A stretch of DNA of 64,000 bases from the NCBI RefSeq assembly GCF_002214465.1, contig NZ_CP015101.1, positions 999,013 to 1,063,012 of the forward strand. The letters run 5' to 3'. The notes under the pieces were generated by a model. That model was not told the origin of the DNA and ran no database searches. It saw only the letters and a list, made by a program, of their open reading frames with translations. The DNA is from Thermococcus barossii (GTDB lineage: Archaea; Methanobacteriota_B; Thermococci; Thermococcales; Thermococcaceae). Numbering within the stretch: position 1 is the first letter of the stretch; each line of letters starts with the position of its first letter. Position numbers and translations under genes: made by a program. Shown here in pieces: positions 1-64,000 of the stretch.

Positions 1-2
1 AC

Positions 3-2240
3 TACCGCGTCACGGTTGGAGTCGAGTACTCCCTCCTCTTCAACGAGATAGACCTGATAGCGATAGGCGTGGAGGGCGGCCTGGGCGTTTATGACATCGA
101 CGTTCCCGCGAGAACCATAGCGATGGCCATAGCCAAGAGCATGCTCAAGATAACCAACATCGTCGAGAACATAGACTTCCCGGACGAGGACAAGAACTTC
201 ACCTGGATGGCCCAGAACTCACCGGAGACCAACGACCTTATAGCGGCGGACGACGCAACGTACGCGGCCATACTCGACCTGAACACGATGGCGAGGCTGG
301 AGCAGAACTACGGGATGGACAGGCAGTTCTACGAGGAGGTTGCCAACTTCGGGGACATCCCACTGCCCAGGGAACTTGAGGTCGTGAAGAAGTACGGGAA
401 GGCAATACTCGGTGACGAGGACCTGCAGATTCTGTTCCTTGAGACCGTGCTGGAGATAATAGACAACGACGATCTGAACGAGATTTACAAGGAGGCTCAG
501 GACGCCGCGAACCCGAAGTCGCCGGAGGAGGAGATGGCGGAGGACTTCAGCGAGACCTCAAAGAAGATCGCCAAGGAAAAGGCGCAGGAGCTGGTGGTGA
601 AGGAGATCAAGAAGAAGAAGTCGTTCCAGTCCCTCTCCCCGGAGAAGCAGAAAAAGGCCCTAAAGGACGCCAAGGGCTCGATAGCTGCAGCGGTTGATAC
701 ATTCATCACGCTGGGCGAGTGGGCGTTCTACAACATCTACGCCACCCTAACACAGCCGCTCCCGGTGAGCATACAGGTTCTCGACCCGCCGGCGAACTAC
801 ACCGTTGAGGCCCAGAGACTCGACACGGCGATACTCCTCGGGGGAGAGGGAGGAAGCCTCGACGGCTGGGGCAACGTGAGCCTCAACTTCGGCGAGACGG
901 ACATTTACAGGGCGGAGTACATAGTTCCCACACCGCTCACCAGGGTCGGACCGCTCTTCAACGGGACGCTGGAGGAAATGAGCGTCGAGATAACAGGGAG
1001 CAGGAAGGGCGAGATGTTCGGGAGCCTCAGGATGGAGATAAAACCCGATCCGAGAAACGCCTCCATGGTGTTCGCCCTCTTCAGGAACGGTGCCTTCACC
1101 GAGGCGTTTTTGGGCTCGTACTTTACCAGCATTGATTCCTTCGACGTCAGAATCGGGAACGATACGATAATCCTGAGTGCCGAGGGAAGGCTCGTTGCAC
1201 TCCCGGAGGACGAGGAGATCCACGTGACCATGAGCGTTGGAAGGCTCTTCACCAACGCGACGATAGAGAGAAGGGGACACTACAGGGGCACCGTCGAGCT
1301 GAAGCCGGCCTTCGGAATCGAGCCTTCCAACGTGGAAACTTCCATCGGCGGGGACGTGGAAACATCCAGGGGAGATGCCAACGGAAGCGTTGTCATTGCG
1401 GTGCCGGAGAACGGGACGGTGGAGCCGCCGGAGATAAATGTTGCTCCCCAAAGGCTCTACATCGGCGGAACCGTGGGAATAGAGACGTCCAAGCCATGCC
1501 CCCTAGCCTGGAGGCTCGGAAGCTTGAGCGGAGAGGGAGCCTTCGTACCCACCGAGAAACTTGAACCCGGAAACCACACGCTCACCGTCATCTGCACCTA
1601 CGGAAACCTGAGCGTGGAGAAGGCCTTCACGATCGAGCTCCTGAAGAGGCCCGAAGTCCGGAACGAGGCCGATGGCAACCTGGTCTCCGCTGACTCTGGT
1701 GACTGGGTGGCGGTCTCCACGAAGACCGACCTTTACAGGCTCTACTTCCTCCCAAGGGTGAAGGTGAGCGGAGTGGTGGCGGTTTACCAGAGGGCCGGGG
1801 AGGTCGAGGCTCAGGAAGGATACGACTATATCACCTACGCGGTCTTCAACGTTACCCACCCCGAGAACTGGAGCATAGCAAATGCAACGCTCCGCTTCAG
1901 GGTTTCGAAGGAGTGGATGGTAAGGCACAACGTGAGCAGGACCTCGCTGCTGCTCCTGCACTACGAGAACGGCTGGAAGGAGTACAAACCGACGTTCGAG
2001 TACGAGGATCTGAGATACGCGTACTACAAGGTCAGCGTGCCGTCGCTTTCACTCTTCGCCGTGGCGGAGAAGGTGAAGGTTGAGAACGAAACCTCTGGAG
2101 AGACGGAAACACCAACCCACACGGAAAGCCCGACCGAAACGACCCCTGCAAGAGCTCCGGAAGGGGGTAACACGACCTATTACGTTCTTGTGGCGCTGGT
2201 TATTCTGGCGCTTTTAGTCTACGCATACAGGAGGCGGTGA
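3..2240 (+). CDS. large surface protein with PGF-pre-PGF-like domain, 5' end outside the window
   Basis: The reading frame is open from the first bases of the window with no stop, so the true start lies upstream; a GTG at 69 is internal. The visible part is 746 codons. It is acidic with many N-x-S/T sequons, as expected for an exported glycoprotein. A Lys/Glu-rich helical stretch (about 490-680) precedes beta-rich segments. Near the C-terminus (about 1870-2070) a stretch resembling the PGF-pre-PGF domain of archaeal surface proteins is followed by a Thr/Glu/Pro linker, one transmembrane helix and a terminal Arg-Arg-Arg. This points to an outward-facing protein anchored by its C-terminus. It is translationally coupled to the next surface gene. 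The specific role is unknown. Confidence 0.8.
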   Translation, partial: YRVTVGVEYSLLFNEIDLIAIGVEGGLGVYDIDVPARTIAMAIAKSMLKITNIVENIDFPDEDKNFTWMAQNSPETNDLIAADDATYAAILDLNTMARLEQNYGMDRQFYEEVANFGDIPLPRELEVVKKYGKAILGDEDLQILFLETVLEIIDNDDLNEIYKEAQDAANPKSPEEEMAEDFSETSKKIAKEKAQELVVKEIKKKKSFQSLSPEKQKKALKDAKGSIAAAVDTFITLGEWAFYNIYATLTQPLPVSIQVLDPPANYTVEAQRLDTAILLGGEGGSLDGWGNVSLNFGETDIYRAEYIVPTPLTRVGPLFNGTLEEMSVEITGSRKGEMFGSLRMEIKPDPRNASMVFALFRNGAFTEAFLGSYFTSIDSFDVRIGNDTIILSAEGRLVALPEDEEIHVTMSVGRLFTNATIERRGHYRGTVELKPAFGIEPSNVETSIGGDVETSRGDANGSVVIAVPENGTVEPPEINVAPQRLYIGGTVGIETSKPCPLAWRLGSLSGEGAFVPTEKLEPGNHTLTVICTYGNLSVEKAFTIELLKRPEVRNEADGNLVSADSGDWVAVSTKTDLYRLYFLPRVKVSGVVAVYQRAGEVEAQEGYDYITYAVFNVTHPENWSIANATLRFRVSKEWMVRHNVSRTSLLLLHYENGWKEYKPTFEYEDLRYAYYKVSVPSLSLFAVAEKVKVENETSGETETPTHTESPTETTPARAPEGGNTTYYVLVALVILALLVYAYRRR

Positions 2241-2242
2241 AG

Positions 2243-3037
2243 GTGGGAAAAAGCCTGTTCCTTTTCCTATTTCTTTCGTGCCTTCTGGCCTTTTCGGGAT
2301 TGACCGCGGGAACTCCTTCAGAGAAGGTGGCCTTCTACGATGACTTCAGTTCGGGAAGCATAGAGGGGAAATGGAGCCTGGATACAGCCGGAAAGGGCAA
2401 CGGATTCAGCGAAGAGGACGGTGCAGCGGTTTTCGAAACCTACGGCCTCAGGCTCAGGGACTACCACAAGGAGCACGTCTTCCTCAGAAGCAAGGTGATA
2501 ACGATTGATGACTGGGACTCCATAAAGTTCTTCGGTGTGTGGAAGTTCACAGACCCGGGAACTGCTGAGATGTGGTTCAGAATCTACGATGTCGATTCGG
2601 GAAAGTACCTGGGAATGCGCTACATAAGCTGGCCTTCAGACAAGATAGCCTACGATTTGCCCGGTGGGACTCTCAGCGAAGCCAGGCAGATTCCCAGGGA
2701 GTACAAATCATTCAAAGTCGTCCTCTACAAAGACCACGTCGAGTTTTGGGAATCGGGGGAGCTGATCAAAAACGCCTCAACGAGGGAGTTTGAAAACGCC
2801 ACCCATTTCCAGCTTCTCATAGGTGGATGGGACGACAGCCCCGTGAAGTCCCATATCTACTTCAGACAGGCGGGGGTCTCCTACGAGTTCAGTCCCACAG
2901 AAACGGAAACCGAGACCAGTTCCCCAACCGAGAGTTCAAGTCCAGAAAAGACATCCTCCCCCACCAGCTCAGGAAAAACCTGCGGGCCCGGAATAATGGT
3001 CATCCTGGTGATCCTCGTCGCAATTAGAAGACGCTAA
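2243..3037 (+). CDS. secreted lectin-like protein with CGP-CTERM tail
   Basis: About 264 residues. It begins with a hydrophobic signal peptide and continues as a beta-rich domain resembling concanavalin/LamG-type sugar-binding modules (a 'FYDDFSSG' opening and alternating aromatic strands). A Thr/Ser/Glu linker follows, then the CGP-CTERM signature: Cys-Gly-Pro, a hydrophobic stretch and Arg-Arg-Arg. That tail is a known Thermococcales surface-sorting signal. A GTG at 2237 overlaps the previous stop by four bases, but AGGAGG at 2229-2234 sits only 2 nt from it and 8 nt from the GTG at 2243, so 2243 is preferred. It is probably co-expressed with the upstream surface protein. The ligand cannot be told from sequence. 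Confidence 0.8.
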   Translation: MGKSLFLFLFLSCLLAFSGLTAGTPSEKVAFYDDFSSGSIEGKWSLDTAGKGNGFSEEDGAAVFETYGLRLRDYHKEHVFLRSKVITIDDWDSIKFFGVWKFTDPGTAEMWFRIYDVDSGKYLGMRYISWPSDKIAYDLPGGTLSEARQIPREYKSFKVVLYKDHVEFWESGELIKNASTREFENATHFQLLIGGWDDSPVKSHIYFRQAGVSYEFSPTETETETSSPTESSSPEKTSSPTSSGKTCGPGIMVILVILVAIRRR

Positions 3038-3042
3038 CATTT

Positions 3043-4584
3043 TCAATCTTTTGAGTAGAAGTCCGGGAAAAGCTCGACCTCCTGGACGTAGCTCCTACGG
3101 AGCCTTAAAGCGGTGTAAGCTCTCTCAAGCTCCCTGCCGAGGTAGAAGGCGTGCCTCGGGGAGATGGAAAAGCGCTCAAGGATCGTGTCGATTATCGCGT
3201 TTGGCTCGTCTCCGACTACCGTCAGAACTGCTTTGGTTCCCCTGTGGGCGTTCACCCATATCCTTCCGTTTTCGACCCAGATGCGGAAGTAGACCGGCTC
3301 AAGCTCCACCGGCCTTTCCCTCGCCTCGATGATTTCCTCCGCCGGCTCGAAGCTCCACTCCGGGCTTCTCTTTTCCTTTAAAATCAGCAGGTCGAAGCCT
3401 AAATCCTTCGGCATCTCAAAGAGGTTCATGTCTATTGCCCTTCTAAGCTCCCTTACCGAACCTTTGGCTTTGGCGCTCGTCTCCGTTGTGAGAAGCAGGT
3501 TTATTGAAAGCTCCCTCGCGATTCCAGCGAGCAAAGCGTTCATCCCGACGCTGTCGGCGTCGTAGAGCTCGACGACGTTTCCAACCCCCGCCAGAAGAAC
3601 ATCGTCCGGATTCCTCTCCCGGTAGAGCTGGAATGCCGTTACAGAGCGCGCCAGATGGGGGACGTGCTCGAGTATTAAATCCGGGATCACCGCCTTGTAA
3701 CCGAGGTCAAGGGCCCTTTCCTTCAGCCCCTCAAGGAACTCGACCCTCTCAGCAGGTTTGGTCGGGAAGAATCCCTTCCTCTGGTTGGTCGGGATTAAAA
3801 CGACGGGCTTTTCGGTTACGAGTTCCTCAAGGTTGCCGGCATCAACGCTCAGGAAGAGGTCGGCGTAGCTCAGGGCCTTCTCGATTTCGGCCGTGTTGAG
3901 CGAGTCAAAACTTACCGGGACGTCGAAGCCCTTCTCTTTAAGCCCCTCGCGTATTTCGGGGATCAGCTCGATGAAGCCGAGGTTTGTCTCGCCCGCTATC
4001 ATCCCGATGTCGATTATATCGGCCCCCTCGCGGAGGTAGTGGAGGGCCTTCTCAATCGTTCCCTCAACTCCAAGCCTCGGGGCATCGACGACCTCGCCGA
4101 GTATCCTCGCCGGAAAGTCCCTTCCGACCGGAAGATTCCCTATGAGGACGTTCCAGGGCTTTTTGAGGGCTTTCTCGATGTAGCGCCTGTTCCTCGTTTT
4201 GTTCCTTATGTCCTCAACCCTCCTGAGGGCATCGAAGGAGAAGAGCTTGTCCGCGGGAACCTCTTTGCTCAGTTTGAAGCCGTTTTCAACCGCCTTCAGC
4301 GTCTGGGGAATGTCCATCGCGTTCCTCGGCCCCTTGAAGGCGGGGATTCCGAGCTCATTCTCTATGAGTTGAGCCGAGCCCCTGACGAGTCCGGGGATTA
4401 AGATTAGGTCATAGTCCTCACTCTTTATACCTGCCTTTTTTAGATAGCCCGCTATCATCTCGGGCGTTAGGAAGGCGGCGACGCTCACCGGTGTGACAAA
4501 GACATCACAGCCCTGGCCATACTTTCTAACGAGTGGCTCGGCGAGCCTTCCCGTGACGAGGAGGATTCTTCCGGGGCACTTCAT
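3043..4584 (-). CDS. dihydropteroate synthase-like protein (archaeal DHPS-related family)
   Basis: 513 residues. An N-terminal alpha/beta domain (about 1-150) precedes a TIM-barrel with pterin-binding features ('ADIIDIGM', 'VSFDSLN', 'SVDAGN') and a C-terminal domain. This matches the archaeal DHPS-related family (TIGR00284-like, related to MJ0107), which is longer than bacterial FolP. It may act in pterin or folate-type cofactor synthesis, but the substrate in Thermococcales is not settled. A TATA-like TAAATA lies about 25 nt before the ATG and no ribosome site is visible, so the mRNA is probably leaderless. It converges on the surface-protein gene ending at 3037. Confidence 0.82.
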   Translation of the reverse strand: MKCPGRILLVTGRLAEPLVRKYGQGCDVFVTPVSVAAFLTPEMIAGYLKKAGIKSEDYDLILIPGLVRGSAQLIENELGIPAFKGPRNAMDIPQTLKAVENGFKLSKEVPADKLFSFDALRRVEDIRNKTRNRRYIEKALKKPWNVLIGNLPVGRDFPARILGEVVDAPRLGVEGTIEKALHYLREGADIIDIGMIAGETNLGFIELIPEIREGLKEKGFDVPVSFDSLNTAEIEKALSYADLFLSVDAGNLEELVTEKPVVLIPTNQRKGFFPTKPAERVEFLEGLKERALDLGYKAVIPDLILEHVPHLARSVTAFQLYRERNPDDVLLAGVGNVVELYDADSVGMNALLAGIARELSINLLLTTETSAKAKGSVRELRRAIDMNLFEMPKDLGFDLLILKEKRSPEWSFEPAEEIIEARERPVELEPVYFRIWVENGRIWVNAHRGTKAVLTVVGDEPNAIIDTILERFSISPRHAFYLGRELERAYTALRLRRSYVQEVELFPDFYSKD

Positions 4585-4646
4585 GTGCCTGGATTGGCCC
4601 CGAAAGTATTTAGGCTTTTGGAGGGAACATCCCCAGGGTGGTGGCG

Positions 4647-5360
4647 GTGATACGCGTCGGAACCTGCGGCTTCTGCGAGAGCCATTCCCGCTATTACCGG
4701 GACTTCGATGCGATAGAGATCCAGCAGACCTTCTACCGGATTCTGAGGGAGAAGACGCTCGAACGCTGGAGGGAGGAAGCCCCGGAGGAGTTTACCTTTG
4801 CCATCAAGGCCTTTCAGGGCGTAACTCATCCACCGAACAGTCCGACATGGCGGAGGAGCAACGTGAGGCCGGTTAAGGAGGTAGGCCTCCTGAGGCCAAC
4901 GAGCGACGTTTTTCACTTCTGGCGTCTAACCCTGCGGGAGACTGAAATTTTAGGGGCAAGGTTCATCCTTATCCAGCTGCCGAGGAGTTTCAAAGAGAGT
5001 GAGGAGAGCTTTGCCAACGCGGAAAGGTTCTTTGAGACTGCTGAGAGGGGTGACTTCGAGATAGCCGTTGAGCTGCGCGGCTGGAGCGAGAGGGGGATAA
5101 AGCACTTCGTGAGGGACTTCGATGTTATAGACGTAACAGACCCGCTGGTGAGGGTTCCGCTCCACAGGGGAGAGACCAGCTACTACCGCCTCCACGGACG
5201 CTATGAGGACGGGAGGATAATCTACCGCCATTCCTACAGCGATGAAGAGCTGGAAAAAATAAGGGAGCGCGTCCTCGGCTGGAACCGCGCGGAGAGCTTC
5301 GTTTTCTTCAACAACTCGGACATGTGCAGGGACGCAAAGCGCTTCAAGGCACTTATATAG
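4647..5360 (+). CDS. DUF72 family protein (TIM-barrel-like)
   Basis: About 237 residues. It has the typical DUF72 opening 'RVGTCGF', then 'FDAIEIQQTFYR', 'FTFAIKAFQGVTHP', 'AVELRG' and a C-terminal 'YYRLHGR' and 'FVFFNNSD' (conserved Asn-Asn). DUF72 proteins are widespread TIM-barrel-like proteins of unproven function. Starts at GTG 4638, 4641 and 4647 are possible; the family usually begins at the residue after the 4647 GTG, and GGTGG just upstream supports that choice. The gene converges on gyaR, and the 60-nt gap between the two stops contains a box C/D sRNA on the opposite strand. Confidence 0.85.
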   Translation: MIRVGTCGFCESHSRYYRDFDAIEIQQTFYRILREKTLERWREEAPEEFTFAIKAFQGVTHPPNSPTWRRSNVRPVKEVGLLRPTSDVFHFWRLTLRETEILGARFILIQLPRSFKESEESFANAERFFETAERGDFEIAVELRGWSERGIKHFVRDFDVIDVTDPLVRVPLHRGETSYYRLHGRYEDGRIIYRHSYSDEELEKIRERVLGWNRAESFVFFNNSDMCRDAKRFKALI

Positions 5361-5416
5361 GCTCAGGCACGGGTCCAGCTCATCATGGGTCAGGCGAGGG
5401 CGTCGTCATCATCGCC
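5360..5416 (-). ncRNA. box C/D guide sRNA
   Basis: On the minus strand all four boxes are perfect and in order: box C ATGATGA (5412-5406), a 12-nt guide, box D' CTGA (5393-5390), a CCC spacer, box C' ATGATGA (5386-5380), a 13-nt guide, and box D CTGA (5366-5363). A short terminal stem GGC/GCC closes it (5416-5414 with 5362-5360). This is the standard layout of thermococcal 2'-O-methylation guide RNAs bound by L7Ae, Nop5 and fibrillarin. By the D+5 rule both guides would address a G: the D' guide pairs with GCGAGGGCGUCG and the D guide with GCACGGGUCCAGC. The RNA starts a few bases after the gyaR stop codon and ends at the stop codon of the convergent DUF72 gene, so it is probably processed from the gyaR 3' UTR. 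Confidence 0.88.
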
Positions 5417-5421
5417 GGGGG

Positions 5422-6426
5422 TTACTCGAACCCCGGCTTCCTGACGTTTAGAACTTCTCTATTGACCAGCGTCGGCGGGACTTCACCGTTCTTGAAGGCT
5501 ATGATGTTCCTCGCAACCAGCTCCGCCATTCCCTCCCTGGCTCCAAAGGTCGCGCTGCCTATGTGGGGGGCTAAGACGACGTTCTTCAGGCTGAAGAGCT
5601 CCTCGTGATAGTAGGGCTCTTCCTCGTAGACGTCCAGGCCTGCTCCAGCAATCCAGCCCTCCTTGAGGGCCTTAACGAGCGCGCTGGTATCAACGACCTT
5701 ACCGCGCGCGATGTTTACCAGTATCGCGGTGGGCTTCATGAGTTTAAGCTCCCGCTCGCCTATCATGCGGTAGGTTTCCTTCGTGAGGGGAACGGCCAGA
5801 ACCACGAAGTCGCTCTTCTTGAGAAGCTCGTCCAGCGGTTTGAACTCGGCGCCGAGCTCCTTTTCTACCTCTGGCTTCCTGCTCTTTGAGTTGTAAAGGA
5901 TTTTCATGCCGAAGCCCCTGGCTCTTCTCGCCACCGCCTGGCCGATTCTGCCGAAGCCGATTATCCCTATGGTCTTGCCGTAGACGTCGTAACCCAAAAA
6001 CCAGCGCGGGTGCCAGGCGACGCCCTTCCTCTTCCACTCGCCGGAGCGGGTGAATCGGTCAGCTTCAATGAGCCTCCTGGCAGTGGCGAGCAGAAGAACC
6101 CAGGCGAAGTCAGCGGTGGCGTCGGTGAGGACGTCGGGCGTGTTGGTGACGTATATTCCCCTTCTGGTGGCCTCCTCGACGTCTATGTTGTCGTAGCCCA
6201 CCGCATAGTTCGCCACTATCCTCAGCCTCGGCGCCGCATCGAAGACCTCGGCGTCAATCCTCTCGCTCAGCATTGTAACGAGGGCGTCCACATTTTTAAC
6301 CTTCCGAAGCAGGACTTCCCTCGGAATCTCGTGCTCGTCCTCCCAGACCTCGACCTCGAAGTGCTCCCTCAGCATCTCGATGCCGTTCTCGGGAATGGCG
6401 CGAGTGATGAGAACCCTCGGTTTCAT
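5422..6426 (-). CDS. gyaR: glyoxylate reductase (D-2-hydroxyacid dehydrogenase)
   Basis: 334 residues, the length of the characterised Pyrococcus horikoshii enzyme. It reduces glyoxylate to glycolate with NAD(P)H. It has the D-2-hydroxyacid dehydrogenase layout: split substrate domain and a central Rossmann fold with GFGRIG (about residue 157). The catalytic Arg lies in 'NIARG' (about 241), Glu in 'YEEEP' (about 270) and His in 'APHIGS' (about 288). The frame extends 39 codons upstream, but the ATG at 6426 has GGGGTGGG in front and gives the family's usual 'MKPRVLIT' start. It diverges from the RNA methyltransferase gene with a shared TATA region. A GC hairpin (about 5414-5437) spans the stop codon. 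Confidence 0.95.
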
Positions 6427-6455
6427 GTTCCCACCCCCATCGAGGGTATGCGAGG

Positions 6456-6466
6456 GATATAAAAAC
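6456..6466. promoter_or_regulatory. shared divergent TATA region for gyaR and the RNA methyltransferase gene
   Basis: GATATAAAAAC lies 21 nt before the plus-strand ATG at 6487 and about 30 nt before the minus-strand ATG at 6426. The A/T core reads as a TATA box on both strands, in a 60-bp intergenic region. The plus-strand gene would be nearly leaderless. The gyaR transcript would carry a short leader with its GGTGGG site. The two transcription units may exclude each other at this core. Confidence 0.55.
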
Positions 6467-6486
6467 CCTGACGGTGAGTTCAGGAC

Positions 6487-7752
6487 ATGAACGTTGAAGG
6501 GAAGATAGGGAAGCTCAGCGACGACGGCCTCGGCCTTCTGCACGCCGAGAACAAAACCGTTTACGTTCCCTTCGCCTACCCCGGCGACAGCGTTCGGGTT
6601 AAATCGACAAAAAGGCGGTTTGGAAGGTTAATCGCCCGGGACTTTGAGCTTTTAGAACCCTCATCGCTCAGGCAGACCCCGAGGTGCCCCCACTTCGGCA
6701 AATGCGGCGGCTGCCTCTGGGAGGGGTTAAAGTACGGGGAGGGACTAAAACTCAAAGCGGAGCTCTTTGAGCGGATAACCGGGATAAGCGCCGAGACCAG
6801 GGGCTCGCCGAGGATATGGGGCTTCAGGAACGTGAGCAACTTCATAGTTACAACCGCTGGAATTGGCCTCAAGGAGTACGGAAACCCTCTCGGCATCGTT
6901 GGGCTTTCAGAGTGTCCAATCTTCTCGAAGAGGACGCGCGGGTATCTTCGCGCTTTGAGAGAGTTTTTAGCTGAAACAGGCCTCAAGCCATGGGACTTGA
7001 GGGCAAAACGCGGCGAGGTTCATTACCTCCAGGTCAGGGAGGGCAAGTTCACGGGAGAGGTCATGGTGAACCTCATCGCCCACGTCAGGCCCTCGGAGGA
7101 AGTTCTGGAGGCCTTCGTAGATTATTTCTCCTTCGCCGATTCCATCTATTGGAGCGTCAAGGCCGATGAAAGGGACGACCCGAGGGGCGAGCCACTTCAC
7201 GTCTCCGGGGAGGAGCTGATACGCGAGCGCATCGGGAACGTTACCTACCTCATTCACCCCAACAGCTTCTTCCAGACCAACAGCTATGCCCTTGGGCTGC
7301 TCCTCAAGGCGGTTGAGGGCTTCGCCGAGGGTGAAAAGGTCCTCGACCTGTACTCCGGCGTTGGGACGTTTGGCATTTACTTGGCGAAGAGGGGTTTTTC
7401 GGTTGAGGGAATCGAGGCGAACCCCTTCGCGGTGGAGATGGCCAATCGGAACGCCGAGCTGAACGGCGTTGATGCGGTCTTCAAAGTTGGAAAATCTGAG
7501 GAAACACCAATCGGCGATTATGACACGGTCATAGTCGACCCGCCGAGGAGGGGACTGAAGGAAGCGGGTGAGCTCTTGGTGAAGAGCGGCGTTGAGAGAA
7601 TCGTCTACGTCTCCTGCAATCCAGGGGCGTTTAAACTCGACTACGAGAACCACCTGGGGAAGGCCTACCGCGTTGAAGGGGCGATCTTGGTGGACATGTT
7701 TCCGCACACGCCGCACGTTGAGGCCGTGGTGGAGCTCGTGAGGGAAGGGTAA
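6487..7752 (+). CDS. TRAM-domain Fe-S RNA (uracil-C5)-methyltransferase, RlmD/TrmA family
   Basis: 421 residues. An N-terminal TRAM-like RNA-binding domain (about 1-58) is followed by Cys67, Cys73, Cys76 ('[10 protein letters not shown]') and Cys143 ('CPIF'), the four ligands of the family's [4Fe-4S] cluster. The SAM-binding motif '[10 protein letters not shown]' is at 287-296, 'DPPRRGL' follows, and the catalytic Cys377 sits in 'YVSCNPG'. The enzyme makes m5U in rRNA or tRNA. Pyrococcus abyssi has two such paralogues, one for tRNA U54 and one for 23S rRNA; sequence alone does not decide which this is. Divergent from gyaR. Confidence 0.9.
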
Positions 7753-7778
7753 CTATCCAGCGGACATTGCTCCCGCAA

Positions 7779-7789
7779 CTTTTAAATAG
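7779..7789 (+). promoter_or_regulatory. TATA box of the DUF234 ATPase gene
   Basis: CTTTTAAATAG lies about 23 nt before the ATG at 7812. No ribosome-binding site is present between them, so the transcript probably starts at or next to the start codon (leaderless). Confidence 0.55.
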
Positions 7790-7811
7790 TTGAAACGCGA
7801 GTATTATACTC

Positions 7812-9206
7812 ATGAGTAGACAAAAGTTCATAGACAGGGAACGCGAACTGGAGTTCCTTGAGAGGGCATACTCCAGCGATAGGGCCGAGTTCCTTGTGAT
7901 CTATGGCAGGAGGAGAATCGGCAAGACCGAACTGCTGCTGCACTTCGCAAGGGATAAGCCACACGTCTACTTCCTGGCAACGGAGAGGCCTTACCGTGAC
8001 AACCTGAGGGAGCTCCAGAGACTCCTGTCGGAATTCCTCGGGGACAGGCTCTTCGGGAAGGTGACCTTTGAGGACGTAGACGAGCTCCTCATGGCGTTCA
8101 CCGAAAGGATTGGGGACGAGAAGGTAATCTTGATAATCGACGAGTTTCCCCTGTTAATCGAGCACCATCGCCCGGTCCTCTCGCTCCTTCAGAAGGCTTG
8201 GGACCTGAAGCTGTCTGAGACAAGGATAATGCTTATCCTCTGCGGTTCAAGCGTTTCGGCGATGGAAAGCGAGGTTTTGGCCTACAAAAGCCCCCTTTAC
8301 GGAAGGAGAACCGGGCAGTGGCGCTTAACCGAGATTCCCTTCTTCCACATCGGGGAGTTTCTGCCCGGCTACACCGTTGAGAACCTTGTGAAAGTGTACG
8401 GCATCACCGGGGGAATTCCGGCCTACCTGCTCCAGTTCGACCCGAAAAAGGACTTCGACGAGAACGTGGTTGAAAACGTACTCTCGAAGGGCGCCTTTCT
8501 CTACGAGGAGGCGGAGTTTCTGCTCCGCGAGGAGCTCCGCGAACCGGCCAACTACTTCGCGATACTCCAGGCCATAGCGAGCGGAAGGAGCAGGTTCGGG
8601 GAGATAGTGAACTCCACCGGACTCGACAAGAGCCTCGTGTCGAAGTACCTAGCCGTTCTCCAGAGGCTCGGAATTGTGGAGAGGGAGGTCCCCGTTACCG
8701 CGACGCTTAAGGAAGCAAGCAAGAGAGGACTGTACTCGATAGCCGACAACTACTTCGCCTTCTGGTTCCGCTACGTGCTGCCGAACAAGGGCTATCTTGA
8801 GGCAGGACTGGCGGAGGAAGTCTGGGAGCGCTCAAAGAGCGACTTTAACGCCTACATGGGTTCCGTCTTCGAGAAACTCATCAGGAATCCGGAAGTTTTC
8901 TTAAGGCTCACGGGGTTCCGCTTCACGAAGCTCGGCCGCTGGTGGAGAAAAGGCGAGGAGATTGATTTGCTGGCCCTGAACGAGATGGAGAAGAGGGCTT
9001 TGCTCATTGAAGTCAAGTGGAAGGAGCTGAGCGAGAGGGAGGCTAGGGGGATTTTGAAGGATTTGGAGAGAAAGGCAGGACTTGTTGGCTTGGAGGACTG
9101 GGAGAAGAGCTATGGACTGATGGCCAAGAGTTTAGAGGGAAAAAAAGAGCTGAGAGCTGAAGGCTGGCTCGTCTGGGACTTGGAGGATTTCAAGGAGAAA
9201 GGATAG
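7812..9206 (+). CDS. archaeal AAA ATPase with DUF234 nuclease-like domain
   Basis: 464 residues. The N-terminal AAA domain carries the Walker A 'YGRRRIGKTELL', a Walker B 'ILIIDEFPLL' and a sensor-like 'LILCGSSVSAME'. A winged-helix segment (about 255-310, 'LDKSLVSKYLAVLQRLGIVERE') leads into a C-terminal DUF234 domain. That domain has a PD-(D/E)XK-like pattern: 'GRWWRKGEEIDLLA', then 'LLIEVKWK'. These multicopy archaeal ATPases are common in accessory regions of Thermococcales, and their cellular role is unproven. The gene is leaderless and converges on infB with a 12-bp gap. A second ATPase of a related but distinct (DUF4143) family lies at 17.3-18.5 kb. Confidence 0.85.
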   Translation: MSRQKFIDRERELEFLERAYSSDRAEFLVIYGRRRIGKTELLLHFARDKPHVYFLATERPYRDNLRELQRLLSEFLGDRLFGKVTFEDVDELLMAFTERIGDEKVILIIDEFPLLIEHHRPVLSLLQKAWDLKLSETRIMLILCGSSVSAMESEVLAYKSPLYGRRTGQWRLTEIPFFHIGEFLPGYTVENLVKVYGITGGIPAYLLQFDPKKDFDENVVENVLSKGAFLYEEAEFLLREELREPANYFAILQAIASGRSRFGEIVNSTGLDKSLVSKYLAVLQRLGIVEREVPVTATLKEASKRGLYSIADNYFAFWFRYVLPNKGYLEAGLAEEVWERSKSDFNAYMGSVFEKLIRNPEVFLRLTGFRFTKLGRWWRKGEEIDLLALNEMEKRALLIEVKWKELSEREARGILKDLERKAGLVGLEDWEKSYGLMAKSLEGKKELRAEGWLVWDLEDFKEKG

Positions 9207-9218
9207 AAATCCGAGAAC

Positions 9219-11012
9219 TCAAACCGCCTTCCAGAACGGGTCCCCCTGGGCCTTTACCTTCGCCGTCATTTTCAGCGCCTTTATGTCCGTCTCGTCCAGC
9301 TCGTTCTTGAGCTGCTTGGCAAGGATTATGACGTCGTTCTTGCTCAGATCAACGTAGAGAGTCTCGCCGGGGTGTATGTGCCTGCCCACTATCGCTCCCT
9401 CAATCGCTATCGCCACCGCGTCGCCCTTCTTGGCCTCCTGGACGAAGTCGTTCTTGTTCTTGATTGACTTGATGACGCCGACCTTCTGGCCGTTCTGCTT
9501 GATGAGCGTCACTCCGGGCCTTATCCTGCCCTCGACCACCTCGATGCCGACTATGGCCGGGTGGCTGCGCCTGAAGACGTACCTCTCGTCCGGGTAGAGC
9601 CTTATCACCCCAGGGAAGGTCACCTTACTGAGGAGCTCGCGCTTCTTCTTCTCCTCCTCTGCCTTGACCCAGGCCTCGTAGTCTTCGATGAGCTTGTAGA
9701 TGATGTTGCCTGTAAATATCGGCACCCCCTTGGCCTTGGCAACCTCTGCAGCGTCCTCGTTCACCTTGACGTTGAAGCCGAGGACGACGCCGTATTTGGG
9801 CTCTTCATCCTTGACGCTCAAAGCTTCCATCACGTCGGTCTTGCTGATGTTCCCAACGTCGGCCTTCCTTATCGGTATGTTTTTCTCTTGGAGCTCCTTG
9901 CTGAGGGCTTCAAGAGAGCCAAGGGTATCAGCCTTGACTATAACGCCGACCTTACCGGTGCTTATGACGACGCTCTGGATCTGGCTCAGTATCTCCTCCC
10001 TTGCCCTATCGACTTCCTCCTCGGAGCGGGCCGCTATGACCGGAGAGCCGGCGAGGGCCTCCTCAAGGCCAGGGGCGGCTATCTTGACACCCGCCGCGGC
10101 GGTGACCTCTTCAACCTGGTCGAAGCGGAAGCGCGGGTCCCTAATCTCGTCCAGCGGTTTCGGCTTTAGCAGGGCGCGTATCTTGGTGACTATCGCCTTG
10201 TCCTTGCCACCAACGACTATGGTATCATCCTTCCTGAGCGTCCCATCGTAGATTATGACGTCTATGGTGGTTCCGAGGCCGAGCTCCTCGCGGACTTCGA
10301 GGATCGTGCCGCGCGCCGGCCCCTCGACCTCAATCTTGAGCTTCTCCTCCAGGTACTTCTGGCTAAGACCCGCGATAAGGACGAGAAGCTCGGGAACACC
10401 TATGCCGTACTTGGCTGAAATCGGGACTATCGCCAGTTCGCGCGTGAAGTCCTGGACGCGGTCGAAGCGGTTGGCCTGGAAGCCCATCTCGTAGAACTTA
10501 CCTATCAGTTCCCAGAGCTTTGTCTCAAGCTCCTGAACGGCGCGCTGGTCCTGCTTCTTGATGTTCACCAGGAACGGCTCGTCCTCCTCGACCTTCCAGC
10601 CCTTTATCCTGTCGATTTTGTTCGCCGCCACTATGAAGGGCGTCCTGTTCTTCCTGAGGATTTCGATGCTCTCTATCGTCTGCGGCTGGAAGCCCTCGTT
10701 GATGTCAACGACAAGAACCGCAAGATCTGCGAGGCTTCCACCCCTCGCCCTAAGGCTTGTGAAGGCCTCGTGACCGGGAGTATCGATGAAGAGCAGACCT
10801 GGGAGCTTTATCTCGCCCTTCCAGAGCTTGATGAGCGGACCGGCAAGCTGCTTGACCGTCTCGATGGGAACCTCGGTCGCACCTATGTGCTGGGTTATTC
10901 CGCCGGCTTCTTTTCCAGCGACGTTGGTTCTCCTGATCCTGTCAAGGAGAGTGGTCTTTCCGTGGTCAACGTGACCGAGAACAGCTATGATCGGCTGCCT
11001 AATCCTCTTCAT
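9219..11012 (-). CDS. infB: translation initiation factor aIF5B (IF-2)
   Basis: 597 residues from the ATG at 11012; a GTG at 11021 would add three, but GAGGTGAGG is spaced for the ATG. It is the GTPase that promotes ribosomal subunit joining. G1 'GHVDHGKT' is at residues 13-20, followed by 'DTPGHE' (G3) and 'NKID' (G4). Domain II ('GLGTTIDVIIYDG'), the alpha/beta domain III and the C-terminal eIF5B-type beta barrel are all present. In some Pyrococcus and Thermococcus species this gene carries an intein. Here the GTPase domain is uninterrupted. Confidence 0.97.
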   Translation of the reverse strand: MKRIRQPIIAVLGHVDHGKTTLLDRIRRTNVAGKEAGGITQHIGATEVPIETVKQLAGPLIKLWKGEIKLPGLLFIDTPGHEAFTSLRARGGSLADLAVLVVDINEGFQPQTIESIEILRKNRTPFIVAANKIDRIKGWKVEEDEPFLVNIKKQDQRAVQELETKLWELIGKFYEMGFQANRFDRVQDFTRELAIVPISAKYGIGVPELLVLIAGLSQKYLEEKLKIEVEGPARGTILEVREELGLGTTIDVIIYDGTLRKDDTIVVGGKDKAIVTKIRALLKPKPLDEIRDPRFRFDQVEEVTAAAGVKIAAPGLEEALAGSPVIAARSEEEVDRAREEILSQIQSVVISTGKVGVIVKADTLGSLEALSKELQEKNIPIRKADVGNISKTDVMEALSVKDEEPKYGVVLGFNVKVNEDAAEVAKAKGVPIFTGNIIYKLIEDYEAWVKAEEEKKKRELLSKVTFPGVIRLYPDERYVFRRSHPAIVGIEVVEGRIRPGVTLIKQNGQKVGVIKSIKNKNDFVQEAKKGDAVAIAIEGAIVGRHIHPGETLYVDLSKNDVIILAKQLKNELDETDIKALKMTAKVKAQGDPFWKAV

Positions 11013-11110
11013 CTTCCTCACCTCTAAGCCTAACTCCGGCGTGGGCTTTTAAAGGTTCGTCCGGCCGGAAGGATTAAAAGTCCCGGTGGTAATTCCAGAG
11101 GGGTGGTGAG

Positions 11111-12061
11111 ATGCTGGCCGGCTTTGCCGTTGCACTGATTTCAACGGTTATTGGCTTTGGGATTCCACTTCTAATCTGGAGAAAGAACCGCTACCGTGCT
11201 TCGGTCTACGGTATGTTTCTCTCCCTCACCATAGCATACGTTTGGATGGTTTACTTCGCAACCCTCAACCCACTTCGCGGCGACTTGGTGGCCGGGTACA
11301 CGGGCTACGGCCGTGAAATCGGCCTGACACTCCTCTTTGCGGTATACCTCGACTACCTTATCGCATACCTGCTCGTGAGGAGCGCCGGCCTGACGCTGCA
11401 GGGGGCCGCATCGTGGGAGAACAACGTGGGGAAGATTATCCTTCTGTTCTCGCTGATATCGGTTGGCTTTTATCCCAAGCTTCTCGGCGTTTACGCGGTT
11501 CTCTACCTGGTAATCGGAGCCTGGATCCTCAAAAACCGCGGGGAGATTATCAAAAACATGACGAACGCTGAAAAGCTCGACCTTGGCTGGGTGCGGGGCT
11601 TCCTGAGGAAGTACGGCATCGAGGTGGAGGGGATATACGGTGTAAGAAACTGCTTCACGGCTTTGCTGACGGGAAGGCGGCTCTTCATCGGCGAGAAGCT
11701 CCTGGAGTTTGAGCCCGACGAGGCAAAGGCGATGGTGCTTGAGGCGGCCTACGTCGAGAGCAGGGGGATAGCGGTAAGGCAGCTCATCCTCGGCCTGATA
11801 GTGTTCCTCATATCGGGGATGATAGTTGCTGATATAGATGACTGGAACCTCAAGCTTGCCGGGGCGGGCTTTCTGACGCTCCTGTCATGGGGAGTTGACC
11901 TTGCTTACATAATCCAGATACGCACGGCAACTGATAAGTTCGTGGCAAACGAGCTCGGAAAGGAAACGCTCCAGAGGACGCTGGAAAAGGTGAAGGAGCT
12001 GGCGAAGAAGAACAGGGAGCGGGACGGTTCAGGCCCTCATCCAATGCGGGGAAGAGAATGA
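11111..12061 (+). CDS. multi-spanning membrane protein resembling a zinc-less M48 (HtpX-like) pseudoprotease
   Basis: 316 residues. About five hydrophobic helices (residues 3-23, 33-50, 68-90, 108-120, 125-140) precede a soluble segment, two further helices (224-240, 248-270) and a charged tail. Segment 178-222 reads like the M48 peptidase core: a 'G-RLFIGEKLLE' strand, 'EPDEAKAMVLEAAYVESRG' where HExxH is expected, and 'TATDKFVANELG' (272-283) where the third zinc ligand helix (ExxxD-A--LG) is expected. All zinc ligands appear lost. This is my inference from the pattern and spacing, not an established annotation. Ribosome site GGGGTGGTGAG precedes the ATG. The gene sits between infB and ndk, opposite to both. 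Confidence 0.7.
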   Translation: MLAGFAVALISTVIGFGIPLLIWRKNRYRASVYGMFLSLTIAYVWMVYFATLNPLRGDLVAGYTGYGREIGLTLLFAVYLDYLIAYLLVRSAGLTLQGAASWENNVGKIILLFSLISVGFYPKLLGVYAVLYLVIGAWILKNRGEIIKNMTNAEKLDLGWVRGFLRKYGIEVEGIYGVRNCFTALLTGRRLFIGEKLLEFEPDEAKAMVLEAAYVESRGIAVRQLILGLIVFLISGMIVADIDDWNLKLAGAGFLTLLSWGVDLAYIIQIRTATDKFVANELGKETLQRTLEKVKELAKKNRERDGSGPHPMRGRE

Positions 12062-12068
12062 AAAAGGC

Positions 12069-12593
12069 CTAACGCTCAAGGCAGTTCATGCTGTCGAGGT
12101 ACTCCCTCTTGCCCTTTGCGTGGGTGTGGTAGAACCAGTCGGCGGCCTTGCAGTACTCAAAGAGCTCCTCCGGCTTGAAGTACAGGTTTATCTCCCTCTC
12201 GGCACTCTCGGGGCTGTCGGAGGCGTGGATGATGTTGTATATCGAGTCGCCGATGTCGAGGCCGTAGTCACCCCTTATGCTTCCAGGCTCGGCGTCCTTG
12301 GGATCGGTGGCGCCGGCCATCTTCCTGACGACGCTTATGGCATACCTGCCCTCGACCACCATGACGACGCTGGGAGCTTTGGTGATGTAGTCGATGAGGG
12401 GCTCGAAGAACGGCTTGCCCCTGTGCTCCTCGTAGTGCTTCTCGGCCAGCTCGCGGTCAATCCATATCATCTTCATCCCGACGATTTTAAGCCCCCTCTT
12501 CTCGAAGCGGGAGATTATTTCGCCCATCAATCCGCGGACAACGGCATCGGGCTTCAGTATGACGAGCGTTCTCTCTATCTTCCTTTCGGCCAT
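12069..12593 (-). CDS. ndk: nucleoside diphosphate kinase
   Basis: 174 residues from the ATG at 12593, with GGTG 6 nt upstream (a GTG at 12602 would add three). It transfers gamma-phosphate between nucleoside triphosphates and diphosphates. It shows the start '[15 protein letters not shown]' and the active-site His in '[17 protein letters not shown]'. The C-terminus is about 20 residues longer than the bacterial enzyme, as is usual in Thermococcales. It follows the L24e gene on the same strand with a 103-bp gap, a conserved archaeal neighbourhood of L7Ae, S28e, L24e and Ndk. It converges on the membrane-protein gene ending at 12061. Confidence 0.96.
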
Positions 12594-12696
12594 TGGCAAC
12601 ACCGAAGTTAGTTGGCCGGGTGGTTAATAGGTTTTTTGGAAATGTATCGACACGTAAGAAACGTCGAAGTCAGAAACAGGAAGGGAAAGAAAGAAA

Positions 12697-12903
12697 TCAC
12701 TTTCTCCTCTTGGCCCTCTGAAGCCTTGCCTCCTGGAAGGCCTTGGTCCACTTGAGCTTTCTCGGGTTTCTGCCCATGAAGTAGTACTTCTCGCACTTGC
12801 TGGAGCAGAAGAACAGGACTCTGCCGTCGTTCCTGACGTACATCTTGCCCGTTCCCGGCTCGAACTCCTTTCCGCAGTAGGAGCAGACGTTCCACCTTGC
12901 CAT
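12697..12903 (-). CDS. rpl24e: large-subunit ribosomal protein L24e
   Basis: 68 residues, basic, with the L24e zinc ribbon: CxxC ('CSYC') near the start and CxxxC ('CSSKC') at about residue 33-37, then a basic tail. Only six bases separate its start from the S28e stop. A GAGGT ribosome site lies inside the S28e stop region, so the two are translated from one mRNA. Confidence 0.97.
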
Positions 12904-12908
12904 CTTGA

Positions 12909-13121
12909 TTACCTCCTGGTCCTGATCTCCCTGGCTTCACGCTCGGTCTCCCTGAGGATGACTATGTCGCCGACGCGAACCGGGCCCTTGATGTTTCTCC
13001 TGATGACGCGGCCCTTGTCGCGGCCCTCAAGGACGCGAACCTTGACCTGAGTAACGCCACCGGTGACGCCGGTTCTGGCGACAATCTCAATAACCTCAGC
13101 CGGGTATCCTTCGTCGCTCAT
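12909..13121 (-). CDS. rps28e: small-subunit ribosomal protein S28e
   Basis: 70 residues, the normal size, with the OB-fold pattern '[26 protein letters not shown]' and the conserved end '[10 protein letters not shown]'. A TATA-like TTTAAG about 50 nt upstream (about 13168-13176, minus strand) and a pyrimidine-rich tract after the L7Ae stop suggest that S28e-L24e-ndk also has its own promoter, besides read-through from L7Ae. Confidence 0.97.
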
Positions 13122-13200
13122 TTCTCACACCCCTTAACCTAAAAATCCCTCGCACGGATGAACTTAAACCTTTCCTTACGGTGAAGGAAGGAAAAGGAGC

Positions 13201-13572
13201 TCACTTCATGAGCTCCCTAACCTTCATAGCGATGTCCTCAACGAGCTCACGGCCCTTACCGGGCTCGATGATGGCAACGCTGGCGGCTGGAACCTCAATT
13301 CCAGCAGCAGCGCCGAGCTCCTTCTTGCTCGGGACGTAGATGTACGGAATCTCCTTCTCCTCGCACAGCGGCGGGAGGTGGGCAACGATCTCCTCAGGGT
13401 CAACATCCTCAGCGATGACAACGAGCTTGGCCTGGCCCCTCTCAACGGCCTTGGTGGTCTCGTTGGTACCCTTCCTTATCCTTCCGGTGTCGCGAGCGAG
13501 CTCGACGGCCTCAAGGGCCTTCTCGGCAAGCTCTGCCGGAACCTCAAACTTGACGTAGCTTGGCTTCGCCAT
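13201..13572 (-). CDS. rpl7ae: ribosomal protein L7Ae, K-turn binding subunit of the ribosome and guide RNPs
   Basis: 123 residues. It binds K-turn RNA in 23S rRNA, box C/D and H/ACA guide RNPs and RNase P. The family core '[28 protein letters not shown]' and '[18 protein letters not shown]' are intact. GGAGGG precedes the ATG. It would be the RNP partner of the box C/D sRNA at 5360-5416. A BRE/TATA sits about 65 nt upstream. The leader of about 40 nt contains short inverted elements, but I could not draw a convincing K-turn for autoregulation. Confidence 0.97.
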
Positions 13573-13630
13573 CTTTCATCCCTCCGAAACCTCATCGTTC
13601 ATCGAGTTTTGCGTGCTCAATTCCGGAGGA

Positions 13631-13650
13631 GGCTTTAAAAGGATTTCGAT
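13631..13650 (-). promoter_or_regulatory. BRE/TATA of the L7Ae ribosomal operon
   Basis: Read on the minus strand this is ATCGAAATCCTTTTAAAGCC: a purine-rich BRE followed by TTTTAAAG. It lies about 65 nt before the L7Ae ATG, giving a leader of roughly 40 nt with a GGAGGG ribosome site at its end. Confidence 0.6.
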
Positions 13651-13746
13651 AGCCAGCGGAAAAAGGCAGAGCGGAGCGGCCGCCATCAGCAGCGGCCAAG
13701 CTCCTCATCCCCGATAGGGTCAGAGAAAGGAAAAAGTCCTCATCAC

Positions 13747-14367
13747 TCAGCTTCCACCGGATTCTTTTCCGTAGCCCCGGTATATCTCAAGGCTCCTCCT
13801 TGCCCTCGCGCGGGGAATGCTGTGCCCCATCAGCGCAACTATTCTGTCGGCCTTTGCCTTGCCGTGGTGGAGCATCTTGGTTTCCGTCTTTATCTTCTCG
13901 ACCCGGAAGGTGTAGCCGCCGACCTCGAGAACCTCGCCGACGACGAATTCCTCGTTTCTCGGGACCTTGACCTTGAATGCCTGCGTTACTCCCTTCGGCA
14001 GATAGATGGAGACCTTAATGACCTTGGGATAGGTCAGGCTCTCGCCCCAGAGCGTTTTTATCTCGCCTATCTCGGCCTTGTTAACGCGTTTGTCCCCCTC
14101 AAGCTCTATGCCCGTGATCCTGACCTCGTCGTCATCCGTCTCGACGATGTCGCCGACCCTTATCTCCTCGCCCTCCGGTAATTCAACCTCGCCCTTGAAG
14201 CTCCTCTCGTGCTTGCTGACGATGAGCGGAACCTTCACGAGCTTGGGGAGCGTTATGATCCAGACGTTGCCGCACTCGTTGCAGCGGAGGGTGAGCTCCC
14301 TTCCCCTCTCCTTGATGACCTCGACGTCATCACTACCGCACTCTGGACAGATGAAGTACTCCTCCAT
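13747..14367 (-). CDS. HVO_0476-family zinc-ribbon protein
   Basis: 206 residues from the ATG at 14367 (GGTGAG four bases upstream; an upstream GTG would add three). An N-terminal zinc ribbon (CPEC near residue 7 and CNEC near residue 30) is followed by beta-rich domains ('LPEGEEIRVGDIVETDDDEVRITGIE') and a basic C-terminus. It matches the archaeal HVO_0476 zinc-finger family, whose function is unknown; the architecture suggests nucleic-acid or ribosome binding. TATA (CTTTATAA) lies just upstream. The stop is followed by a T-rich terminator-like tract. Confidence 0.82.
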   Translation of the reverse strand: MEEYFICPECGSDDVEVIKERGRELTLRCNECGNVWIITLPKLVKVPLIVSKHERSFKGEVELPEGEEIRVGDIVETDDDEVRITGIELEGDKRVNKAEIGEIKTLWGESLTYPKVIKVSIYLPKGVTQAFKVKVPRNEEFVVGEVLEVGGYTFRVEKIKTETKMLHHGKAKADRIVALMGHSIPRARARRSLEIYRGYGKESGGS

Positions 14368-14516
14368 GTCTCTCACCAGAGGGAAGAAGAGGGAAGGCGT
14401 TTATAAAGGTGGCGTATAACCCAAATCCCAGCACTAAACTACAGAGTGGAGCTGTCGCAGATCCTGTCATTGTGTAACTACTTTGCTTTCTCAGTCCCAA
14501 CATAAAATCAAAGACT

Positions 14517-16367
14517 TTATGTGCCGTTTGCACCTAATAGCTCCAAGGTTTTAAGTGCAAAATATGTTTCCTGAAGTCCACCATAGGACGTATCTCCTGA
14601 ATAAAGTCTAAATCCTCCGTATTGGTACTTAAGTGCGTTGATAAACTCAAGCAATCCTTCGATATCTTGGGGGCAGTACCCCATGTATGTCAGTGCTTGG
14701 ACAGCGTAGAGTGTGTTGTACAAATCAGGAGCTCCCCATCCGCCTTCATGTTGAAGACCCAGGATGTAGTTTAATGTGGTGTTATCCTTATAGTCATAAC
14801 CCAATTCGTGAAGGAGAATAACGGCTTGGACCGTGTTGTGAAACACTAAAAAAGTCCTGTTACTATAATTTCCAAAACTTCCGTCTGGATTCTTAAGTGA
14901 GAGAATTTCCCTAACTAATGTTTGACTAGTTTGCTCTCCGATAATAATACCAATCTCTTTTCCGAGTCTCACGATATAGACCCAACCTGGATCAGATAAT
15001 AACACATCTTTTCTGTTTTCAAGATACAACTTAAGTATTCTCTCAGCTTCGTCTCTTATGTATTCTGCGTCCTGTTTGTCAATCTCAACTTCAATTAACT
15101 TGTATGTCTTGTAAACTAGATACAAAGGCACGGGATCATCGGGAGTGTATGGTGATCTGTTATAAACTGCACGCTTTAAAAAGCTCTTGGTGTGATTCTT
15201 GTCAAGATTTATACCAAGAAAATCCGCAACGTAAAGAGCCATGTATGTGGCGTATGGCTCACTCTGAGTGTGAAATGGAAGCGCAAAACCTCCTAAGGGA
15301 CTTTCCCAGGAGTGTATGAAGTCCAAGATGTCGTTATCTGGAAGATGATTAGTTAGAACCATTATCCTAACTGCATGATAGGTTCCCTGAGGCTCCCCAT
15401 AATTCATACCCCAGATATGGAAGCCACCATCGGGTAATTTCTGAGCAAGAACATACTTATAGGCAATCGTGGATAAATTTTTAGTAAGTAGCCCTTCTCT
15501 GGATAAGAATTCAAGAGCCTCTGCAACATAAAAGATTGGAGGATTCTTTGATATTTCAACTTCCACCTTTTCATGCGAGTGTTGCAGGTATGTTATTATT
15601 CTCTGATAGTTGTCGAGATGAGTGTAAGAAATGTTAAGCATTGTAAGGGCCTTTGAGTAAATATTAACTTCTAAGAGGTATTGCAAGATTCCACGGGTAT
15701 TCTCCTGTAAAGAGACGCTATTAAATTTGTTAACATAATATGCAGCAGTATTTTGGAGTCGGCTCATATTATAATCTAAATAATAGAGAATCTTGATAGC
15801 CAAGTAGGTTACATCTTGTTCCCCATAGATAAACGTACCATTTTCTGTTTGGGCCGAAAGAACGAATGAAATGATTCTATCTGGATTTTGTGGTGTTAGG
15901 TTCATCATTTTCATGCTAGCTACCCAGTAGTGAAGGCGTGCAAACGAAGAGAGTGTGCCCGTTGCAGTATCATTTATAATATGTTCCTCTTGGGATATTA
16001 ACCAAGCTTTTGTCTGAGCTGAATTAAACGGAGATTCGTTAATAAGCGAGAGTGTGCTCAGAAAATAGTAAGTTGATAAAATGTTGGGTGTGATTGTATC
16101 AACTATCTCAGTAAAACCGCCATCCGGTCTTTTGGCCAAATGAAGACGTTTTGCAGTGTACTCTACCCAATTATCTCCTAAAAATTGTGTTACATTAAAA
16201 TTCGACGGTAAACAGTTTAGGTGAGGCTCTTCAAATGTATAACGCAGGTGTATGTTCAACTTGGGATTATTTGATAGTTTAGTGGTATTCTGACTGTTTG
16301 CCCACCATATAAAGGAAAAGATTAAAAGAATAGATATAACAAATGCACTTATGTTAGTTCTATTCAT
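14517..16367 (-). CDS. membrane-anchored alpha/alpha-toroid (prenyltransferase/squalene-cyclase repeat) protein
   Basis: 616 residues. A single N-terminal membrane helix (about 6-26) leaves the rest outside the cell. The body holds repeats of the alpha/alpha-toroid type, with recurrent glycine-aromatic turns: 'PDGGF' (about 87), 'ENGTF', 'PDGGFHIW', 'PLGGFALP', 'PDGSFGNY', 'EGGWGAPD' and 'YGGFRLY'. These are the QW-like repeats of the prenyltransferase/squalene oxidase superfamily, but I see no DXDD cyclase motif. Such toroids act as cyclases, prenyltransferases or protein-binding scaffolds. The gene is markedly AT-rich compared with its neighbours, suggesting transfer. It follows the secreted-protein gene by 15 bp and likely forms an operon with it. 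Confidence 0.75.
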   Translation of the reverse strand: MNRTNISAFVISILLIFSFIWWANSQNTTKLSNNPKLNIHLRYTFEEPHLNCLPSNFNVTQFLGDNWVEYTAKRLHLAKRPDGGFTEIVDTITPNILSTYYFLSTLSLINESPFNSAQTKAWLISQEEHIINDTATGTLSSFARLHYWVASMKMMNLTPQNPDRIISFVLSAQTENGTFIYGEQDVTYLAIKILYYLDYNMSRLQNTAAYYVNKFNSVSLQENTRGILQYLLEVNIYSKALTMLNISYTHLDNYQRIITYLQHSHEKVEVEISKNPPIFYVAEALEFLSREGLLTKNLSTIAYKYVLAQKLPDGGFHIWGMNYGEPQGTYHAVRIMVLTNHLPDNDILDFIHSWESPLGGFALPFHTQSEPYATYMALYVADFLGINLDKNHTKSFLKRAVYNRSPYTPDDPVPLYLVYKTYKLIEVEIDKQDAEYIRDEAERILKLYLENRKDVLLSDPGWVYIVRLGKEIGIIIGEQTSQTLVREILSLKNPDGSFGNYSNRTFLVFHNTVQAVILLHELGYDYKDNTTLNYILGLQHEGGWGAPDLYNTLYAVQALTYMGYCPQDIEGLLEFINALKYQYGGFRLYSGDTSYGGLQETYFALKTLELLGANGT

Positions 16368-16382
16368 TCTTTTTCACGCTCC

Positions 16383-17132
16383 TCATGGTCGGAACACGTA
16401 CGCATTAGACTGGATCCCTTCTCCATCTTGGGTATCATAGAATAAGAAGCTACTGTGAGTGTGTCCCTCCACTCTTGTAATTCCGAAGAAAGATAGTCCC
16501 TCAACACCTGAATATCTGTATCCTAAGTAATCCCTATGGCTGTCACTTATCGTTATTGTGGTAGTGCCAGAATCACCTCCAATGGAGAATCCCGGAGGGG
16601 CACTAACTGACACAGAGATTCCAACGAACTTGACACTAATACCTAATGTTATTGATTTTGATGTGTAGCTAATTGACCACCAATAGTCATACGGTTCAAG
16701 CCAGCTAGCACCCGAAGAATATCCACTAACACTAACTTCTTGCGAGCTGAACCATGTTGCTGTTATGGAAGTATATGACGAAATGTAGACATCTCCAGAT
16801 GGCAGGGTAAAAGCTTTTCGGAATCTGTAATCATCATCTGAACCCGCCCAACTCCCGCTAGGGGTTACCAGACCTGCTTTGATGGAAATTGGATCCTCTT
16901 TCTGCGAGGAGAAATATCTATTCACAGCTTCGAATACTGCTTTCCTGTCCATGCCGGGTGTATCTGGGATGGAAACCATACCATTTTTCATTGTTATAGT
17001 AATCATCTGGCCATTCACGGACACTTGGTAGGTATGAATCTCTGGCTGGTTCCTATAGTTGGCTGCACTTGCTCCCTGCATCATTGCTCCAAACACCAAA
17101 AGGGCAATCAACCATACTATATGCCTCTGCAT
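16383..17132 (-). CDS. secreted protein of unknown function, partner of the toroid protein
   Basis: 249 residues from the ATG at 17132, preceded by a run of G that serves as ribosome site. A Sec signal peptide ends in 'GASA|A' (about residue 24). The mature protein starts with a short 'VNGQMITITMKNG' strand pair and a helix, followed by a Ser/Thr/Tyr/Trp-rich beta region ('SWLEPYDYWWSISYTSKSITLGISVKF'). There is no C-terminal membrane helix, so it is probably released or held by the toroid protein encoded 15 bp downstream. I do not recognise the family. AT-rich promoter sequence (ATTATAAAAAATATT, about 17155-17170) lies upstream. Confidence 0.7.
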   Translation of the reverse strand: MQRHIVWLIALLVFGAMMQGASAANYRNQPEIHTYQVSVNGQMITITMKNGMVSIPDTPGMDRKAVFEAVNRYFSSQKEDPISIKAGLVTPSGSWAGSDDDYRFRKAFTLPSGDVYISSYTSITATWFSSQEVSVSGYSSGASWLEPYDYWWSISYTSKSITLGISVKFVGISVSVSAPPGFSIGGDSGTTTITISDSHRDYLGYRYSGVEGLSFFGITRVEGHTHSSFLFYDTQDGEGIQSNAYVFRP

Positions 17133-17257
17133 TCGCCCCCCCCATAAGATAGTCAAATATTTTTTATAATAAGGATATTTAAATCTTTCGTTTTGTTAGT
17201 ACTGATGCACAAATTTTTAACATTGTTATAAATTTACTGTAATAGATTGTAAAAAGG

Positions 17258-18544
17258 TTAACTAAGGAGCCAACGCCAGAGTGGGACGAATTTGACGGTT
17301 TTCTCTTCAACCTGCCGAACGTCCTCGTAATCCCAGGTTATCACTGTGAGGTTTTTGCAGTTCAATGACTTCGAGGCCCTCAAGAGAGCCTTGAGCTCGC
17401 GGTCCATTGTCGTGGGTTCTTCAACATCATAGCTAACCTGTATTAGCTCGACTACCTTTAGGCCCCTCAAGAGGACGAAATCAACCTCTCCCTTTCCGTC
17501 GTCCCAGTAGCGAACCTCCAGAAGGGGGTCGTAGTAGTGTTTCCGTCTGAGAAGTTCCACTGCCACTATGTTTTCAATTCTATGTCCCAGGTCTCCAACG
17601 CCAAAAACGCTTACAAAGCCCGTATCGGCGATATATATTTTGGAGGTGCTCCTTAGAGACTCAACGTCACTTGGATGATACTTCCTCACGGGAATCACAA
17701 AACCTACGTCCTCGAGGTATGAGAAGTACTCGGAAGTCGTCGGTCTGCTTAGTCTGACACCGCTCGAAGCGAGAAGGCCATTGAGTTTCCGTATGGAAAG
17801 CTTCCTGGCAAAATTCCTCACGGTAACCCGGATCAGCGCTTTCATGGCACCGGTTTTTTCAATTCCATACCTCTCGATCAGGTCGCGGTAAATTATAAGG
17901 TCGAGGTATTCCTGCAGGGTCCTGATCTTTATCAGTTCTGGATAACTCACTATTCCGGGGAAGCCTCCGTACCGGACGTATTCTTCTAGGAATCTCTTGA
18001 GCCGCCCTCTTCTGGCTTCCGTCAGGGGTCGGGAGTGGTCAAAGCCTTTGAAGGACAGAAACTCTCTGAAGGACAGGGGAAAGAGCTGAAAGCTCAGACT
18101 CCTCCCCCTAAGTGAGGTGGCTATCTCCCTGGAGAGAAACTTCGATGACGATCCCGTCACGAACACCCTCGCCCTCTTTCTTTCAAGGAGCCTTCTGACG
18201 AACTTTTCCCAGCCCTGAACCTCCTGAACCTCATCGAGGAACAGGTACATGACGTCCGCGTCGGGGTTGAGCTTGTAGTAGAGCTCCACCAGAGCGGACA
18301 GGTCGCCGGCAGTTAGGCCCTCTAGCCTTTCGTCCTCAAAGTTAACGTAGAAAATCCTCTCTATCGGCAATCCGGATTGGAGGAGCTTTTCCATTGTGTT
18401 GTATAAAAGATGAGTCTTTCCAACTCGCCTCAAGCCAAAGAGAACAACCGCCACATCCATGTTGGCGGGTAGGTTGAGTTCCCTCTCGCGTGTCTCCGGG
18501 ATGCCCAGTTCATGAAACTCGGAGATTACCTCTTCAAGGATCAT
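17258..18544 (-). CDS. AAA ATPase with DUF4143 domain
   Basis: 428 residues from the ATG at 18544 (GTGGT four bases upstream; a GTG at 18553 would add three). The AAA_14 domain has Walker A 'FGLRRVGKTHLL', Walker B 'MYLFLDEVQEV' and sensor 'VFVTGSSSKFL'. A helical and winged-helix linker leads to the C-terminal DUF4143 domain with a PD-(D/E)XK-like core ('WDDGKGEVDFVL', 'LIQVSYD'). This is a widespread prokaryotic family of unproven role. An 8+8-bp palindrome lies directly upstream, between the TATA element and the start, a good place for a repressor. The gene follows the winged-helix membrane protein on the same strand. Confidence 0.85.
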   Translation of the reverse strand: MILEEVISEFHELGIPETRERELNLPANMDVAVVLFGLRRVGKTHLLYNTMEKLLQSGLPIERIFYVNFEDERLEGLTAGDLSALVELYYKLNPDADVMYLFLDEVQEVQGWEKFVRRLLERKRARVFVTGSSSKFLSREIATSLRGRSLSFQLFPLSFREFLSFKGFDHSRPLTEARRGRLKRFLEEYVRYGGFPGIVSYPELIKIRTLQEYLDLIIYRDLIERYGIEKTGAMKALIRVTVRNFARKLSIRKLNGLLASSGVRLSRPTTSEYFSYLEDVGFVIPVRKYHPSDVESLRSTSKIYIADTGFVSVFGVGDLGHRIENIVAVELLRRKHYYDPLLEVRYWDDGKGEVDFVLLRGLKVVELIQVSYDVEEPTTMDRELKALLRASKSLNCKNLTVITWDYEDVRQVEEKTVKFVPLWRWLLS

Positions 18545-18553
18545 CTTGACCAC

Positions 18554-18575
18554 ATGGTAAACTCAACTTTACCAT
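18554..18575 (-). promoter_or_regulatory. palindromic operator candidate upstream of the DUF4143 ATPase
   Basis: ATGGTAAA and TTTACCAT form a perfect 8-bp inverted repeat with a 6-bp spacer, overlapping the downstream edge of a TATA-like element (CTTAAATAT on the minus strand). A further TTTACCA half-site lies near 18601-18607. Binding here would block transcription initiation of the ATPase gene. Confidence 0.55.
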
Positions 18576-18615
18576 ATTTAAGAATTTTGGCAAAGTAGAC
18601 TTTACCACTTTTGCC

Positions 18616-19563
18616 TCACTCCCTCAGAAAAACCCTGTATGTTCTCCCTTCCTTGGCTCTCGTTATGAGACCTTTCTCCTCCATCTCGCGGAGGATCATG
18701 CTGACTTTCGCCTTCGAAACTCCAAGCTTCTCGGCGAGCTCGCTCTGGAGGACGGGGCCTTCCCTCAGCATGGCGAGTATTTTCTCTTCATCACTCCTCA
18801 GGTGGGTGAGCTCCTCCTCACGCTTCCTCTCGCGATAGAGGATGTAGCCGTAAACGGAGCCACCTCCTAAGAGAAAGCCGATTATAAAAAGGCCAACGTA
18901 GAGCCACGGTGAGGGCGGCTTTGGAACGGTTATCTCCCCCGAAAAGCCAACTATGAAGTAGAACTCGTCCCCAGGACGGACGTTGCTGCGCTTCCATTCG
19001 AGGAGGAGCCGGTCGGTTGAGCTCTCGACCCTGTCGGGCGATGGGATTATCGGCGAGAGTATTGCGTATCCCCTTGGGACGAGCAGCTGCATGTGAAAGA
19101 CCCCAACTGGCTGGCTGAACTTGATGTAGTACGTGAACTGCTCGTTTCCACCGTTCTCGCTTATCATGCCCCTTGTGATAAAGGTGAGCTCTATCCTGGC
19201 GCTCTGCCCGGGTTTTAGGGTGGGAAATGTCAGGTAGATGGCGTTGGTTCCACCCAAGATTTCCCTCACGGTCACGTTTATCTTCTCGACTCTGTTACCA
19301 AGGTCAAGCACGGCGCTCGCGTTCTCAACGGGATAAGCGGTGTAGATGACATATCCGCTGAGGTTCGTGTTGGACGTCAGGTCTATCTCGATGGTTTCGC
19401 GGATGTTGTTCTGGTCCACTACCTCAAAATAGACTGCATAGGCGTTTATCTCGTAGTCGTACTCCTCCGCACCGACCAACGGGAGGAATATGAGAGACAG
19501 AATAAGGAATAACCCGATTAAAGCTGACTTCCTTCCTCGGGGTTTTTGATCTTCAGCAGCGGG
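18616..19563 (-). CDS. membrane-anchored winged-helix regulator with extracellular domain
   Basis: About 315 residues. A signal-anchor helix (about 14-32) leads to an extracellular beta domain of about 180 residues with several N-glycosylation sequons. A transmembrane helix follows ('PWLYVGLFIIGFLLGGGSVYGYILY', about 220-245), and then a cytoplasmic winged helix-turn-helix ('LQSELAEKLGVSKAKVSMILREMEEKGLI'). This layout implies direct signalling from the cell surface to DNA or chromatin. The start is uncertain: the ATG at 19563 overlaps the previous gene by 46 bases and has no good ribosome site, but no later start would keep the signal sequence. Target genes are unknown; neighbours are candidates. 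Confidence 0.75.
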   Translation of the reverse strand, partial: PAAEDQKPRGRKSALIGLFLILSLIFLPLVGAEEYDYEINAYAVYFEVVDQNNIRETIEIDLTSNTNLSGYVIYTAYPVENASAVLDLGNRVEKINVTVREILGGTNAIYLTFPTLKPGQSARIELTFITRGMISENGGNEQFTYYIKFSQPVGVFHMQLLVPRGYAILSPIIPSPDRVESSTDRLLLEWKRSNVRPGDEFYFIVGFSGEITVPKPPSPWLYVGLFIIGFLLGGGSVYGYILYRERKREEELTHLRSDEEKILAMLREGPVLQSELAEKLGVSKAKVSMILREMEEKGLITRAKEGRTYRVFLRE

Positions 19564-21410
19564 CATACGTCCATACACTCCCTGCAGTGGGTGCAGAGCT
19601 CAGGGTTCACGACTATCTTCCTGCTCCTCTCCTCTATGCTCAGCGCCCCCTCCGGGCACTTGCCGACGCAGACGCCACAGCCAACGCATTCGTAGGCACG
19701 CTTGACGAGATAATAAGCCTGTATCGCCTCGTTGGGGTCATCGGTGTAGGCGCCGTCTGGTCTAAATATAACATCACCCGCCCTTATGTAGTTTTCGCCT
19801 TCCTTGACTTCTCCGAGGATTGGGGCGACTTCTCCAATCCGTTTCAGGTTAACGACTGTGTTAAAGCGGGTTACGAAACCGGTTTCGGTTTTCTCCACCG
19901 TGTACCTCACCGGCTCCCACGAGCGCTCCTCTGGAATATCAACGCCGAGCTCCCTCGCTATGGCCTTCTCTCCCTTGCTCAGCTTCTTCCACCGCCAGAA
20001 GCCGTAGGTTATCCACTCGTCGGGCATTCCAAAGCGTTTCTGCCAGCGTTTGAGTTCGCCCTCCCACTTGGCCCACAGCTCGGGCTTCTCCTCCTTCAGG
20101 GTGTAGATTTCCGCCAGGGAGGCGCTCGGGCAGAGGAAGCAGCCTATCCTGTCGAAGCCCCTCTCATACAGCGGGTTGTAGGGGAGCTCTCTGCTGAGGA
20201 TGTAGAGCCACACCTCAAGCGCGCGCCAGTGGAATATCGGCGAAGCGCCGGTCTCGTTCGGCACCCAGGGATTCTTCCACACCCTCGGCTGCTTGAACCT
20301 CTTTATGCTCTCATACTTCCTCTGGCCGACGAACATGAGGACGCCTTTCGGGTAGTTCTCCTTGATGGAGAGGGTTATGGGGCCGAGCTTGGTGACCTTG
20401 CAGCACCAGCGGTAGTCCCTCCCCGGCGGGGAAAAGACGTGGATGGCGCGCCAGAAGGCGTCGCCGGCATCGGCAACGACGAACTTTATTCCCCTCGGCT
20501 CAAGCTCCTTCCTCAGCTTCTCGACGTATTCGAGCGTTTCCGGGAACTCTATGCCCGTGTTGTTGAAGAAGACGGTGAAGCCCTCGTCGCCGAACTCCTC
20601 CAGCGCCAGACCGAGAACAGCTAAGCTGTCCTTCCCGCCCGAGAAGGCCACCGCTATCGGGAGGTCGGAGTAGCGGGTGGAGACCTTCCTCATGAAGCGC
20701 CTCGCTTCCATCACCTTCCTCTCAAGCTCGATGGAGTTGGCCCTCAACACGTCCTCCATCGTGGCCTTCCTTCCCTCGCGGTAGTTGATGCTCCTCTGCC
20801 TCCTCACCTTGACGCCGGTTCCACGCTCCCTGCTGGCTAAGGCTTCGTAGTCCTTCTTCGCTATGCCCGTTGCGATGACCTCGCCGGCCTGGGAGACCAG
20901 TATTACGTCGTCGTTCCGCTTTATGCTTTGCTCAGCCTCGATTATACCAACGGGCAGGAGGTTGGAGCCGTTCAGTATCGGCTCTATGGCACCTTCATCG
21001 ATGACTATCCACTTTTTCATCGCCTTCCCGAAGCGCTTCCAGAGGGCAGTCGCCCCCTCGACCTTCAGGCCAGGTTTCCAGCGGAGCTCCAGCGGGTCGA
21101 AGCGTATCCAGCCGAAGACGTAGCCATCGAGGATTATCTCGTAGGAGTCATCTTCCCCGGGCGTCTTGTTGAGGAGGATGACCTTGCCATCGAAAAGCTC
21201 GCCCACGTCGACGCCGTAGTGCTCTCGAAATATCGAGCGGATCAGCTCGATGTCCCTCTCGAAGGCGAAGCGCAGGTCGCCCGGGGGAGTGATGTTGAGC
21301 CTGAAAACGCCCTCCTTCCCGTGGAGAGCGCAGCTGTCACCGATGAGCGGGACGTTGCACTTCTCGCACCAGTTTATGTAAGCCTTGCCGAGGTAGACCG
21401 GCCTTCCCAT
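19518..21410 (-). CDS. PAPS-reductase-family protein with PUA-like domain and ferredoxin tail
   Basis: 630 residues from the ATG at 21410 (AGGTGAG upstream). An N-terminal zinc-ribbon-like site (Cys15, Cys18, Cys27, His30) is followed by a PUA-like segment (about 130-200) and the adenylyl-binding P-loop SGGKDS (257-262) of the PAPS reductase/ATP pyrophosphatase fold. 'YRWCCKVTKLGP' and a later Cys pair ('GCFLCPSA') lie in that domain. The C-terminus is a two-cluster ferredoxin with two CxxCxxCxxxCP-type sets. This architecture is shared by archaeal proteins annotated as PAPS reductase family. Whether the substrate is APS/PAPS or a thiolation target (PUA suggests RNA) is not known. Confidence 0.85.
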   Translation of the reverse strand: MGRPVYLGKAYINWCEKCNVPLIGDSCALHGKEGVFRLNITPPGDLRFAFERDIELIRSIFREHYGVDVGELFDGKVILLNKTPGEDDSYEIILDGYVFGWIRFDPLELRWKPGLKVEGATALWKRFGKAMKKWIVIDEGAIEPILNGSNLLPVGIIEAEQSIKRNDDVILVSQAGEVIATGIAKKDYEALASRERGTGVKVRRQRSINYREGRKATMEDVLRANSIELERKVMEARRFMRKVSTRYSDLPIAVAFSGGKDSLAVLGLALEEFGDEGFTVFFNNTGIEFPETLEYVEKLRKELEPRGIKFVVADAGDAFWRAIHVFSPPGRDYRWCCKVTKLGPITLSIKENYPKGVLMFVGQRKYESIKRFKQPRVWKNPWVPNETGASPIFHWRALEVWLYILSRELPYNPLYERGFDRIGCFLCPSASLAEIYTLKEEKPELWAKWEGELKRWQKRFGMPDEWITYGFWRWKKLSKGEKAIARELGVDIPEERSWEPVRYTVEKTETGFVTRFNTVVNLKRIGEVAPILGEVKEGENYIRAGDVIFRPDGAYTDDPNEAIQAYYLVKRAYECVGCGVCVGKCPEGALSIEERSRKIVVNPELCTHCRECMDVCPLLKIKNPEEGSQL

Positions 21411-21492
21411 TTCTCTCACCTGGGGCAAGAAGGGAGTGGGGGTTTATAAAGGCGATTGGTGGGTGAGAATTGGGTCACTTATTGAACCCGGT

Positions 21493-22743
21493 TCACAGAA
21501 CCTCCTCCCACAGCTCCTCCAGGGTCTTTCCGATCTTCATGAATATCCCGTTTTTATAGACTGGCTCTCCGTTAACCATGACCAGCTCGACATCACTTCC
21601 CCTCGCGGAGTAAACCAGGTGCGAATAAACGTCCTCCCCGGGCAGGAACTGGGGCTTCCGCGCGTTCACGAGTACAAGGTCAGCGAGATAGCCCGGCCTT
21701 ATCAAGCCTGCCCTCAGCTTGAGCGCCCTCGCCCCTCCCAGGGTTGCCCAGCGGAAGACCTCCCTCGCGGGGGCCACGTCGGTTCTCCTCCGCCAGACCT
21801 TGTTGAGAACCGCCGCGAAGCGCATCTCGGTGAAGAGGTCCATCAATCCGACTGGATTCGGCGAGTCGTTGCCGAGGGCTATGTTTGCCCCACCCTCCAC
21901 CAGCTCGATTATCGGCGCAATCCTCCCCTCAAGCTTCGCCATGCTCAGTGAACAGTGGACGAGTGTGGCACCGCTCTTTGAGTAAAGCCGGACTTCATCG
22001 TCACCAAGATATATGCCGTGAACGCCGATGAGGTTCTCACCCAGGGCCCCGGCCTTCCCGAGATACTCCACGGGGGACAGGCCGTAGCGCCGCTTCACCT
22101 CCAGAACCTCACCCCTGCTCTGAGACAGATGAACGTGAACCAGAGCGTTCTTCTCCCCAGCAAACTCGGCTATCTCCTTCATCAGCTCAAGGGAAACTGT
22201 GTTGGTGGCATGGGGCGCGAGAACCGGCTTCACAAGCTCTTCCTCCCCCTCCCAGCGCTTGAAGAACCGGAAGCCTTCCCCGGGCTCGGCTATCGGAAAG
22301 TCCACCGAGTCCATTACCGTCTGACCGACAAACGCCCTAATTCCGAGCTCCAGTGTTGCATTAGCTATCTCGTCCGCGAAGAAGTAGTGGTCGTTTACCG
22401 TCGTTGAGCCGTTCGAAAGCGCCTCGGCCATGCCGATGAGGGCCCACCTGTGGATTTCCTCGCGCGTCCATTCGAGCTCGGCCGGCCAGATGACGTCGCC
22501 CAGCCACTTCTCCATCGGCAGGTCCTCGCCGAGGCCGCGGAACTTCGCCATCGCCACGTGGGTGTGAGCGTTGACCAATCCGGGGAGTATCAAGTAACCC
22601 CTGCCCCCGTAAACTTCATCAACGTCGTACTGACCCATGCTCCCTGCGGGAACGACGTCTCTGATCACGGACCCATCTATTATGACCGCTGTGCTATCCC
22701 TGACACCCTGCCAGTCAACGACGGTTCCAACCAGGGCTTTCAT
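21493..22743 (-). CDS. amidohydrolase of the MTA/SAH/5'-deoxyadenosine deaminase type
   Basis: 416 residues. Family features in order: metal ligands His60 and His62 in 'NAHTH', 'HVHLSQS' with the third metal His, 'GVHGIYL' and 'VHCSLSMAKLEG', and the catalytic Asp in 'ALGNDSP'. It fits the ATZ/TRZ family whose archaeal members deaminate methylthioadenosine, S-adenosylhomocysteine or 5'-deoxyadenosine, feeding nucleoside salvage. The exact substrate is not determined from sequence. It lies upstream of a gap of 82 bp from the PAPS-reductase-like gene on the same strand. Confidence 0.85.
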   Translation of the reverse strand: MKALVGTVVDWQGVRDSTAVIIDGSVIRDVVPAGSMGQYDVDEVYGGRGYLILPGLVNAHTHVAMAKFRGLGEDLPMEKWLGDVIWPAELEWTREEIHRWALIGMAEALSNGSTTVNDHYFFADEIANATLELGIRAFVGQTVMDSVDFPIAEPGEGFRFFKRWEGEEELVKPVLAPHATNTVSLELMKEIAEFAGEKNALVHVHLSQSRGEVLEVKRRYGLSPVEYLGKAGALGENLIGVHGIYLGDDEVRLYSKSGATLVHCSLSMAKLEGRIAPIIELVEGGANIALGNDSPNPVGLMDLFTEMRFAAVLNKVWRRRTDVAPAREVFRWATLGGARALKLRAGLIRPGYLADLVLVNARKPQFLPGEDVYSHLVYSARGSDVELVMVNGEPVYKNGIFMKIGKTLEELWEEVL

Positions 22744-22789
22744 ACGCTCACCGATTGAAGTTGGTCGAGGTTTCAGTTAAACCTTTGGG

Positions 22790-24739
22790 TTACCCCCTCT
22801 CCTCCATCTTTGCCGCTATCCACGCGAGGAGCAGGATGAAGACGATACCTCCCACGAAAGACCCTCCGATGTAGATGAGCCTATCCTTCAGCGACATACC
22901 TTCCTCGGAAAGGGTGGTCGTCACGTTGCTCTCGTTGCACGGAACCGGAACCTTAATGACTTCGGTAACCACTTTTGGCTCACACGTTGAATTGGTGCTC
23001 TCGTTGGAAATTCCGAGTGATGAGTTTCCTGGGGTGATGCTGGCCTCACCGACAACTCTGATTGTCGTGGAGTTGTAGAACACCTCGCCATGGCTTTCAA
23101 CACCCGCACTTATCTCGTATTCTCCGGGAACCAGCGGAATGACCGTCAGGGAATACGTTCTGCTCCCGTTCGGAGGAAGTACGTCAGTCCTTGTCAGCCA
23201 TTTTCCATAGGCGGTGAAGTTCTCGGCTATAGAAGCGAAGCCCTTCGGGAGGGCAACGGTGAGGGTGAAGGGAAGTCCCACGTTTCCGGTATTGATCACG
23301 GTCACGTTTAGGGGTATCTCTCCTCCAACGCTGCCGTTCAATGCCGAGACCTTAACAAGGTAGCCAATCTTGGCCGGAGCAACGTCAACGACCCTGTTCT
23401 CGGAGCTGAAGCTCACCTGTTCAACCCCATAACAGGAGAGGGCGTAGGGGGCGTGTCCCGTTACGACCACGTTGCCCAGTGAGAGATTGCCCGCCTTCTC
23501 GGGGAGGATTTTCAAAGGAATCTCGACGCTCTTGCCCTTTGGAATCTCCTCAAAATAGGCCGGATAGTCGCCGAGAGCTTTGAATCCATCGGACAGGTTG
23601 AGGCTCACCTCGACGTACTTGAGATCGCTCGGCCCCTCGTTGGTTATGGTTATCCTCGCGTCGAATGGAACGAACTGAGTGGAATTTCCGGGAGCAAGGA
23701 AGGACACGTTGAGGAGCGCAACATCACTTACCCTGGGAACCTTCTCCTCATCTATGAAGGCAACCACGTGAATCTCCATCGCTCCATCGCGCTTTCTGGA
23801 GGCGGTTGAACCTATGAGAAGGCCACCGTAGTACATTCCTGAGGAGAAGTTGCCAATCGTTATGAATCCCGATCTTATGACCCTGCCGCACGGATTCATT
23901 ATGGAGACGTAGGCGCTGTCGTCGAATATCTTGTCGACCTTAATCAGGTACGGGCCGAGTTTCTCGGTCTTGCCCTCGCGGAGCCATCCATCGAAGGAAG
24001 GAAGAACCTTTACGCGGAGATACGCGCCTTTCAACCGTATCGTGGCCTTCAGGTATTCCGAACCCACAAGCTCACCGGTGGAAATCAGCAGTCCGTCCGC
24101 ATCTATCGTCTCCCCTGGTTCTGCCAGGTACTGCTTGCCATTCACACGGATGTCCACTATCTCCGTCAGCTGCCCGTTCTCCGAGGATACAGTATAATTG
24201 TAAAACACGACGCTCCATTCTCCGATAGACACGTTTTTGCTCCTCCTCAGATAGCCGTCGAACAGAATCGGCATCGGAGTCAGTGATATCCTCATGTTTT
24301 CGTACGAGACCTCCTTCCCAGCTGCGCAGTAGATTTCCTTAGAAGTCTCTCCGTCTGACACAACCAATGTGCCGCCCTTCTCACTCACAGACTTCAGAGA
24401 AACCTCATAACCTCCAACAAAAAGCTTCTCTCCTTCGAGAAGGTAGGGGAACGTGTAAGAGAGGTTCAGATACGATACCCCCGAAGAGTAGAGTGCATCA
24501 TTGAAGGAAAATGAATAGCCGTCCCACAGAATGCTCCCCCCAATCGGAACCACCCTCATGCCCAAGCCAGCAGGATAGACTAGAACCGAGCCGTCGCTCA
24601 GGGAGATGTCCTTGATGAGGATGTCGCCGTCATATACTCCCACCCTGGCCGGGAACTGGAGCCACCCGGTTATCGAGGAGCTGGCCGCAACTCCGGGCAG
24701 TAACATGAACGCCAGGAACAAAACGAGTAACTTCTTCAC
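22790..24739 (-). CDS. C-terminally anchored surface protein, translationally coupled to arlJ
   Basis: 649 residues from the GTG at 24739. The GTGA overlap puts its start codon on the arlJ stop. A Sec signal peptide ('LLVLFLAFMLLPGVAAS') is followed by beta-rich regions; residues from about 360 to 580 resemble repeated CARDB/NEW3-type Ig-like modules ('VSLNLSDGFKALGDYPAYFEEIPKGKSVEIPLKI', 'TVALPKGFASIAENF'). One transmembrane helix near the end ('GGSFVGGIVFILLLAWIA') precedes a short basic tail. There are many N-glycosylation sites. The tight coupling to the archaellum platform gene suggests a role at the archaellum base or in the envelope around it. This is inference; no known archaellum protein is matched. 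Confidence 0.78.
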   Translation of the reverse strand: MKKLLVLFLAFMLLPGVAASSSITGWLQFPARVGVYDGDILIKDISLSDGSVLVYPAGLGMRVVPIGGSILWDGYSFSFNDALYSSGVSYLNLSYTFPYLLEGEKLFVGGYEVSLKSVSEKGGTLVVSDGETSKEIYCAAGKEVSYENMRISLTPMPILFDGYLRRSKNVSIGEWSVVFYNYTVSSENGQLTEIVDIRVNGKQYLAEPGETIDADGLLISTGELVGSEYLKATIRLKGAYLRVKVLPSFDGWLREGKTEKLGPYLIKVDKIFDDSAYVSIMNPCGRVIRSGFITIGNFSSGMYYGGLLIGSTASRKRDGAMEIHVVAFIDEEKVPRVSDVALLNVSFLAPGNSTQFVPFDARITITNEGPSDLKYVEVSLNLSDGFKALGDYPAYFEEIPKGKSVEIPLKILPEKAGNLSLGNVVVTGHAPYALSCYGVEQVSFSSENRVVDVAPAKIGYLVKVSALNGSVGGEIPLNVTVINTGNVGLPFTLTVALPKGFASIAENFTAYGKWLTRTDVLPPNGSRTYSLTVIPLVPGEYEISAGVESHGEVFYNSTTIRVVGEASITPGNSSLGISNESTNSTCEPKVVTEVIKVPVPCNESNVTTTLSEEGMSLKDRLIYIGGSFVGGIVFILLLAWIAAKMEERG

Positions 24740-26454
24740 GGTATCACCCCCAGGGAGCCTACAACCACCCCCGTCAGCGAGGAAAACGTCATCATCTTGC
24801 CCATCACGACGGTTCCCAGGTACTGGCCAATGGCGGCCAGCCACACGAGAACCACAAAATAGTAGACAGTAATCCCCATGTGCCCGCCATCGGCAAACTT
24901 TATCGAGAGGGCAGAGAGGAGGCAGTGGATGATCAGGATAACCATGAGGATGTAATCCGTCATCTCCAAGCCGCTCTTTGACGGAACGAAGATTATGTTC
25001 TGGAGGAAGTCTCCCTGAATGGTCAGGTTTGAGAAGAGCTTGTTCATGTAAACGGAAACCTGAAACGCGGCCGCAACTGAGAAGGCAAACGCTCCCGTTA
25101 TGCCGTAGATAACGCCCCTAAAACTCGCCACAGTTTGAGCGCGTTTTCTCCTGAGCCTCACCAGGCGCTCGAAGTTCCTCGATATGACCATCCCAACGTA
25201 GTCAGGCTCTGCACCGAGGTTTATGCTCTTGTTGAATATCTCGGAGAAGATACCTATTAGCCAGCTACCGGTGTCTATGGTGAAGTAGCGCCAGGATTTG
25301 CTGTTGTCTATCCTCATCGAGACCCTACGGTAGAGGTTCCTTATGTCCTGAGTTAGGACTCCAAAGTCATGGGCACTGAGGTACTTGAGCACGAGGGGAA
25401 GGGCGGCACCGCTTGCGGCAAGGGAAGAGCTGAGGCTCCTCATGAATGCCGGAAAGTTCTCATCCTTCACAAGGATGGCCTTCTCCTCCTTCTCAAGCAC
25501 CTTGCCCAGGTACATGAGCGGGGTGAGCACTATCGCAACCTGAACGAGGAGTGGAAGGTCGAACCTTGGTCTCACCACCAGCACAACCAGAACCGCCGCT
25601 GCCATGATGCCCGCGACGGATATAAGCGCGGCCTTGATGAACTTGGCCTTCCTCTCGGAGGTCATGGCATAGTCGGCCCATATCCTGTCCTCCGGCATTC
25701 TGTACTTTATGACGAGCATTATTCCAATCTCGGTGGCAAGAACGAGCACGAACATAAAGGCACTAAGGCTGACGATGTCCTGACCGGTGAGTATCGGACC
25801 TATGATTATGAACGTCACCATGAAGACGACCGAGATTATAAGTGAGGAGTACACCTCCTTGAAGACGTCCAAGTCGTAGAGGGTTCCCTCGTAGAAGGTC
25901 TCGTAGTCGTCCATAACCGTCTTCTGCTCCTGGAGGAGGTAGTCCCTGAGCTCTACACCGCTATCGAGGGAATAGGCGAGCCTATCGAGGAAATCCGCGA
26001 AAACCTTGCTGGGCGTTCTCTTGGCAAGGAACCTCAGGGCCTCCGGCATGCCCCTGTGGAGCTTTGCTATAAGGTAGTACACCTTTTTCATGTCGCTCGC
26101 TATCGGTTCCAGAATCTTCTCGGTGGCCAGGTTCCAGATGAGCTCGCTCCTGCTCACGTCGCTCGTAGATAGCACCGCGAAGTACGTTGCAAAGAAGGGA
26201 ATCTTGGAGTTTATCTGAACCCTCTTGTTGCTGATTCTGGCATAGGGGTACCCAACGGCGTAGATGAGTGGAAGGAGCGGAATTGCATAGAGGACAAAGG
26301 TTATCACGCTGGAAAGGGATACAAACCTCTTGAGAACTGACACGGCAACGAAGAGGGCCATGGAACCCACTATACTGGGCAGCAGAACTTTCCTGAAGTA
26401 CTCGTGCATGGTAATGCCCGACTGTGCCAGCACCCCTGCCTTCTCCCCGGCCAT
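24736..26454 (-). CDS. arlJ: archaellum membrane platform protein ArlJ (FlaJ)
   Basis: 572 residues with two clusters of transmembrane helices flanking cytoplasmic helical domains, the TadC/GspF-related layout of ArlJ. It forms the membrane platform on which ArlI drives archaellum assembly and rotation. The ATG has GGTGGG in front and starts nine bases after the arlI stop. The terminal helices ('ITVYYFVVLVWLAAIGQYLG', 'FSSLTGVVVGSLGVIP') end with the overlap into the following surface-protein gene. Confidence 0.95.
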   Translation of the reverse strand: MAGEKAGVLAQSGITMHEYFRKVLLPSIVGSMALFVAVSVLKRFVSLSSVITFVLYAIPLLPLIYAVGYPYARISNKRVQINSKIPFFATYFAVLSTSDVSRSELIWNLATEKILEPIASDMKKVYYLIAKLHRGMPEALRFLAKRTPSKVFADFLDRLAYSLDSGVELRDYLLQEQKTVMDDYETFYEGTLYDLDVFKEVYSSLIISVVFMVTFIIIGPILTGQDIVSLSAFMFVLVLATEIGIMLVIKYRMPEDRIWADYAMTSERKAKFIKAALISVAGIMAAAVLVVLVVRPRFDLPLLVQVAIVLTPLMYLGKVLEKEEKAILVKDENFPAFMRSLSSSLAASGAALPLVLKYLSAHDFGVLTQDIRNLYRRVSMRIDNSKSWRYFTIDTGSWLIGIFSEIFNKSINLGAEPDYVGMVISRNFERLVRLRRKRAQTVASFRGVIYGITGAFAFSVAAAFQVSVYMNKLFSNLTIQGDFLQNIIFVPSKSGLEMTDYILMVILIIHCLLSALSIKFADGGHMGITVYYFVVLVWLAAIGQYLGTVVMGKMMTFSSLTGVVVGSLGVIP

Positions 26455-26463
26455 TTTCCCACC

Positions 26464-28092
26464 TCACAGCCTGAAGCTCAGCCCCTCTATTCCCTTTTCG
26501 TAGAACGCCTTAATCTCCCGGTGAACCGCGTAATAGTCCGTTATGCCAAGCTCCGCCATCCTTTTGATTATCCTCGCACGGAGGAAGAGCTCGTTGTATA
26601 TCTCCTTCGGATCCTCATAGCCGGCAACTTCCGCGATTTTCCTCTCGAGAATGTACGAGTTGTTCATTCCACGGAAGATGTGTCTGTCAGTTACTGCGTC
26701 CCACTCGAAAACGTTCCTCGTGGCAACCCCGCCGAGTTCCTCGTAGTAGCCCTCTATCTCGACGACGCTGAGAACCCTCCTCAGGAACCTGCCACGGACG
26801 TAGACCGCCTGCTGGAAGAGGGCTATGTTCAGGTTGTCTATGAACGTGACTGGGATGTTTATCGGTGAGCCTGTGAAACGCTGTATCATCTTTCTAACGT
26901 CGCCAGCGTGAAACGTTGCCATGACCGGGTGTCCGGTCTGCATGGCCTGGAAGGCTATTGCACCCTCGGCTCCACGAATCTCACCGACTATGATGTAGTT
27001 AGGCCTCGAACGAAGAGCCGCCTTCAGGAGGTCAAAGAGCGTAACCCTGCTCTCCTCTGGCCCGCGCTCCCTGGTGGTGAGCCTCTGCCAGTTCTTGTGT
27101 GGAACGACGACCTCAGGAGTATCCTCAGCGGTGTAGATTTTAGCGTCTGGCTTGATGAAGGGGATGATTGAATTGAGCGTTGTGGTCTTTCCGCTGGCCG
27201 TCTCACCGCAGACGAAGATGCTCATGCCGTACTCAAGGGCCAGCCAGAGGTAGGCGGCAACCTCAGCGGAGAAGGTGTTCCATTTGACGAGCTGGACGAC
27301 GCTGAGCGGGGTCGCCGAGAACTTACGTATGGTTGCGCTCGGACCCTGAATGCTGACGTCGGGAGAGTAGATTATGTTGATACGCGAACCGTCCGGAAGG
27401 GTTCCATCGACGATCGGGTTTTTGTCGCTGACAGGCCTGCCCATCCTCTCGCTGAGGTTCTTGAAGTAATCCGCCAGACGGAGGTTGTCGCCGAAGGTTA
27501 TGTTAGTCTCCATAGCGTCGAATATCTTGTGGATGAGGGAAACGTAGTTGGCGCCAATTATGTGGATGTCTTCGATATAGGGGTCACGCATGAGGGGTTC
27601 AAGGGGTCCTATGCCGACTATGTCCCTCTTGAGAAGGTAGCGGAACTTGGCCACCTCCTCAGCCGTGAAGGAAACCCGTCTGCGGTTGAACAGACCCCCT
27701 CCAATCTTTCCCAGCGCCTCGTCCATTAGGTCGTCCAGAAAGCGCTCAAACTCCTCGCTCTCCTCCGGAATCTTCTTTTCTGGTGCGAGTTCGAGTATCT
27801 TGTCCTTCAGGAGTTCGTACTTCCGCTCCTCCTCCGGGCTGGTTATCCTGGGCTCGATGACTATATATCTCTTCTCCGTGTTTATGTCACCGTAGATGTG
27901 GATGAATATGGGATCCCCCACCGGGTAGAGTATGTTCGGGTACTTGATGTCCTTCATGTCCCTGCTGAGCTGGGCGTAGAACTCCGGAAACTTACCGGTC
28001 TTCTTGACGAATCCCTCCACATATCTTCGAAGGTGTGGGTTTCGGGCCATTGCAACCTCAATGTTGTCGCTGACGTCCTTCTTGACCGGCAT
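26464..28092 (-). CDS. arlI: archaellum motor ATPase ArlI (FlaI)
   Basis: 542 residues, a type II/IV secretion superfamily ATPase. Walker A is 'CGETASGKTTT'. An Asp-box-like 'IYTAEDTPEVVVP', the Walker B region 'RPNYIIVGEIRGAEG' and the His box 'TGHPVMATFHAGD' follow. The N-terminal domain starts with the family's 'NPHLRRYVEGF'. It powers both assembly and rotation. GGTGGT overlaps the end of arlH just before the ATG. Confidence 0.97.
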   Translation of the reverse strand: MPVKKDVSDNIEVAMARNPHLRRYVEGFVKKTGKFPEFYAQLSRDMKDIKYPNILYPVGDPIFIHIYGDINTEKRYIVIEPRITSPEEERKYELLKDKILELAPEKKIPEESEEFERFLDDLMDEALGKIGGGLFNRRRVSFTAEEVAKFRYLLKRDIVGIGPLEPLMRDPYIEDIHIIGANYVSLIHKIFDAMETNITFGDNLRLADYFKNLSERMGRPVSDKNPIVDGTLPDGSRINIIYSPDVSIQGPSATIRKFSATPLSVVQLVKWNTFSAEVAAYLWLALEYGMSIFVCGETASGKTTTLNSIIPFIKPDAKIYTAEDTPEVVVPHKNWQRLTTRERGPEESRVTLFDLLKAALRSRPNYIIVGEIRGAEGAIAFQAMQTGHPVMATFHAGDVRKMIQRFTGSPINIPVTFIDNLNIALFQQAVYVRGRFLRRVLSVVEIEGYYEELGGVATRNVFEWDAVTDRHIFRGMNNSYILERKIAEVAGYEDPKEIYNELFLRARIIKRMAELGITDYYAVHREIKAFYEKGIEGLSFRL

Positions 28093-28093
28093 A

Positions 28094-28795
28094 TCACACC
28101 ACCGCGGCTATCTCGACTATGAACCCGACCCTCGGTTCTACCCTGAACGGGATTATCTTCTGGAAGATGCCCATGGCATTGTTGTACTTGACGATGGTTG
28201 CCGAGTTCTTCAGGTCACCGCCGAACGTCTTCACGCTCAGCCGTATGAGCAGGCTGGACGCCTCCTCCAGTATCTTAAGGAACTCAGGCTCTATATCAGC
28301 AGGGTTCACGGTCATTATCGTGACCTTTCCCAGGGAGCTCAGCCTCTTCAGATGGAGGGAAAAGGCCCTTATTTCCTCTCTATCAAGCTCAGAGGGCAGG
28401 AGAGCGGAGAGTGAATCGATTATCATTACGTCCGTCTTCCACAGTCTCGGCTCCCCAACGAATCTCGACAGGAACTTCCGCCTGTCAGAAACGCCAACCA
28501 ACAGAGGATAGAGCGAGACGAACATGAGACGCCTCTTTATCAAATCCTGGATTATGCTGTATCCCAGTGAGTCCATCTGATTTATGAACTCGGGGGTGGT
28601 GTACTGGCTGGAAACATAGGTGGCGGTGTAATCGTTTCTCAGGAACCCGTAGAGGAGTCTCTGGGAGAATATGGACTTACCTGTACCCCTGTCTCCTTCG
28701 ATCAGTACTATACTCCCCGCTGGAATGCCGCCTCCAAGACGCCTGTGAAGCTCGTCGTTAGGTATCTGAATCCTAAGGAGGCTCCCCATGGCCAT
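28094..28795 (-). CDS. arlH: archaellum RecA-like regulator ArlH (FlaH)
   Basis: 233 residues from the ATG at 28795, which shares one base with the arlG stop (TGATG). KaiC/RecA fold with intact Walker A 'EGDRGTGKSIF' and Walker B-like 'DVMIIDSLSALLP'. ArlH binds ATP without strong hydrolysis and docks on ArlI to switch the motor. A second ATG at 28789 is also possible; no experimental start is known. Confidence 0.95.
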   Translation of the reverse strand: MAMGSLLRIQIPNDELHRRLGGGIPAGSIVLIEGDRGTGKSIFSQRLLYGFLRNDYTATYVSSQYTTPEFINQMDSLGYSIIQDLIKRRLMFVSLYPLLVGVSDRRKFLSRFVGEPRLWKTDVMIIDSLSALLPSELDREEIRAFSLHLKRLSSLGKVTIMTVNPADIEPEFLKILEEASSLLIRLSVKTFGGDLKNSATIVKYNNAMGIFQKIIPFRVEPRVGFIVEIAAVV

Positions 28796-29244
28796 CACCC
28801 CACCTCAAACACGAGTGATTTCCTCTTTCCAGTCTCGATGACGACCGTGATTTTGTGATACCCGGATGATGAGATGAAGGCAGTCGGGACGTATATTTTA
28901 CCGACTTCGTACGGAGCAAGCACGCCCGATGGATCGAAGGTAAGGTTTGCGGGCGGGATTATCGAGCCGTCTATCATGACAACAACGGAATTGGGGTCAA
29001 AAGAGAAGGAGTCTTTACCGGTGTTGCGGATGTAGAAGACGTACGAAGAGCCAGAAACGGGAATGTTCTCCGGATCGTTAATTATCTCAAAATTAGTGCG
29101 CAGACTCTCGGCCACATCTTGGCCTTTCGTGATAATGCCTCCTGAAATATCCTGGGTAACCACGTACAGACCTCCGGCTACCATACCCGCTACCAGTAGT
29201 GAGACGATGAACAGTACAAGCTCTGACACCACTGAACTCGCCAT
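28795..29244 (-). CDS. arlG: archaellum stator protein ArlG (FlaG)
   Basis: 149 residues. An N-terminal archaellin-like helix ('ELVLFIVSLLVAGMVAGGLYVVTQDIS') is followed by an extracytoplasmic beta-sandwich with 'SSYVFYIRNTGKDSF'. With ArlF it forms the complex that links the motor to the S-layer. Its start lies two bases after the arlF stop. Confidence 0.92.
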   Translation of the reverse strand: MASSVVSELVLFIVSLLVAGMVAGGLYVVTQDISGGIITKGQDVAESLRTNFEIINDPENIPVSGSSYVFYIRNTGKDSFSFDPNSVVVMIDGSIIPPANLTFDPSGVLAPYEVGKIYVPTAFISSSGYHKITVVIETGKRKSLVFEVG

Positions 29245-29246
29245 TA

Positions 29247-29756
29247 TTACCCCTCCACAGGGCAGTACCAGGCACTGCTAATCACCTGCGGCGATCCGTT
29301 GGTCGCGTTACCGACCCACTTCCATTTTACCTTCAGCCCACAGCCAATCTCGGTGCTTATCACGAGGGAATTGACCAGGGTCTGATCTTTCTGGAGGTTT
29401 TGAACCGTCAGCTCCATCCACTCCCCGGGCAGGAGATATTCCCTGCCGGAGGTCAGGACTTTCGACGCGGTCAGGTCTCCGTTGTATATGTACGTCCACT
29501 TCGCCGGGGATAGCGTGCTCCCCTCATTTGTTATATTGAACGTGATGTCGTAAACCGTAACGTTTGCCTGGGTTGAGTAGTTATACCCCGTGAGCTCAAG
29601 CTCCGACGTCTTCACCCTGAGGGCCATCTGATTGTAGTCTTCCGTTGCCTGATGCACCATCGAGTATGCGTTCTCACTCGAAACGTATAGCATGCCGAAG
29701 GAAACCAGCGTTGCTATCAGCAGCACAGCGAAGGCCGCTGGTACACTGACCCCCAT
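29247..29756 (-). CDS. arlF: archaellum stator protein ArlF (FlaF)
   Basis: 169 residues. An N-terminal membrane helix ('PAAFAVLLIATLVSFGMLYVSS') is followed by an extracytoplasmic beta-sandwich rich in N-glycosylation sites. ArlF binds the S-layer and anchors the stator. The position between arlD and arlG is the standard thermococcal order. Confidence 0.9.
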   Translation of the reverse strand: MGVSVPAAFAVLLIATLVSFGMLYVSSENAYSMVHQATEDYNQMALRVKTSELELTGYNYSTQANVTVYDITFNITNEGSTLSPAKWTYIYNGDLTASKVLTSGREYLLPGEWMELTVQNLQKDQTLVNSLVISTEIGCGLKVKWKWVGNATNGSPQVISSAWYCPVEG

Positions 29757-29765
29757 GTGAATCCC

Positions 29766-30668
29766 CTAAACACCGTACACGTCTTCCAGCACCCTGCCAA
29801 TCACCCGCATTTCCCTTTCTATGGCATCCAGCAGTTCCCTGGTTATCCTGACTCCCCTGAGGCGCTCTATGAAGAGCAGCGAAACGAGGTGGTCCTGTAT
29901 CGTGAGCTTCTCATCCGGCCTCCAGTCCGGCTCTCTGTGGTGGGGTCTTATGCCCTCGGCGTACCTAAGCAAAGTATTCAGCACGTCCTCGGAAATCCAC
30001 CCGATCTGGTAGTAGAACTCAAGGACATCTTCAAGGTTCTGCATGCCAACCCGGTCTATGAGGAAGCCCAGCCACTTTAATGCCATCATCGTCGAGACCA
30101 TGTCGTTGGGGATGTGCTCAAGCCTTGCCTTGGTACGTGGAGGGCTGATCAGGACGTCCCTAATTTCAGAGGGGATTTCAAATCCCCTGGAAAGCTCAAA
30201 CTCCTTCTCCATGGACTCTACCTCCGTCGGGTTTTGGGAGGGGGGCTCCTGAGACGGTGCTTCCTCCACCCGGGTTTCACTGGTGAGGGGCCCCTCACCG
30301 AAACCGCCGCCGCTTCCGGCACCCATGACTTCACCGTACTCCACGACCTGGGCCCCTCCCACTGGTCGATTCTGAGGCTCACCCCACGGCGATTGATTAG
30401 CCTGAGCGGCCTGCGAGAGGTTCATGAGGTGATTGCGTATCTCCTCCAAGTACCTTCCAATTTCATCCACGCGGCTGTCGAGGCGGGAGAGCTTCTCGAT
30501 CTGCCCCGCGTAGGTGCGGAGTACCTTGTCAACTATCCTATCAACCTGCTCAGGGGTCAGTATGTCACGCTTCTTCATGAGGCGATCCTTAAGGTCATCA
30601 ATCAGGAAGTTCGGAACCTTGCCCCTGAGGCGCTTGAGCCTCTCCTCAATTTCGGTTTCGGTAATCAT
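29766..30668 (-). CDS. arlD: archaellum cytosolic ring protein ArlD/E (FlaD/E)
   Basis: 300 residues. An N-terminal helical coiled-coil region (about 1-95) and a Gly/Pro/Glu/Ser-rich linker (about 95-155) are followed by the conserved C-terminal FlaD/E domain with 'MVSTMMALKWLGFLIDRVG', 'GWISEDVLNTLLRYAEG' and 'HLVSLLFIERLRG'. It connects the motor to the chemotaxis adaptor CheF. It overlaps arlC by four bases (ATGA). Confidence 0.93.
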   Translation of the reverse strand: MITETEIEERLKRLRGKVPNFLIDDLKDRLMKKRDILTPEQVDRIVDKVLRTYAGQIEKLSRLDSRVDEIGRYLEEIRNHLMNLSQAAQANQSPWGEPQNRPVGGAQVVEYGEVMGAGSGGGFGEGPLTSETRVEEAPSQEPPSQNPTEVESMEKEFELSRGFEIPSEIRDVLISPPRTKARLEHIPNDMVSTMMALKWLGFLIDRVGMQNLEDVLEFYYQIGWISEDVLNTLLRYAEGIRPHHREPDWRPDEKLTIQDHLVSLLFIERLRGVRITRELLDAIEREMRVIGRVLEDVYGV

Positions 30669-31177
30669 ACCCCTCCCTCCGAGATGGCTTCATATATCAG
30701 GTCATCGAGATCCATACCATCGATAACAAGGAGCCTCAGATCGGATTTTATTTGAGCTATTTCGGCTTTCAAACTCTCAATCTCCTCACTCAGCTCCTGA
30801 ATCTCGCTGAGTAACGGATTAGCGGAATCAACATCCTTAAATGGGTTAATCTGCTGGGAGACTATCTCATAGAGGACCATAACGTCCTTTATCACCTTAT
30901 CAAGACGGTCTATTTCCTCGCGGAGTTCGTTTATCTGGGTCTTGAGGGTGTCGATACTCACCTTTATGCGAGGGATGTCGTTCTCAATCTCGTTTATCCT
31001 CGTCATGACCTGAGTGATAAGCTCCTCTTCCTCCTTTTTCCGCTGGGCAGTCTCTTCCGCGGTTTCCTGGGCTTCCTGCTCCAGCTCATCGAGCTTTATT
31101 ATCTCCCTGTTGTCCTCTGTCTTCTCCTCACCCTCCTTCTTTTTCTTGAACTTGTTCTTCAGGTACGAAAACGACAT
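30665..31177 (-). CDS. arlC: archaellum cytosolic ring protein ArlC (FlaC)
   Basis: 170 residues from the ATG at 31177 (GGTGAT upstream; an upstream start would add three). A Lys-rich N-terminus precedes a long coiled coil ('INEIENDIPRIKVSIDTLKTQINELREEIDRLDKVI') and the FlaC end 'IDGMDLDDLIYEAISEGG'. It works with ArlD/E as the euryarchaeal cytosolic ring. A pyrimidine-rich tract between it and arlB may reduce its expression relative to archaellin. Confidence 0.9.
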   Translation of the reverse strand: MSFSYLKNKFKKKKEGEEKTEDNREIIKLDELEQEAQETAEETAQRKKEEEELITQVMTRINEIENDIPRIKVSIDTLKTQINELREEIDRLDKVIKDVMVLYEIVSQQINPFKDVDSANPLLSEIQELSEEIESLKAEIAQIKSDLRLLVIDGMDLDDLIYEAISEGGV

Positions 31178-31201
31178 TCCAATCACCCGCGAGGAAAGTT
31201 A

Positions 31202-31216
31202 TGGAAAAAGGAAAGG
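31202..31216 (-). terminator. pyrimidine-rich tract between arlB and arlC
   Basis: On the minus strand the archaellin stop is followed within about 12 nt by CCTTTCCTTTTTCCA, a U-rich tract of the kind that terminates archaeal transcription. A leaky stop here would leave excess archaellin mRNA and lower levels of the motor genes. Confidence 0.45.
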
Positions 31217-31227
31217 TGGTAGAGGCT

Positions 31228-31881
31228 TCACTTGAGGTCGACTATCTTGTCGGTGGTACTGAGACCGTAGGCGGTCGGTGTGATGACCTTGGTGTAGCCA
31301 GGAGCACCGAACTCCGGAACGACCCTGATGGTTATGGGGGTCCTGGGCTCAACACCGCCGAAGACGGCGGTAAGGTTGACGGTGAGCAGGGCTATGTCGC
31401 CGGTGGTTAGGGTCGGAATGGTGCCGCTGAGAGAACTGTCGGCGTCCTGAACAATGAGAATACCAAAGTGTGTTCCGTCGACCTTGGTGTTGTTCCATGC
31501 GTCAGATGTCGTATCAAACATGTCTCCGCTGATGGTGGCCTTGGCGTTTCCGTATGAAAGAACAACCTGCTTCTGGCCGTTGTCAAGGTAGACTTTGGTT
31601 TGGTTGAGGTCAATCGGGGTGCTTCCAGCGTTGAGGGAGACCTGGATTGTCATTAGGGTCATGTTGTTGGAAGAGGGTGCGTAACCCGTCACTGCGTCAA
31701 TCTTTATGCCCGTTGAAACTTCCTGGGTGGTCTGCCTGCCCGTGGCCTCGGCCCTCTGCTGGAGGTAGCCGCTGGTGTTGATGAGAACCGCGGCAGCCAC
31801 TGCAGCCACTAGAACCATGGCTATGAACACTATCAGGGTACCGATACCAACGGCACCCCTCTTCTTCTTCAGCAACCTCAT
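31228..31881 (-). CDS. arlB: archaellin (single copy)
   Basis: 217 residues, the filament subunit. It has the class III signal '[27 protein letters not shown]': a basic leader cut after Gly by prepilin peptidase ArlK (not in this window), then the hydrophobic assembly helix. The outer domain has several N-x-S/T sites and ends '[16 protein letters not shown]', typical of Thermococcales. A strong GGAGGTG site precedes the ATG. Related species usually have two to five archaellin genes in tandem; only this one lies here. Confidence 0.96.
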
Positions 31882-31930
31882 TTCCTGGCACCTCCCTTAG
31901 GGATTTTGCAATATATCCTATGTTGCTTTG

Positions 31931-31990
31931 AATATAAATCGATTTTTTGTTGGTAGTTATGTAGAAACTGGTGTACCTACATATGTAGGT
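31931..31990 (-). promoter_or_regulatory. arlB promoter with TACATA palindrome (EarA-type sites)
   Basis: Read on the minus strand: a perfect 16-bp palindrome ACCTACATATGTAGGT (31990-31975), a second TACATA (31963-31958), an A-rich BRE, and TTTATATT (31938-31931) as TATA box about 50 nt before the arlB ATG. From memory, the euryarchaeal archaellum regulator EarA recognises TACATA-like repeats just upstream of the BRE. A probable EarA gene lies 1.1 kb away. The spacing fits an activator helping TFB/TBP. Confidence 0.65.
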
Positions 31991-32059
31991 TGATACTACT
32001 ACAAAAAATAAACACAGAGTTGGTGATCCAACGACAAAATGGCGGATAAGTGGAGAACA

Positions 32060-33022
32060 TCACATCAAGCGCGTGACCAGCAGGGTGGATTTACCTATGG
32101 GTTCAACCCTCACATCGTATGGACTCTCTTCAACAGCGGCAATTATATCTTCCGAGCTCGGGAAGCAGGTGAATTCTTTGGTCAGGCTCTCAAAGAACTC
32201 CAGGGCAGCGATACGCGGATAGTTATCCCTAAAGGGCTCGATTATAACAAGCTTCCCTCCAGGTTTTAGAGTCTCGATGGCCCTTCTAACGGCCGCTCCG
32301 GGATTCTCCAGATACTCCAAGACAAAGCTCATAACCACGGCATCGTACGTGTTCTTAATCACGAGTTTTCTGATGTCCATCTCCCTCAGAACCACCCAAT
32401 CCATGCGGGCATTCCTGACGCGGGTCTTGGCTATGCTCAGCAAGCCTGGAGAAAAGTCAACGCCGACGTATTTCCCGTTAGGACCAACGGCCTCCCCAAG
32501 TTCCACGGGGGAAACGGAGCCGCAGCCGAGGTCAAGAACATTCATGCCGTCCTCAAGGCCCAGTAGGTTTGATGCAAGCTGCCGGTAGGTCCGGTTGAGC
32601 TCCATCAGTAGTCGCATGTCCCAGAAGTCTGCGCCCTTATCAAAGTCCATGAGTATCTTCGGGTGCTCCGCGGAGATGAAGGCGTAATCAGCCATCTTGT
32701 AAAGTTCCTCCACTATCTGAACCCAGTCGGAGAGAAGCTTTCCTGCGTCCTCCGTGTTTAAACTGAACTCGTAGGAGAACCCGGGCATCTTTAAAACGCC
32801 ATCGGATTCCTCAACAAAGCCAAGGGCGAGGTAAGTGTCTATAAGTTTCCCGAGATAGGCCTTGTTGGAAACGGGAATCATAGTCAGCAACTCTTCACGG
32901 GGCACTCCACCCGCGAGCCTGCGGAAAATTCCATACTTTAGCCCAAGCCTGAGGAGATGTCCAAGGGACAAATCCACTATCGCCTCAAGATTCCTGTCGA
33001 GTATCTCCGCGAGGGATTTCAT
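32060..33022 (-). CDS. class I SAM-dependent methyltransferase next to the archaellum operon
   Basis: 320 residues from the ATG at 33022 (GAGGTGA upstream). An N-terminal winged-helix-like dimerisation region ('GYIFRRLAGGVPREELL'-like pattern, about 30-75) precedes a Rossmann methyltransferase with motif I 'VLDLGCGSVSP', 'YVGVDFSPGLL' and 'DAVVMSFVLEYLENP'. It sits between the EarA-like regulator (10 bp gap) and the archaellin promoter, a conserved place for a methyltransferase in Thermococcales. The substrate is unknown; archaellin or its glycan is a guess from position only. Confidence 0.82.
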   Translation of the reverse strand: MKSLAEILDRNLEAIVDLSLGHLLRLGLKYGIFRRLAGGVPREELLTMIPVSNKAYLGKLIDTYLALGFVEESDGVLKMPGFSYEFSLNTEDAGKLLSDWVQIVEELYKMADYAFISAEHPKILMDFDKGADFWDMRLLMELNRTYRQLASNLLGLEDGMNVLDLGCGSVSPVELGEAVGPNGKYVGVDFSPGLLSIAKTRVRNARMDWVVLREMDIRKLVIKNTYDAVVMSFVLEYLENPGAAVRRAIETLKPGGKLVIIEPFRDNYPRIAALEFFESLTKEFTCFPSSEDIIAAVEESPYDVRVEPIGKSTLLVTRLM

Positions 33023-33032
33023 GGCAGTCACC

Positions 33033-33353
33033 TCATGTGTACCTCGAGTAGTAGGAGTGGTAGGACTTCAGGAGTTTAACGACCTGCTTTCCGTACTCCG
33101 TGAGCCTGTAGTACTTGAAACCCTTCTCGGTAACGACCTCCACCAGGCCAAGGCTCACAAGGGAACTGTGACCATTGTACCTGTTTCCAAGACCAATAAG
33201 AGCGCCTTTCACATTTGAGGGGTCTGATTTGACCACCCTTGCGATTTCAGAGAGGTAGGTGGGGGTGGGATATATTTCATCGAGATAAAAGAGTATCCTC
33301 TTCCTAAGTTCACTGCGGTTGATAGAGCGAATTACAAAGGGATCAATGAACAT
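33033..33353 (-). CDS. earA: winged-helix regulator, probable EarA (archaellum activator)
   Basis: 106 residues. A MarR/ArsR-sized winged helix: 'ELRKRILFYLDEIYPTPTYLSEIARVVKSDPSNVKGALIGLG' with recognition helix, then a wing 'GLVEVVTEKGFKYYRLTEYGKQVVKLL'. Its size, sequence style and place at the head of the archaellum locus match EarA, the euryarchaeal activator of archaellum transcription. It is probably co-transcribed with the methyltransferase. TATA (TTTATATAG, about 33428-33436 minus strand) lies about 75 nt upstream. Confidence 0.75.
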   Translation of the reverse strand: MFIDPFVIRSINRSELRKRILFYLDEIYPTPTYLSEIARVVKSDPSNVKGALIGLGNRYNGHSSLVSLGLVEVVTEKGFKYYRLTEYGKQVVKLLKSYHSYYSRYT

Positions 33354-33811
33354 TTGAACATCCCCCTACCACTACCCCGCAACAATTAAAGACTCTCCAA
33401 TTCCCACCAAAATATGTTGAGCACAATACTATATAAATGTTACCATTTGTGAACTAATAACCCTTTTCAACTTGTCAAAATGTAATTATTATCCCGATAG
33501 ATATTCCATTGTTGAAGGTTTATCCAGCTTGGATAAAATCTATCCAAGAATTGGATTACCCACAACACCTTCGAGAGCGCCCAACACGGTATGTTGTCAC
33601 ATTTTAGGTGAAGCTCCACCTCGTGATGATGAAATGACAACCAAGGGGACAAAGAATTTAAATTCTGGTTTTCAAACCTACACCCATGCCGCTGATGATA
33701 GTCGTCGAGCACAGAATCGGGGCTTTCCCCCTTTGGATAAATTGATGCTCTTCTGGTAGTTCAATCGCTACCGTTATAAAGCCCCTTTCAAAGCCCCTGG
33801 AGGTGGTAAGG
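33354..33811. other. 458-bp divergent intergenic region between earA and asnS
   Basis: It holds the earA promoter (near 33430, minus strand), an AT-rich middle with a cluster of TGGATAAA/TTTATCCA repeats, and the asnS promoter (GTTATAAAG near 33773, plus strand). I see no convincing gene. An open frame on the plus strand at 33472-33759 has no ribosome site and an un-protein-like composition. ATGATGA near 33627 has no matching D box. Confidence 0.6.
33519..33548. repeat. alternating inverted repeats of TTTATCCA/TGGATAAA
   Basis: TTTATCCA (33519-33526) and TGGATAAA (33530-33537) pair perfectly with a 3-nt spacer. CTTGGATA (33528-33535) and TATCCAAG (33541-33548) also pair perfectly with a 5-nt spacer, so the central copy can pair either way. 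A further TGGATAAA lies near 33733-33740. Confidence 0.6.
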
Positions 33812-35104
33812 ATGATTGATAAGGTTTACTGCGCCGATGTTCGGCCCGATATGGAAGGCAAACGCGTTAAACTCGCCGGATGGGTTTACAGGAAGAGAGA
33901 GGTCGGAAAGAAGGTGTTCATAGTCCTCCGCGACTCAAGCGGGATAATCCAAACGATATTCAAGAAGGAGCTTAGTGAGGAAGCCTACGCCGAGGCAAAA
34001 AAAGTTGGGATAGAGTCCAGCGTGATAATCGAGGGTGTGGTTAAGGCCGACCCACGCGCACCAACCGGGGTGGAGGTTCAGGCAGATAGGATAGAGATCA
34101 TCCAGAACGTGGACTTCTTCCCGATAACGAAGGACGCGAGCGACGAGTTCCTGCTGGATGTCAGGCACCTGCACCTGCACTCACCGAAGGTTGCCAGCGT
34201 AATGAAGGTCAAGGCGACGATGATGCAGGCCGCTCGCGAGTGGCTCCTCCAGGACGGCTGGTACGAGGTCTTTCCCCCAATACTCGTCACCGGTGCCGTC
34301 GAGGGCGGCGCGACCCTCTTCAAGCTCAAGTACTTCGACAAGACCGCCTACCTCAGCCAGTCGGCCCAGCTCTACCTTGAGGCTGCCATCTTCGGCCTCG
34401 AAAAGGTCTGGTCGCTAACTCCGAGCTTCAGGGCCGAGAAGAGCAGGACGAGGAGACACCTCACCGAGTTCTGGCACCTGGAGCTTGAGGCCGCCTGGAT
34501 GGACCTCTGGGACATCATGAAGGTGGAGGAGGAGCTGGTCAGCTACATGGTGCAGAGGACGCTTGAGCTCAGGAGGGGCGACATCGAGACCTTCAGGAAG
34601 GACTTCACCACGCTCAAGAACACGGCCCCGCCCTTCCCGCGGATAAGCTACGATGAAGCAATCGACATACTCCAGAGCAAGGGAGTTCAGATAGAGTGGG
34701 GCGAGGACATGGGCGCCGACGAGGAGAGGATTTTAACGCAGGAGTTCGAGAGCCCCTTCTTCGTCTACGGCTATCCGAAGCACATCAAGGCCTTCTACAT
34801 GAAGGAGGACCCGGAGGACCCGAGGAAGGTTCTTGCCGCCGACATGCTCGCGCCGGAAGGCTACGGCGAGGTCATCGGCGGCTCACAGCGTGAGGACGAC
34901 TACGACAAGCTCGTGCAGAGGATTCTCGACGAGGGAATGGATCCGAAGGACTACGAGTGGTACCTCGACCTGAGGAAGTACGGCTCTGTTCCGCACAGCG
35001 GTTTCGGCCTCGGCCTTGAGAGGCTCGTCGCCTGGGTGCTGAAGCTCGACCATGTCCGCTGGGCCACGCTCTTCCCGAGGACGCCGAGCAGGCTGTATCC
35101 GTAG
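33812..35104 (+). CDS. asnS: asparaginyl-tRNA synthetase
   Basis: 430 residues from the ATG at 33812 (GGAGGTGGT upstream). A class IIb synthetase: N-terminal OB-fold anticodon domain ('GKRVKLAGWVYRKREVGKKVFIVLRDSSGIIQ'), motif 2 'FRAEKSRTRRHLTEFWHLE' and motif 3 'GFGLGLERLVAWVL'. It is closer to the Pyrococcus AsnRS pattern ('YGSVPHSGFGLGLERL', 'HLHLHSPK') than to AspRS, so I assign Asn rather than Asp. The stop is followed at once by a 10-bp-arm hairpin. Confidence 0.9.
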   Translation: MIDKVYCADVRPDMEGKRVKLAGWVYRKREVGKKVFIVLRDSSGIIQTIFKKELSEEAYAEAKKVGIESSVIIEGVVKADPRAPTGVEVQADRIEIIQNVDFFPITKDASDEFLLDVRHLHLHSPKVASVMKVKATMMQAAREWLLQDGWYEVFPPILVTGAVEGGATLFKLKYFDKTAYLSQSAQLYLEAAIFGLEKVWSLTPSFRAEKSRTRRHLTEFWHLELEAAWMDLWDIMKVEEELVSYMVQRTLELRRGDIETFRKDFTTLKNTAPPFPRISYDEAIDILQSKGVQIEWGEDMGADEERILTQEFESPFFVYGYPKHIKAFYMKEDPEDPRKVLAADMLAPEGYGEVIGGSQREDDYDKLVQRILDEGMDPKDYEWYLDLRKYGSVPHSGFGLGLERLVAWVLKLDHVRWATLFPRTPSRLYP

Positions 35105-35127
35105 CAACCTTTGCAAGGCAAAGGTTG
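35105..35127. repeat. hairpin after asnS, left edge of the accessory patch
   Basis: CAACCTTTGC and GCAAAGGTTG form a perfect 10-bp inverted repeat with a 3-nt loop, starting at the base after the asnS stop codon. It can act as a terminator-like structure. A closely related hairpin lies next to tRNA-Arg at 37447-37471, so it may also be a dispersed repeat or an element border. Confidence 0.7.
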
Positions 35128-35207
35128 ACCAAAGTTCGTGATTCATTCTCAATTTTTTGTTACAAGGTTTTTGCGTTTGAGTTGGAATTCATGAGAGGAA
35201 TGCGTTA

Positions 35208-35369
35208 ATGACGAGCTTAATGGGCCATCAACACGAGATCTACAACATGAAAATGCTCCACGAGAACGCGGCTACAGAGATCGATGTGATTCTACTGAAA
35301 GCTCTGTGGAGGGAGATAAAGAGGATGATGAGGATAAACGTGATTGAGGTTGAAGAAGAGAAGAAATAA
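35208..35369 (+). CDS. possible small protein (53 aa)
   Basis: An ATG-started frame of 53 codons with a charged, protein-like helical composition: 'ATEIDVILLKALWREIKRMM' then an acidic-basic tail. Internal ATGs at 35220, 35247 and 35253 are alternative starts. The ribosome site is weak. Nothing recognisable. It could be a remnant of a larger gene in this accessory patch. The rest of 35128-35425 shows no other gene. Confidence 0.35.
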   Translation: MTSLMGHQHEIYNMKMLHENAATEIDVILLKALWREIKRMMRINVIEVEEEKK

Positions 35370-35425
35370 AAACTCTGCATCATCAACGACCTGCCTTAAG
35401 ATTGTTTATTCGGACTCTCGGCTTT

Positions 35426-35878
35426 TCATTTTTTGTTTTCTGTGTACCAACCAATCGCTACAAAGGATATAACCCATATAATGACAACGAGTTTTCCTAC
35501 CATAGACCCTGCAGATAGCCATCCTGCCATTGCAAATGAGACAAAGGCAATGATTCCAAGTATTATATTCAATCCATTTTTCACCCTACGTTTCCCATCC
35601 TCAATGCCCACTATCAGAATCATAATTATCATCGCTGCTGCAATATACAATACAGCTAACAGTAGCTCATTGCCACTTATTATGTTGAGTGCAGTATTGG
35701 CTGCTTCTTTACCATTAACACCTGCCCCCCTGAGTACAGTATAGACAAAAAATATGATCACCATCATTAATGCGGAATTTGCTATCAAGTTAATCGCCTC
35801 GCCAAAAACAAAAATTGCTTGTCCCAAGTATCTAAGGATTTTCGTTATTTTTTCTCTCCCCAAATTTCTTCCACCCAT
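35426..35878 (-). CDS. four-helix membrane protein of unknown function
   Basis: 150 residues from the ATG at 35878, with GAGGTGAG just upstream. Four hydrophobic helices (about 20-45, 60-85, 98-120, 123-145) with short loops and a charged N-terminus ('GREKITKILRYLGQ'). AT-rich relative to the core genome. It follows the frameshifted membrane-protein gene by 28 bp and probably forms an operon with it. No family recognised. Confidence 0.65.
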   Translation of the reverse strand: MGGRNLGREKITKILRYLGQAIFVFGEAINLIANSALMMVIIFFVYTVLRGAGVNGKEAANTALNIISGNELLLAVLYIAAAMIIMILIVGIEDGKRRVKNGLNIILGIIAFVSFAMAGWLSAGSMVGKLVVIIWVISFVAIGWYTENKK

Positions 35879-35906
35879 TTCCCTCACCTCACGGCAACTA
35901 GTTGCC

Positions 35907-36520
35907 CTAATAAAGGTTAAGAAGCTCCTCCTCAACAGCTTCCTCATTTTCCTCAATCCATTTCAAAAACTTAGACAATTTGTTATACAGTTTCTTGCTT
36001 TCTTCATTAATCTCTGGCGTTTTGCCGCTTCTTATCAGTTTGTTATAGTTCTCTAGGTTGAATTTCTTACTCTTAAGATATCTATCTTCCTGCTAATTCT
36101 TACAATGTGCCCCAATTCAATAACCGACGGATTATATCCACTTATAACCTGAGTTGGGGAGTGCAATTTTTGTGATTGGGCTCGAATATAGTCCCGTCTT
36201 AGGAAAGTCTCTACCGGTGTAATCTCCTCGAATCCTGAATTTCTCGTGATATTTTTCTTCACCTTCGGGAGAACTTCTTCTTCTATATATCCTATCAATG
36301 CCAATTTTAGTTCATCTAAATTTATTCTACTTTTTATGCTCTCTTTGATGTTTTTGGTTGCAGTTAGCACTTGTAGGCCAATGAATGCTGCCATTAAAAC
36401 TTGGAGGAGCGCATTAATCTTGGGCATGTCCTTATCTGGAATAACCCAAAAAATAAGAATAGCATATACAATAACAAATATAACTATCATTGCAGCTGAA
36501 AACGTATATCCACTATCCAT
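35907..36520 (-). pseudogene. membrane protein gene split by a -1 frameshift
   Basis: From the ATG at 36520 (GGTGGAGGAGG upstream) one frame encodes 155 residues: two N-terminal membrane helices ('SAAMIVIFVIVYAILIFWVI', 'LLQVLMAAFIGLQVL') and a soluble part, stopping at 36053. A second frame, open from 36092 to a stop at 35907, has no usable start codon but encodes 61 protein-like residues ('YNKLIRSGKTPEINEESKKL', 'FLKWIEENEEAVEEE'). A single -1 shift between 36092 and 36053 would join them into about 210 residues ending 28 bp before the next gene's ATG. I see no classic slippery heptamer, so mutation or assembly error is likelier than programmed shifting. Confidence 0.6.
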
Positions 36521-36856
36521 TCTAGGAGCCTCCTCCACCCTTTTGATAACGCAATACCCCTATTACGAGCACGTATAAGGACATTTCGCCGCGCCGTGTT
36601 GGGAAAACGCCAGGATTTTGAACATCACGCAAAGTTCTGGTTCCAAGACAAAACCTACCCCGAGCAATCCTCCATCAACTAGAAAAATTCGCAAACCTTA
36701 TGTATAGAAAAACCCACAAAATTTGTTGTAAATTATGGAGGTTAATGCTATGAAACTGAGGTGAGCGCATGACCACCCAAGGGAGCTCCAACGCTAAAAT
36801 CATCGAGCCGCTGGTGAAGATGAAATAAAGAAAAAGCTGATCGTATCATTACTTTC

Positions 36857-37059
36857 CTAATCAATGTATTTGATGATAATCTTCCTGGTGTTCCCCTTCC
36901 GCCGTAGATCTCCATGGAGTACCACAGCTTTCGCGCCAAGGTTCTTGGGCTTTTGAATGTGTCGTTCTAAGTCAACATTAGCTCCGTCAAGGATACTGCA
37001 ATAACTCCATCGAAATGCTCCACATAACCCAGAACCTGTCTATAAACTTTGGAGTCCAT
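36857..37059 (-). pseudogene. remnant of a small gene (about 65 aa) broken by a frameshift
   Basis: From an ATG at 37059 the minus strand encodes 30 residues ('MDSKVYRQVLGYVEHFDGVI' onward) and stops at 36967. In the -1 frame the coding continues as 'LERHIQKPKNLGAKAVVLHG' and 'DLRRKGNTRKIIIKYI' to a stop at 36857. Joined, they give a compact basic protein of about 65 residues that I do not recognise. A TATA-like CCTTAAATAC and a hairpin (37069-37085) lie just upstream, as in an expressed gene. Confidence 0.45.
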
Positions 37060-37068
37060 TTTCTTTTT

Positions 37069-37085
37069 GACGCCCGTAGGGCGTC
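37069..37085. repeat. GACGCCC hairpin
   Basis: GACGCCC and GGGCGTC form a perfect 7-bp stem with a GTA loop, preceded by a T-run on the plus strand. It lies between the TATA-like element and the ATG of the decayed small gene. A degenerate copy (GACGTCC GAA GGACGCC) lies at 37339-37355. Confidence 0.65.
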
Positions 37086-37338
37086 GTATTTAAGGGATTC
37101 TGTGAGAACCAACCGGAGCAAAGGAAATCCAGCTAGAATCAGCCTTTTGATAAGGTGCACTCTAAAAGCCTTGATCAAACTTTTGCTTGGCAACAAGCTT
37201 CTGGAAAAAGCTTGACCAAAGGATTTCCTTTTCCCTTCAAAAAGGCTGATATGATAGCGTGCATTCTCAAAAACTGTCATTGAGGAGAGTGTTTAACTTC
37301 AAGGATAGTCCCTTTAAGTGGTTTCAGCTTTGTTTTCT

Positions 37339-37355
37339 GACGTCCGAAGGACGCC
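37339..37355. repeat. degenerate copy of the GACG hairpin
   Basis: GACGTCC and GGACGCC pair except for one position, with a GAA loop. As in the first copy it follows a T-rich run (TTTTCT). The two copies are about 270 bp apart in the same orientation. Confidence 0.5.
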
Positions 37356-37446
37356 TTGTGGAGAGTGGAACACTGTAAAACCAGCAATTGAAGAGTAAAC
37401 CCACTCAAGAACCAAACACTCTTGGAATTGCACGCACTCTCTCCGT

Positions 37447-37471
37447 CAACGCTTTGCGGAGCAAAGGGTTG
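37447..37471. repeat. hairpin beside tRNA-Arg, right edge of the accessory patch
   Basis: CAACGCTTTGC and GCAAAGGGTTG pair with one mismatch around a GGA loop. The stem differs at one base on each side from the perfect hairpin after asnS (35105-35127). It lies three bases beyond the 3' end (CCA) of the tRNA, on the side where integrated elements of tRNA genes normally sit. Confidence 0.6.
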
Positions 37472-37474
37472 TTA

Positions 37475-37551
<77 letters not shown>

Positions 37552-37612
37552 TCGCTCCTAAGGTGCCGGAGCGCTCTTATAAAAGTTGCGGTGGGGAGAA
37601 AAGGGAGAAAGC

Positions 37613-38749
37613 TCACCGCCTCCTCCTGAGGAGGAGCGGCACGATGGCAAGGCCAACTATGAGTGCCGGTCCACAGATACCGCCGTTCTCCCCTTCCGGC
37701 GAGGTTGAGGTCGTCCCGGTTATCTCCTCCGGGCTCTTGCCCTCGACCATAAGCTGGGTCCACTGCCTGAGCCAGAGGTCGTAGTTCTTCTCGATATCCT
37801 TCGGGTCGACGGTGACGGGCTTCTCCACCTTCACCGCGTACTTGAAGACCTCAGGGGTCTTGACGTTCCTGTTGACGGGGTACATCCACTGGTTGAGCGG
37901 GAGCTTCTCCTGGGCCTCCTCGCTGATGAGGAACTCGATGAACTTCTTGGCCAGCTCGGGGTGCTTGGCGCCCTTGACTATCCCGGCACCCTCTATCTGG
38001 AGGTAGTTGCCCTCCCTGAAGGCGACGGCGCCGACGTTGGTGTTGTTGTCGTAGTAAACGGTCGCGGCCGGTGAGGTGGCGTAGCTGAGGACGAGCGGGT
38101 ACTCGCCCTTCGTGAAGGCGTTCCAGGCCGCGCTCCAGCCCTCGACTATCTGGACGTCGTTTTCTTTGAGCCTCTCCCAGTAGTCCAGCCAGTCATCGCC
38201 ATAGACCGCTATCGTCCACAGCAGGAAGGCCATTCCCGGCGAACTGGTGCGCGGGTCCTCGATTATCAGCTTACCCTTCCACTCGGGCTTGGTGAGGTCT
38301 TCGAGACTCTCCGGCGGCTTCTGGACCATGTCCTTGCGGTAGTTGATGGCTATGTAGCCGTAGTCGTAGGGGGTGAGGTGGAAGGTCGGGTCGAACTTCT
38401 CAATAATCCAGTCTGGAATAACGTCGGCGTTTGCCGGCCTGTATGGCTCAAGGATTCCGGCGTCGATGGCCTTGGCGAGGTAGCTGTTGTCTATGCCGAC
38501 CACCACGTCCGCCTGCGGGTTGTCCTTTTCCAGAATCAGCCTGTTGAGAACCTCTCCAGCATCGCCAATTAGGACGAGGTTCACCTTGACCCCGTACTTC
38601 TGCTCGAAGATTGGAATTATCTCCTTCATCCACCACTCTATGCTGTCGTAGGAGTAAACCGTCAGCGTCTCCTCGGCCTTAACTGGCCTCGCGGCGCCGA
38701 TGGCCCCGAGGAGCAGCAGGGTGAGCAAGAGGGTGGCGAGCCTCCTCAT
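37613..38749 (-). CDS. extracellular thiamine-type ABC substrate-binding protein with CGP-CTERM tail
   Basis: 378 residues from the ATG at 38749 (GGAGGTG upstream). A signal peptide is followed by 'LTVYSYDSIEWWMKEIIPIFEQKYG', the start typical of ThiB/TbpA-like binding proteins, then 'GIDNSYLAKAIDAG', 'PYDYGYIAINY' and 'PRTSSPGMAFLLWT'. A Thr/Ser linker ends in the CGP-CTERM motif (Cys-Gly-Pro, hydrophobic, four Arg), so the protein is surface-anchored rather than a lipoprotein. Thiamine is the likeliest ligand by family; related iron or phosphonate binding cannot be excluded. No permease or ATPase gene is adjacent. Confidence 0.82.
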   Translation of the reverse strand: MRRLATLLLTLLLLGAIGAARPVKAEETLTVYSYDSIEWWMKEIIPIFEQKYGVKVNLVLIGDAGEVLNRLILEKDNPQADVVVGIDNSYLAKAIDAGILEPYRPANADVIPDWIIEKFDPTFHLTPYDYGYIAINYRKDMVQKPPESLEDLTKPEWKGKLIIEDPRTSSPGMAFLLWTIAVYGDDWLDYWERLKENDVQIVEGWSAAWNAFTKGEYPLVLSYATSPAATVYYDNNTNVGAVAFREGNYLQIEGAGIVKGAKHPELAKKFIEFLISEEAQEKLPLNQWMYPVNRNVKTPEVFKYAVKVEKPVTVDPKDIEKNYDLWLRQWTQLMVEGKSPEEITGTTSTSPEGENGGICGPALIVGLAIVPLLLRRRR

Positions 38750-38858
38750 TCTTTCACCTCCATGAATCGGTTTTGGGTTTTCATAATGGGGTAATACCAC
38801 CAATTAAAAAGCTTTGTGTCCCAGAATTGTGGCCTCGGAAGTCAGAGAAAAGAAAAGG

Positions 38859-39800
38859 TCAGCCCTGAGGAAGGTGGACGCCGCCGGAGAGGTAGACGTA
38901 GATGAAGTAGGAGTAAATCGCCAGCAGCACTCCGCCGGTGAGCCTGTCTATCCTGCCGGTGAGGCGGAGGACGGCGGTGAGTATGCCCATGACGAGGAGC
39001 GTGAGCGGGAGCGTGAAGGTGTATATCGTTGCGTCAACCTTTATGGGGTTTATCAAAGCCGCTATCCCGATGACCATGAGCACGTCGAGGATGTTTGCGC
39101 CTATTATGTTGCCCACGCTGATGTTCGGGAGCCTTTTGATGGTGGCCATAAGGGAGTTGGTGAACTCCGGCAGGGAGGTGCCTATTGAGACCATGGTGAG
39201 CCCTATCACCACCTCGGGAACGCCGAAGGCCCTCGCTATCGTGACCGCGCTGTCAACAACGAGCTTGGCACCGGTAACGACGAGCAGGCCGCTCCCGAAC
39301 ATTATAATGGCATCCCTCTTCGGGTTTCCGCGCCCTCCTTCTGGAATCTCCTCCAAAGTCATGTGCTTCCGGTAAAGGTAGTAGAGAAAGCCGAAGTAGA
39401 TGAATATCAGACTCGCGCCGTCGAGCCGGCTTATCGTACCGTCGTACATGAGAATGCCGGCGTAGGCCGTGACCCCTATCATAAAAAGGGCGTTCTTCCA
39501 GGCGGTTTTTTCCACCTTTAACGGCCGGAGCAGGGCGGAAACACCGAGGATGAGAGCAATGTTGGCGAGAGCGCTTCCAATCGCGTTGCCCAGCGCTATG
39601 TCAGGGTTCCCCTGGTAGGAGGAGATGGCCGAGACTGTTACCTCCGGAAGGGTGGTGGCTATGCTCGCCAGGACGAGTGCTATGATGAACTCGCTGACGC
39701 CAAAGCCCTTGGCAACCCGTGAGGCGGCCTCAACAAAATAGTCGCTCCCCTTGATGAGCAGGACGAGACCGAGGGCAAAGAGGATGATTTCAACTATCAC
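38859..39800 (-). CDS. sodium/calcium exchanger family membrane protein
   Basis: 313 residues with about ten membrane helices in two homologous halves. The inverted alpha repeats are visible: 'TTLPEVTVSAISSYQGNPDIALGNAIGSALANIALILG' in the first half and 'TSLPEFTNSLMATIKRLPNISVGNIIGANILDVLMVIG' in the second. The Glu of each 'LPE' and the GN(A/I)IG motifs form the ion sites in this family (YrbG/CaxA, as in the Methanocaldococcus NCX structure). It exports Ca2+ in exchange for Na+ (or H+). Confidence 0.9.
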   Translation of the reverse strand: MIVEIILFALGLVLLIKGSDYFVEAASRVAKGFGVSEFIIALVLASIATTLPEVTVSAISSYQGNPDIALGNAIGSALANIALILGVSALLRPLKVEKTAWKNALFMIGVTAYAGILMYDGTISRLDGASLIFIYFGFLYYLYRKHMTLEEIPEGGRGNPKRDAIIMFGSGLLVVTGAKLVVDSAVTIARAFGVPEVVIGLTMVSIGTSLPEFTNSLMATIKRLPNISVGNIIGANILDVLMVIGIAALINPIKVDATIYTFTLPLTLLVMGILTAVLRLTGRIDRLTGGVLLAIYSYFIYVYLSGGVHLPQG

Positions 39801-39841
39801 TTTCTCCCACCAGAAGAGGGCTGGATCGAAAGCTTAAAAGT

Positions 39842-40363
39842 TTATTTGACCTCGTGGGCCTCGCCACCCTTACCCTCCATCTTGATGACGTAGTCGGCCG
39901 CGTTCTGGAGTGCAACCGAAAAGCCCGGCTCGACACCTATGACTATCGTTTCCTTCCCCCTGCGCTTCGCCTCGTTGACTATCGGGAGGAAGTCCGCGTC
40001 CCTGGTGGCCAGGGCTATCACATCAACGTCGGAGTTGTAGATTAGCTCCATGGCCTCGATGGCTATCCTCACGTCTGTGTCCCCGGCGACTATTATAGGC
40101 TCAAGACCCTGGTTCACGACTGCCTCTATGAGTCCCTGGGGAGCGTACTGGTTGAGAACCACCTTCGCCACCCTGAGCTTTCCGATCCGCTCAAGGGCGT
40201 CTATTATGTCCTCGAGCTTTATTCCGAACTCCTTCCTGAGGATGTTGGGACCGTCTATGATGAGGCCTATGCTCCTCTTCTTTTTGGGCTTCGGCGCCTC
40301 CTCGCTGACTTCCCTAACCTCCTTCTCCCCGCGCCTCAGAACCCTGAAAAAGCGCTCCTTCAT
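39842..40363 (-). CDS. NYN-domain (PIN-like) RNase-type protein, acidic residues intact
   Basis: 173 residues. After a basic N-terminus it has the NYN fold of the TIGR00288 type: '[16 protein letters not shown]', '[16 protein letters not shown]' and '[29 protein letters not shown]'. The Asp of DGPN, GDTD and RDAD are the expected metal-binding acids of this nuclease fold. NYN proteins are thought to process RNA. It overlaps the upstream paralogue by four bases, so the two are made together. Confidence 0.85.
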
Positions 40364-40869
40364 TTCTCCTCACCGCCCTCGAGGATTATGGTGTAGTCGG
40401 CGGCATGCTTCAGCGCCGCCGAGAAACCGGGCTCGATTCCGATGACGATGGTTTCCTTGCCGCGCTCCTTGGCCTTTAGGATCACCGGAAGGAACTCCGC
40501 GTTTCTGGTGGCCAGGGCTATCACATCGATGTTGGGATTGTATATCTCCCTCATGGCCTCGACGGCGAGCTTCACACCTGTCTCGCCCGAGACGACGATC
40601 GCCTCAAAGCCCTGGTTCGACACCGCCTCTATGAGTCCCTGGGGAGCGTACTGGTTGAGAATCACCTTCGCCACCCTGAGGTCGCCCAGTCCCTCCAGGG
40701 CCTCCACTATGTCCTCAAGCTTTACCCCGAACTCCTTCCTGAGGATGTTGGGACCGTCTATGAGAAGTGCTATCCTCTTACCCCTGCTTATCTTCCGCCT
40801 CATCGTTCCTATGCTCCTCATGCCATCCTTCGTTATCGAAATTATCTTCTCCCAGTTGCCACCCGGCAT
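40360..40869 (-). CDS. NYN-domain paralogue with substituted acidic residues
   Basis: 169 residues from the ATG at 40869 (GGTGACT upstream; a GTG at 40878 would add three). It aligns along its length with the downstream gene product and keeps '[14 protein letters not shown]', but GDTD has become GETG and RDAD has become RNAE. Only the first acidic site is fully kept. It may be a regulatory or structural subunit, or have altered activity. TATA (CTTTTTATAGG, about 40926-40936 minus strand) lies upstream of the pair. Confidence 0.82.
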
Positions 40870-40948
40870 AGGAGTCACCGTTGGAATGGATACACCAATG
40901 ATACATCGAGGGAACTACGCGCCAATCCTATAAAAAGTTAGTTTAGGG

Positions 40949-43384
40949 TCAGGAAATGACCCTCTTGTAATAGTACCAGAGTCCCCTTATGATGTCGCGC
41001 ACCTCTATCATGGTGAAGGTTTCGGTTCTATCAATGAGCCTCGCCGTCTCCTCCCAGCTGTGGGCCTGCAGAACCCGGTAGATGAGGAGCTTAATCTGCC
41101 TCTCATCGAGGTAGGGCTTCATCCAGCCGTCGAGGAAGTAGAGCTTGACTACCGGCTTCACCGCATCAACCACCGTGTCGTAGGTCAGAACCTTGCCCGT
41201 GAAGGCATCCAACCTCTTCCTCTGCACCTCCGTGAGGTGAACCGGGTAATCCACCGCCTCACCGAAGGGTGTCTCGAAGAGCCAGCGCGCTATCTCAGGC
41301 TCAAGCTCCCTGTGGGTGTCGCCGAGCCATTCCGTGAGCCTTATCCTGAACTCGTCGTTGGCCTGGCGAATGAGCTTCTTGGCCCTCTCACTTATTGGCT
41401 TGAGGACTATGGCCGTAAACTCGCCGCTGACGGGGTTTCTGGCTGGGCTGAGGTGAACCACCGCGAAGCCGTTCCTGACCCAGAAGCGGACCAGTTCCTC
41501 ACTCGCACCAAACCCAGAGCCAATCCAGTCGAGGCCCTTCTCCCTGGCCTCCTTCTCAAGGAGTTCAAGCGCCTTGCTGCCCAGCCCCATGTCCATGGCA
41601 TCGGGGTGGGTGGCTATCCTCACTATGCGGTAGCCCTTCAGCTTCGCGAACTCCTTCGCCATGTGGTGCTTGACCATCATGTCGGGGATTATGTTGCCCC
41701 TCGGCTTGTAGCCCTTGGCCATCTTCTCGATTACCTTCTTCGGGATATTGCCCTCCTCTGCTATCTGGATGGCCGTCACTATCTTGCCGTTCTTCAGGCG
41801 GAGGACGCGCGCCCTGTGGTGGGGAGCATCGGCAAGCAAAGCCACGTCGCTCGGCCTGTTGCGGTAGTGGGCGAGAATGTAGATGCCCACGAAGTTCCTG
41901 AGGTCGGGCCTGTCGTTCTCGAACCAGTCATCGAGGTCGGGTTCCTCGAAGTAGACCTCCTTGTTCCTTATCAGTTCGTAGTCCTCATCCGTGAGCTCAA
42001 CCGGCTCCGCGTCAAGCAGGAGGACGTCGAATAGCCATCTTTCGATGGGGTCGTTCTCAGCGTAGCGTATCGGCTCCTCCATGTGGAGCTCCTTAAAGGG
42101 GCGCTTCTCCCTGGCTTTCTTCAGGAACTTGACGGAGAATCCCCTGCCAGCTCCTTCGTAGCCGTGTACTGTGGAGGAGTAAACGACACGGGGTTTGCTT
42201 AGATACCTGTGGAGTATCGGCACGTGGATTCCAGCGGCCTCGTCGAGGATGTACAGGTCGGCGGTCTTGCGGTAGCCCTCGGCGGGGGGGTAATACCTGA
42301 GCCCAATCTTCCTCGCGTAGAGCTCCTTTATCAGGCCCTTCTCCTCGACTACGTGGGGCCTGAAGCCGAGCCTTTCAAGGGCCCTCTTGGCAAAGCGGAA
42401 GAGTGCCTGGACGTTCTCCGGCTCGGGGGCCGTGACGACCACCCTTGTACGCTTGCCGAGGGCCAGGGCAAAGCCTATCGCGGCAATGCCTACGGAGACG
42501 CTCTTTCCACGCCCCCTGTCCGCGGTGAGGACGAGCATCCCCTCATCCTCAACCAGCCCTTCGAATGCCTTAAGAACCTCAACCTGCCCCTCAGTGAGGG
42601 CCATTTCGTAGAGCTCGCGGGGGAAGAGGATCTCCTCCGGAATCTCGACACCCTTCCGGGCTTTAATCTTCGCCTGGGTCTTGCTCCTTCTCGGCTTCTT
42701 CTTCGCTTTCCCGTTCTCGGTGATGATGTAGATTCCGTCATGCTCGGCGAACTTCCTTATAAGGCGCCTGTTGAAGCGCTTCTTCACGTCGTCTATCGTG
42801 TACGGTGGAGTTACGAGGCTCTTGTGGAAGCCCGTCCACATCTTCTTCCACTTCTCGAAGGGATGGGCGAGTATGAATATCAAACCGCCGCCACGGACGG
42901 TCTCGATAATCCTGCCAAGGTCGTTGGGGGAGTAGTCGTAGCTCATGTCGAGTATAAGGAGGTCGTACGTCCTCCCGAGGATATCGCGGGTGTGCTTGAA
43001 GGTGACGGCCTTAACCCTGGCGCTTGAGCTGGCAAGGACGTCGAAGTGCTTCCTGAACGCTTCGTAGCGTTTCCGCCCGAAGGTCTCTTCGCCGAGGGCA
43101 TCGGTGGCGTAGAGAACCTCGATTTCCTTCTCGCTCTCGTCCCTCAGCCGCTTCTCGCGGAGGTCGTCGAGAATCTCCCCCAGGGTTCTGGCAGAGGCCC
43201 CTGCCAGAATGCCTGCCAGCTCGGCCTTTCTCAGGGTGTCCCCCTCTATGACTATCATTCTCCTGTGAAACTTCTCCAGAGCCTGCGCTAAAGCCGTCTC
43301 GGTGAGCTTGAGAACGGAGTCCTTAACCTTCTCGCCCTTTGCGTACTCTCTCACTTCCTTATCAAAGCGGACCTTGACGGTCAC
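40949..43384 (-). CDS. tmcA: tRNA/RNA cytidine acetyltransferase TmcA (Nat10/Kre33 family)
   Basis: About 811 residues from the GTG at 43384, five bases after GGAGGTGG; a GTG at 43393 would add three. Domains in order: N-terminal domain (DUF1726-like), RecA-like helicase with Walker A 'TADRGRGKSVS' and 'LYILDEAAGI', GNAT acetyltransferase ('IVRIATHPDAMDMGLGSKALELLEKEA') and a C-terminal tRNA-binding region. It makes N4-acetylcytidine using acetyl-CoA and ATP. In Thermococcus kodakarensis the homologue acetylates rRNA, tRNA and other RNAs widely and increases with temperature. It diverges from the S9 peptidase gene. Confidence 0.95.
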   Translation of the reverse strand: MTVKVRFDKEVREYAKGEKVKDSVLKLTETALAQALEKFHRRMIVIEGDTLRKAELAGILAGASARTLGEILDDLREKRLRDESEKEIEVLYATDALGEETFGRKRYEAFRKHFDVLASSSARVKAVTFKHTRDILGRTYDLLILDMSYDYSPNDLGRIIETVRGGGLIFILAHPFEKWKKMWTGFHKSLVTPPYTIDDVKKRFNRRLIRKFAEHDGIYIITENGKAKKKPRRSKTQAKIKARKGVEIPEEILFPRELYEMALTEGQVEVLKAFEGLVEDEGMLVLTADRGRGKSVSVGIAAIGFALALGKRTRVVVTAPEPENVQALFRFAKRALERLGFRPHVVEEKGLIKELYARKIGLRYYPPAEGYRKTADLYILDEAAGIHVPILHRYLSKPRVVYSSTVHGYEGAGRGFSVKFLKKAREKRPFKELHMEEPIRYAENDPIERWLFDVLLLDAEPVELTDEDYELIRNKEVYFEEPDLDDWFENDRPDLRNFVGIYILAHYRNRPSDVALLADAPHHRARVLRLKNGKIVTAIQIAEEGNIPKKVIEKMAKGYKPRGNIIPDMMVKHHMAKEFAKLKGYRIVRIATHPDAMDMGLGSKALELLEKEAREKGLDWIGSGFGASEELVRFWVRNGFAVVHLSPARNPVSGEFTAIVLKPISERAKKLIRQANDEFRIRLTEWLGDTHRELEPEIARWLFETPFGEAVDYPVHLTEVQRKRLDAFTGKVLTYDTVVDAVKPVVKLYFLDGWMKPYLDERQIKLLIYRVLQAHSWEETARLIDRTETFTMIEVRDIIRGLWYYYKRVIS

Positions 43385-43511
43385 GGCCGCCACCTCCCAG
43401 AAGAGAGAGGGCGGGGGGCTTAAAAAGGTTAGGCGGTTTTGAAAGCTTCTCGATAATCATCGAAACGCTAAGCTTTTATACGAAAAAAGCCGAGTTGGTT
43501 CGGTGGTTTCT

Positions 43512-45410
43512 ATGGCGGAAGGTCTGGGTGAGAAAGAGTTAGGGAAGTTCAAGCTCGTCGGAAACATCGACGCCTTCAGAAGGAGGCTCGTCTTTCAGGT
43601 GACGGAGATAAGCCTTGAAAAGGACGACTACTTCTCAAGGCTTTACCTCTACGACGGGAGAAAGGTCAGGCCCTTTACCTCCGGAAAGAAGGACGCGAAC
43701 CCGCGCTTCTCCCCGGACGGGAAGCTGATAACCTTCACCTCAAAGCGCGATAGGGAGAGCAAGGAGGCCGAGCTGTACGTTATTCCAACCGACGGCGGCG
43801 AGGCGAGGCTTTTAGCGAGGTTCAGGTACGGAATCAAAACCCTCCGCTTCACCGAGGACGGGAGGGGAATAGCGGTCGTTACCCCTATAGACATTGAGAA
43901 GAAGCCGAAGGACGACGTCCACGTCATCAGGGAAATTCCCTTCTGGTTCAACGGCGTCGGCTGGGTTTACGGGAAGAGGAGCGTCGTTTACCTGGTGGAC
44001 ATCGAGACCGGCAGGAAGAGGCGTTTAACTCCGAAAAACCTCGACGTCTCGCAGATTAGATTCTATGAAGGAAAGCTCTACTTTGTGGCTCAGGAAGACC
44101 GCGAGAGGAAGCCGATGGTGAGCGACCTCTACGTCCTCGAGGGCAGGAAGGCAAGGAGACTAACCCCCGGAGAGTGGAGCGTGAGTGACTTTATACCGCT
44201 CGACGATGGAACGTTCATCCTCAAGGCCAACACCCGCGAGCGCGGTATTCCCACGAACACCCACATCTACCACTACAACCCCGAGACGGGTGAGCTAAGG
44301 AAGCTCACCGCCAAGCTCGACCGCTCGGCCTACAACTCCCTGAACTGCGATGTTCGAGGGCCTCAGAGGGCGGAGCTGGCTTTTAAAGACGGCTGGGTTT
44401 ATTACGTGGCAACGGACGGCCCGAGGGTGAACCTCTTCAGGGTGAACCTTGGGGGGGAGATAGAGCGCGTCATCGGTGGTGACAGGAGCGTCGAGAGCTT
44501 CGCCATCGGTGACTACATAGCCTTCACCGCCCAGGACGCGGTTACACCAACGGAGCTCTACGTCCTCCGCGACGGGAAGGAGAAAAAGCTCACGGACTTC
44601 AACGGCTGGATAAGAGAGTATACCCTCTCGAAGCCCGAGCACTTCAAGGTTAAAGCCAGCGATGGCGTTGAGATAGACGCATGGATAATGAGGCCCGTTG
44701 ATTTCGAGCCTGAAAAGAACTATCCGGCCGTTCTAGAGATTCACGGCGGGCCTAAAACCGCCTACGGCTACTCCTTCATGCACGAGTTCCACGTTCTTAC
44801 TGCCAAAGGCTTCGTGGTAATCTTCTCCAACCCGCGCGGCAGCGACGGCTACGGGGAAGAATTTGCCGACATCAGAGAGCACTACGGCGAGAGGGATTAT
44901 CAGGACTTAATGGAGGTTGTGGACGAGGCGTTAAAGAGGTTTGACTTCATCGACGAAGAAAGGCTCGGCGTCACCGGCGGCTCCTACGGCGGCTTTATGA
45001 CCAACTGGATAGTCGGACACACGAAGCGCTTTAAGGCCGCTGTAACCCAGCGCTCCATCTCGAACTGGGTGAGCTTCTTCGGCACGACTGACATCGGCTA
45101 CTTCTTTGCACCTGACCAGATAGGAGGCGACCCCTGGAGCAACCTCAACGGCTACTGGGAGAAGAGCCCGCTGAAGTACGCGCCGAACGCCGAAACGCCC
45201 CTCCTCATAATCCACAGCACGGAGGACTACCGGTGCTGGCTGTCGGAGGCCCTGCAGTTCTACACGGCTTTGAAGTACCTCGGCAAGACCGTTGAGCTTG
45301 CCCTCTTCCCCGGCGAGAACCACGACCTCAGCAGGGGCGGAAAGCCGAAGCACCGCGTTAGGCGCCTGGAGCTGATTGCCGGGTGGATGGAGAGGTGGCT
45401 CAAGGAGTGA
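43512..45410 (+). CDS. S9-family acylaminoacyl/prolyl oligopeptidase
   Basis: 632 residues from the ATG at 43512 (GGTGGT upstream). The N-terminal half is a WD40-like beta-propeller ('ANPRFSPDGKLITFTSKRD'). The C-terminal alpha/beta-hydrolase has 'GGSYGG' with the nucleophilic Ser, Asp in 'LIIHSTEDYRC' and His in 'PGENHDLSR'. Such enzymes release acylated amino acids or cut short peptides in the cytosol; no signal peptide is present. TATA (CTTTTATACG near 43470) precedes it. Confidence 0.93.
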   Translation: MAEGLGEKELGKFKLVGNIDAFRRRLVFQVTEISLEKDDYFSRLYLYDGRKVRPFTSGKKDANPRFSPDGKLITFTSKRDRESKEAELYVIPTDGGEARLLARFRYGIKTLRFTEDGRGIAVVTPIDIEKKPKDDVHVIREIPFWFNGVGWVYGKRSVVYLVDIETGRKRRLTPKNLDVSQIRFYEGKLYFVAQEDRERKPMVSDLYVLEGRKARRLTPGEWSVSDFIPLDDGTFILKANTRERGIPTNTHIYHYNPETGELRKLTAKLDRSAYNSLNCDVRGPQRAELAFKDGWVYYVATDGPRVNLFRVNLGGEIERVIGGDRSVESFAIGDYIAFTAQDAVTPTELYVLRDGKEKKLTDFNGWIREYTLSKPEHFKVKASDGVEIDAWIMRPVDFEPEKNYPAVLEIHGGPKTAYGYSFMHEFHVLTAKGFVVIFSNPRGSDGYGEEFADIREHYGERDYQDLMEVVDEALKRFDFIDEERLGVTGGSYGGFMTNWIVGHTKRFKAAVTQRSISNWVSFFGTTDIGYFFAPDQIGGDPWSNLNGYWEKSPLKYAPNAETPLLIIHSTEDYRCWLSEALQFYTALKYLGKTVELALFPGENHDLSRGGKPKHRVRRLELIAGWMERWLKE

Positions 45411-45436
45411 GCCTTTCCATTTTTTCGCAACACTTA

Positions 45437-45456
45437 AATATGTGAACCCACATATT
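45437..45456. promoter_or_regulatory. palindromic operator of the vapBC pair
   Basis: AATATGTG and CACATATT form a perfect 8-bp inverted repeat with a 4-bp spacer, overlapping the TATA element (TTAAATATG). It ends 16 bp before the vapB ATG. VapB antitoxins normally bind such sites and repress their own operon. Confidence 0.65.
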
Positions 45457-45472
45457 CCAGTGCGGTGATGCT

Positions 45473-45745
45473 ATGCCGAACATAACCCTCTCTATCCCTC
45501 CCGACCTCTACAGGCGAATGAAGAGACACCCTGAGATAAAGTGGAGTGAGATAGCGAGAAAGGCCATAGCGGAGTATTTGGCCAAGATCGAGGCCGAGGA
45601 GCTGGGTTCGGAGGAGATACTGTACCTTCTCGGCGAGGACTTCAGGAGGGAGCTTGAGAGCACCCCCCTTGAGAAATACGAGGAGGCACTTGGGAAAACG
45701 AGGGATGCGGAATGGAGGAGGCTCTCTACGACACCAACGTCCTGA
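45473..45745 (+). CDS. vapB: VapB-type antitoxin
   Basis: 90 residues. The start 'MPNITLSIPPDLYRRMKRHPEIKWSEIARKAIAEYL' is a ribbon-helix-helix DNA-binding domain. The C-terminal half is acidic and helical, as expected for the toxin-binding tail. It overlaps vapC by 34 bases, and an autoregulatory palindrome lies upstream. Confidence 0.88.
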   Translation: MPNITLSIPPDLYRRMKRHPEIKWSEIARKAIAEYLAKIEAEELGSEEILYLLGEDFRRELESTPLEKYEEALGKTRDAEWRRLSTTPTS

Positions 45746-46062
45746 TTGAAGCGGCAAAATCCGGAAAAAAGCTGAACGGATACACAACCGTTCTAAACGT
45801 CGTGGAGTTCCCGAGGGCTCTTGAGCTTGGACTGACGGTGATAACGCCGAGCCTCGAAGACTACCTGCTGGCGATTAAAATATCGCAGGCGATGGTGAGG
45901 AGGGGGACGCCTGTCCCGGCGGTTGACGCGATAGTTGCCGCCGTGGCGATGAACAGGGGGCTGAGGCTCGTCACGGAGGATAAGCACTTCGAGTGGATAA
46001 GGAAGGAGTTCGAGGGGCTAAGGCTCAGCTCGGAGAAAAAAGAAGGGGCTCAGAGAGTGTAG
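45712..46062 (+). CDS. vapC: VapC-type PIN-domain toxin (RNase)
   Basis: 116 residues. The four PIN acids are in place: Asp7 in '[10 protein letters not shown]', Glu32 in 'NVVEFPRAL', Asp72 in 'PAVDAIVAA' and Asp90 in 'LVTEDKHF'. It should be an Mg-dependent RNase held inactive by VapB. The start lies inside vapB. Its last 13 bases overlap the end of the convergent DUF1931 gene. Confidence 0.9.
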
Positions 46063-46511
46063 TCCAGAACCCTCTTGGCCTCCTCGATGTGCTCGGGGTA
46101 GACGTTCTTTATCTCCGGGTGCAGGGCCTTAATAACCCTTCCGACGAGCACGAAGAGGGTTCCCGCTATTATGGGAAGCTCGTTCACTACTTCCTCCTCA
46201 AGGGGAATGTCGCCGGGTATCTTCCTGAGGACGTACTTCCTGATGGGCTCGATCTGAACCTTCTCGTCCTCGATGACCGCTCTAAAGAGGTTGAGGCTGT
46301 TCCTGAAGCCCTTTGTGATGGGTATGTGCCTGAGCTTTATGGTGCCTGAGCGTTCGGCCTTGGCATTTTCGTAGGCCACTTCGAAGAGGTCAGCGAGCTT
46401 TTTCTCGACTATCTCCATCATCTCCTCGGCGCGGGGCTTAATAACGGCCAGCTCACAGGTTCTTTCGAGTATCTTCTGGAGCTGGGGATATGGAATCACC
46501 ATCTCCGCCAC
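46050..46511 (-). CDS. DUF1931 family histone-fold protein
   Basis: 153 residues from the GTG at 46511, chosen because GGAGGTGAT sits just upstream and the frame further upstream is not protein-like. All-helical, with '[40 protein letters not shown]' and a second related half ('[48 protein letters not shown]'). It matches DUF1931, whose solved members have two histone folds in one chain. It may bind DNA, but the role is unknown. TATA (GTTTTATATAC) lies about 50 nt upstream. Confidence 0.82.
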
Positions 46512-46645
46512 TGCTATCACCTCCGTTTTCTTCGCGAGAATTTTAGTAACTTTTAGTATATAAAACTTTCGCCGGAGAAAGGCAACCGCAAGAACAGATT
46601 TTTCCGAAAATGGAAAATCCATACAAAAGACGAAAGAATCCATTT

Positions 46646-48070
46646 TCACCCCAAAAAGCCCCTAATCCCGGCCGCCTCCACTATCAGTTCACCGCTCAGC
46701 TCTCCGGCCAGGATTCGTGAGGTTATCTCCAGGTGCCTTTCGTCCCTCTCGTAGTTCCTGGCCATCTCCGCGAGGGGCCTGAGGAACGGGAACCTCTCGG
46801 CAACCTTCGGGTTGAAGTAGCGGAAGGCGAACTCGATGTCCCTGTAAAGGCCGAGGTAGTGCTCGCCGAGGAACTCAAGCTCCCCCTCACTCAGTGCACT
46901 CAGCCCGAGGAGCTCCGGCGGGATTCCCAGGGAGTAGAGCGAGGCAGTGAACTTGATCGCTCTCGGCAGCGCTGAGCCGTTGACCTCGCGGGAGTAGCCG
47001 AAGAGGCCTATGTGCAGTTTCCTCCTTCTCCTCGATGGGACGAACTTTGCTACCTCACGGATCAGGGGCGCCAGGGCCCTCAGCTCGGTGGAGTACCTGA
47101 GCTCGTACTTATCGAGGATTTCAAAGACCTCCCCCGGAACGGGCTGAGCTTCCCTTCTCCTGGATTCCCTGATTCTCTCAACGGCCCTTATGACCTCCTT
47201 GGGAGGCCTGTCGTACTTGAAGGAGCTCTGTACCGTGAAGGTCTGAACGCTTGGATACTCCCTGAGAACCGCCTCGACGTTCTCCGGCGTGAGGTGTCCC
47301 CTGAACGGAGCGCCACCGACGCCGATTATCGGATAGATTGGCAGTCCCAGTTCCTCCTCAAGCTCCTGCAGCTCAAAGAGCGCCAGTTTGTCGTAGAGCA
47401 CCGCGCTGATTAGGCCGTAGTTCATGGCCGGGTCGCTCCTGGCGAGGAAAACGCGCTGGTATTCAACCTCCTTCCCGCTCAGATACCGCCGGACGATGCC
47501 CGCCGCGTGGAGTATTGCCTCCCGGCTCTCGAAGAGCGGGATTACCGCTATCTCCGAGGGGTAAAACTCCCCTATCCACTCGTGGAGCTTGATGTCGTGA
47601 ACCCTTTTGTACTGCTTTCCCGCTATGTAGTGTCTGTAAAGCTCGTAAACCCTGTTCAGTTCCTCGGCCGAGGTCGTCATCGGGAGGATAACCTCGAAAA
47701 TGGGCGGAAGCTCTTCACCGTAGAACAATCTCGCGTAGTCTGCCGAGCGAGGTATCGCTTCCAACGTTTCCAGGAGAAGCTTCGCCTCCGCCCTCTCGAC
47801 ACTGGGGTTGGGGACTCGCGGCGTCAGCCTGAGCTCCTTCCCGAGCTTTCTTTGCTTGAAGAAATATCCATAGCGCTCGAATAGCTTCTTGACGACGAAC
47901 TCGTCCACTTCCTTGCCCTCGAAGTCCCACATCTGCTCCTCTATGCCGAGGACGCTGAAGGCATAGAAGGCCTCAACCACCTCGTCCTCGCCGCCCATCG
48001 TCGGACTGCCGGCAAAAAAGGGGATAAATACGTTGTCAGGATGCTGAGTACTCATCGTTCTTGGTATCAT
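46646..48070 (-). CDS. ppcA: archaeal-type phosphoenolpyruvate carboxylase
   Basis: 474 residues, much shorter than bacterial PEPC and matching archaeal PpcA. It fixes bicarbonate onto PEP to give oxaloacetate. Family features: the start '[18 protein letters not shown]', '[15 protein letters not shown]'-like region at about 210 and '[17 protein letters not shown]' at about 255. It supplies C4 acids for biosynthesis. Confidence 0.94.
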
Positions 48071-48184
48071 TCATCCCACCAAAATGGCAAAGAACTGGCA
48101 TTACTTAAGATTTTTGGAGATAAAATTGTCTGAATGACAGAAAGCCGGAAAAAGGTTTTTAAGCGTCCGGTCGTAGTCCAGCCC

Positions 48185-48769
48185 ATGAAGGCATACATCC
48201 TGGCGTTTCCGGAGAAGCGGTGGGAGAACTACACGCTTCCAGTTGCCGGTGAGCCGGTTGTTGGGCTGACGGAGCGGAGGCTCAGGCTCAGCAAGAGGAT
48301 AGACGAGGTCATCACTGTGGTCAGGAGGGACAGGCTCAGGACGTATTCCCTTCACGTCTCGAATCCCCTTCCTGTTTCCGCGAGGAGCAGGATGGAGGCT
48401 CTTCTGAAGGCCCTCCCGGAAGCGCCGTTTTTTCTCGTCGAAGGCAACATGCCGCTGATAATGCCCTTCCTCGTGAACTACATGACGGGCCTCTTCTACG
48501 AGAACGAGCCGGAGGCCCTGATACCCGTCTGGCGGGATGGAACGGCGGAGGTTACACATGCGATTTACGAGCCTGACGCCCTTTCCGATGCCATTGAGGC
48601 GGCCATGGCCGAGGGTTACCGGAGCCTGGGCAGGGTAGTGGAGTTCCTCGACTACGAACCGCTGCCAATTGAGGAACTGGCGAAGAGGAACCCGAAGGTC
48701 ACGCTGAGCTTCTTCAGGGTGAGGAACTCCTTCGACGTCAGGTTCGCGGAGGAGACGCTTGAAAGCTGA
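48185..48769 (+). CDS. MobA-like nucleotidyltransferase
   Basis: 194 residues from the ATG at 48185; a TATA-like TTTTTAAG about 25 nt upstream suggests a leaderless mRNA. An NTP-transferase fold of the MobA type is suggested by 'AYILAFPEKRWENYTLPVAGEPVVG', a variant of the usual G-GxS-R-G-K loop, and 'FFLVEGNMPLIMPFLVNYMTGLF'. MobA proteins make the guanine-dinucleotide form of the molybdenum/tungsten cofactor. The signature loop is degenerate, so the activity is uncertain. Divergent from ppcA. Confidence 0.6.
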   Translation: MKAYILAFPEKRWENYTLPVAGEPVVGLTERRLRLSKRIDEVITVVRRDRLRTYSLHVSNPLPVSARSRMEALLKALPEAPFFLVEGNMPLIMPFLVNYMTGLFYENEPEALIPVWRDGTAEVTHAIYEPDALSDAIEAAMAEGYRSLGRVVEFLDYEPLPIEELAKRNPKVTLSFFRVRNSFDVRFAEETLES

Positions 48770-48901
48770 GAGGCCAAATTTGATTGGAAATCCTTCAAAA
48801 TTGTGTAAGAAGACTTAAATAGTGCAAAGCCTACAATAAACTAAGGGTAGGAGTCCCGAAAAGTTCTTCTGCTCGGTTCGGACCAAAAAGGAGAGAGTAT
48901 T

Positions 48902-49933
48902 ATGAAAAAAATTTTGAGCGCAGCGGTATCGCTGCTCATGCTTTTCAGTCTGGTGGCAGTGCTGGGGCCCCCGTCGGCTTCCGCAAAGCCCCTGACGGAT
49001 TACAACGTGCTGGTTCTAAAGAACTCTGACGCCTGGGGTTCTCCCAGCGTTGAAAACACGCTCACGAACATGGGCATCCCCTACGACGTTATGACAAGCG
49101 CTGAACTTCAGAACAGAACAACCCAGAACCTAATAGATGCGTACGACATGATTATCATTGTAAGCGACCAGTCCCAGGACTTTTATGACGAGATAGGGCC
49201 ACAGATGGGCAAGCTGGAGGATTACGTAAGGGCAGGAAGGGTCCTCGAAATCCACGCCGCCAACTGGGGCTGGGGCGGTGGAGTGTGGACGACACCCCTG
49301 CCCAGGGACGTGACGCTGACCAAGAGCTACTCGCGCAGGGATTACGTTATCGCCAACAACACGACCCTCGCCAGCAGCTACGCAAGCCACGCCTACCTCA
49401 ACAACCTTCCCGCAGACGCGGAGATAATCACAGTTCAGGCACCATCGGGAACTCCCGAATACGGCAGGCCGAGCACTGCAGTCTACACCCTCGGAAACGG
49501 CAGGGTGTTTGTAACAGGCCTTACCATCGAATACAGCGTCGCAAGAAAGGGGCCCGAATGGGAGGCGTTCTACAGGGAGATGATACTGAACAACCTGGGT
49601 TACTCCCAAGTGGTTCCCACACCTGAGGCACCGGCTCAAAAGGGAATAAACGTGATGTTATTCAACTTCTACTACTACATCCAGTACCACAGGAACCTCG
49701 ACAGATACAACACCCTCTACGGGGAGGCCCTCGATGGGGGGCTGGACAACGAAACCCTCGGTCTGGCGACGATACAGAACGACACAGCCGCTGACTACTA
49801 CGCCAACGCGAGCCAGTACGGGCCAGTTGTTGCGAACTTCCCGAGGATCTACATCTTCATAGACCTGAGAAAGGCGGCGCTTCACCAGAAGCAGGCAGTA
49901 GGAATACTTGAAGAGGGAATGGCCGACTGGTGA
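48902..49933 (+). CDS. secreted protein with glutamine-amidotransferase-like (ThuA-type) fold
   Basis: 343 residues. A Sec signal peptide ('SLLMLFSLVAVLGPPSASA') is followed by 'DYNVLVLKNSDAWGSPSVENTLTNMGIPYDVM' and 'DMIIIVSDQSQDFYDEIGPQMGKLEDYVRAGRVLEIHAANWG', an alpha/beta flavodoxin-like fold resembling ThuA/GATase-like domains, without a visible catalytic Cys. There is no CGP-CTERM or membrane anchor. A promoter (GACTTAAATAG near 48812) gives an unusually long leader of about 65 nt that can fold (GTCC..CGAA with TTCGGAC). The general fold resembles the CGP-CTERM protein at 58431. Function unknown. Confidence 0.7.
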   Translation: MKKILSAAVSLLMLFSLVAVLGPPSASAKPLTDYNVLVLKNSDAWGSPSVENTLTNMGIPYDVMTSAELQNRTTQNLIDAYDMIIIVSDQSQDFYDEIGPQMGKLEDYVRAGRVLEIHAANWGWGGGVWTTPLPRDVTLTKSYSRRDYVIANNTTLASSYASHAYLNNLPADAEIITVQAPSGTPEYGRPSTAVYTLGNGRVFVTGLTIEYSVARKGPEWEAFYREMILNNLGYSQVVPTPEAPAQKGINVMLFNFYYYIQYHRNLDRYNTLYGEALDGGLDNETLGLATIQNDTAADYYANASQYGPVVANFPRIYIFIDLRKAALHQKQAVGILEEGMADW

Positions 49934-49941
49934 TCTGCCAT

Positions 49942-50460
49942 TCACCCTATTTCTATTGCTTTTCTGACCCTGTCTGCTATCAAAACCGCCACTCCAGCTT
50001 TTATTGCATCAACGGGCAGGAACGGCATCACCCCAAGGAGGAAGGCCTTCTGAAAGTCTCCCCCAAGGAAAAGGCCGAGCCTCAGCCAGCCGAGGAGGTA
50101 TATTACCCCGACCCCGACCAGGGAGCCCCCGAGCATACCGCTTTTCTTTCCAGTTTTTTCGGCCACATACCCCGCTATGAACGCCGCTATTGGAAACGCT
50201 GCTATGTATCCTCCCGTTGGCCCGTAGAGTATCGCAAACCCGCCCTGAAAACCGGCGAACACCGGGAGCCCCACGGCACCCATGACCACGTAAACGAGCT
50301 GGCTCAGAAAGCCGAGCCTCGCCCCGAGGACGAGCCCGCTCAGGAGAACGACCAGAACCTGAAGCGTTATCGGAACCGGACCTATGGGTATGCTTATCTG
50401 GGCACCGACCGCGGTTAGGGCCGCAAAGAGCGCCGTGAATGCCACATCTCTGCCGTTCAT
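49942..50460 (-). CDS. bioY: biotin transporter S component BioY
   Basis: 172 residues from the ATG at 50460 (GGTGG upstream). About six membrane helices. BioY signatures include 'AAVGAQISIPIGPVPITLQVLVVLL'-like start (here 'VGAQISIPIGPVPITLQ'), 'GFLSQLVYVVMGAVGLPVFAGFQGG' and 'GPTGGYIAAFPIAAFIAGY'. It captures biotin and couples to the ECF module encoded divergently. It converges on the secreted-protein gene (8-bp gap). Confidence 0.95.
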   Translation of the reverse strand: MNGRDVAFTALFAALTAVGAQISIPIGPVPITLQVLVVLLSGLVLGARLGFLSQLVYVVMGAVGLPVFAGFQGGFAILYGPTGGYIAAFPIAAFIAGYVAEKTGKKSGMLGGSLVGVGVIYLLGWLRLGLFLGGDFQKAFLLGVMPFLPVDAIKAGVAVLIADRVRKAIEIG

Positions 50461-50473
50461 CCCGTCCACCTTG

Positions 50474-50496
50474 CAAAGTTTTTAAACTTAAAACTT
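50474..50496. promoter_or_regulatory. overlapping divergent promoters of bioY and the ECF genes
   Basis: The 48-bp gap between the two start codons holds AAGTTT-TT-AAACTT (50476-50489), a perfect 6-bp-arm inverted repeat, followed by a further AAAACTT. Its A/T core lies about 23-25 bp from both ATGs and can act as TATA in both directions, so both transcripts would be almost leaderless. A regulator bound here would control all three transporter genes at once. Confidence 0.55.
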
Positions 50497-50508
50497 GAAA
50501 GGTTCACG

Positions 50509-51300
50509 ATGATCCGGGTTAAAAATCTTTGGCACGTCTACGAGAACGGGAGGGAGGCCCTGAGGGGCGTAGACTTTGAGATGGGCGAGGAGATAGTGGC
50601 GCTCGTCGGGCAGAACGGAAGCGGAAAAACGACGCTAGCCAAACACCTGAACGGCCTTTTAAAGCCCACCCGGGGAAAGGTAACCATAGACGGCATGGAC
50701 ACGAGGGAACACACGGTTGCAGAGCTTTCGCGCGTCGTCGGCTACGTCTTTCAGAACCCCGAGCATATGTTCTTCGAGGAGGACGTCTTCAGGGAGGTTG
50801 CCTTCGGGCCGAAGAACCTCGGTTTGAGTGAGGAAGAGGTAACAAAGCGCGTTCAGTGGGCATTGAGGGTGGTGAATCTCCAGGGCTACGAGAAGAGAAC
50901 CCCGTACTCCCTGAGCGGGGGCGAGAAGCAGAGGCTGGCGATAGCCTGCGTCCTGGCGATGAGGCCAAAGTACCTGATACTCGACGAACCAACGACGGGA
51001 CTGGACGCCAAGAGCGCCACGGGGGTTGTTGAGACGATACGCGAGCTAAGGAAGGAGGGCCACGGAATACTGCTCATAACCCACGACATGGACCTGGTTC
51101 TGGAGCTGGCCGAGAGGGTTGTCCTGCTTCACGGAGGGAGGAAGGTCTTCGACGGTCCGGTGGAGGAGTTCTTCTCCCTGGAACTCCATGACTACGGACT
51201 CGAAAAGCCCGAACTCCTCAGGATAAGCGAAAGGCTCGGGATAGGGTTCGTGAGAAGTGCCTCGGAGGTTGTAAACGCCCTGGCGGGTGGTTCCCGATGA
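50509..51300 (+). CDS. ECF transporter ATPase (BioM/EcfA)
   Basis: 263 residues. ABC ATPase of the CbiO/EcfA type: Walker A 'GQNGSGKTTLAK', Q-loop 'VFQNPEHMFFEEDVFREVAFGP' (the 'FEEDV..E.AFGP' pattern is typical of EcfA), signature 'LSGGEKQR' and Walker B 'YLILDEPTTGLD'. It powers biotin uptake with BioY and the T subunit, and may serve other S components too. It overlaps the next gene by four bases. Confidence 0.92.
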   Translation: MIRVKNLWHVYENGREALRGVDFEMGEEIVALVGQNGSGKTTLAKHLNGLLKPTRGKVTIDGMDTREHTVAELSRVVGYVFQNPEHMFFEEDVFREVAFGPKNLGLSEEEVTKRVQWALRVVNLQGYEKRTPYSLSGGEKQRLAIACVLAMRPKYLILDEPTTGLDAKSATGVVETIRELRKEGHGILLITHDMDLVLELAERVVLLHGGRKVFDGPVEEFFSLELHDYGLEKPELLRISERLGIGFVRSASEVVNALAGGSR

Positions 51301-52058
51301 TATATCCGTTCTACTTCGAGAGGGATTCCCTCCTCCATGGCCTCGATCCCAGGGTTAAGATACTCGGGACCGTAGCGGGGATAGCCGCGATAATGCTTTA
51401 CAACGACCCAGTTTTCCTGATCCCCCTGTTCTTCATGACGCTCATCGCCGTTAGGGTTCTCGGAAAGATTGAAATCCGGGAACAACTCCGCCTTCTGAAG
51501 CCCCTCATCCCCATAGTCATCATAACTCTCATAATATGGCCCCTGATATACAAGCCAAGGCCCCAGGGGCTTCTCTTTGGTGTCTCGTTCTCGATGCGTC
51601 TACTGACCTTTGCCCTGTTGACGTTCATGCTGCTGATGACGACGACCCAGCGCGACCTGATACTGGGTTTTGTGAGACTGGGCATGCCCTACGAGTTCGG
51701 CCTGACGATATCAATAGCCCTCCGCTACATACCGACGCTCTACATGCTCACGGGCAACATCATGGACGCCCAGAAGAGCCGGGGCTGGGAAGTCGAGAAG
51801 GGGAACTTCCTAGTCAGGATGAAGAGAATGAGTGCGGTGCTGATTCCCCTGCTCGTCGCCTCGCTCAAAACGGCCCACGAGCTGAGCATAGCCCTTGAGA
51901 GCCGGGCCCTGGGGGCCACAAAGAAAAGGACGTTCCTCTACGATATCGAGATGACGGGCAGGGACTACGCGGCAACCGCTGTCATCTTAATCCTGTTCGG
52001 ACTGGCGCTCTACGTCCGCTACGGCCTGGGACTCGGGCACGTGAGCATATACGGCTAA
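51297..52058 (+). CDS. ECF transporter transmembrane subunit (BioN/EcfT)
   Basis: 253 residues. Five or six membrane helices plus the long cytoplasmic coupling helices of EcfT, with the two Ala-Arg-Gly-type motifs here as 'AQKSRGWEVEKG' and 'ALESRALGA'. It joins the ATPase(s) to BioY. Start codon overlaps the ATPase stop (ATGA). Its last four bases overlap the end of the convergent RecA-like gene. Confidence 0.92.
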   Translation: MIYPFYFERDSLLHGLDPRVKILGTVAGIAAIMLYNDPVFLIPLFFMTLIAVRVLGKIEIREQLRLLKPLIPIVIITLIIWPLIYKPRPQGLLFGVSFSMRLLTFALLTFMLLMTTTQRDLILGFVRLGMPYEFGLTISIALRYIPTLYMLTGNIMDAQKSRGWEVEKGNFLVRMKRMSAVLIPLLVASLKTAHELSIALESRALGATKKRTFLYDIEMTGRDYAATAVILILFGLALYVRYGLGLGHVSIYG

Positions 52059-52690
52059 AGAAGGGGCTTTATTAAAGAGTCTATGGGTATCGAGTGGTCT
52101 CCAACGGAGGAAACGTGATCGGGGGGCGCTTTCAGGACTGTCATGTTGAGGCGGTAATGACCTCGGTAGGAGCTGGTTCTCAGAACTGCTAGCGCCTCGA
52201 ATATCTCCGGGAGGTCGTAGAGGCGCCTGAACTCGCCCGGAAGGTCGAGCTCGTTGAGTTCTATGGTCGTGTGTCCCAGAACCAGAATGAGGCCCTTTCC
52301 GTCGACCAGTTTTCTGACCTCCACCACTCCCTCCGCGGAGCGGTTGAGAAGTGCCGGAAAGAGGGAGACAACCACGAGGGAGCCATCCTCAACGACGTTG
52401 AGGGCTGCCACGAGTTCATCTAGGGAATAGACGTTGCCCGCGTAGAGGTTGGAAACGTCCTCGGTGAGGCGCTTCAGGAGCTTAACAGAAAAAGCCGTTC
52501 CGGGGCCTATATGGTAAACTGGACCATCTTTAAGGGCGTTGGCGACGAGGTGGTACAGAAAAGCCGTCTCGGCCAGCTCGTCGGTTGATATTATCCCCGC
52601 TATGCTCCCCTCACTGAGACCGAAGGGGAACCCCTCGAAGGGCTTTACCTCCCTGGATTGGAGCTCGGCCGGTTTGAAGAACATAGGCAT
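52055..52690 (-). CDS. RecA-fold protein lacking the P-loop
   Basis: About 211 residues. The order of predicted strands and helices resembles archaeal RadA/KaiC-like domains ('EGFPFGLSEGSIAGIISTDELAETAFLYHLVANAL', 'GPVYHIGPGTAF', 'GSLVVVSLFPALL', 'KGLILVLGHTTIELNELD'), but the place of Walker A reads 'STDELAET' and the Walker B strand has no Asp. ATP binding is therefore unlikely. It may be a regulatory or scaffold relative. TATA (TATAAATA near 52715) is about 25 nt from ATGs at 52690 and 52684, which are equally possible starts in a leaderless mRNA. Confidence 0.6.
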   Translation of the reverse strand: MPMFFKPAELQSREVKPFEGFPFGLSEGSIAGIISTDELAETAFLYHLVANALKDGPVYHIGPGTAFSVKLLKRLTEDVSNLYAGNVYSLDELVAALNVVEDGSLVVVSLFPALLNRSAEGVVEVRKLVDGKGLILVLGHTTIELNELDLPGEFRRLYDLPEIFEALAVLRTSSYRGHYRLNMTVLKAPPDHVSSVGDHSIPIDSLIKPLL

Positions 52691-52741
52691 CACATAGCTT
52701 AGCGCGCTGGAGATATTTATACCTTACTCAAAAAAGAGAAC

Positions 52742-53128
52742 TCAGAGGGCCGCGAGTGCGCCAATCGTGAATACCCCCAGGAGCACCAGAATCCCCATGA
52801 CCATTGCAGCGATTACCGCGGAGAGTATCCACGCAAGGAAGGCCCTGAGCCAGTCGGTGTCAAAGACGGCCTTTATCACCCAGAGATTGGCCAAGAAACC
52901 CAGTATCGGACCGAGGGGCTGGAACACCGCCCCAACGATGGCACCGATCAGGGCACCGAGTATTCCTCCACCGAGTATTGCGATCATTGCCTTCCCTATC
53001 GAGGCATTTTTTATTCCTATAAGCTTGGCCGCCATCCACAGGAAGAGGGCCGCTATGAAAAGCGCCAGCAGGAAGCCGAGTATCGCGGCGGCACCGAGTC
53101 CAAAGACCATTCCGGGTCCATGCACCAT
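52742..53128 (-). CDS. small membrane protein of unknown function
   Basis: 128 residues, Gly/Ala-rich, with four predicted membrane helices (about 8-32, 45-70, 72-88, 97-125) and few charges outside 'KLIGIKNASIGK'. It follows a ribosome site (GAGGTGAGGG) and lies 51 bp upstream of the RecA-like gene on the same strand. No family recognised. Confidence 0.75.
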   Translation of the reverse strand: MVHGPGMVFGLGAAAILGFLLALFIAALFLWMAAKLIGIKNASIGKAMIAILGGGILGALIGAIVGAVFQPLGPILGFLANLWVIKAVFDTDWLRAFLAWILSAVIAAMVMGILVLLGVFTIGALAAL

Positions 53129-53231
53129 TCCCTCACCTCCAACCGGTATTGGGCTGCAGATTTATTAAAGTTCCCGTTTTCGCTCCAAAAGACCTTTAAA
53201 CAGGAAGGGTGACTCAGGCTGGGGGAAAGAG

Positions 53232-54038
53232 ATGCTGGAATCGCTGTGGAATGAGCTGTGGGGCTTCATCTACAGGTACTTCTGGGAGCCTATGTTCACA
53301 AGGAGCGGCTACAACCCGGTCAACACGCTTGTGTACGCCTTCATGCTCGGCTTCGGTGCCATATATACATATAGGTATATACTGAAACCCCTTCGGATTA
53401 AAATCGACAGGACGCTCTTTATAGCGGTCACCCTGATGGTCGTCTTCGGCTCGACCGTCAGAGCCCTCGTTGATGGAGGGATCCTACCCCAGAACCCGCT
53501 GATACTCACGCCGGGAATCTTCTTCACGACGTTCTTTGTAATGCTCCCCGCGATAGTTCTGGACGCGAAGCTGAAGACATACCCCAAGCTGACCTTTGGC
53601 TGGGGCGCACTTCTGGCGCTGGGGGCCAACTACCTCCTCGTCACACACGCCAAGAGCTGGGAGCCCTACGAGCTGACGCTAATCCACACCTTCGTCTCCT
53701 GGATCCCGGCCCTGCTGGTATACAGGTACCGGCCCTTCGACAGGCTCTACCTCTACGCAGTCCTGGCTCACCTCTACGACATGGGGTCAACGGTGGTGGC
53801 GATTCATTTCTACGGCTACCGCGAGGTTCACTGGCTGGAGAACATTCTGGTTCAGCACTTCGGGGCGTACTTCTACTACCCGTGGATAACATTCATTCTT
53901 GTTGTAGTCTACTACGGCCTCCAGAAGCTGGTTCCGGACGAGGAGGAAAGACGCCTCTGGTACCTCATGGTTTACGTCTTGGGCCTGGGGCCGGCGATAA
54001 GGGACCCCGCCCAGCTGGTGCTGCAGATAGGAGGCTGA
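53232..54038 (+). CDS. DUF63 family membrane protein
   Basis: 268 residues with seven or eight membrane helices. DUF63 features: 'PVNTLVYAFMLGFGAIYTYRYILKPLRIKIDRTLF', 'GSTVRALVDGGILPQNPLILTPGIFF', 'AHLYDMGSTVVAIHF' and 'GPAIRDPAQLVL'. This is an archaeal integral membrane family of unknown role. It ends four bases from the convergent helicase stop. Confidence 0.9.
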   Translation: MLESLWNELWGFIYRYFWEPMFTRSGYNPVNTLVYAFMLGFGAIYTYRYILKPLRIKIDRTLFIAVTLMVVFGSTVRALVDGGILPQNPLILTPGIFFTTFFVMLPAIVLDAKLKTYPKLTFGWGALLALGANYLLVTHAKSWEPYELTLIHTFVSWIPALLVYRYRPFDRLYLYAVLAHLYDMGSTVVAIHFYGYREVHWLENILVQHFGAYFYYPWITFILVVVYYGLQKLVPDEEERRLWYLMVYVLGLGPAIRDPAQLVLQIGG

Positions 54039-54042
54039 TCCT

Positions 54043-56664
54043 TCAGCCGTTCCTCCTTCCATTCCTGTGCCTTCCCTGTGGTTGGTCACTCCTTCCCCGA
54101 GCTTTCCTGCCTTCCCGGCCCCTCCAATCTAAGGGCCCTTGGTGTCCTCTTCCGCCCCCATGGTCCCCTCGTATTGTCCTGCCCTCCTCGATCTCCCTCC
54201 TGAGAAGCTTCGCCTCACTCTCGGCAGTCCTTACCCCGAAAACCCTTGCTATCCTCTCGATGGCTTCAAGCTTTCTGACTATTCCGTCGAGCCACGTGAA
54301 GACGTCGCCCGGGTAAACGATGAGGCCGTAGACCTTCCTGAAGTGCTCCGCTATCTGGGTTGGGTGCTTGCCGTTCCTCCTCAGCTCGATTATCAGGTTG
54401 CTAACGCGCTCCATCGCGTAGTCGGTGCAGTCGTCCTCTGGACACATAAAGAACTCCTGATAGATCGTGAACAGCCTCTCCGCCGCGTTGGGGCTGAGTT
54501 CTGGGATAACTTTATCGAGCTCTTCCAGAATCGACGCGAAGCTCGGGGAGAAGACATTCGCACTCAGCCTCCCCCTAACTGCACCCTCAAGCTCCCTCTG
54601 GAGCGTTCCGCTCAAATACAGGTTCTCGAAGGGGAGTAGCTTGACGGCTATCCCCTGGGGTGGCTTCTTTCCAAGGTTGCCCCTTACAAAGGTCGCCTCC
54701 CTGGGGAGCAAAAAGCTCATGCTTACGGCCCTTCCGTAGGGGGTGACATCGACGAGGGAGCCCTTGAGGCGGACGAAGCCGTACCCGCTGAGCTTCTCCA
54801 GAACCTTCTCGGCACTCTGATTGGCGCCGAGACATTTACTTTGCACGTCCTCAATGACGTCAAGATGATTGAAGACGCAGGAATGGGCCAGAACATTGTC
54901 CTGTTCGAGCTCGTCGCTCCATTCCACCATCACGGGCTCGATTGGAGCTGTTAAAAGCTTGAACGCAACCTCGTCCTCGGAGCTCTCCATCTGGGCCGAG
55001 TACTTCCTCCCCGGTTCCACGATCAGGTAAACCCTGCCCTTCTCGTGGTAGAGCGGCCTTCCGGCGCGGCCGAGCATCTGGTGGAACTCCCGAACGGTGA
55101 GCCACTTGTTGCCCATGGCGAGGCTCTCGAAGATAACCTGCGATGCCGGAAAATCAACGCCCGCCCCCAAAGCGGCCGTTGTAACTACCACGTCGAGCCT
55201 CTGGGCTAAAAACTCCATCTCGGTGAGTTTCCTCTGCCTGTAAGGCAAACCTGAGTGGTAGGGCTTGGCTTTGAGGCCTTTGCTCGTGAGGTAGGCGGCA
55301 AGCTCGTGCGTCCTCTTGCGCGAGAAGGTGAAGACTATGCTCTGACCCCTGTAGCCCTGCCTTGACTTCCTGCTCGCCTCTGCACGGCACAGAACCGCTA
55401 TGTGCCTCCACTTCTCCGATTCATTGCGGGCGATGATTATGTGCCTCTCCAAATCGACGGGCCTCTCGTCGTAGAGGACGAGCTTCAAGCCAAGCTCTTT
55501 GGCAAGCTCCTCGGGGTTTCCGACGGTGGCGCTCAGCCCTATGAACTGAGCCTTTGGGTAGAGCTTTCTCAGCCTCGCTATCAGGCCATCAAGCCTCGGT
55601 CCGCGCTCCTCGTCGTCGAGGGTGTGAATCTCGTCTATAACGATCGTCCCCACGTTTCCTATCTTCCTCCCCGCTCTGAGGAGGTAGTCAATGCCCTCGT
55701 AGGTTCCCACTATGATGTCGGCGTCTATGCCTGTATCCACGACCACCAGTTCGTCCCTCGTCTTAATCCTGCTCATGCCAACCCTTATCGCCACACGAAG
55801 GCCGAGTTTGGAGTACCTCCTCCTGAAGTCCTCGTACTTCTGGTTTGCCAAGGCAACGAGCGGAACGAGGAAGAGAAGCTTTTTCCCCTCCATCGCCCCT
55901 GGAACGCCTGCCAGCTCACCTATGAGCGTCTTACCGCTGGCGGTGGCAGAAACGACGAGGAGGTTCTCCCCTTCGAGGAGGCCGTTTTTAACGGCCAGAC
56001 TCTGAACCGGGAGGAGCTCGTTAACACCTTCCGCCTTGAGAACGGATTTAAACTTCTCGGGGAGATTCAGCTCGTCCACTTTGAGCTTCTCAACTCTTAC
56101 GTGCTTTGCCTTCAGCTCGTCCCACTTGGTTATCTCGGGGTGCCTCGTCGGGTCGAAGCGCGGGTCGAAGGCGTAGAGAACCTTGTCAAGATCTCTAAAG
56201 CGTTCGAGGAGCTTCTTCGCCTGGTCAAACATGGCCACGCTCTTAAACCTGAAGCGAAGCTCCCTTTTCAGCTCGTCCTCGGCACAGCGCTCGCAGATGT
56301 ACTCGTCCCGGTATTTTATTCGGTTTCCGGGGGTGAGAACTGTTATCCTACCTTCCAGCAGGCAGAGGCGGCACAGCTCGGCCTTCTCTACGCGCTTGTT
56401 CTGGAGCCTCCGCCTGAAGTAGTCCTCCCACTCATCGGCATTGACGAGGACGATTCTTGCCTGGCGGAGGAGCTTCTCGATCTCCTTCGGATTGCGGTAG
56501 TTGCTTCCCTCCAGAACCTTGAAGAGCCTTCCCTCGCGCATTATAAAGCGGTATATCCTGTCAGCTTTCAGGTTCTTCATCGCGGTGAGCTTTTCCGGCT
56601 CGCTCTCGATGAAAAACGCTTCCAGCTCGTTTTTCTTTCTCCCCGGTCTCACAACGAAGAGCAT
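54043..56664 (-). CDS. Ski2-like superfamily 2 helicase with zinc finger and Gly/Arg tail (ASH-Ski2 type)
   Basis: 873 residues. An N-terminal domain of about 190 residues holds a C4 zinc finger ('CRLC' about 98-101 and 'CERC'). The helicase core has motif I 'SATASGKT', DEIH box 'VIDEIHTLD', motif III 'GLSATVGN' and motif VI 'QMLGRAGRP'. A winged-helix/ratchet region follows, then a Gly/Arg/Asp-rich end from about residue 835 resembling an RNA-binding RGG tail. The layout matches the archaea-specific ASH-Ski2 helicase reported with aRNase J and the ribosome in Thermococcales; identity is inferred from domain order. GGGGGAG precedes the ATG, 12 bp after the lrp stop. Confidence 0.85.
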   Translation of the reverse strand: MLFVVRPGRKKNELEAFFIESEPEKLTAMKNLKADRIYRFIMREGRLFKVLEGSNYRNPKEIEKLLRQARIVLVNADEWEDYFRRRLQNKRVEKAELCRLCLLEGRITVLTPGNRIKYRDEYICERCAEDELKRELRFRFKSVAMFDQAKKLLERFRDLDKVLYAFDPRFDPTRHPEITKWDELKAKHVRVEKLKVDELNLPEKFKSVLKAEGVNELLPVQSLAVKNGLLEGENLLVVSATASGKTLIGELAGVPGAMEGKKLLFLVPLVALANQKYEDFRRRYSKLGLRVAIRVGMSRIKTRDELVVVDTGIDADIIVGTYEGIDYLLRAGRKIGNVGTIVIDEIHTLDDEERGPRLDGLIARLRKLYPKAQFIGLSATVGNPEELAKELGLKLVLYDERPVDLERHIIIARNESEKWRHIAVLCRAEASRKSRQGYRGQSIVFTFSRKRTHELAAYLTSKGLKAKPYHSGLPYRQRKLTEMEFLAQRLDVVVTTAALGAGVDFPASQVIFESLAMGNKWLTVREFHQMLGRAGRPLYHEKGRVYLIVEPGRKYSAQMESSEDEVAFKLLTAPIEPVMVEWSDELEQDNVLAHSCVFNHLDVIEDVQSKCLGANQSAEKVLEKLSGYGFVRLKGSLVDVTPYGRAVSMSFLLPREATFVRGNLGKKPPQGIAVKLLPFENLYLSGTLQRELEGAVRGRLSANVFSPSFASILEELDKVIPELSPNAAERLFTIYQEFFMCPEDDCTDYAMERVSNLIIELRRNGKHPTQIAEHFRKVYGLIVYPGDVFTWLDGIVRKLEAIERIARVFGVRTAESEAKLLRREIEEGRTIRGDHGGGRGHQGPLDWRGREGRKARGRSDQPQGRHRNGRRNG

Positions 56665-56676
56665 GTCACTCCCCCA

Positions 56677-57150
56677 TCAGTGCCTCTCGGCCTCACTCGG
56701 AACCCAGTTCTCCTTGAAGGTGTCTATTATGAGCGTCACCTCCACCCGCTCCAGGTTCTTGCCGAAGAACCGTTTAAGCCTCCCCGCGAAGGCCTTGACC
56801 TCGTCGGTGTTGTGAAAGCTGGCCATAACGAGTATCTGCCTCTCGCCGCTGCGGCGGTAGAGGCTCTGAACCTCATCAAGCTTGGCGATGCGCTTCAGAA
56901 TGGGGTCAATCGTGTGGTCGTCTATCGCCAGGCGCAGTTCAAAGAATGCCTGGACGTACTCGTCGAGGAAGGCCGGGTCGATGACAGCGGAGTATCCCCG
57001 TATAGCCCCAAGCCTCTCCAGCTTCTCAACCCGGTTTTTAACGCTCGCCGGGGACAGGCCAACCCGCTTTCCGAGTTCGGTTAGGGTTATCCTACCCTCT
57101 CTCCTCAGGATTCTGAGTATTTCCCTGTCCTTCTCGTCTACTCCCGGCAT
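56677..57150 (-). CDS. Lrp/AsnC family transcription regulator
   Basis: 157 residues from the ATG at 57150 (GGTGGAG upstream; a GTG nine bases earlier would add three). Helix-turn-helix 'ITLTELGKRVGLSPASVKNRVEKLERLGAIRGY', then the RAM ligand/oligomer domain. It lies between tyrS and the helicase gene with 29- and 12-bp gaps, so the three likely share a transcript. The effector is unknown. Confidence 0.93.
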   Translation of the reverse strand: MPGVDEKDREILRILRREGRITLTELGKRVGLSPASVKNRVEKLERLGAIRGYSAVIDPAFLDEYVQAFFELRLAIDDHTIDPILKRIAKLDEVQSLYRRSGERQILVMASFHNTDEVKAFAGRLKRFFGKNLERVEVTLIIDTFKENWVPSEAERH

Positions 57151-57179
57151 CGGCTCCACCAGCTAAAAGGGAGGGAAAA

Positions 57180-58307
57180 TCAGCGGGTGATCTTTATCTC
57201 CCGCATCAGCTCCAACGGTTCGGGGTGCCTCTCGAAGTACTCCCTTACCGGCCTGAGGAGCTCGATGAGGTATTCAGCCACTGCGTTCTTGAGGTCGAGC
57301 GGGTGAAGCTTGCCCTCGGCAAAGTCCCTCTTGAGCTCCTCGAAGGTGGTGTAGGTGACGTCGCCGCCGAACTTGGCGGGCCTGTGAACCGTGAACTCCG
57401 TTGGCTCTTCCCTGAAGATTATGTACTCTGCCCAGTCGAGGACCGGGTTGTAGGTCACCTCCCTCGCGGGGCAGAAGGCCTTCCTGAGCTTTTGCCTTAT
57501 CTCCTCCGGCGTATCGTGGATGAAAACCGCCGAGTAGGGCTTGCTCTTGCTCATCTTCATCTGTGTCTTCAGCTCCTTGAACTGCTCCTCGCTCTCGATT
57601 GGCCAGACCGGTGGCTCCTGAAGGCCGAGGAGGAGGTGGTGGTGCAGGGCGACGGGCTTGAGCTTCTCGCCCTTCCATTCGAGGGCGTGGTACTTGAGCT
57701 TCTGAGCCACCTCGATGGCTATGACGTGGGCCTTCCTTTGATCCATTCCGGCGTGAGCTATCGTGACCCCCTGATAGAAGATATCGGCGACCTGCATGGC
57801 CGGGTAGATGAGCTTTGCGAAGTCTATCCCCTCTCCCATCTGGCGCCCCATGATGGTTATGGAGCGCATCATCCTTGCGAGGGTGACGTTCTTGGAGATG
57901 TCTATGACCGTCTGCCAGTAGTCGCCCTTCTCAAGTATCTCGCTCGCGAGGACGAACTCGACCTTCTCAGGGTCGCCGCCCATGACCTTTATGCTCTGCT
58001 TCATGCCCTCCTTGAAGTAGGTCAAAGCCACCTTCTGGATTACCTCCAGATCCCCGCCGAGTTTGTCGTTTATCCAGCTGTGCCAGTCGGCGAGGAAAAT
58101 CCTCGTCTTGATTCCAGCCTTCTGGAGGTCGGCTATCTTCGCTCCAGCCATGAGTCCGGTTCCGAGGTGAATGTAACCGCTTATCTCAAACCCGATGTAG
58201 TGTTGCATCGGAGCACCGACTTCAAACAGGTGCCTGAGGTTCTCCTCGGTTAGGAGCTCCTCCGTTGGCTTTCTTTTAACGAGCTCTATCCTTCGCTCAA
58301 TATCCAT
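57180..58307 (-). CDS. tyrS: tyrosyl-tRNA synthetase
   Basis: 375 residues from the ATG at 58307 (GGTGGTGAG upstream). Archaeal class I TyrRS: HIGH-type motif in 'ISGYIHLGTGL', KMSKS motif as 'KMSKSK', 'ADWHSWINDKLGG' and 'QVADIFYQGVTIAHAGMDQRKAH', the last with the Gln and Asp that bind tyrosine. The short C-terminal domain recognises the archaeal C1-G72 pair. Confidence 0.96.
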   Translation of the reverse strand: MDIERRIELVKRKPTEELLTEENLRHLFEVGAPMQHYIGFEISGYIHLGTGLMAGAKIADLQKAGIKTRIFLADWHSWINDKLGGDLEVIQKVALTYFKEGMKQSIKVMGGDPEKVEFVLASEILEKGDYWQTVIDISKNVTLARMMRSITIMGRQMGEGIDFAKLIYPAMQVADIFYQGVTIAHAGMDQRKAHVIAIEVAQKLKYHALEWKGEKLKPVALHHHLLLGLQEPPVWPIESEEQFKELKTQMKMSKSKPYSAVFIHDTPEEIRQKLRKAFCPAREVTYNPVLDWAEYIIFREEPTEFTVHRPAKFGGDVTYTTFEELKRDFAEGKLHPLDLKNAVAEYLIELLRPVREYFERHPEPLELMREIKITR

Positions 58308-58430
58308 ACTCACCACCTGAAGCCTGAACGGTATAAGCCTTTAAGGACTTTACGGAACTTTTTCGGGACTGTTAAAGTTCGGATTCATAAGATTTATAAC
58401 TTCATGAGCCTTAAATAACCCGGTGATACC

Positions 58431-59483
58431 ATGAGGAAGGCTGCAATAATACTTGCGGTGTTTGTTTTCTTTGGAGTGTTTGGATTCGCCATGGCCAGCG
58501 CCACCACCATCGGTGTTGACCTCTCCCATGGTGAAAGCGACAAGGGCCTGGCAGTATTGACTGACAAGAACGGCAACGTCATCGCCGAGGGAATGATAAA
58601 GACCATCACCGATGTCAACTGGGTTTACATCGGCGACCCCGCTCTGGCGGACCAGCTCGGGATACAGAGCGTCGGCGAGAAGATAACCGCCGATGCCCTC
58701 AAGGACGTCGACTTCCTTATCATAGGCCAGCCGAGCCAGCCCTTCAGCAACGACGAGATAAAAGCCATCGAAGAGTGGTGGAACCAGGGCGGAAAGATTC
58801 TCTGGGTTGCCGCCGACAGTGACTACGGCGACGGTAAGGACAGGATTGACTACGCTGACTCTATTCTCGACGCGCTTGGCGTTCACCTTAGGGTCGACCA
58901 GGCCTCCGTTGAGGATGCCACCAGCAACGCTGGAGCCGGCTACCGTGTCGTCGGCCTCGTCAATCCCTCAGCCGATACTCCAAACAAGGACATGCTCACC
59001 AAGGACCTCAAGAACGGTGGAAAGGTCCTCTTCCACGGACCGGGTGTCGTTGCCTACGTTGACGACAACGGCAACTGGAAGCCGCTCCCTGCCGGAGGGG
59101 GCATTGAGAACGTCTACGTCATCGTCACCAGCAGCGGCGACGGCCAGATCGTCGAGAACACTGACCCAGCGGCCCAGGCCTACACCGCCGGTGAGACTGG
59201 CCAGTTCCCGCTCATGGCCGTTGAGGTCTTCCCGGACAAGAAGAACGTCCTCATCGTCAGCGGTGAGACCCCATACGGCGGCTACGAGCCCATGTGGAGC
59301 CCGACCTACCACGGAGTCGACCTCGACGGCCCGCAGTTCGTCACCAACTTCATCCACTGGACCATTGACCTCCAGCAGAGCCTCGGAAAGGAAGAGGGTG
59401 GCGGCGGTGGAAGCACCTGCGGTCCGGCCGCTCTCCTCGGACTCGCCATAATACCTCTCGCCCTCTACAGGAGGAAGAGGTGA
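58431..59483 (+). CDS. secreted GATase-like protein with CGP-CTERM tail
   Basis: 350 residues. Signal peptide 'AVFVFFGVFGFAMAS', then an alpha/beta domain ('ITADALKDVDFLIIGQPSQPFSNDEIKAIEEWWNQGGKILWVAADSDYG') resembling DUF4350/GATase-like surface domains, and a Gly-rich linker before Cys-Gly-Pro, a hydrophobic stretch and Arg-Arg-Lys-Arg. It precedes an ABC importer (88-bp gap to the lipoprotein gene), so it may assist capture or processing of the substrate; that is inference. TATA (GATTTATAAC near 58391) and GGTGAT precede the ATG. A T-rich tract follows the stop. Confidence 0.78.
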   Translation: MRKAAIILAVFVFFGVFGFAMASATTIGVDLSHGESDKGLAVLTDKNGNVIAEGMIKTITDVNWVYIGDPALADQLGIQSVGEKITADALKDVDFLIIGQPSQPFSNDEIKAIEEWWNQGGKILWVAADSDYGDGKDRIDYADSILDALGVHLRVDQASVEDATSNAGAGYRVVGLVNPSADTPNKDMLTKDLKNGGKVLFHGPGVVAYVDDNGNWKPLPAGGGIENVYVIVTSSGDGQIVENTDPAAQAYTAGETGQFPLMAVEVFPDKKNVLIVSGETPYGGYEPMWSPTYHGVDLDGPQFVTNFIHWTIDLQQSLGKEEGGGGGSTCGPAALLGLAIIPLALYRRKR

Positions 59484-59485
59484 AT

Positions 59486-59499
59486 CTTCTTTTTCTTTA
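59486..59499 (+). terminator. T-rich terminator after the CGP-CTERM gene
   Basis: The stop codon is followed within a few bases by TCTTCTTTTTCTTT, a U-rich tract of the archaeal terminator type. A new promoter-like AT-rich region and GGTGAT precede the lipoprotein gene. Confidence 0.5.
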
Positions 59500-59570
59500 G
59501 TTCCTTGAACCATTAATTTTTTATTGAGTTTGCGGAACTTCCACTGATTGAACATAACTGGGTGATAAAA

Positions 59571-61010
59571 ATGAAGAAATGGGCCTCCCTTGGTCTTATC
59601 CTGCTTCTTGCACTCAGTGTTGTGGCCAGCGGCTGCATCAGTGGCGGCGGTGGCGAAAGCAGCGGCATAACCCTCGTTATCGTCACCAGACACGACGCCA
59701 CCATACAGTACATGGCCAAGCAGGCGTTCCTCAAGAGCGACATAGCTAAGCAGTACAACATCGTGGACCTCAAGTTCATTAAGGTCCCTGAGAGCCTCTG
59801 GCCGAGCTACATCGAGAAAGGTGCCGATGTCGGCTGGGGTGGAGGTCCGACACTCTTCGACGACCTCTACAAGGCCGGCTACCTCGCCCCGATAACGGAC
59901 GAGAAGGTTCTCGGCCTCATAGGCAACCAGATTCCGACCCAGCTCGCAGGAATGCCCATGGTCAGGAAGGAAGGCGACAAGGTTTACTGGATCGCCGCTG
60001 CACTCTCATCCTTCGGATTCACCGTCAACAAGGCCCAGCTCAAGAAGTGGAACCTTCCGGTTCCCGAGAAGTGGGAGGACGTTGCCAGTGAAGAGTGGGC
60101 ACTCAACCCGCCCCAGTACGGCATAGCCGACCCGACGAGGAGCACCTCCAACACGAGGATTTACCAGATAATCGTCCAGGCCTTCGGCTGGGATCAGGGC
60201 TGGCGCATTATGACCCTCATAGCGGCCAATTCCAAGATATACATGCAGAGCGACGCCGTCAGGGATGCGGTTATAAACGGTGAAATCGCCGCTGGAAACA
60301 CCATCGACTTCTACGGCTACACCGCCATGCAGCAGAACCCGGACTGCCAGTACATAGTGCCGAAGGGAGAGAGCATAATCAACGGCGACCCAATAGCGCT
60401 TCTCAAGAACGCCCAGCACCCTGAGGCAGCCCAGGCCTTCATCTACTGGGTCCTCACAGAGGGCCAGGCCGTCTGGATGAGCCCGGACGTCAACAGGCTC
60501 CCGATCAACCCGAACATCTTCGACATGAAGATAACCAAGACCTACGCTGACATAATCTTCAAGGGCCAGCACGAGGGACAGACCTACGGCCAGGTGAGGC
60601 CGGCCCTCAAGAAGGCCTACCAGGACGCAATCAACGCCGAGGGAATACCCTTCGACGACAAGCGTGCCCTTGAGACGGTCAGCGCACTCCAGTACTACTT
60701 CAAGGCCACCCTCGTTGACCCGAACCAGAAGCTCCACGACGCATGGGTTGCCATAGTGCAGGCATACAAAGAGGGCAAGATAACCAAGGAGCAGTTTGAA
60801 CAGCTCAAGGACGAGCTCACCGCCCCGATACAGTTCAAGGACCCGGAGACCGGCAAGATGGTGACCTTCACTGAGGAGTACGCCAAGAAGATAAACGACA
60901 AGATAACCAAGGACAGGAACTTCCAGGACCAGCTCGTCCAGGAGTGGCGGCAGGCGGCAGGAAACAAGTACGACAAGGTTCTCCAGGACCTTCAGAGCAT
61001 GACCGGCTGA
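59571..61010 (+). CDS. ABC transporter substrate-binding lipoprotein
   Basis: 479 residues from the ATG at 59571 (GGTGAT upstream; a GTG nine bases earlier would add three). A lipoprotein-type signal 'LLLALSVVASGC' is followed by a Gly/Ser linker. The body is a type 2 periplasmic-binding fold of the Fe3+/thiamine/spermidine class ('ITLVIVTRHDATIQYMAKQAFL', 'DVGWGGGPTLFDDLYKAGYL', 'GIADPTRSTSNTRIYQIIVQAFGWDQGW'). The C-terminal 100 residues form an extra helical extension. The ligand is not evident. It lies upstream of its permease and ATPase, with a terminator and promoter between. Confidence 0.88.
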   Translation: MKKWASLGLILLLALSVVASGCISGGGGESSGITLVIVTRHDATIQYMAKQAFLKSDIAKQYNIVDLKFIKVPESLWPSYIEKGADVGWGGGPTLFDDLYKAGYLAPITDEKVLGLIGNQIPTQLAGMPMVRKEGDKVYWIAAALSSFGFTVNKAQLKKWNLPVPEKWEDVASEEWALNPPQYGIADPTRSTSNTRIYQIIVQAFGWDQGWRIMTLIAANSKIYMQSDAVRDAVINGEIAAGNTIDFYGYTAMQQNPDCQYIVPKGESIINGDPIALLKNAQHPEAAQAFIYWVLTEGQAVWMSPDVNRLPINPNIFDMKITKTYADIIFKGQHEGQTYGQVRPALKKAYQDAINAEGIPFDDKRALETVSALQYYFKATLVDPNQKLHDAWVAIVQAYKEGKITKEQFEQLKDELTAPIQFKDPETGKMVTFTEEYAKKINDKITKDRNFQDQLVQEWRQAAGNKYDKVLQDLQSMTG

Positions 61011-61050
61011 ATTTAACATCTCCGCACATCTTTTGATATTTTTCTGAAGA

Positions 61051-61057
61051 TTTTTTT
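61051..61057 (+). terminator. T-run after the lipoprotein gene
   Basis: Seven T in a row, 40 bp after the stop, inside a T-rich stretch (61033-61062). A TATA element (AAATATTTAAATAG, 61105-61117) follows, so the permease and ATPase probably have their own transcript while the binding protein is made in excess. Confidence 0.55.
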
Positions 61058-61176
61058 CATTTCTGGCCCCGTTTTAGATGCCAGTAAATCAACAAATTCT
61101 TGGAAATATTTAAATAGACCCGGCCTCGACCCAATCAGAGTGACTGGGAGTTCAAAACAACGGAGGTTGATGCTCG

Positions 61177-63015
61177 ATGAAGGTTAGCAAGTGGAGCGAG
61201 AATCTCTTTGGGACACCAATCTTCGACCCCGTCGTGACGGCATCATTCCTGTTCCCTCTCCTGTATCTAATAGCGTTTCTCGTAATCCCAGTGCTGACGA
61301 TGCTGGCGATAGCTTTCGAGTACAACGGTCACTTCTCCTTCCACTGGTTCACAAGCATTCTGACGTCTGATTACTACATCAGCAGACCAACCGGGGAGTT
61401 TGCCAAGCTCATCACCATGCCCAGCGGAGAGCAGATATACTACGTCCAGGGAGTGGACTTTGGGGTCATCATCAACTCCCTGCTCGTCTCGGTAAGCGTT
61501 ATGATACTTACAACGATCCTCGGGACGATATTCGCCTTCGTCATGGCCCGCTATGACTTCCCTGGAAAGAACATCGTTAGAATCCTGCTCTTCGTTCCGC
61601 TTCTTGTCACTCCCTTCGTCAACGTCTTCATCGTCAAGAAGATGTTCCTCCCCAACGGCCTCATCAACTGGCTGTTCTATGACACCCTCCACATATTCCC
61701 GCACAGAATCGTCATCGACGGCCTGGTTGGCGTCATAGTGGCCCAGGCCATGACCTACTACCCCATAGTCTACCTCAACGCCTACGCGAGCTTCATCAAC
61801 ATCGACCCCACCCTTGAGGAGCAGGCAGAGAACCTGGGAAGTAGTAGCTTCCACCTCTTCAGGACGGTCACGTTCCCGCTTGCCCTTCCGGGAATAGCGG
61901 CCGGTGCAACCCTCGTTGGCATCTTCAGCCTTGAGGACCTTGCCGCGCCGATAGTCTTCCAGGGCAACCCCCTCGCCAGGAAGCTCATGTCCTTCCAGAT
62001 TTACAGCGCATTCACAAGCGGTTTCAACGTTGGCAGTCCACAGCTCGCTGCACTGGCCCTCATAATGCTCACCATCGCCATTCTGATGTTCCTTGGAATC
62101 AGGAAGTACGTCAGCCTGCGCCAGTACGCGATGCTCAGCAAGGGTGGAAGGTGGAAGCCGAGGGTCGCCAAGCCCAAGGGCTGGCAGGCGGTGCTCATAT
62201 ACCTCGTTGTCCTCCCGATGCTCCTCATCTCGATATTCCCGCAGGTGGGTGTGGTTCTCCTGGCATTCAGCGAGAGCTGGTCCGGAACGTGGCCGGAAGG
62301 CTTCACAACGGCCCACATACAGAGCATCATCACCCAGCCGGACATCGAGAGGGTCATCATGAACAGCGTCATGTATTCGACCGCGGCTATAATCGTCATT
62401 CTCCTGCTCTCTCTCACAGCGTCCTACGCCTCCAGCAGGTTCAAGAAGAGCAAGCTCGGTCCGGTTCTTGACAGTCTCTCAACAATACCCATAGCCGTCC
62501 CCGGCATCGTCATAGCCATGAGCTATTTCTTCTTCTTCGCCAAGGTGTTCCCGGACACTCCCCTCGACCCAACAAACCTGCTCGGCTTCAACCCGGCGAT
62601 GGTTCTCGTGCTGGCTTACTCCATCAGGCGTCTGCCCTTCGCGGCGCGCTCCATCTCGGCCGGAATCCAGCAGGTTCACGTGTCCCTTGAGGAGGCGGCT
62701 CTCAACCTCGGCGCCGGAAGGTGGAAGGCACTCACCGGAATCCTCATGCCGCTGATACTCCTGAACCTCCTCGGTGGGGCAATGCTGAGCTTCGTCTACT
62801 GTATGAGCGAGACCAGCGTCGGCATCACGCTTGGTTCAATAAACCCGGAGTACTACCCGATAACAGCAAGAATGGTCGAGCTGATGACGAGCGCCGTCGG
62901 AAGCGCGAACCTCGCCGCCGCGCTCGGTGTCTTCCTCATGACCGTGCAGATCATAGCCATAGTCCTCGCCAACGTGATAACCAAGCAGAGGTACTCATTC
63001 ATAGGCCTGACATGA
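61177..63015 (+). CDS. ABC transporter permease, fused double (iron(III)/thiamine type)
   Basis: 612 residues with about twelve membrane helices in two homologous halves, each with an EAA coupling motif: 'LEEQAENLGSSSFHLFRTVTFPLALPGI' in the first and 'LEEAALNLGAGRWKALTGILMPLILLNLLGG' in the second. A fused permease of this kind is typical of the FbpB/ThiP class. A periplasmic loop of about 45 residues follows the first helix. The stop is 10 bases before the ATPase ATG. Confidence 0.92.
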   Translation: MKVSKWSENLFGTPIFDPVVTASFLFPLLYLIAFLVIPVLTMLAIAFEYNGHFSFHWFTSILTSDYYISRPTGEFAKLITMPSGEQIYYVQGVDFGVIINSLLVSVSVMILTTILGTIFAFVMARYDFPGKNIVRILLFVPLLVTPFVNVFIVKKMFLPNGLINWLFYDTLHIFPHRIVIDGLVGVIVAQAMTYYPIVYLNAYASFINIDPTLEEQAENLGSSSFHLFRTVTFPLALPGIAAGATLVGIFSLEDLAAPIVFQGNPLARKLMSFQIYSAFTSGFNVGSPQLAALALIMLTIAILMFLGIRKYVSLRQYAMLSKGGRWKPRVAKPKGWQAVLIYLVVLPMLLISIFPQVGVVLLAFSESWSGTWPEGFTTAHIQSIITQPDIERVIMNSVMYSTAAIIVILLLSLTASYASSRFKKSKLGPVLDSLSTIPIAVPGIVIAMSYFFFFAKVFPDTPLDPTNLLGFNPAMVLVLAYSIRRLPFAARSISAGIQQVHVSLEEAALNLGAGRWKALTGILMPLILLNLLGGAMLSFVYCMSETSVGITLGSINPEYYPITARMVELMTSAVGSANLAAALGVFLMTVQIIAIVLANVITKQRYSFIGLT

Positions 63016-63025
63016 GGTGGTTGGG

Positions 63026-64000
63026 ATGGTTGACGTCAAGCTTGAAAACATCGTTAAAACCTTCGGAGAAACGGTCGCCCTTAAGGGGATAGACCTTCAT
63101 ATAAAAGCGGGAGAGCTGTTCACGCTGCTTGGACCCAGCGGATGTGGAAAGTCGACGACGCTGAGGATCATAGCGGGCCTGGACTTTCCGGACAGCGGAA
63201 CGATATACTTCGGCGACGAGGAGGTCACCTACCTTCCCTCCAGCAAGCGCGGAGCGGTGCTCGTCTTCCAGAACTACGCCCTCTGGCCCCACATGACCGT
63301 CTTTGACAACGTAGCCTACGGTCTCAAGCTCAAGAAGCTCCCCAAGGAGGAGATAAGAAAGAAAGTCGAGTGGGCGCTTGAGCTGGTCAAGCTCAAGGGC
63401 TTCGAGGATCGCTACCCCACCCAGCTGAGCGGTGGCCAGCAGCAGCGCGTTGCCATCGCCAGGGCCCTCGTCGTGGAGCCGAAAGTTCTCCTCCTGGACG
63501 AGCCGCTGAGCAACCTCGACGCCAAGCTCCGCCTTGAGATGCGCTCCGAGATAAGGCGCATACAGCGCGAGCTCGGCATAACGGTGATTTACGTTACCCA
63601 CGACCAGGAGGAGGCCATGGCCATAAGCGACAGAATAGCCGTCATGAACGTCGGAACCGTCGAGCAGGTGGGGACGCCGAAGGAGATATACGAGAGCCCG
63701 AGGACCGAGTTCGTGGCGAGCTTCATGGGCAAGACCAACGTCATTCCTGCAAAGGTCGTGGAGAGGAACGGCGACCGCGTTACGGTGGAGTTCGAGGGCA
63801 TAAGGCTCGATGGACTGTACTACACGGGGGAGAGCGACAACGTTGTCATAGTCATCAGGCCGGAGAGGATACAGCTCAAGCCGGTGGAGAACGCCGTTTC
63901 CTTCACCGGAACCGTTGACCTCATCGAGTACTACGGATTCTTCATAGAGGTCGTTGGCCTCTTTGGGGACACCAGGATAATCGCAAGGACCATCAGCGAC
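63026..64000 (+). CDS. ABC transporter ATPase, 3' end outside the window
   Basis: 325 codons are visible and the frame runs off the edge. Walker A 'GPSGCGKST' (36-44), Q-loop 'VFQNYALWPHMTVFDNVAYGL', signature 'LSGGQQQRVAIARALV', Walker B 'VLLLDEPLSNLDAKLR' and the switch His in 'VIYVTHDQEEAM' are all intact. A TOBE-type regulatory domain begins at about residue 240 ('GKTNVIPAKVVERNG'). It energises the preceding fused permease. GAGGTGGTTGGG precedes the ATG. Confidence 0.95.
   Translation, partial: MVDVKLENIVKTFGETVALKGIDLHIKAGELFTLLGPSGCGKSTTLRIIAGLDFPDSGTIYFGDEEVTYLPSSKRGAVLVFQNYALWPHMTVFDNVAYGLKLKKLPKEEIRKKVEWALELVKLKGFEDRYPTQLSGGQQQRVAIARALVVEPKVLLLDEPLSNLDAKLRLEMRSEIRRIQRELGITVIYVTHDQEEAMAISDRIAVMNVGTVEQVGTPKEIYESPRTEFVASFMGKTNVIPAKVVERNGDRVTVEFEGIRLDGLYYTGESDNVVIVIRPERIQLKPVENAVSFTGTVDLIEYYGFFIEVVGLFGDTRIIARTISD

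Follow-up and report, generated by a model that had tools for sequence, protein, structure and literature searches.

The window, as we call the whole stretch of 64,000 nucleotides analysed here, is carried by a 1.92 Mb chromosome of the Thermococcales type. It contains a pair of intact genes, both on the minus strand and 15 bp apart, the first encoding a secreted protein (the 'partner') and the second a membrane-anchored alpha/alpha-toroid (the 'toroid'). Table 1 lists these genes together with their parts, their flanks and the related loci discussed below. The partner is counted from its ATG; a TTG at position 17156 is likewise open as an alternative start. The two genes are probably co-transcribed. 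Their GC contents are 38.6% (toroid) and 44.7% (partner), against a median of 55.3% in neighbouring genes, and as related loci show a shift in the same direction, AT-richness is a property of the module and not just of this genome. The base composition and spacing confirm what a first-pass annotation, made from the sequence alone, had said of the two genes. Another AT-rich patch, of 40-42% GC, lies at 35000-37000 of the window, and has two small membrane-protein ORFs (35426-35956 and 36053-36538).

Table 1. Features of the gene pair, its site and related loci. Coordinates are those of the window unless a locus is named.
Feature	Coordinates	Strand	Basis or remark
Toroid ORF, 616 aa	14517-16367	-	ORF listing; membrane-anchored extracellular alpha/alpha-toroid, candidate immunity or receptor protein
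Toroid N-terminal membrane anchor helix, residues 3-25	16293..16361	-	AlphaFold model; lipobox instead in some orthologues
Partner ORF, 249 aa from ATG	16383-17132	-	Secreted protein, signal peptide ending ...GASA, no known family
Partner N region, residues 1-62 (leader and short N-terminal domain)	16947..17132	-	Follows chromosomal background
Partner C-terminal domain, residues 63-249, putative effector domain	16386..16946	-	Exchanged along with toroid
Recombination junction, codons 62-65, in conserved TPGMDRK motif	16938..16949	-	Maximum chi-square
Putative archaeal promoter (BRE CGAAAG, TATA TTTAAATA)	17176..17190	-	Read from sequence
Downstream flank, zinc-ribbon protein gene	13747..14376	-	Right border of exchange site; follows species background
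Upstream flank, membrane protein with HTH	18616..19578	-	Adjoins downstream flank at empty sites
fam391 loci	L052:5056-6231, L053:11809-12990, L057:715-1968; L129 and L135		Promoter and leader common with partner
Mevalonate-operon pair loci	L061:6526-11120; also L059, L060, L062		

The toroid belongs to the prenyltransferase alpha/alpha-toroid superfamily (PF00432) by profile and fold alike. In a Pfam profile search it matches PF00432 with E=4.1e-22, and all members of its family match this profile too (24/24); a profile search of the PDB matches it to squalene-hopene cyclase (E 3e-6). An AlphaFold (AF2) model, built from four aligned sequences, has a pLDDT of 84.9 and is all-alpha after an N-terminal hydrophobic helix. 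Foldseek, which gives the fold a probability of 1.00, aligns the model with drimenyl diphosphate synthase over its full length, where the global fit is poor (TM about 0.3), and with RabGGTase beta over one barrel, with a target-normalised TM of up to 0.55. Among orthologues the N-terminal anchor is either a hydrophobic helix or a lipobox (e.g. FATGC), and because the two interchange, outward tethering is a conserved trait of the family. The toroid is thus membrane-tethered, and with the Sec signal peptide of its partner the pair is outward-facing, both as first proposed.

Class II terpene cyclases use DXDD as their catalytic acid motif, protein prenyltransferase beta subunits have Asp, Cys and His as zinc ligands, and the thioester (TED) toroid of alpha-2-macroglobulin has a CxEQ motif. 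DXDD is missing from the window toroid and from most members of its family, three scattered D.DD or DD..D matches occurring in single sequences; CxEQ is missing from the window toroid and is represented among the members by a lone CIEQ in one of them (L054). In 24 relatives, the invariant columns are for the most part structural residues (G, P, T, Y, W, F and L), with E355 in addition. Asp, Cys and His are not among them, which means that the 24 sequences conserve no cyclase acid and no zinc site. We therefore reject terpene cyclase activity (no DXDD, no invariant Asp), prenyltransferase activity and membership of the protein prenyltransferase beta subunits (no conserved zinc ligands in 24 sequences) and a complement-like thioester toroid (no CxEQ). 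The first-pass annotation had found no DXDD motif, with which our motif search agrees, and had supposed that the toroid may bind rather than cyclise; with the known catalytic motifs missing, a binding role is still likely. The host genome encodes a further large secreted protein with prenyltransferase-type repeats (L002, G000:C1 about 41303-44590), which has no neighbour of the partner family.

The partner begins with a signal peptide, after which come a short N-terminal region bearing the motif TPGMDRK..F.AVN.YF and then a C-terminal domain. Neither as a single sequence nor as a profile does it match anything in Pfam, NCBIfam or PDB sequences; a profile search of the PDB returned nothing credible, and no toxin domain was found by profile or PDB match. 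Its AlphaFold model, from five sequences, has a pLDDT of 34. Homologues are present in 14 further group A genomes and, in divergent form, in group B, and the partners of the two groups are homologous (hhalign probability 97%, E 5e-11).

The pair is a real, conserved unit. The toroid family has a patchy distribution, in 24/94 genomes of the order. Close copies (41-66% identity to that of the window, which is counted with them) occur in 15 genomes of the Thermococcaceae, and in 15/15 a partner sequence lies directly upstream. Subfamily B is intact in five genomes (G031, G040, G025, G001 and G070), in most cases at the same conserved position, and subfamily C is present in one (G063). Adjacency and gene order are common to these three divergent subfamilies, at three or more sites. 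Two doubts raised at the outset, that the genes might rarely be neighbours elsewhere and that one of them might be a pseudogene, are dispelled: they adjoin wherever a genome has a close toroid, and in the window neither has become a pseudogene. The suggested search for co-occurrence across archaea bears out the pairing, within Thermococcaceae only in the collections searched; scans of genome contigs and of the rest of the phylum confirmed no relatives outside this family. Nothing in plasmids, phages or viral contigs matches, and we reject cargo of a mobile element; nor does any PADLOC model match at E<=1, and we reject a known anti-phage defence system. N-glycosylation sequons number 17 against 5.9 after shuffling, and are raised in a presumably cytosolic control too, so that the excess is not evidence.

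Downstream of the C pair in G063 lie genes for a small anchored protein, for a second secreted protein, whose signal peptide is almost identical, and for a small membrane protein. A number of relatives of this second secreted protein likewise directly precede membrane proteins that are small and multi-span, and in other places several copies are broken. A second secreted family of the Thermococcaceae (L064:206-1548 and L107-L121), of about 300-350 aa and with the motif DDVFGEGGGISAHMIYTHTYGNT, looks like another effector/immunity family: small membrane proteins follow in several of its loci, and several of its copies are broken.

The pair occupies a site that is empty in most of the genomes inspected, where the HTH gene (or a PAPS-reductase-like gene) adjoins the zinc-ribbon gene, itself present in 88/94 genomes. 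In G070 and G071 the same site holds an unrelated secreted protein, fam391 (about 390-415 aa), which is found there or a few genes away, with no membrane gene following. Between a pair locus (L050) and a fam391 locus (L135), the upstream and leader DNA is 83% identical over 129 bp; profiles of the two proteins align over the signal peptide only, and no homology between the mature proteins was seen. Promoter and leader DNA, being common to both, thus act as a fixed site from which different secreted products are expressed. Beside the pair, at 17258-18553 of the window, is an AAA_14/DUF4143 ATPase gene, an irregular occupant of the site that is found also in G039, G051, G018 and G017 and is missing in many genomes.

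Relatives exchange the C domain and the toroid as a unit, by recombination within the partner gene. Over ten loci of the genus, toroid identity correlates with that of the partner C domain at r=0.963 (Mantel, p=0.0004), and with that of the partner N region at r=0.259 (p=0.05). Its correlation with the flanking genes is r 0.0-0.4. The N region correlates with the flanks fam2, fam3 and fam5 at r 0.44-0.77; the flanking genes, that is, track neither the C domain nor the toroid, and partly track the N region. Residues 1-62 of the window partner are 85% identical to those of L052, 76% to L051 and 55% to L050, whereas its C domain is 46%, 47% and 76% identical to these, respectively, and L055 is the mirror image of this pattern. 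Each of two N types is found with each of two C/toroid types (4/4 combinations). Maximum chi-square analysis places the breakpoints at nucleotides 189-193 of the window partner gene and 186-189 of L055, in the same four codons of both recombinants (permutation p<=0.0005, which holds with third positions only). The other border of the exchange, in a sliding-window scan of the DNA, lies just behind the toroid, before a downstream flank that is about 75-94% identical. Cassettes of type I are those of the window and G047, of type II those of G016, G028 and G017, and of type III those of G060 and G021. In type III, two loci (L054 and L057) have a common toroid sequence but differ at the C end of the partner, so some mixing is tolerated inside a type. 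From linkage alone, too, C domain and toroid would be expected to move together, and these data therefore establish exchange of the unit rather than binding between its parts.

Partners have been lost repeatedly, and the toroid kept. G013 and G071 have in common one clean deletion that removes the partner and leaves promoter and toroid in place, and their orphan toroids, with a dN/dS of 0.12, are still under purifying selection. The partner has an internal deletion in G039, has lost its C domain in G082 and is frameshifted in G048, each with the toroid intact, and G017 also has an orphan toroid. The opposite case is G059, a draft assembly, in which the partner is intact and the toroid has a single-base frameshift; in G028, both genes of the B copy are broken. 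Weighted by length, the chance that at least 5/6 single inactivations fall in the partner is 0.009, a figure based on a small count and partly on draft genomes. Throughout, dN/dS is low, and measurable pairs have no sign of an arms race.

The mechanism that we propose runs as follows. Gene 1 would encode a Sec-secreted effector, composed of a leader, a short N-terminal domain and a variable C-terminal domain, and gene 2 an alpha/alpha-toroid tethered by lipid or helix to the outer face of the membrane. The toroid would bind the C-terminal domain of the partner and shield the producer, acting in immunity or as a decoy. By recombining inside gene 1, related Thermococcaceae swap 'C-domain plus toroid' while the local promoter and leader stay in place. 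The effector is probably an archaeocin-like toxin; we infer its toxicity, as we do direct binding and protection by the toroid. That the cassette pairs a secreted effector with a cognate toroid tethered at the surface, the latter serving as immunity or decoy and the whole being exchanged like a polymorphic toxin cassette, we consider about an even bet. More tentatively, and with chances somewhat short of even, the motif-less toroid of terpene-cyclase/prenyltransferase type may be the tethered immunity protein of an undescribed, exchangeable toxin family of the Thermococcales.

Effector and immunity best explain why an outward-facing pair is conserved, why C domain and toroid are exchanged while the leader in front of them stays constant, and why the toroid persists once the partner is lost. 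The small membrane proteins that follow the second secreted protein of G063 and its relatives we count in favor. Against this reading we count the want of a recognised toxin domain and of a reliable partner model, the intact partner with frameshifted toroid in G059, the differing partner C ends behind the same toroid in L054 and L057, fam391 in G070 and G071 with no membrane gene following, and the uniformly low dN/dS, with no sign of an arms race. The pair had first been interpreted as an extracellular modification or capture system. It is indeed extracellular, but modification or capture is not the best reading, as the swapping of C domain and toroid, the loss of partners and the leader in common with fam391 point instead to an effector/immunity or a recognition pair.

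Recognition is the main rival, although we think it unlikely. Here a secreted or S-layer-associated ligand and a toroid receptor would function in adhesion or in discrimination of self from non-self, their variants defining compatible kin. The exchange and the co-variation are what any cognate ligand/receptor pair would show, and for the variable VARTIG loci, which belong to the same order, self-recognition is one of three suggested roles (PMC8416519). What is less expected is that a receptor should be kept under purifying selection after clean loss of its ligand, unless it reads the ligands of others. It is improbable that these are ordinary variable surface genes with no cognate interaction, whose adjacency and co-variation reflect linkage in a horizontally transferred AT-rich segment. 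Neighbours are expected to be co-inherited, and L054 and L057 attest to some mixing within a type, but linkage accounts neither for a pairing that persists in three subfamilies and at no fewer than three sites nor for selective retention of the toroid after partner loss.

Two further readings assign the pair a metabolic role. The toroid could bind or modify an isoprenoid outside the cell, assisted by its partner, an idea that its terpene cyclase/prenyltransferase fold invites and to which we give a low probability. The main argument for it is that in one genus the A pair lies inside the mevalonate operon, between mevalonate kinase and isopentenyl phosphate kinase, with a second copy of the latter downstream of the pair in L059; in addition, group B adjoins an FAD oxidoreductase of amine-oxidase type. 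The mevalonate setting is not seen at other sites, however, and the site occupied in the window (site A) has no isoprenoid genes; no DXDD stands at a conserved position, no Cys or His is invariant, and cassette exchange and partner loss are left unexplained. Capture of a nutrient or cofactor by a secreted binder and a toroid receptor at the surface, for which the toroid of intrinsic factor offers an analogy, is very improbable. A tethered toroid with a secreted partner would suit it, but no transporter genes are recognised directly beside the pair at site A, the distribution is patchy (24/94 genomes), and the variable C domain is exchanged together with the toroid.

To our knowledge, protein weapons of archaea, and of hyperthermophiles especially, are hardly known. 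The pair is a small and genetically clean case, with two genes, defined types, natural swaps and natural half-deletions. Confirmation of toxin and immunity would make the toroid a new fold among immunity proteins; should the pair turn out to serve recognition instead, it is an equally testable archaeal system of self-recognition.

The first-pass annotation did not recognise the system, and we too found none described, but several are alike in part. The toroid has the alpha/alpha-toroid fold and PDGGF-type repeats of class II terpene cyclases and prenyltransferase beta subunits (drimenyl diphosphate synthase, RabGGTase), and differs in being extracellular, anchored, and without DXDD and zinc ligands. 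Class III bacteriocins of the geobacillin 26 type are, like the partner, Sec-secreted, of about 240-250 aa and from thermophiles, a likeness of size and secretion alone (PMC13176240). Polymorphic toxin systems (PMC3482391) are, like the pair, secreted, with a conserved N part, an exchangeable C-terminal domain and a cognate gene directly downstream. The pair has a short Sec leader in place of a large trafficking domain (RHS, CdiA, LXG and similar), the partner breakpoint being preceded only by the signal peptide and about 40 residues with no Pfam domain, and no toxin domain is recognised in the partner; for these reasons we do not file it as a polymorphic toxin, despite its cassette-like working. 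In those sections of the polymorphic toxin paper at our disposal, neither prenyltransferase nor toroid is mentioned, and a lipobox-anchored immunity protein, Imm65, is exceptional (PMC3482391). The VARTIG loci (PMC8416519) are also of the Thermococcales, patchy and subject to C-terminal recombination, and particular membrane proteins follow particular variants in them. The main text of that paper does not mention a prenyltransferase or toroid, and we reject membership of VARTIG, as the partner family has no Ig or other Pfam domain. The pair, a minimal unit of two genes with no Ig-domain or arCOG07710 large protein, is related to VARTIG in logic, without its defining proteins. The VARTIG authors state that breakpoints at their loci are not yet precisely identifiable (PMC8416519); in the pair, breakpoints of this kind can be placed precisely.
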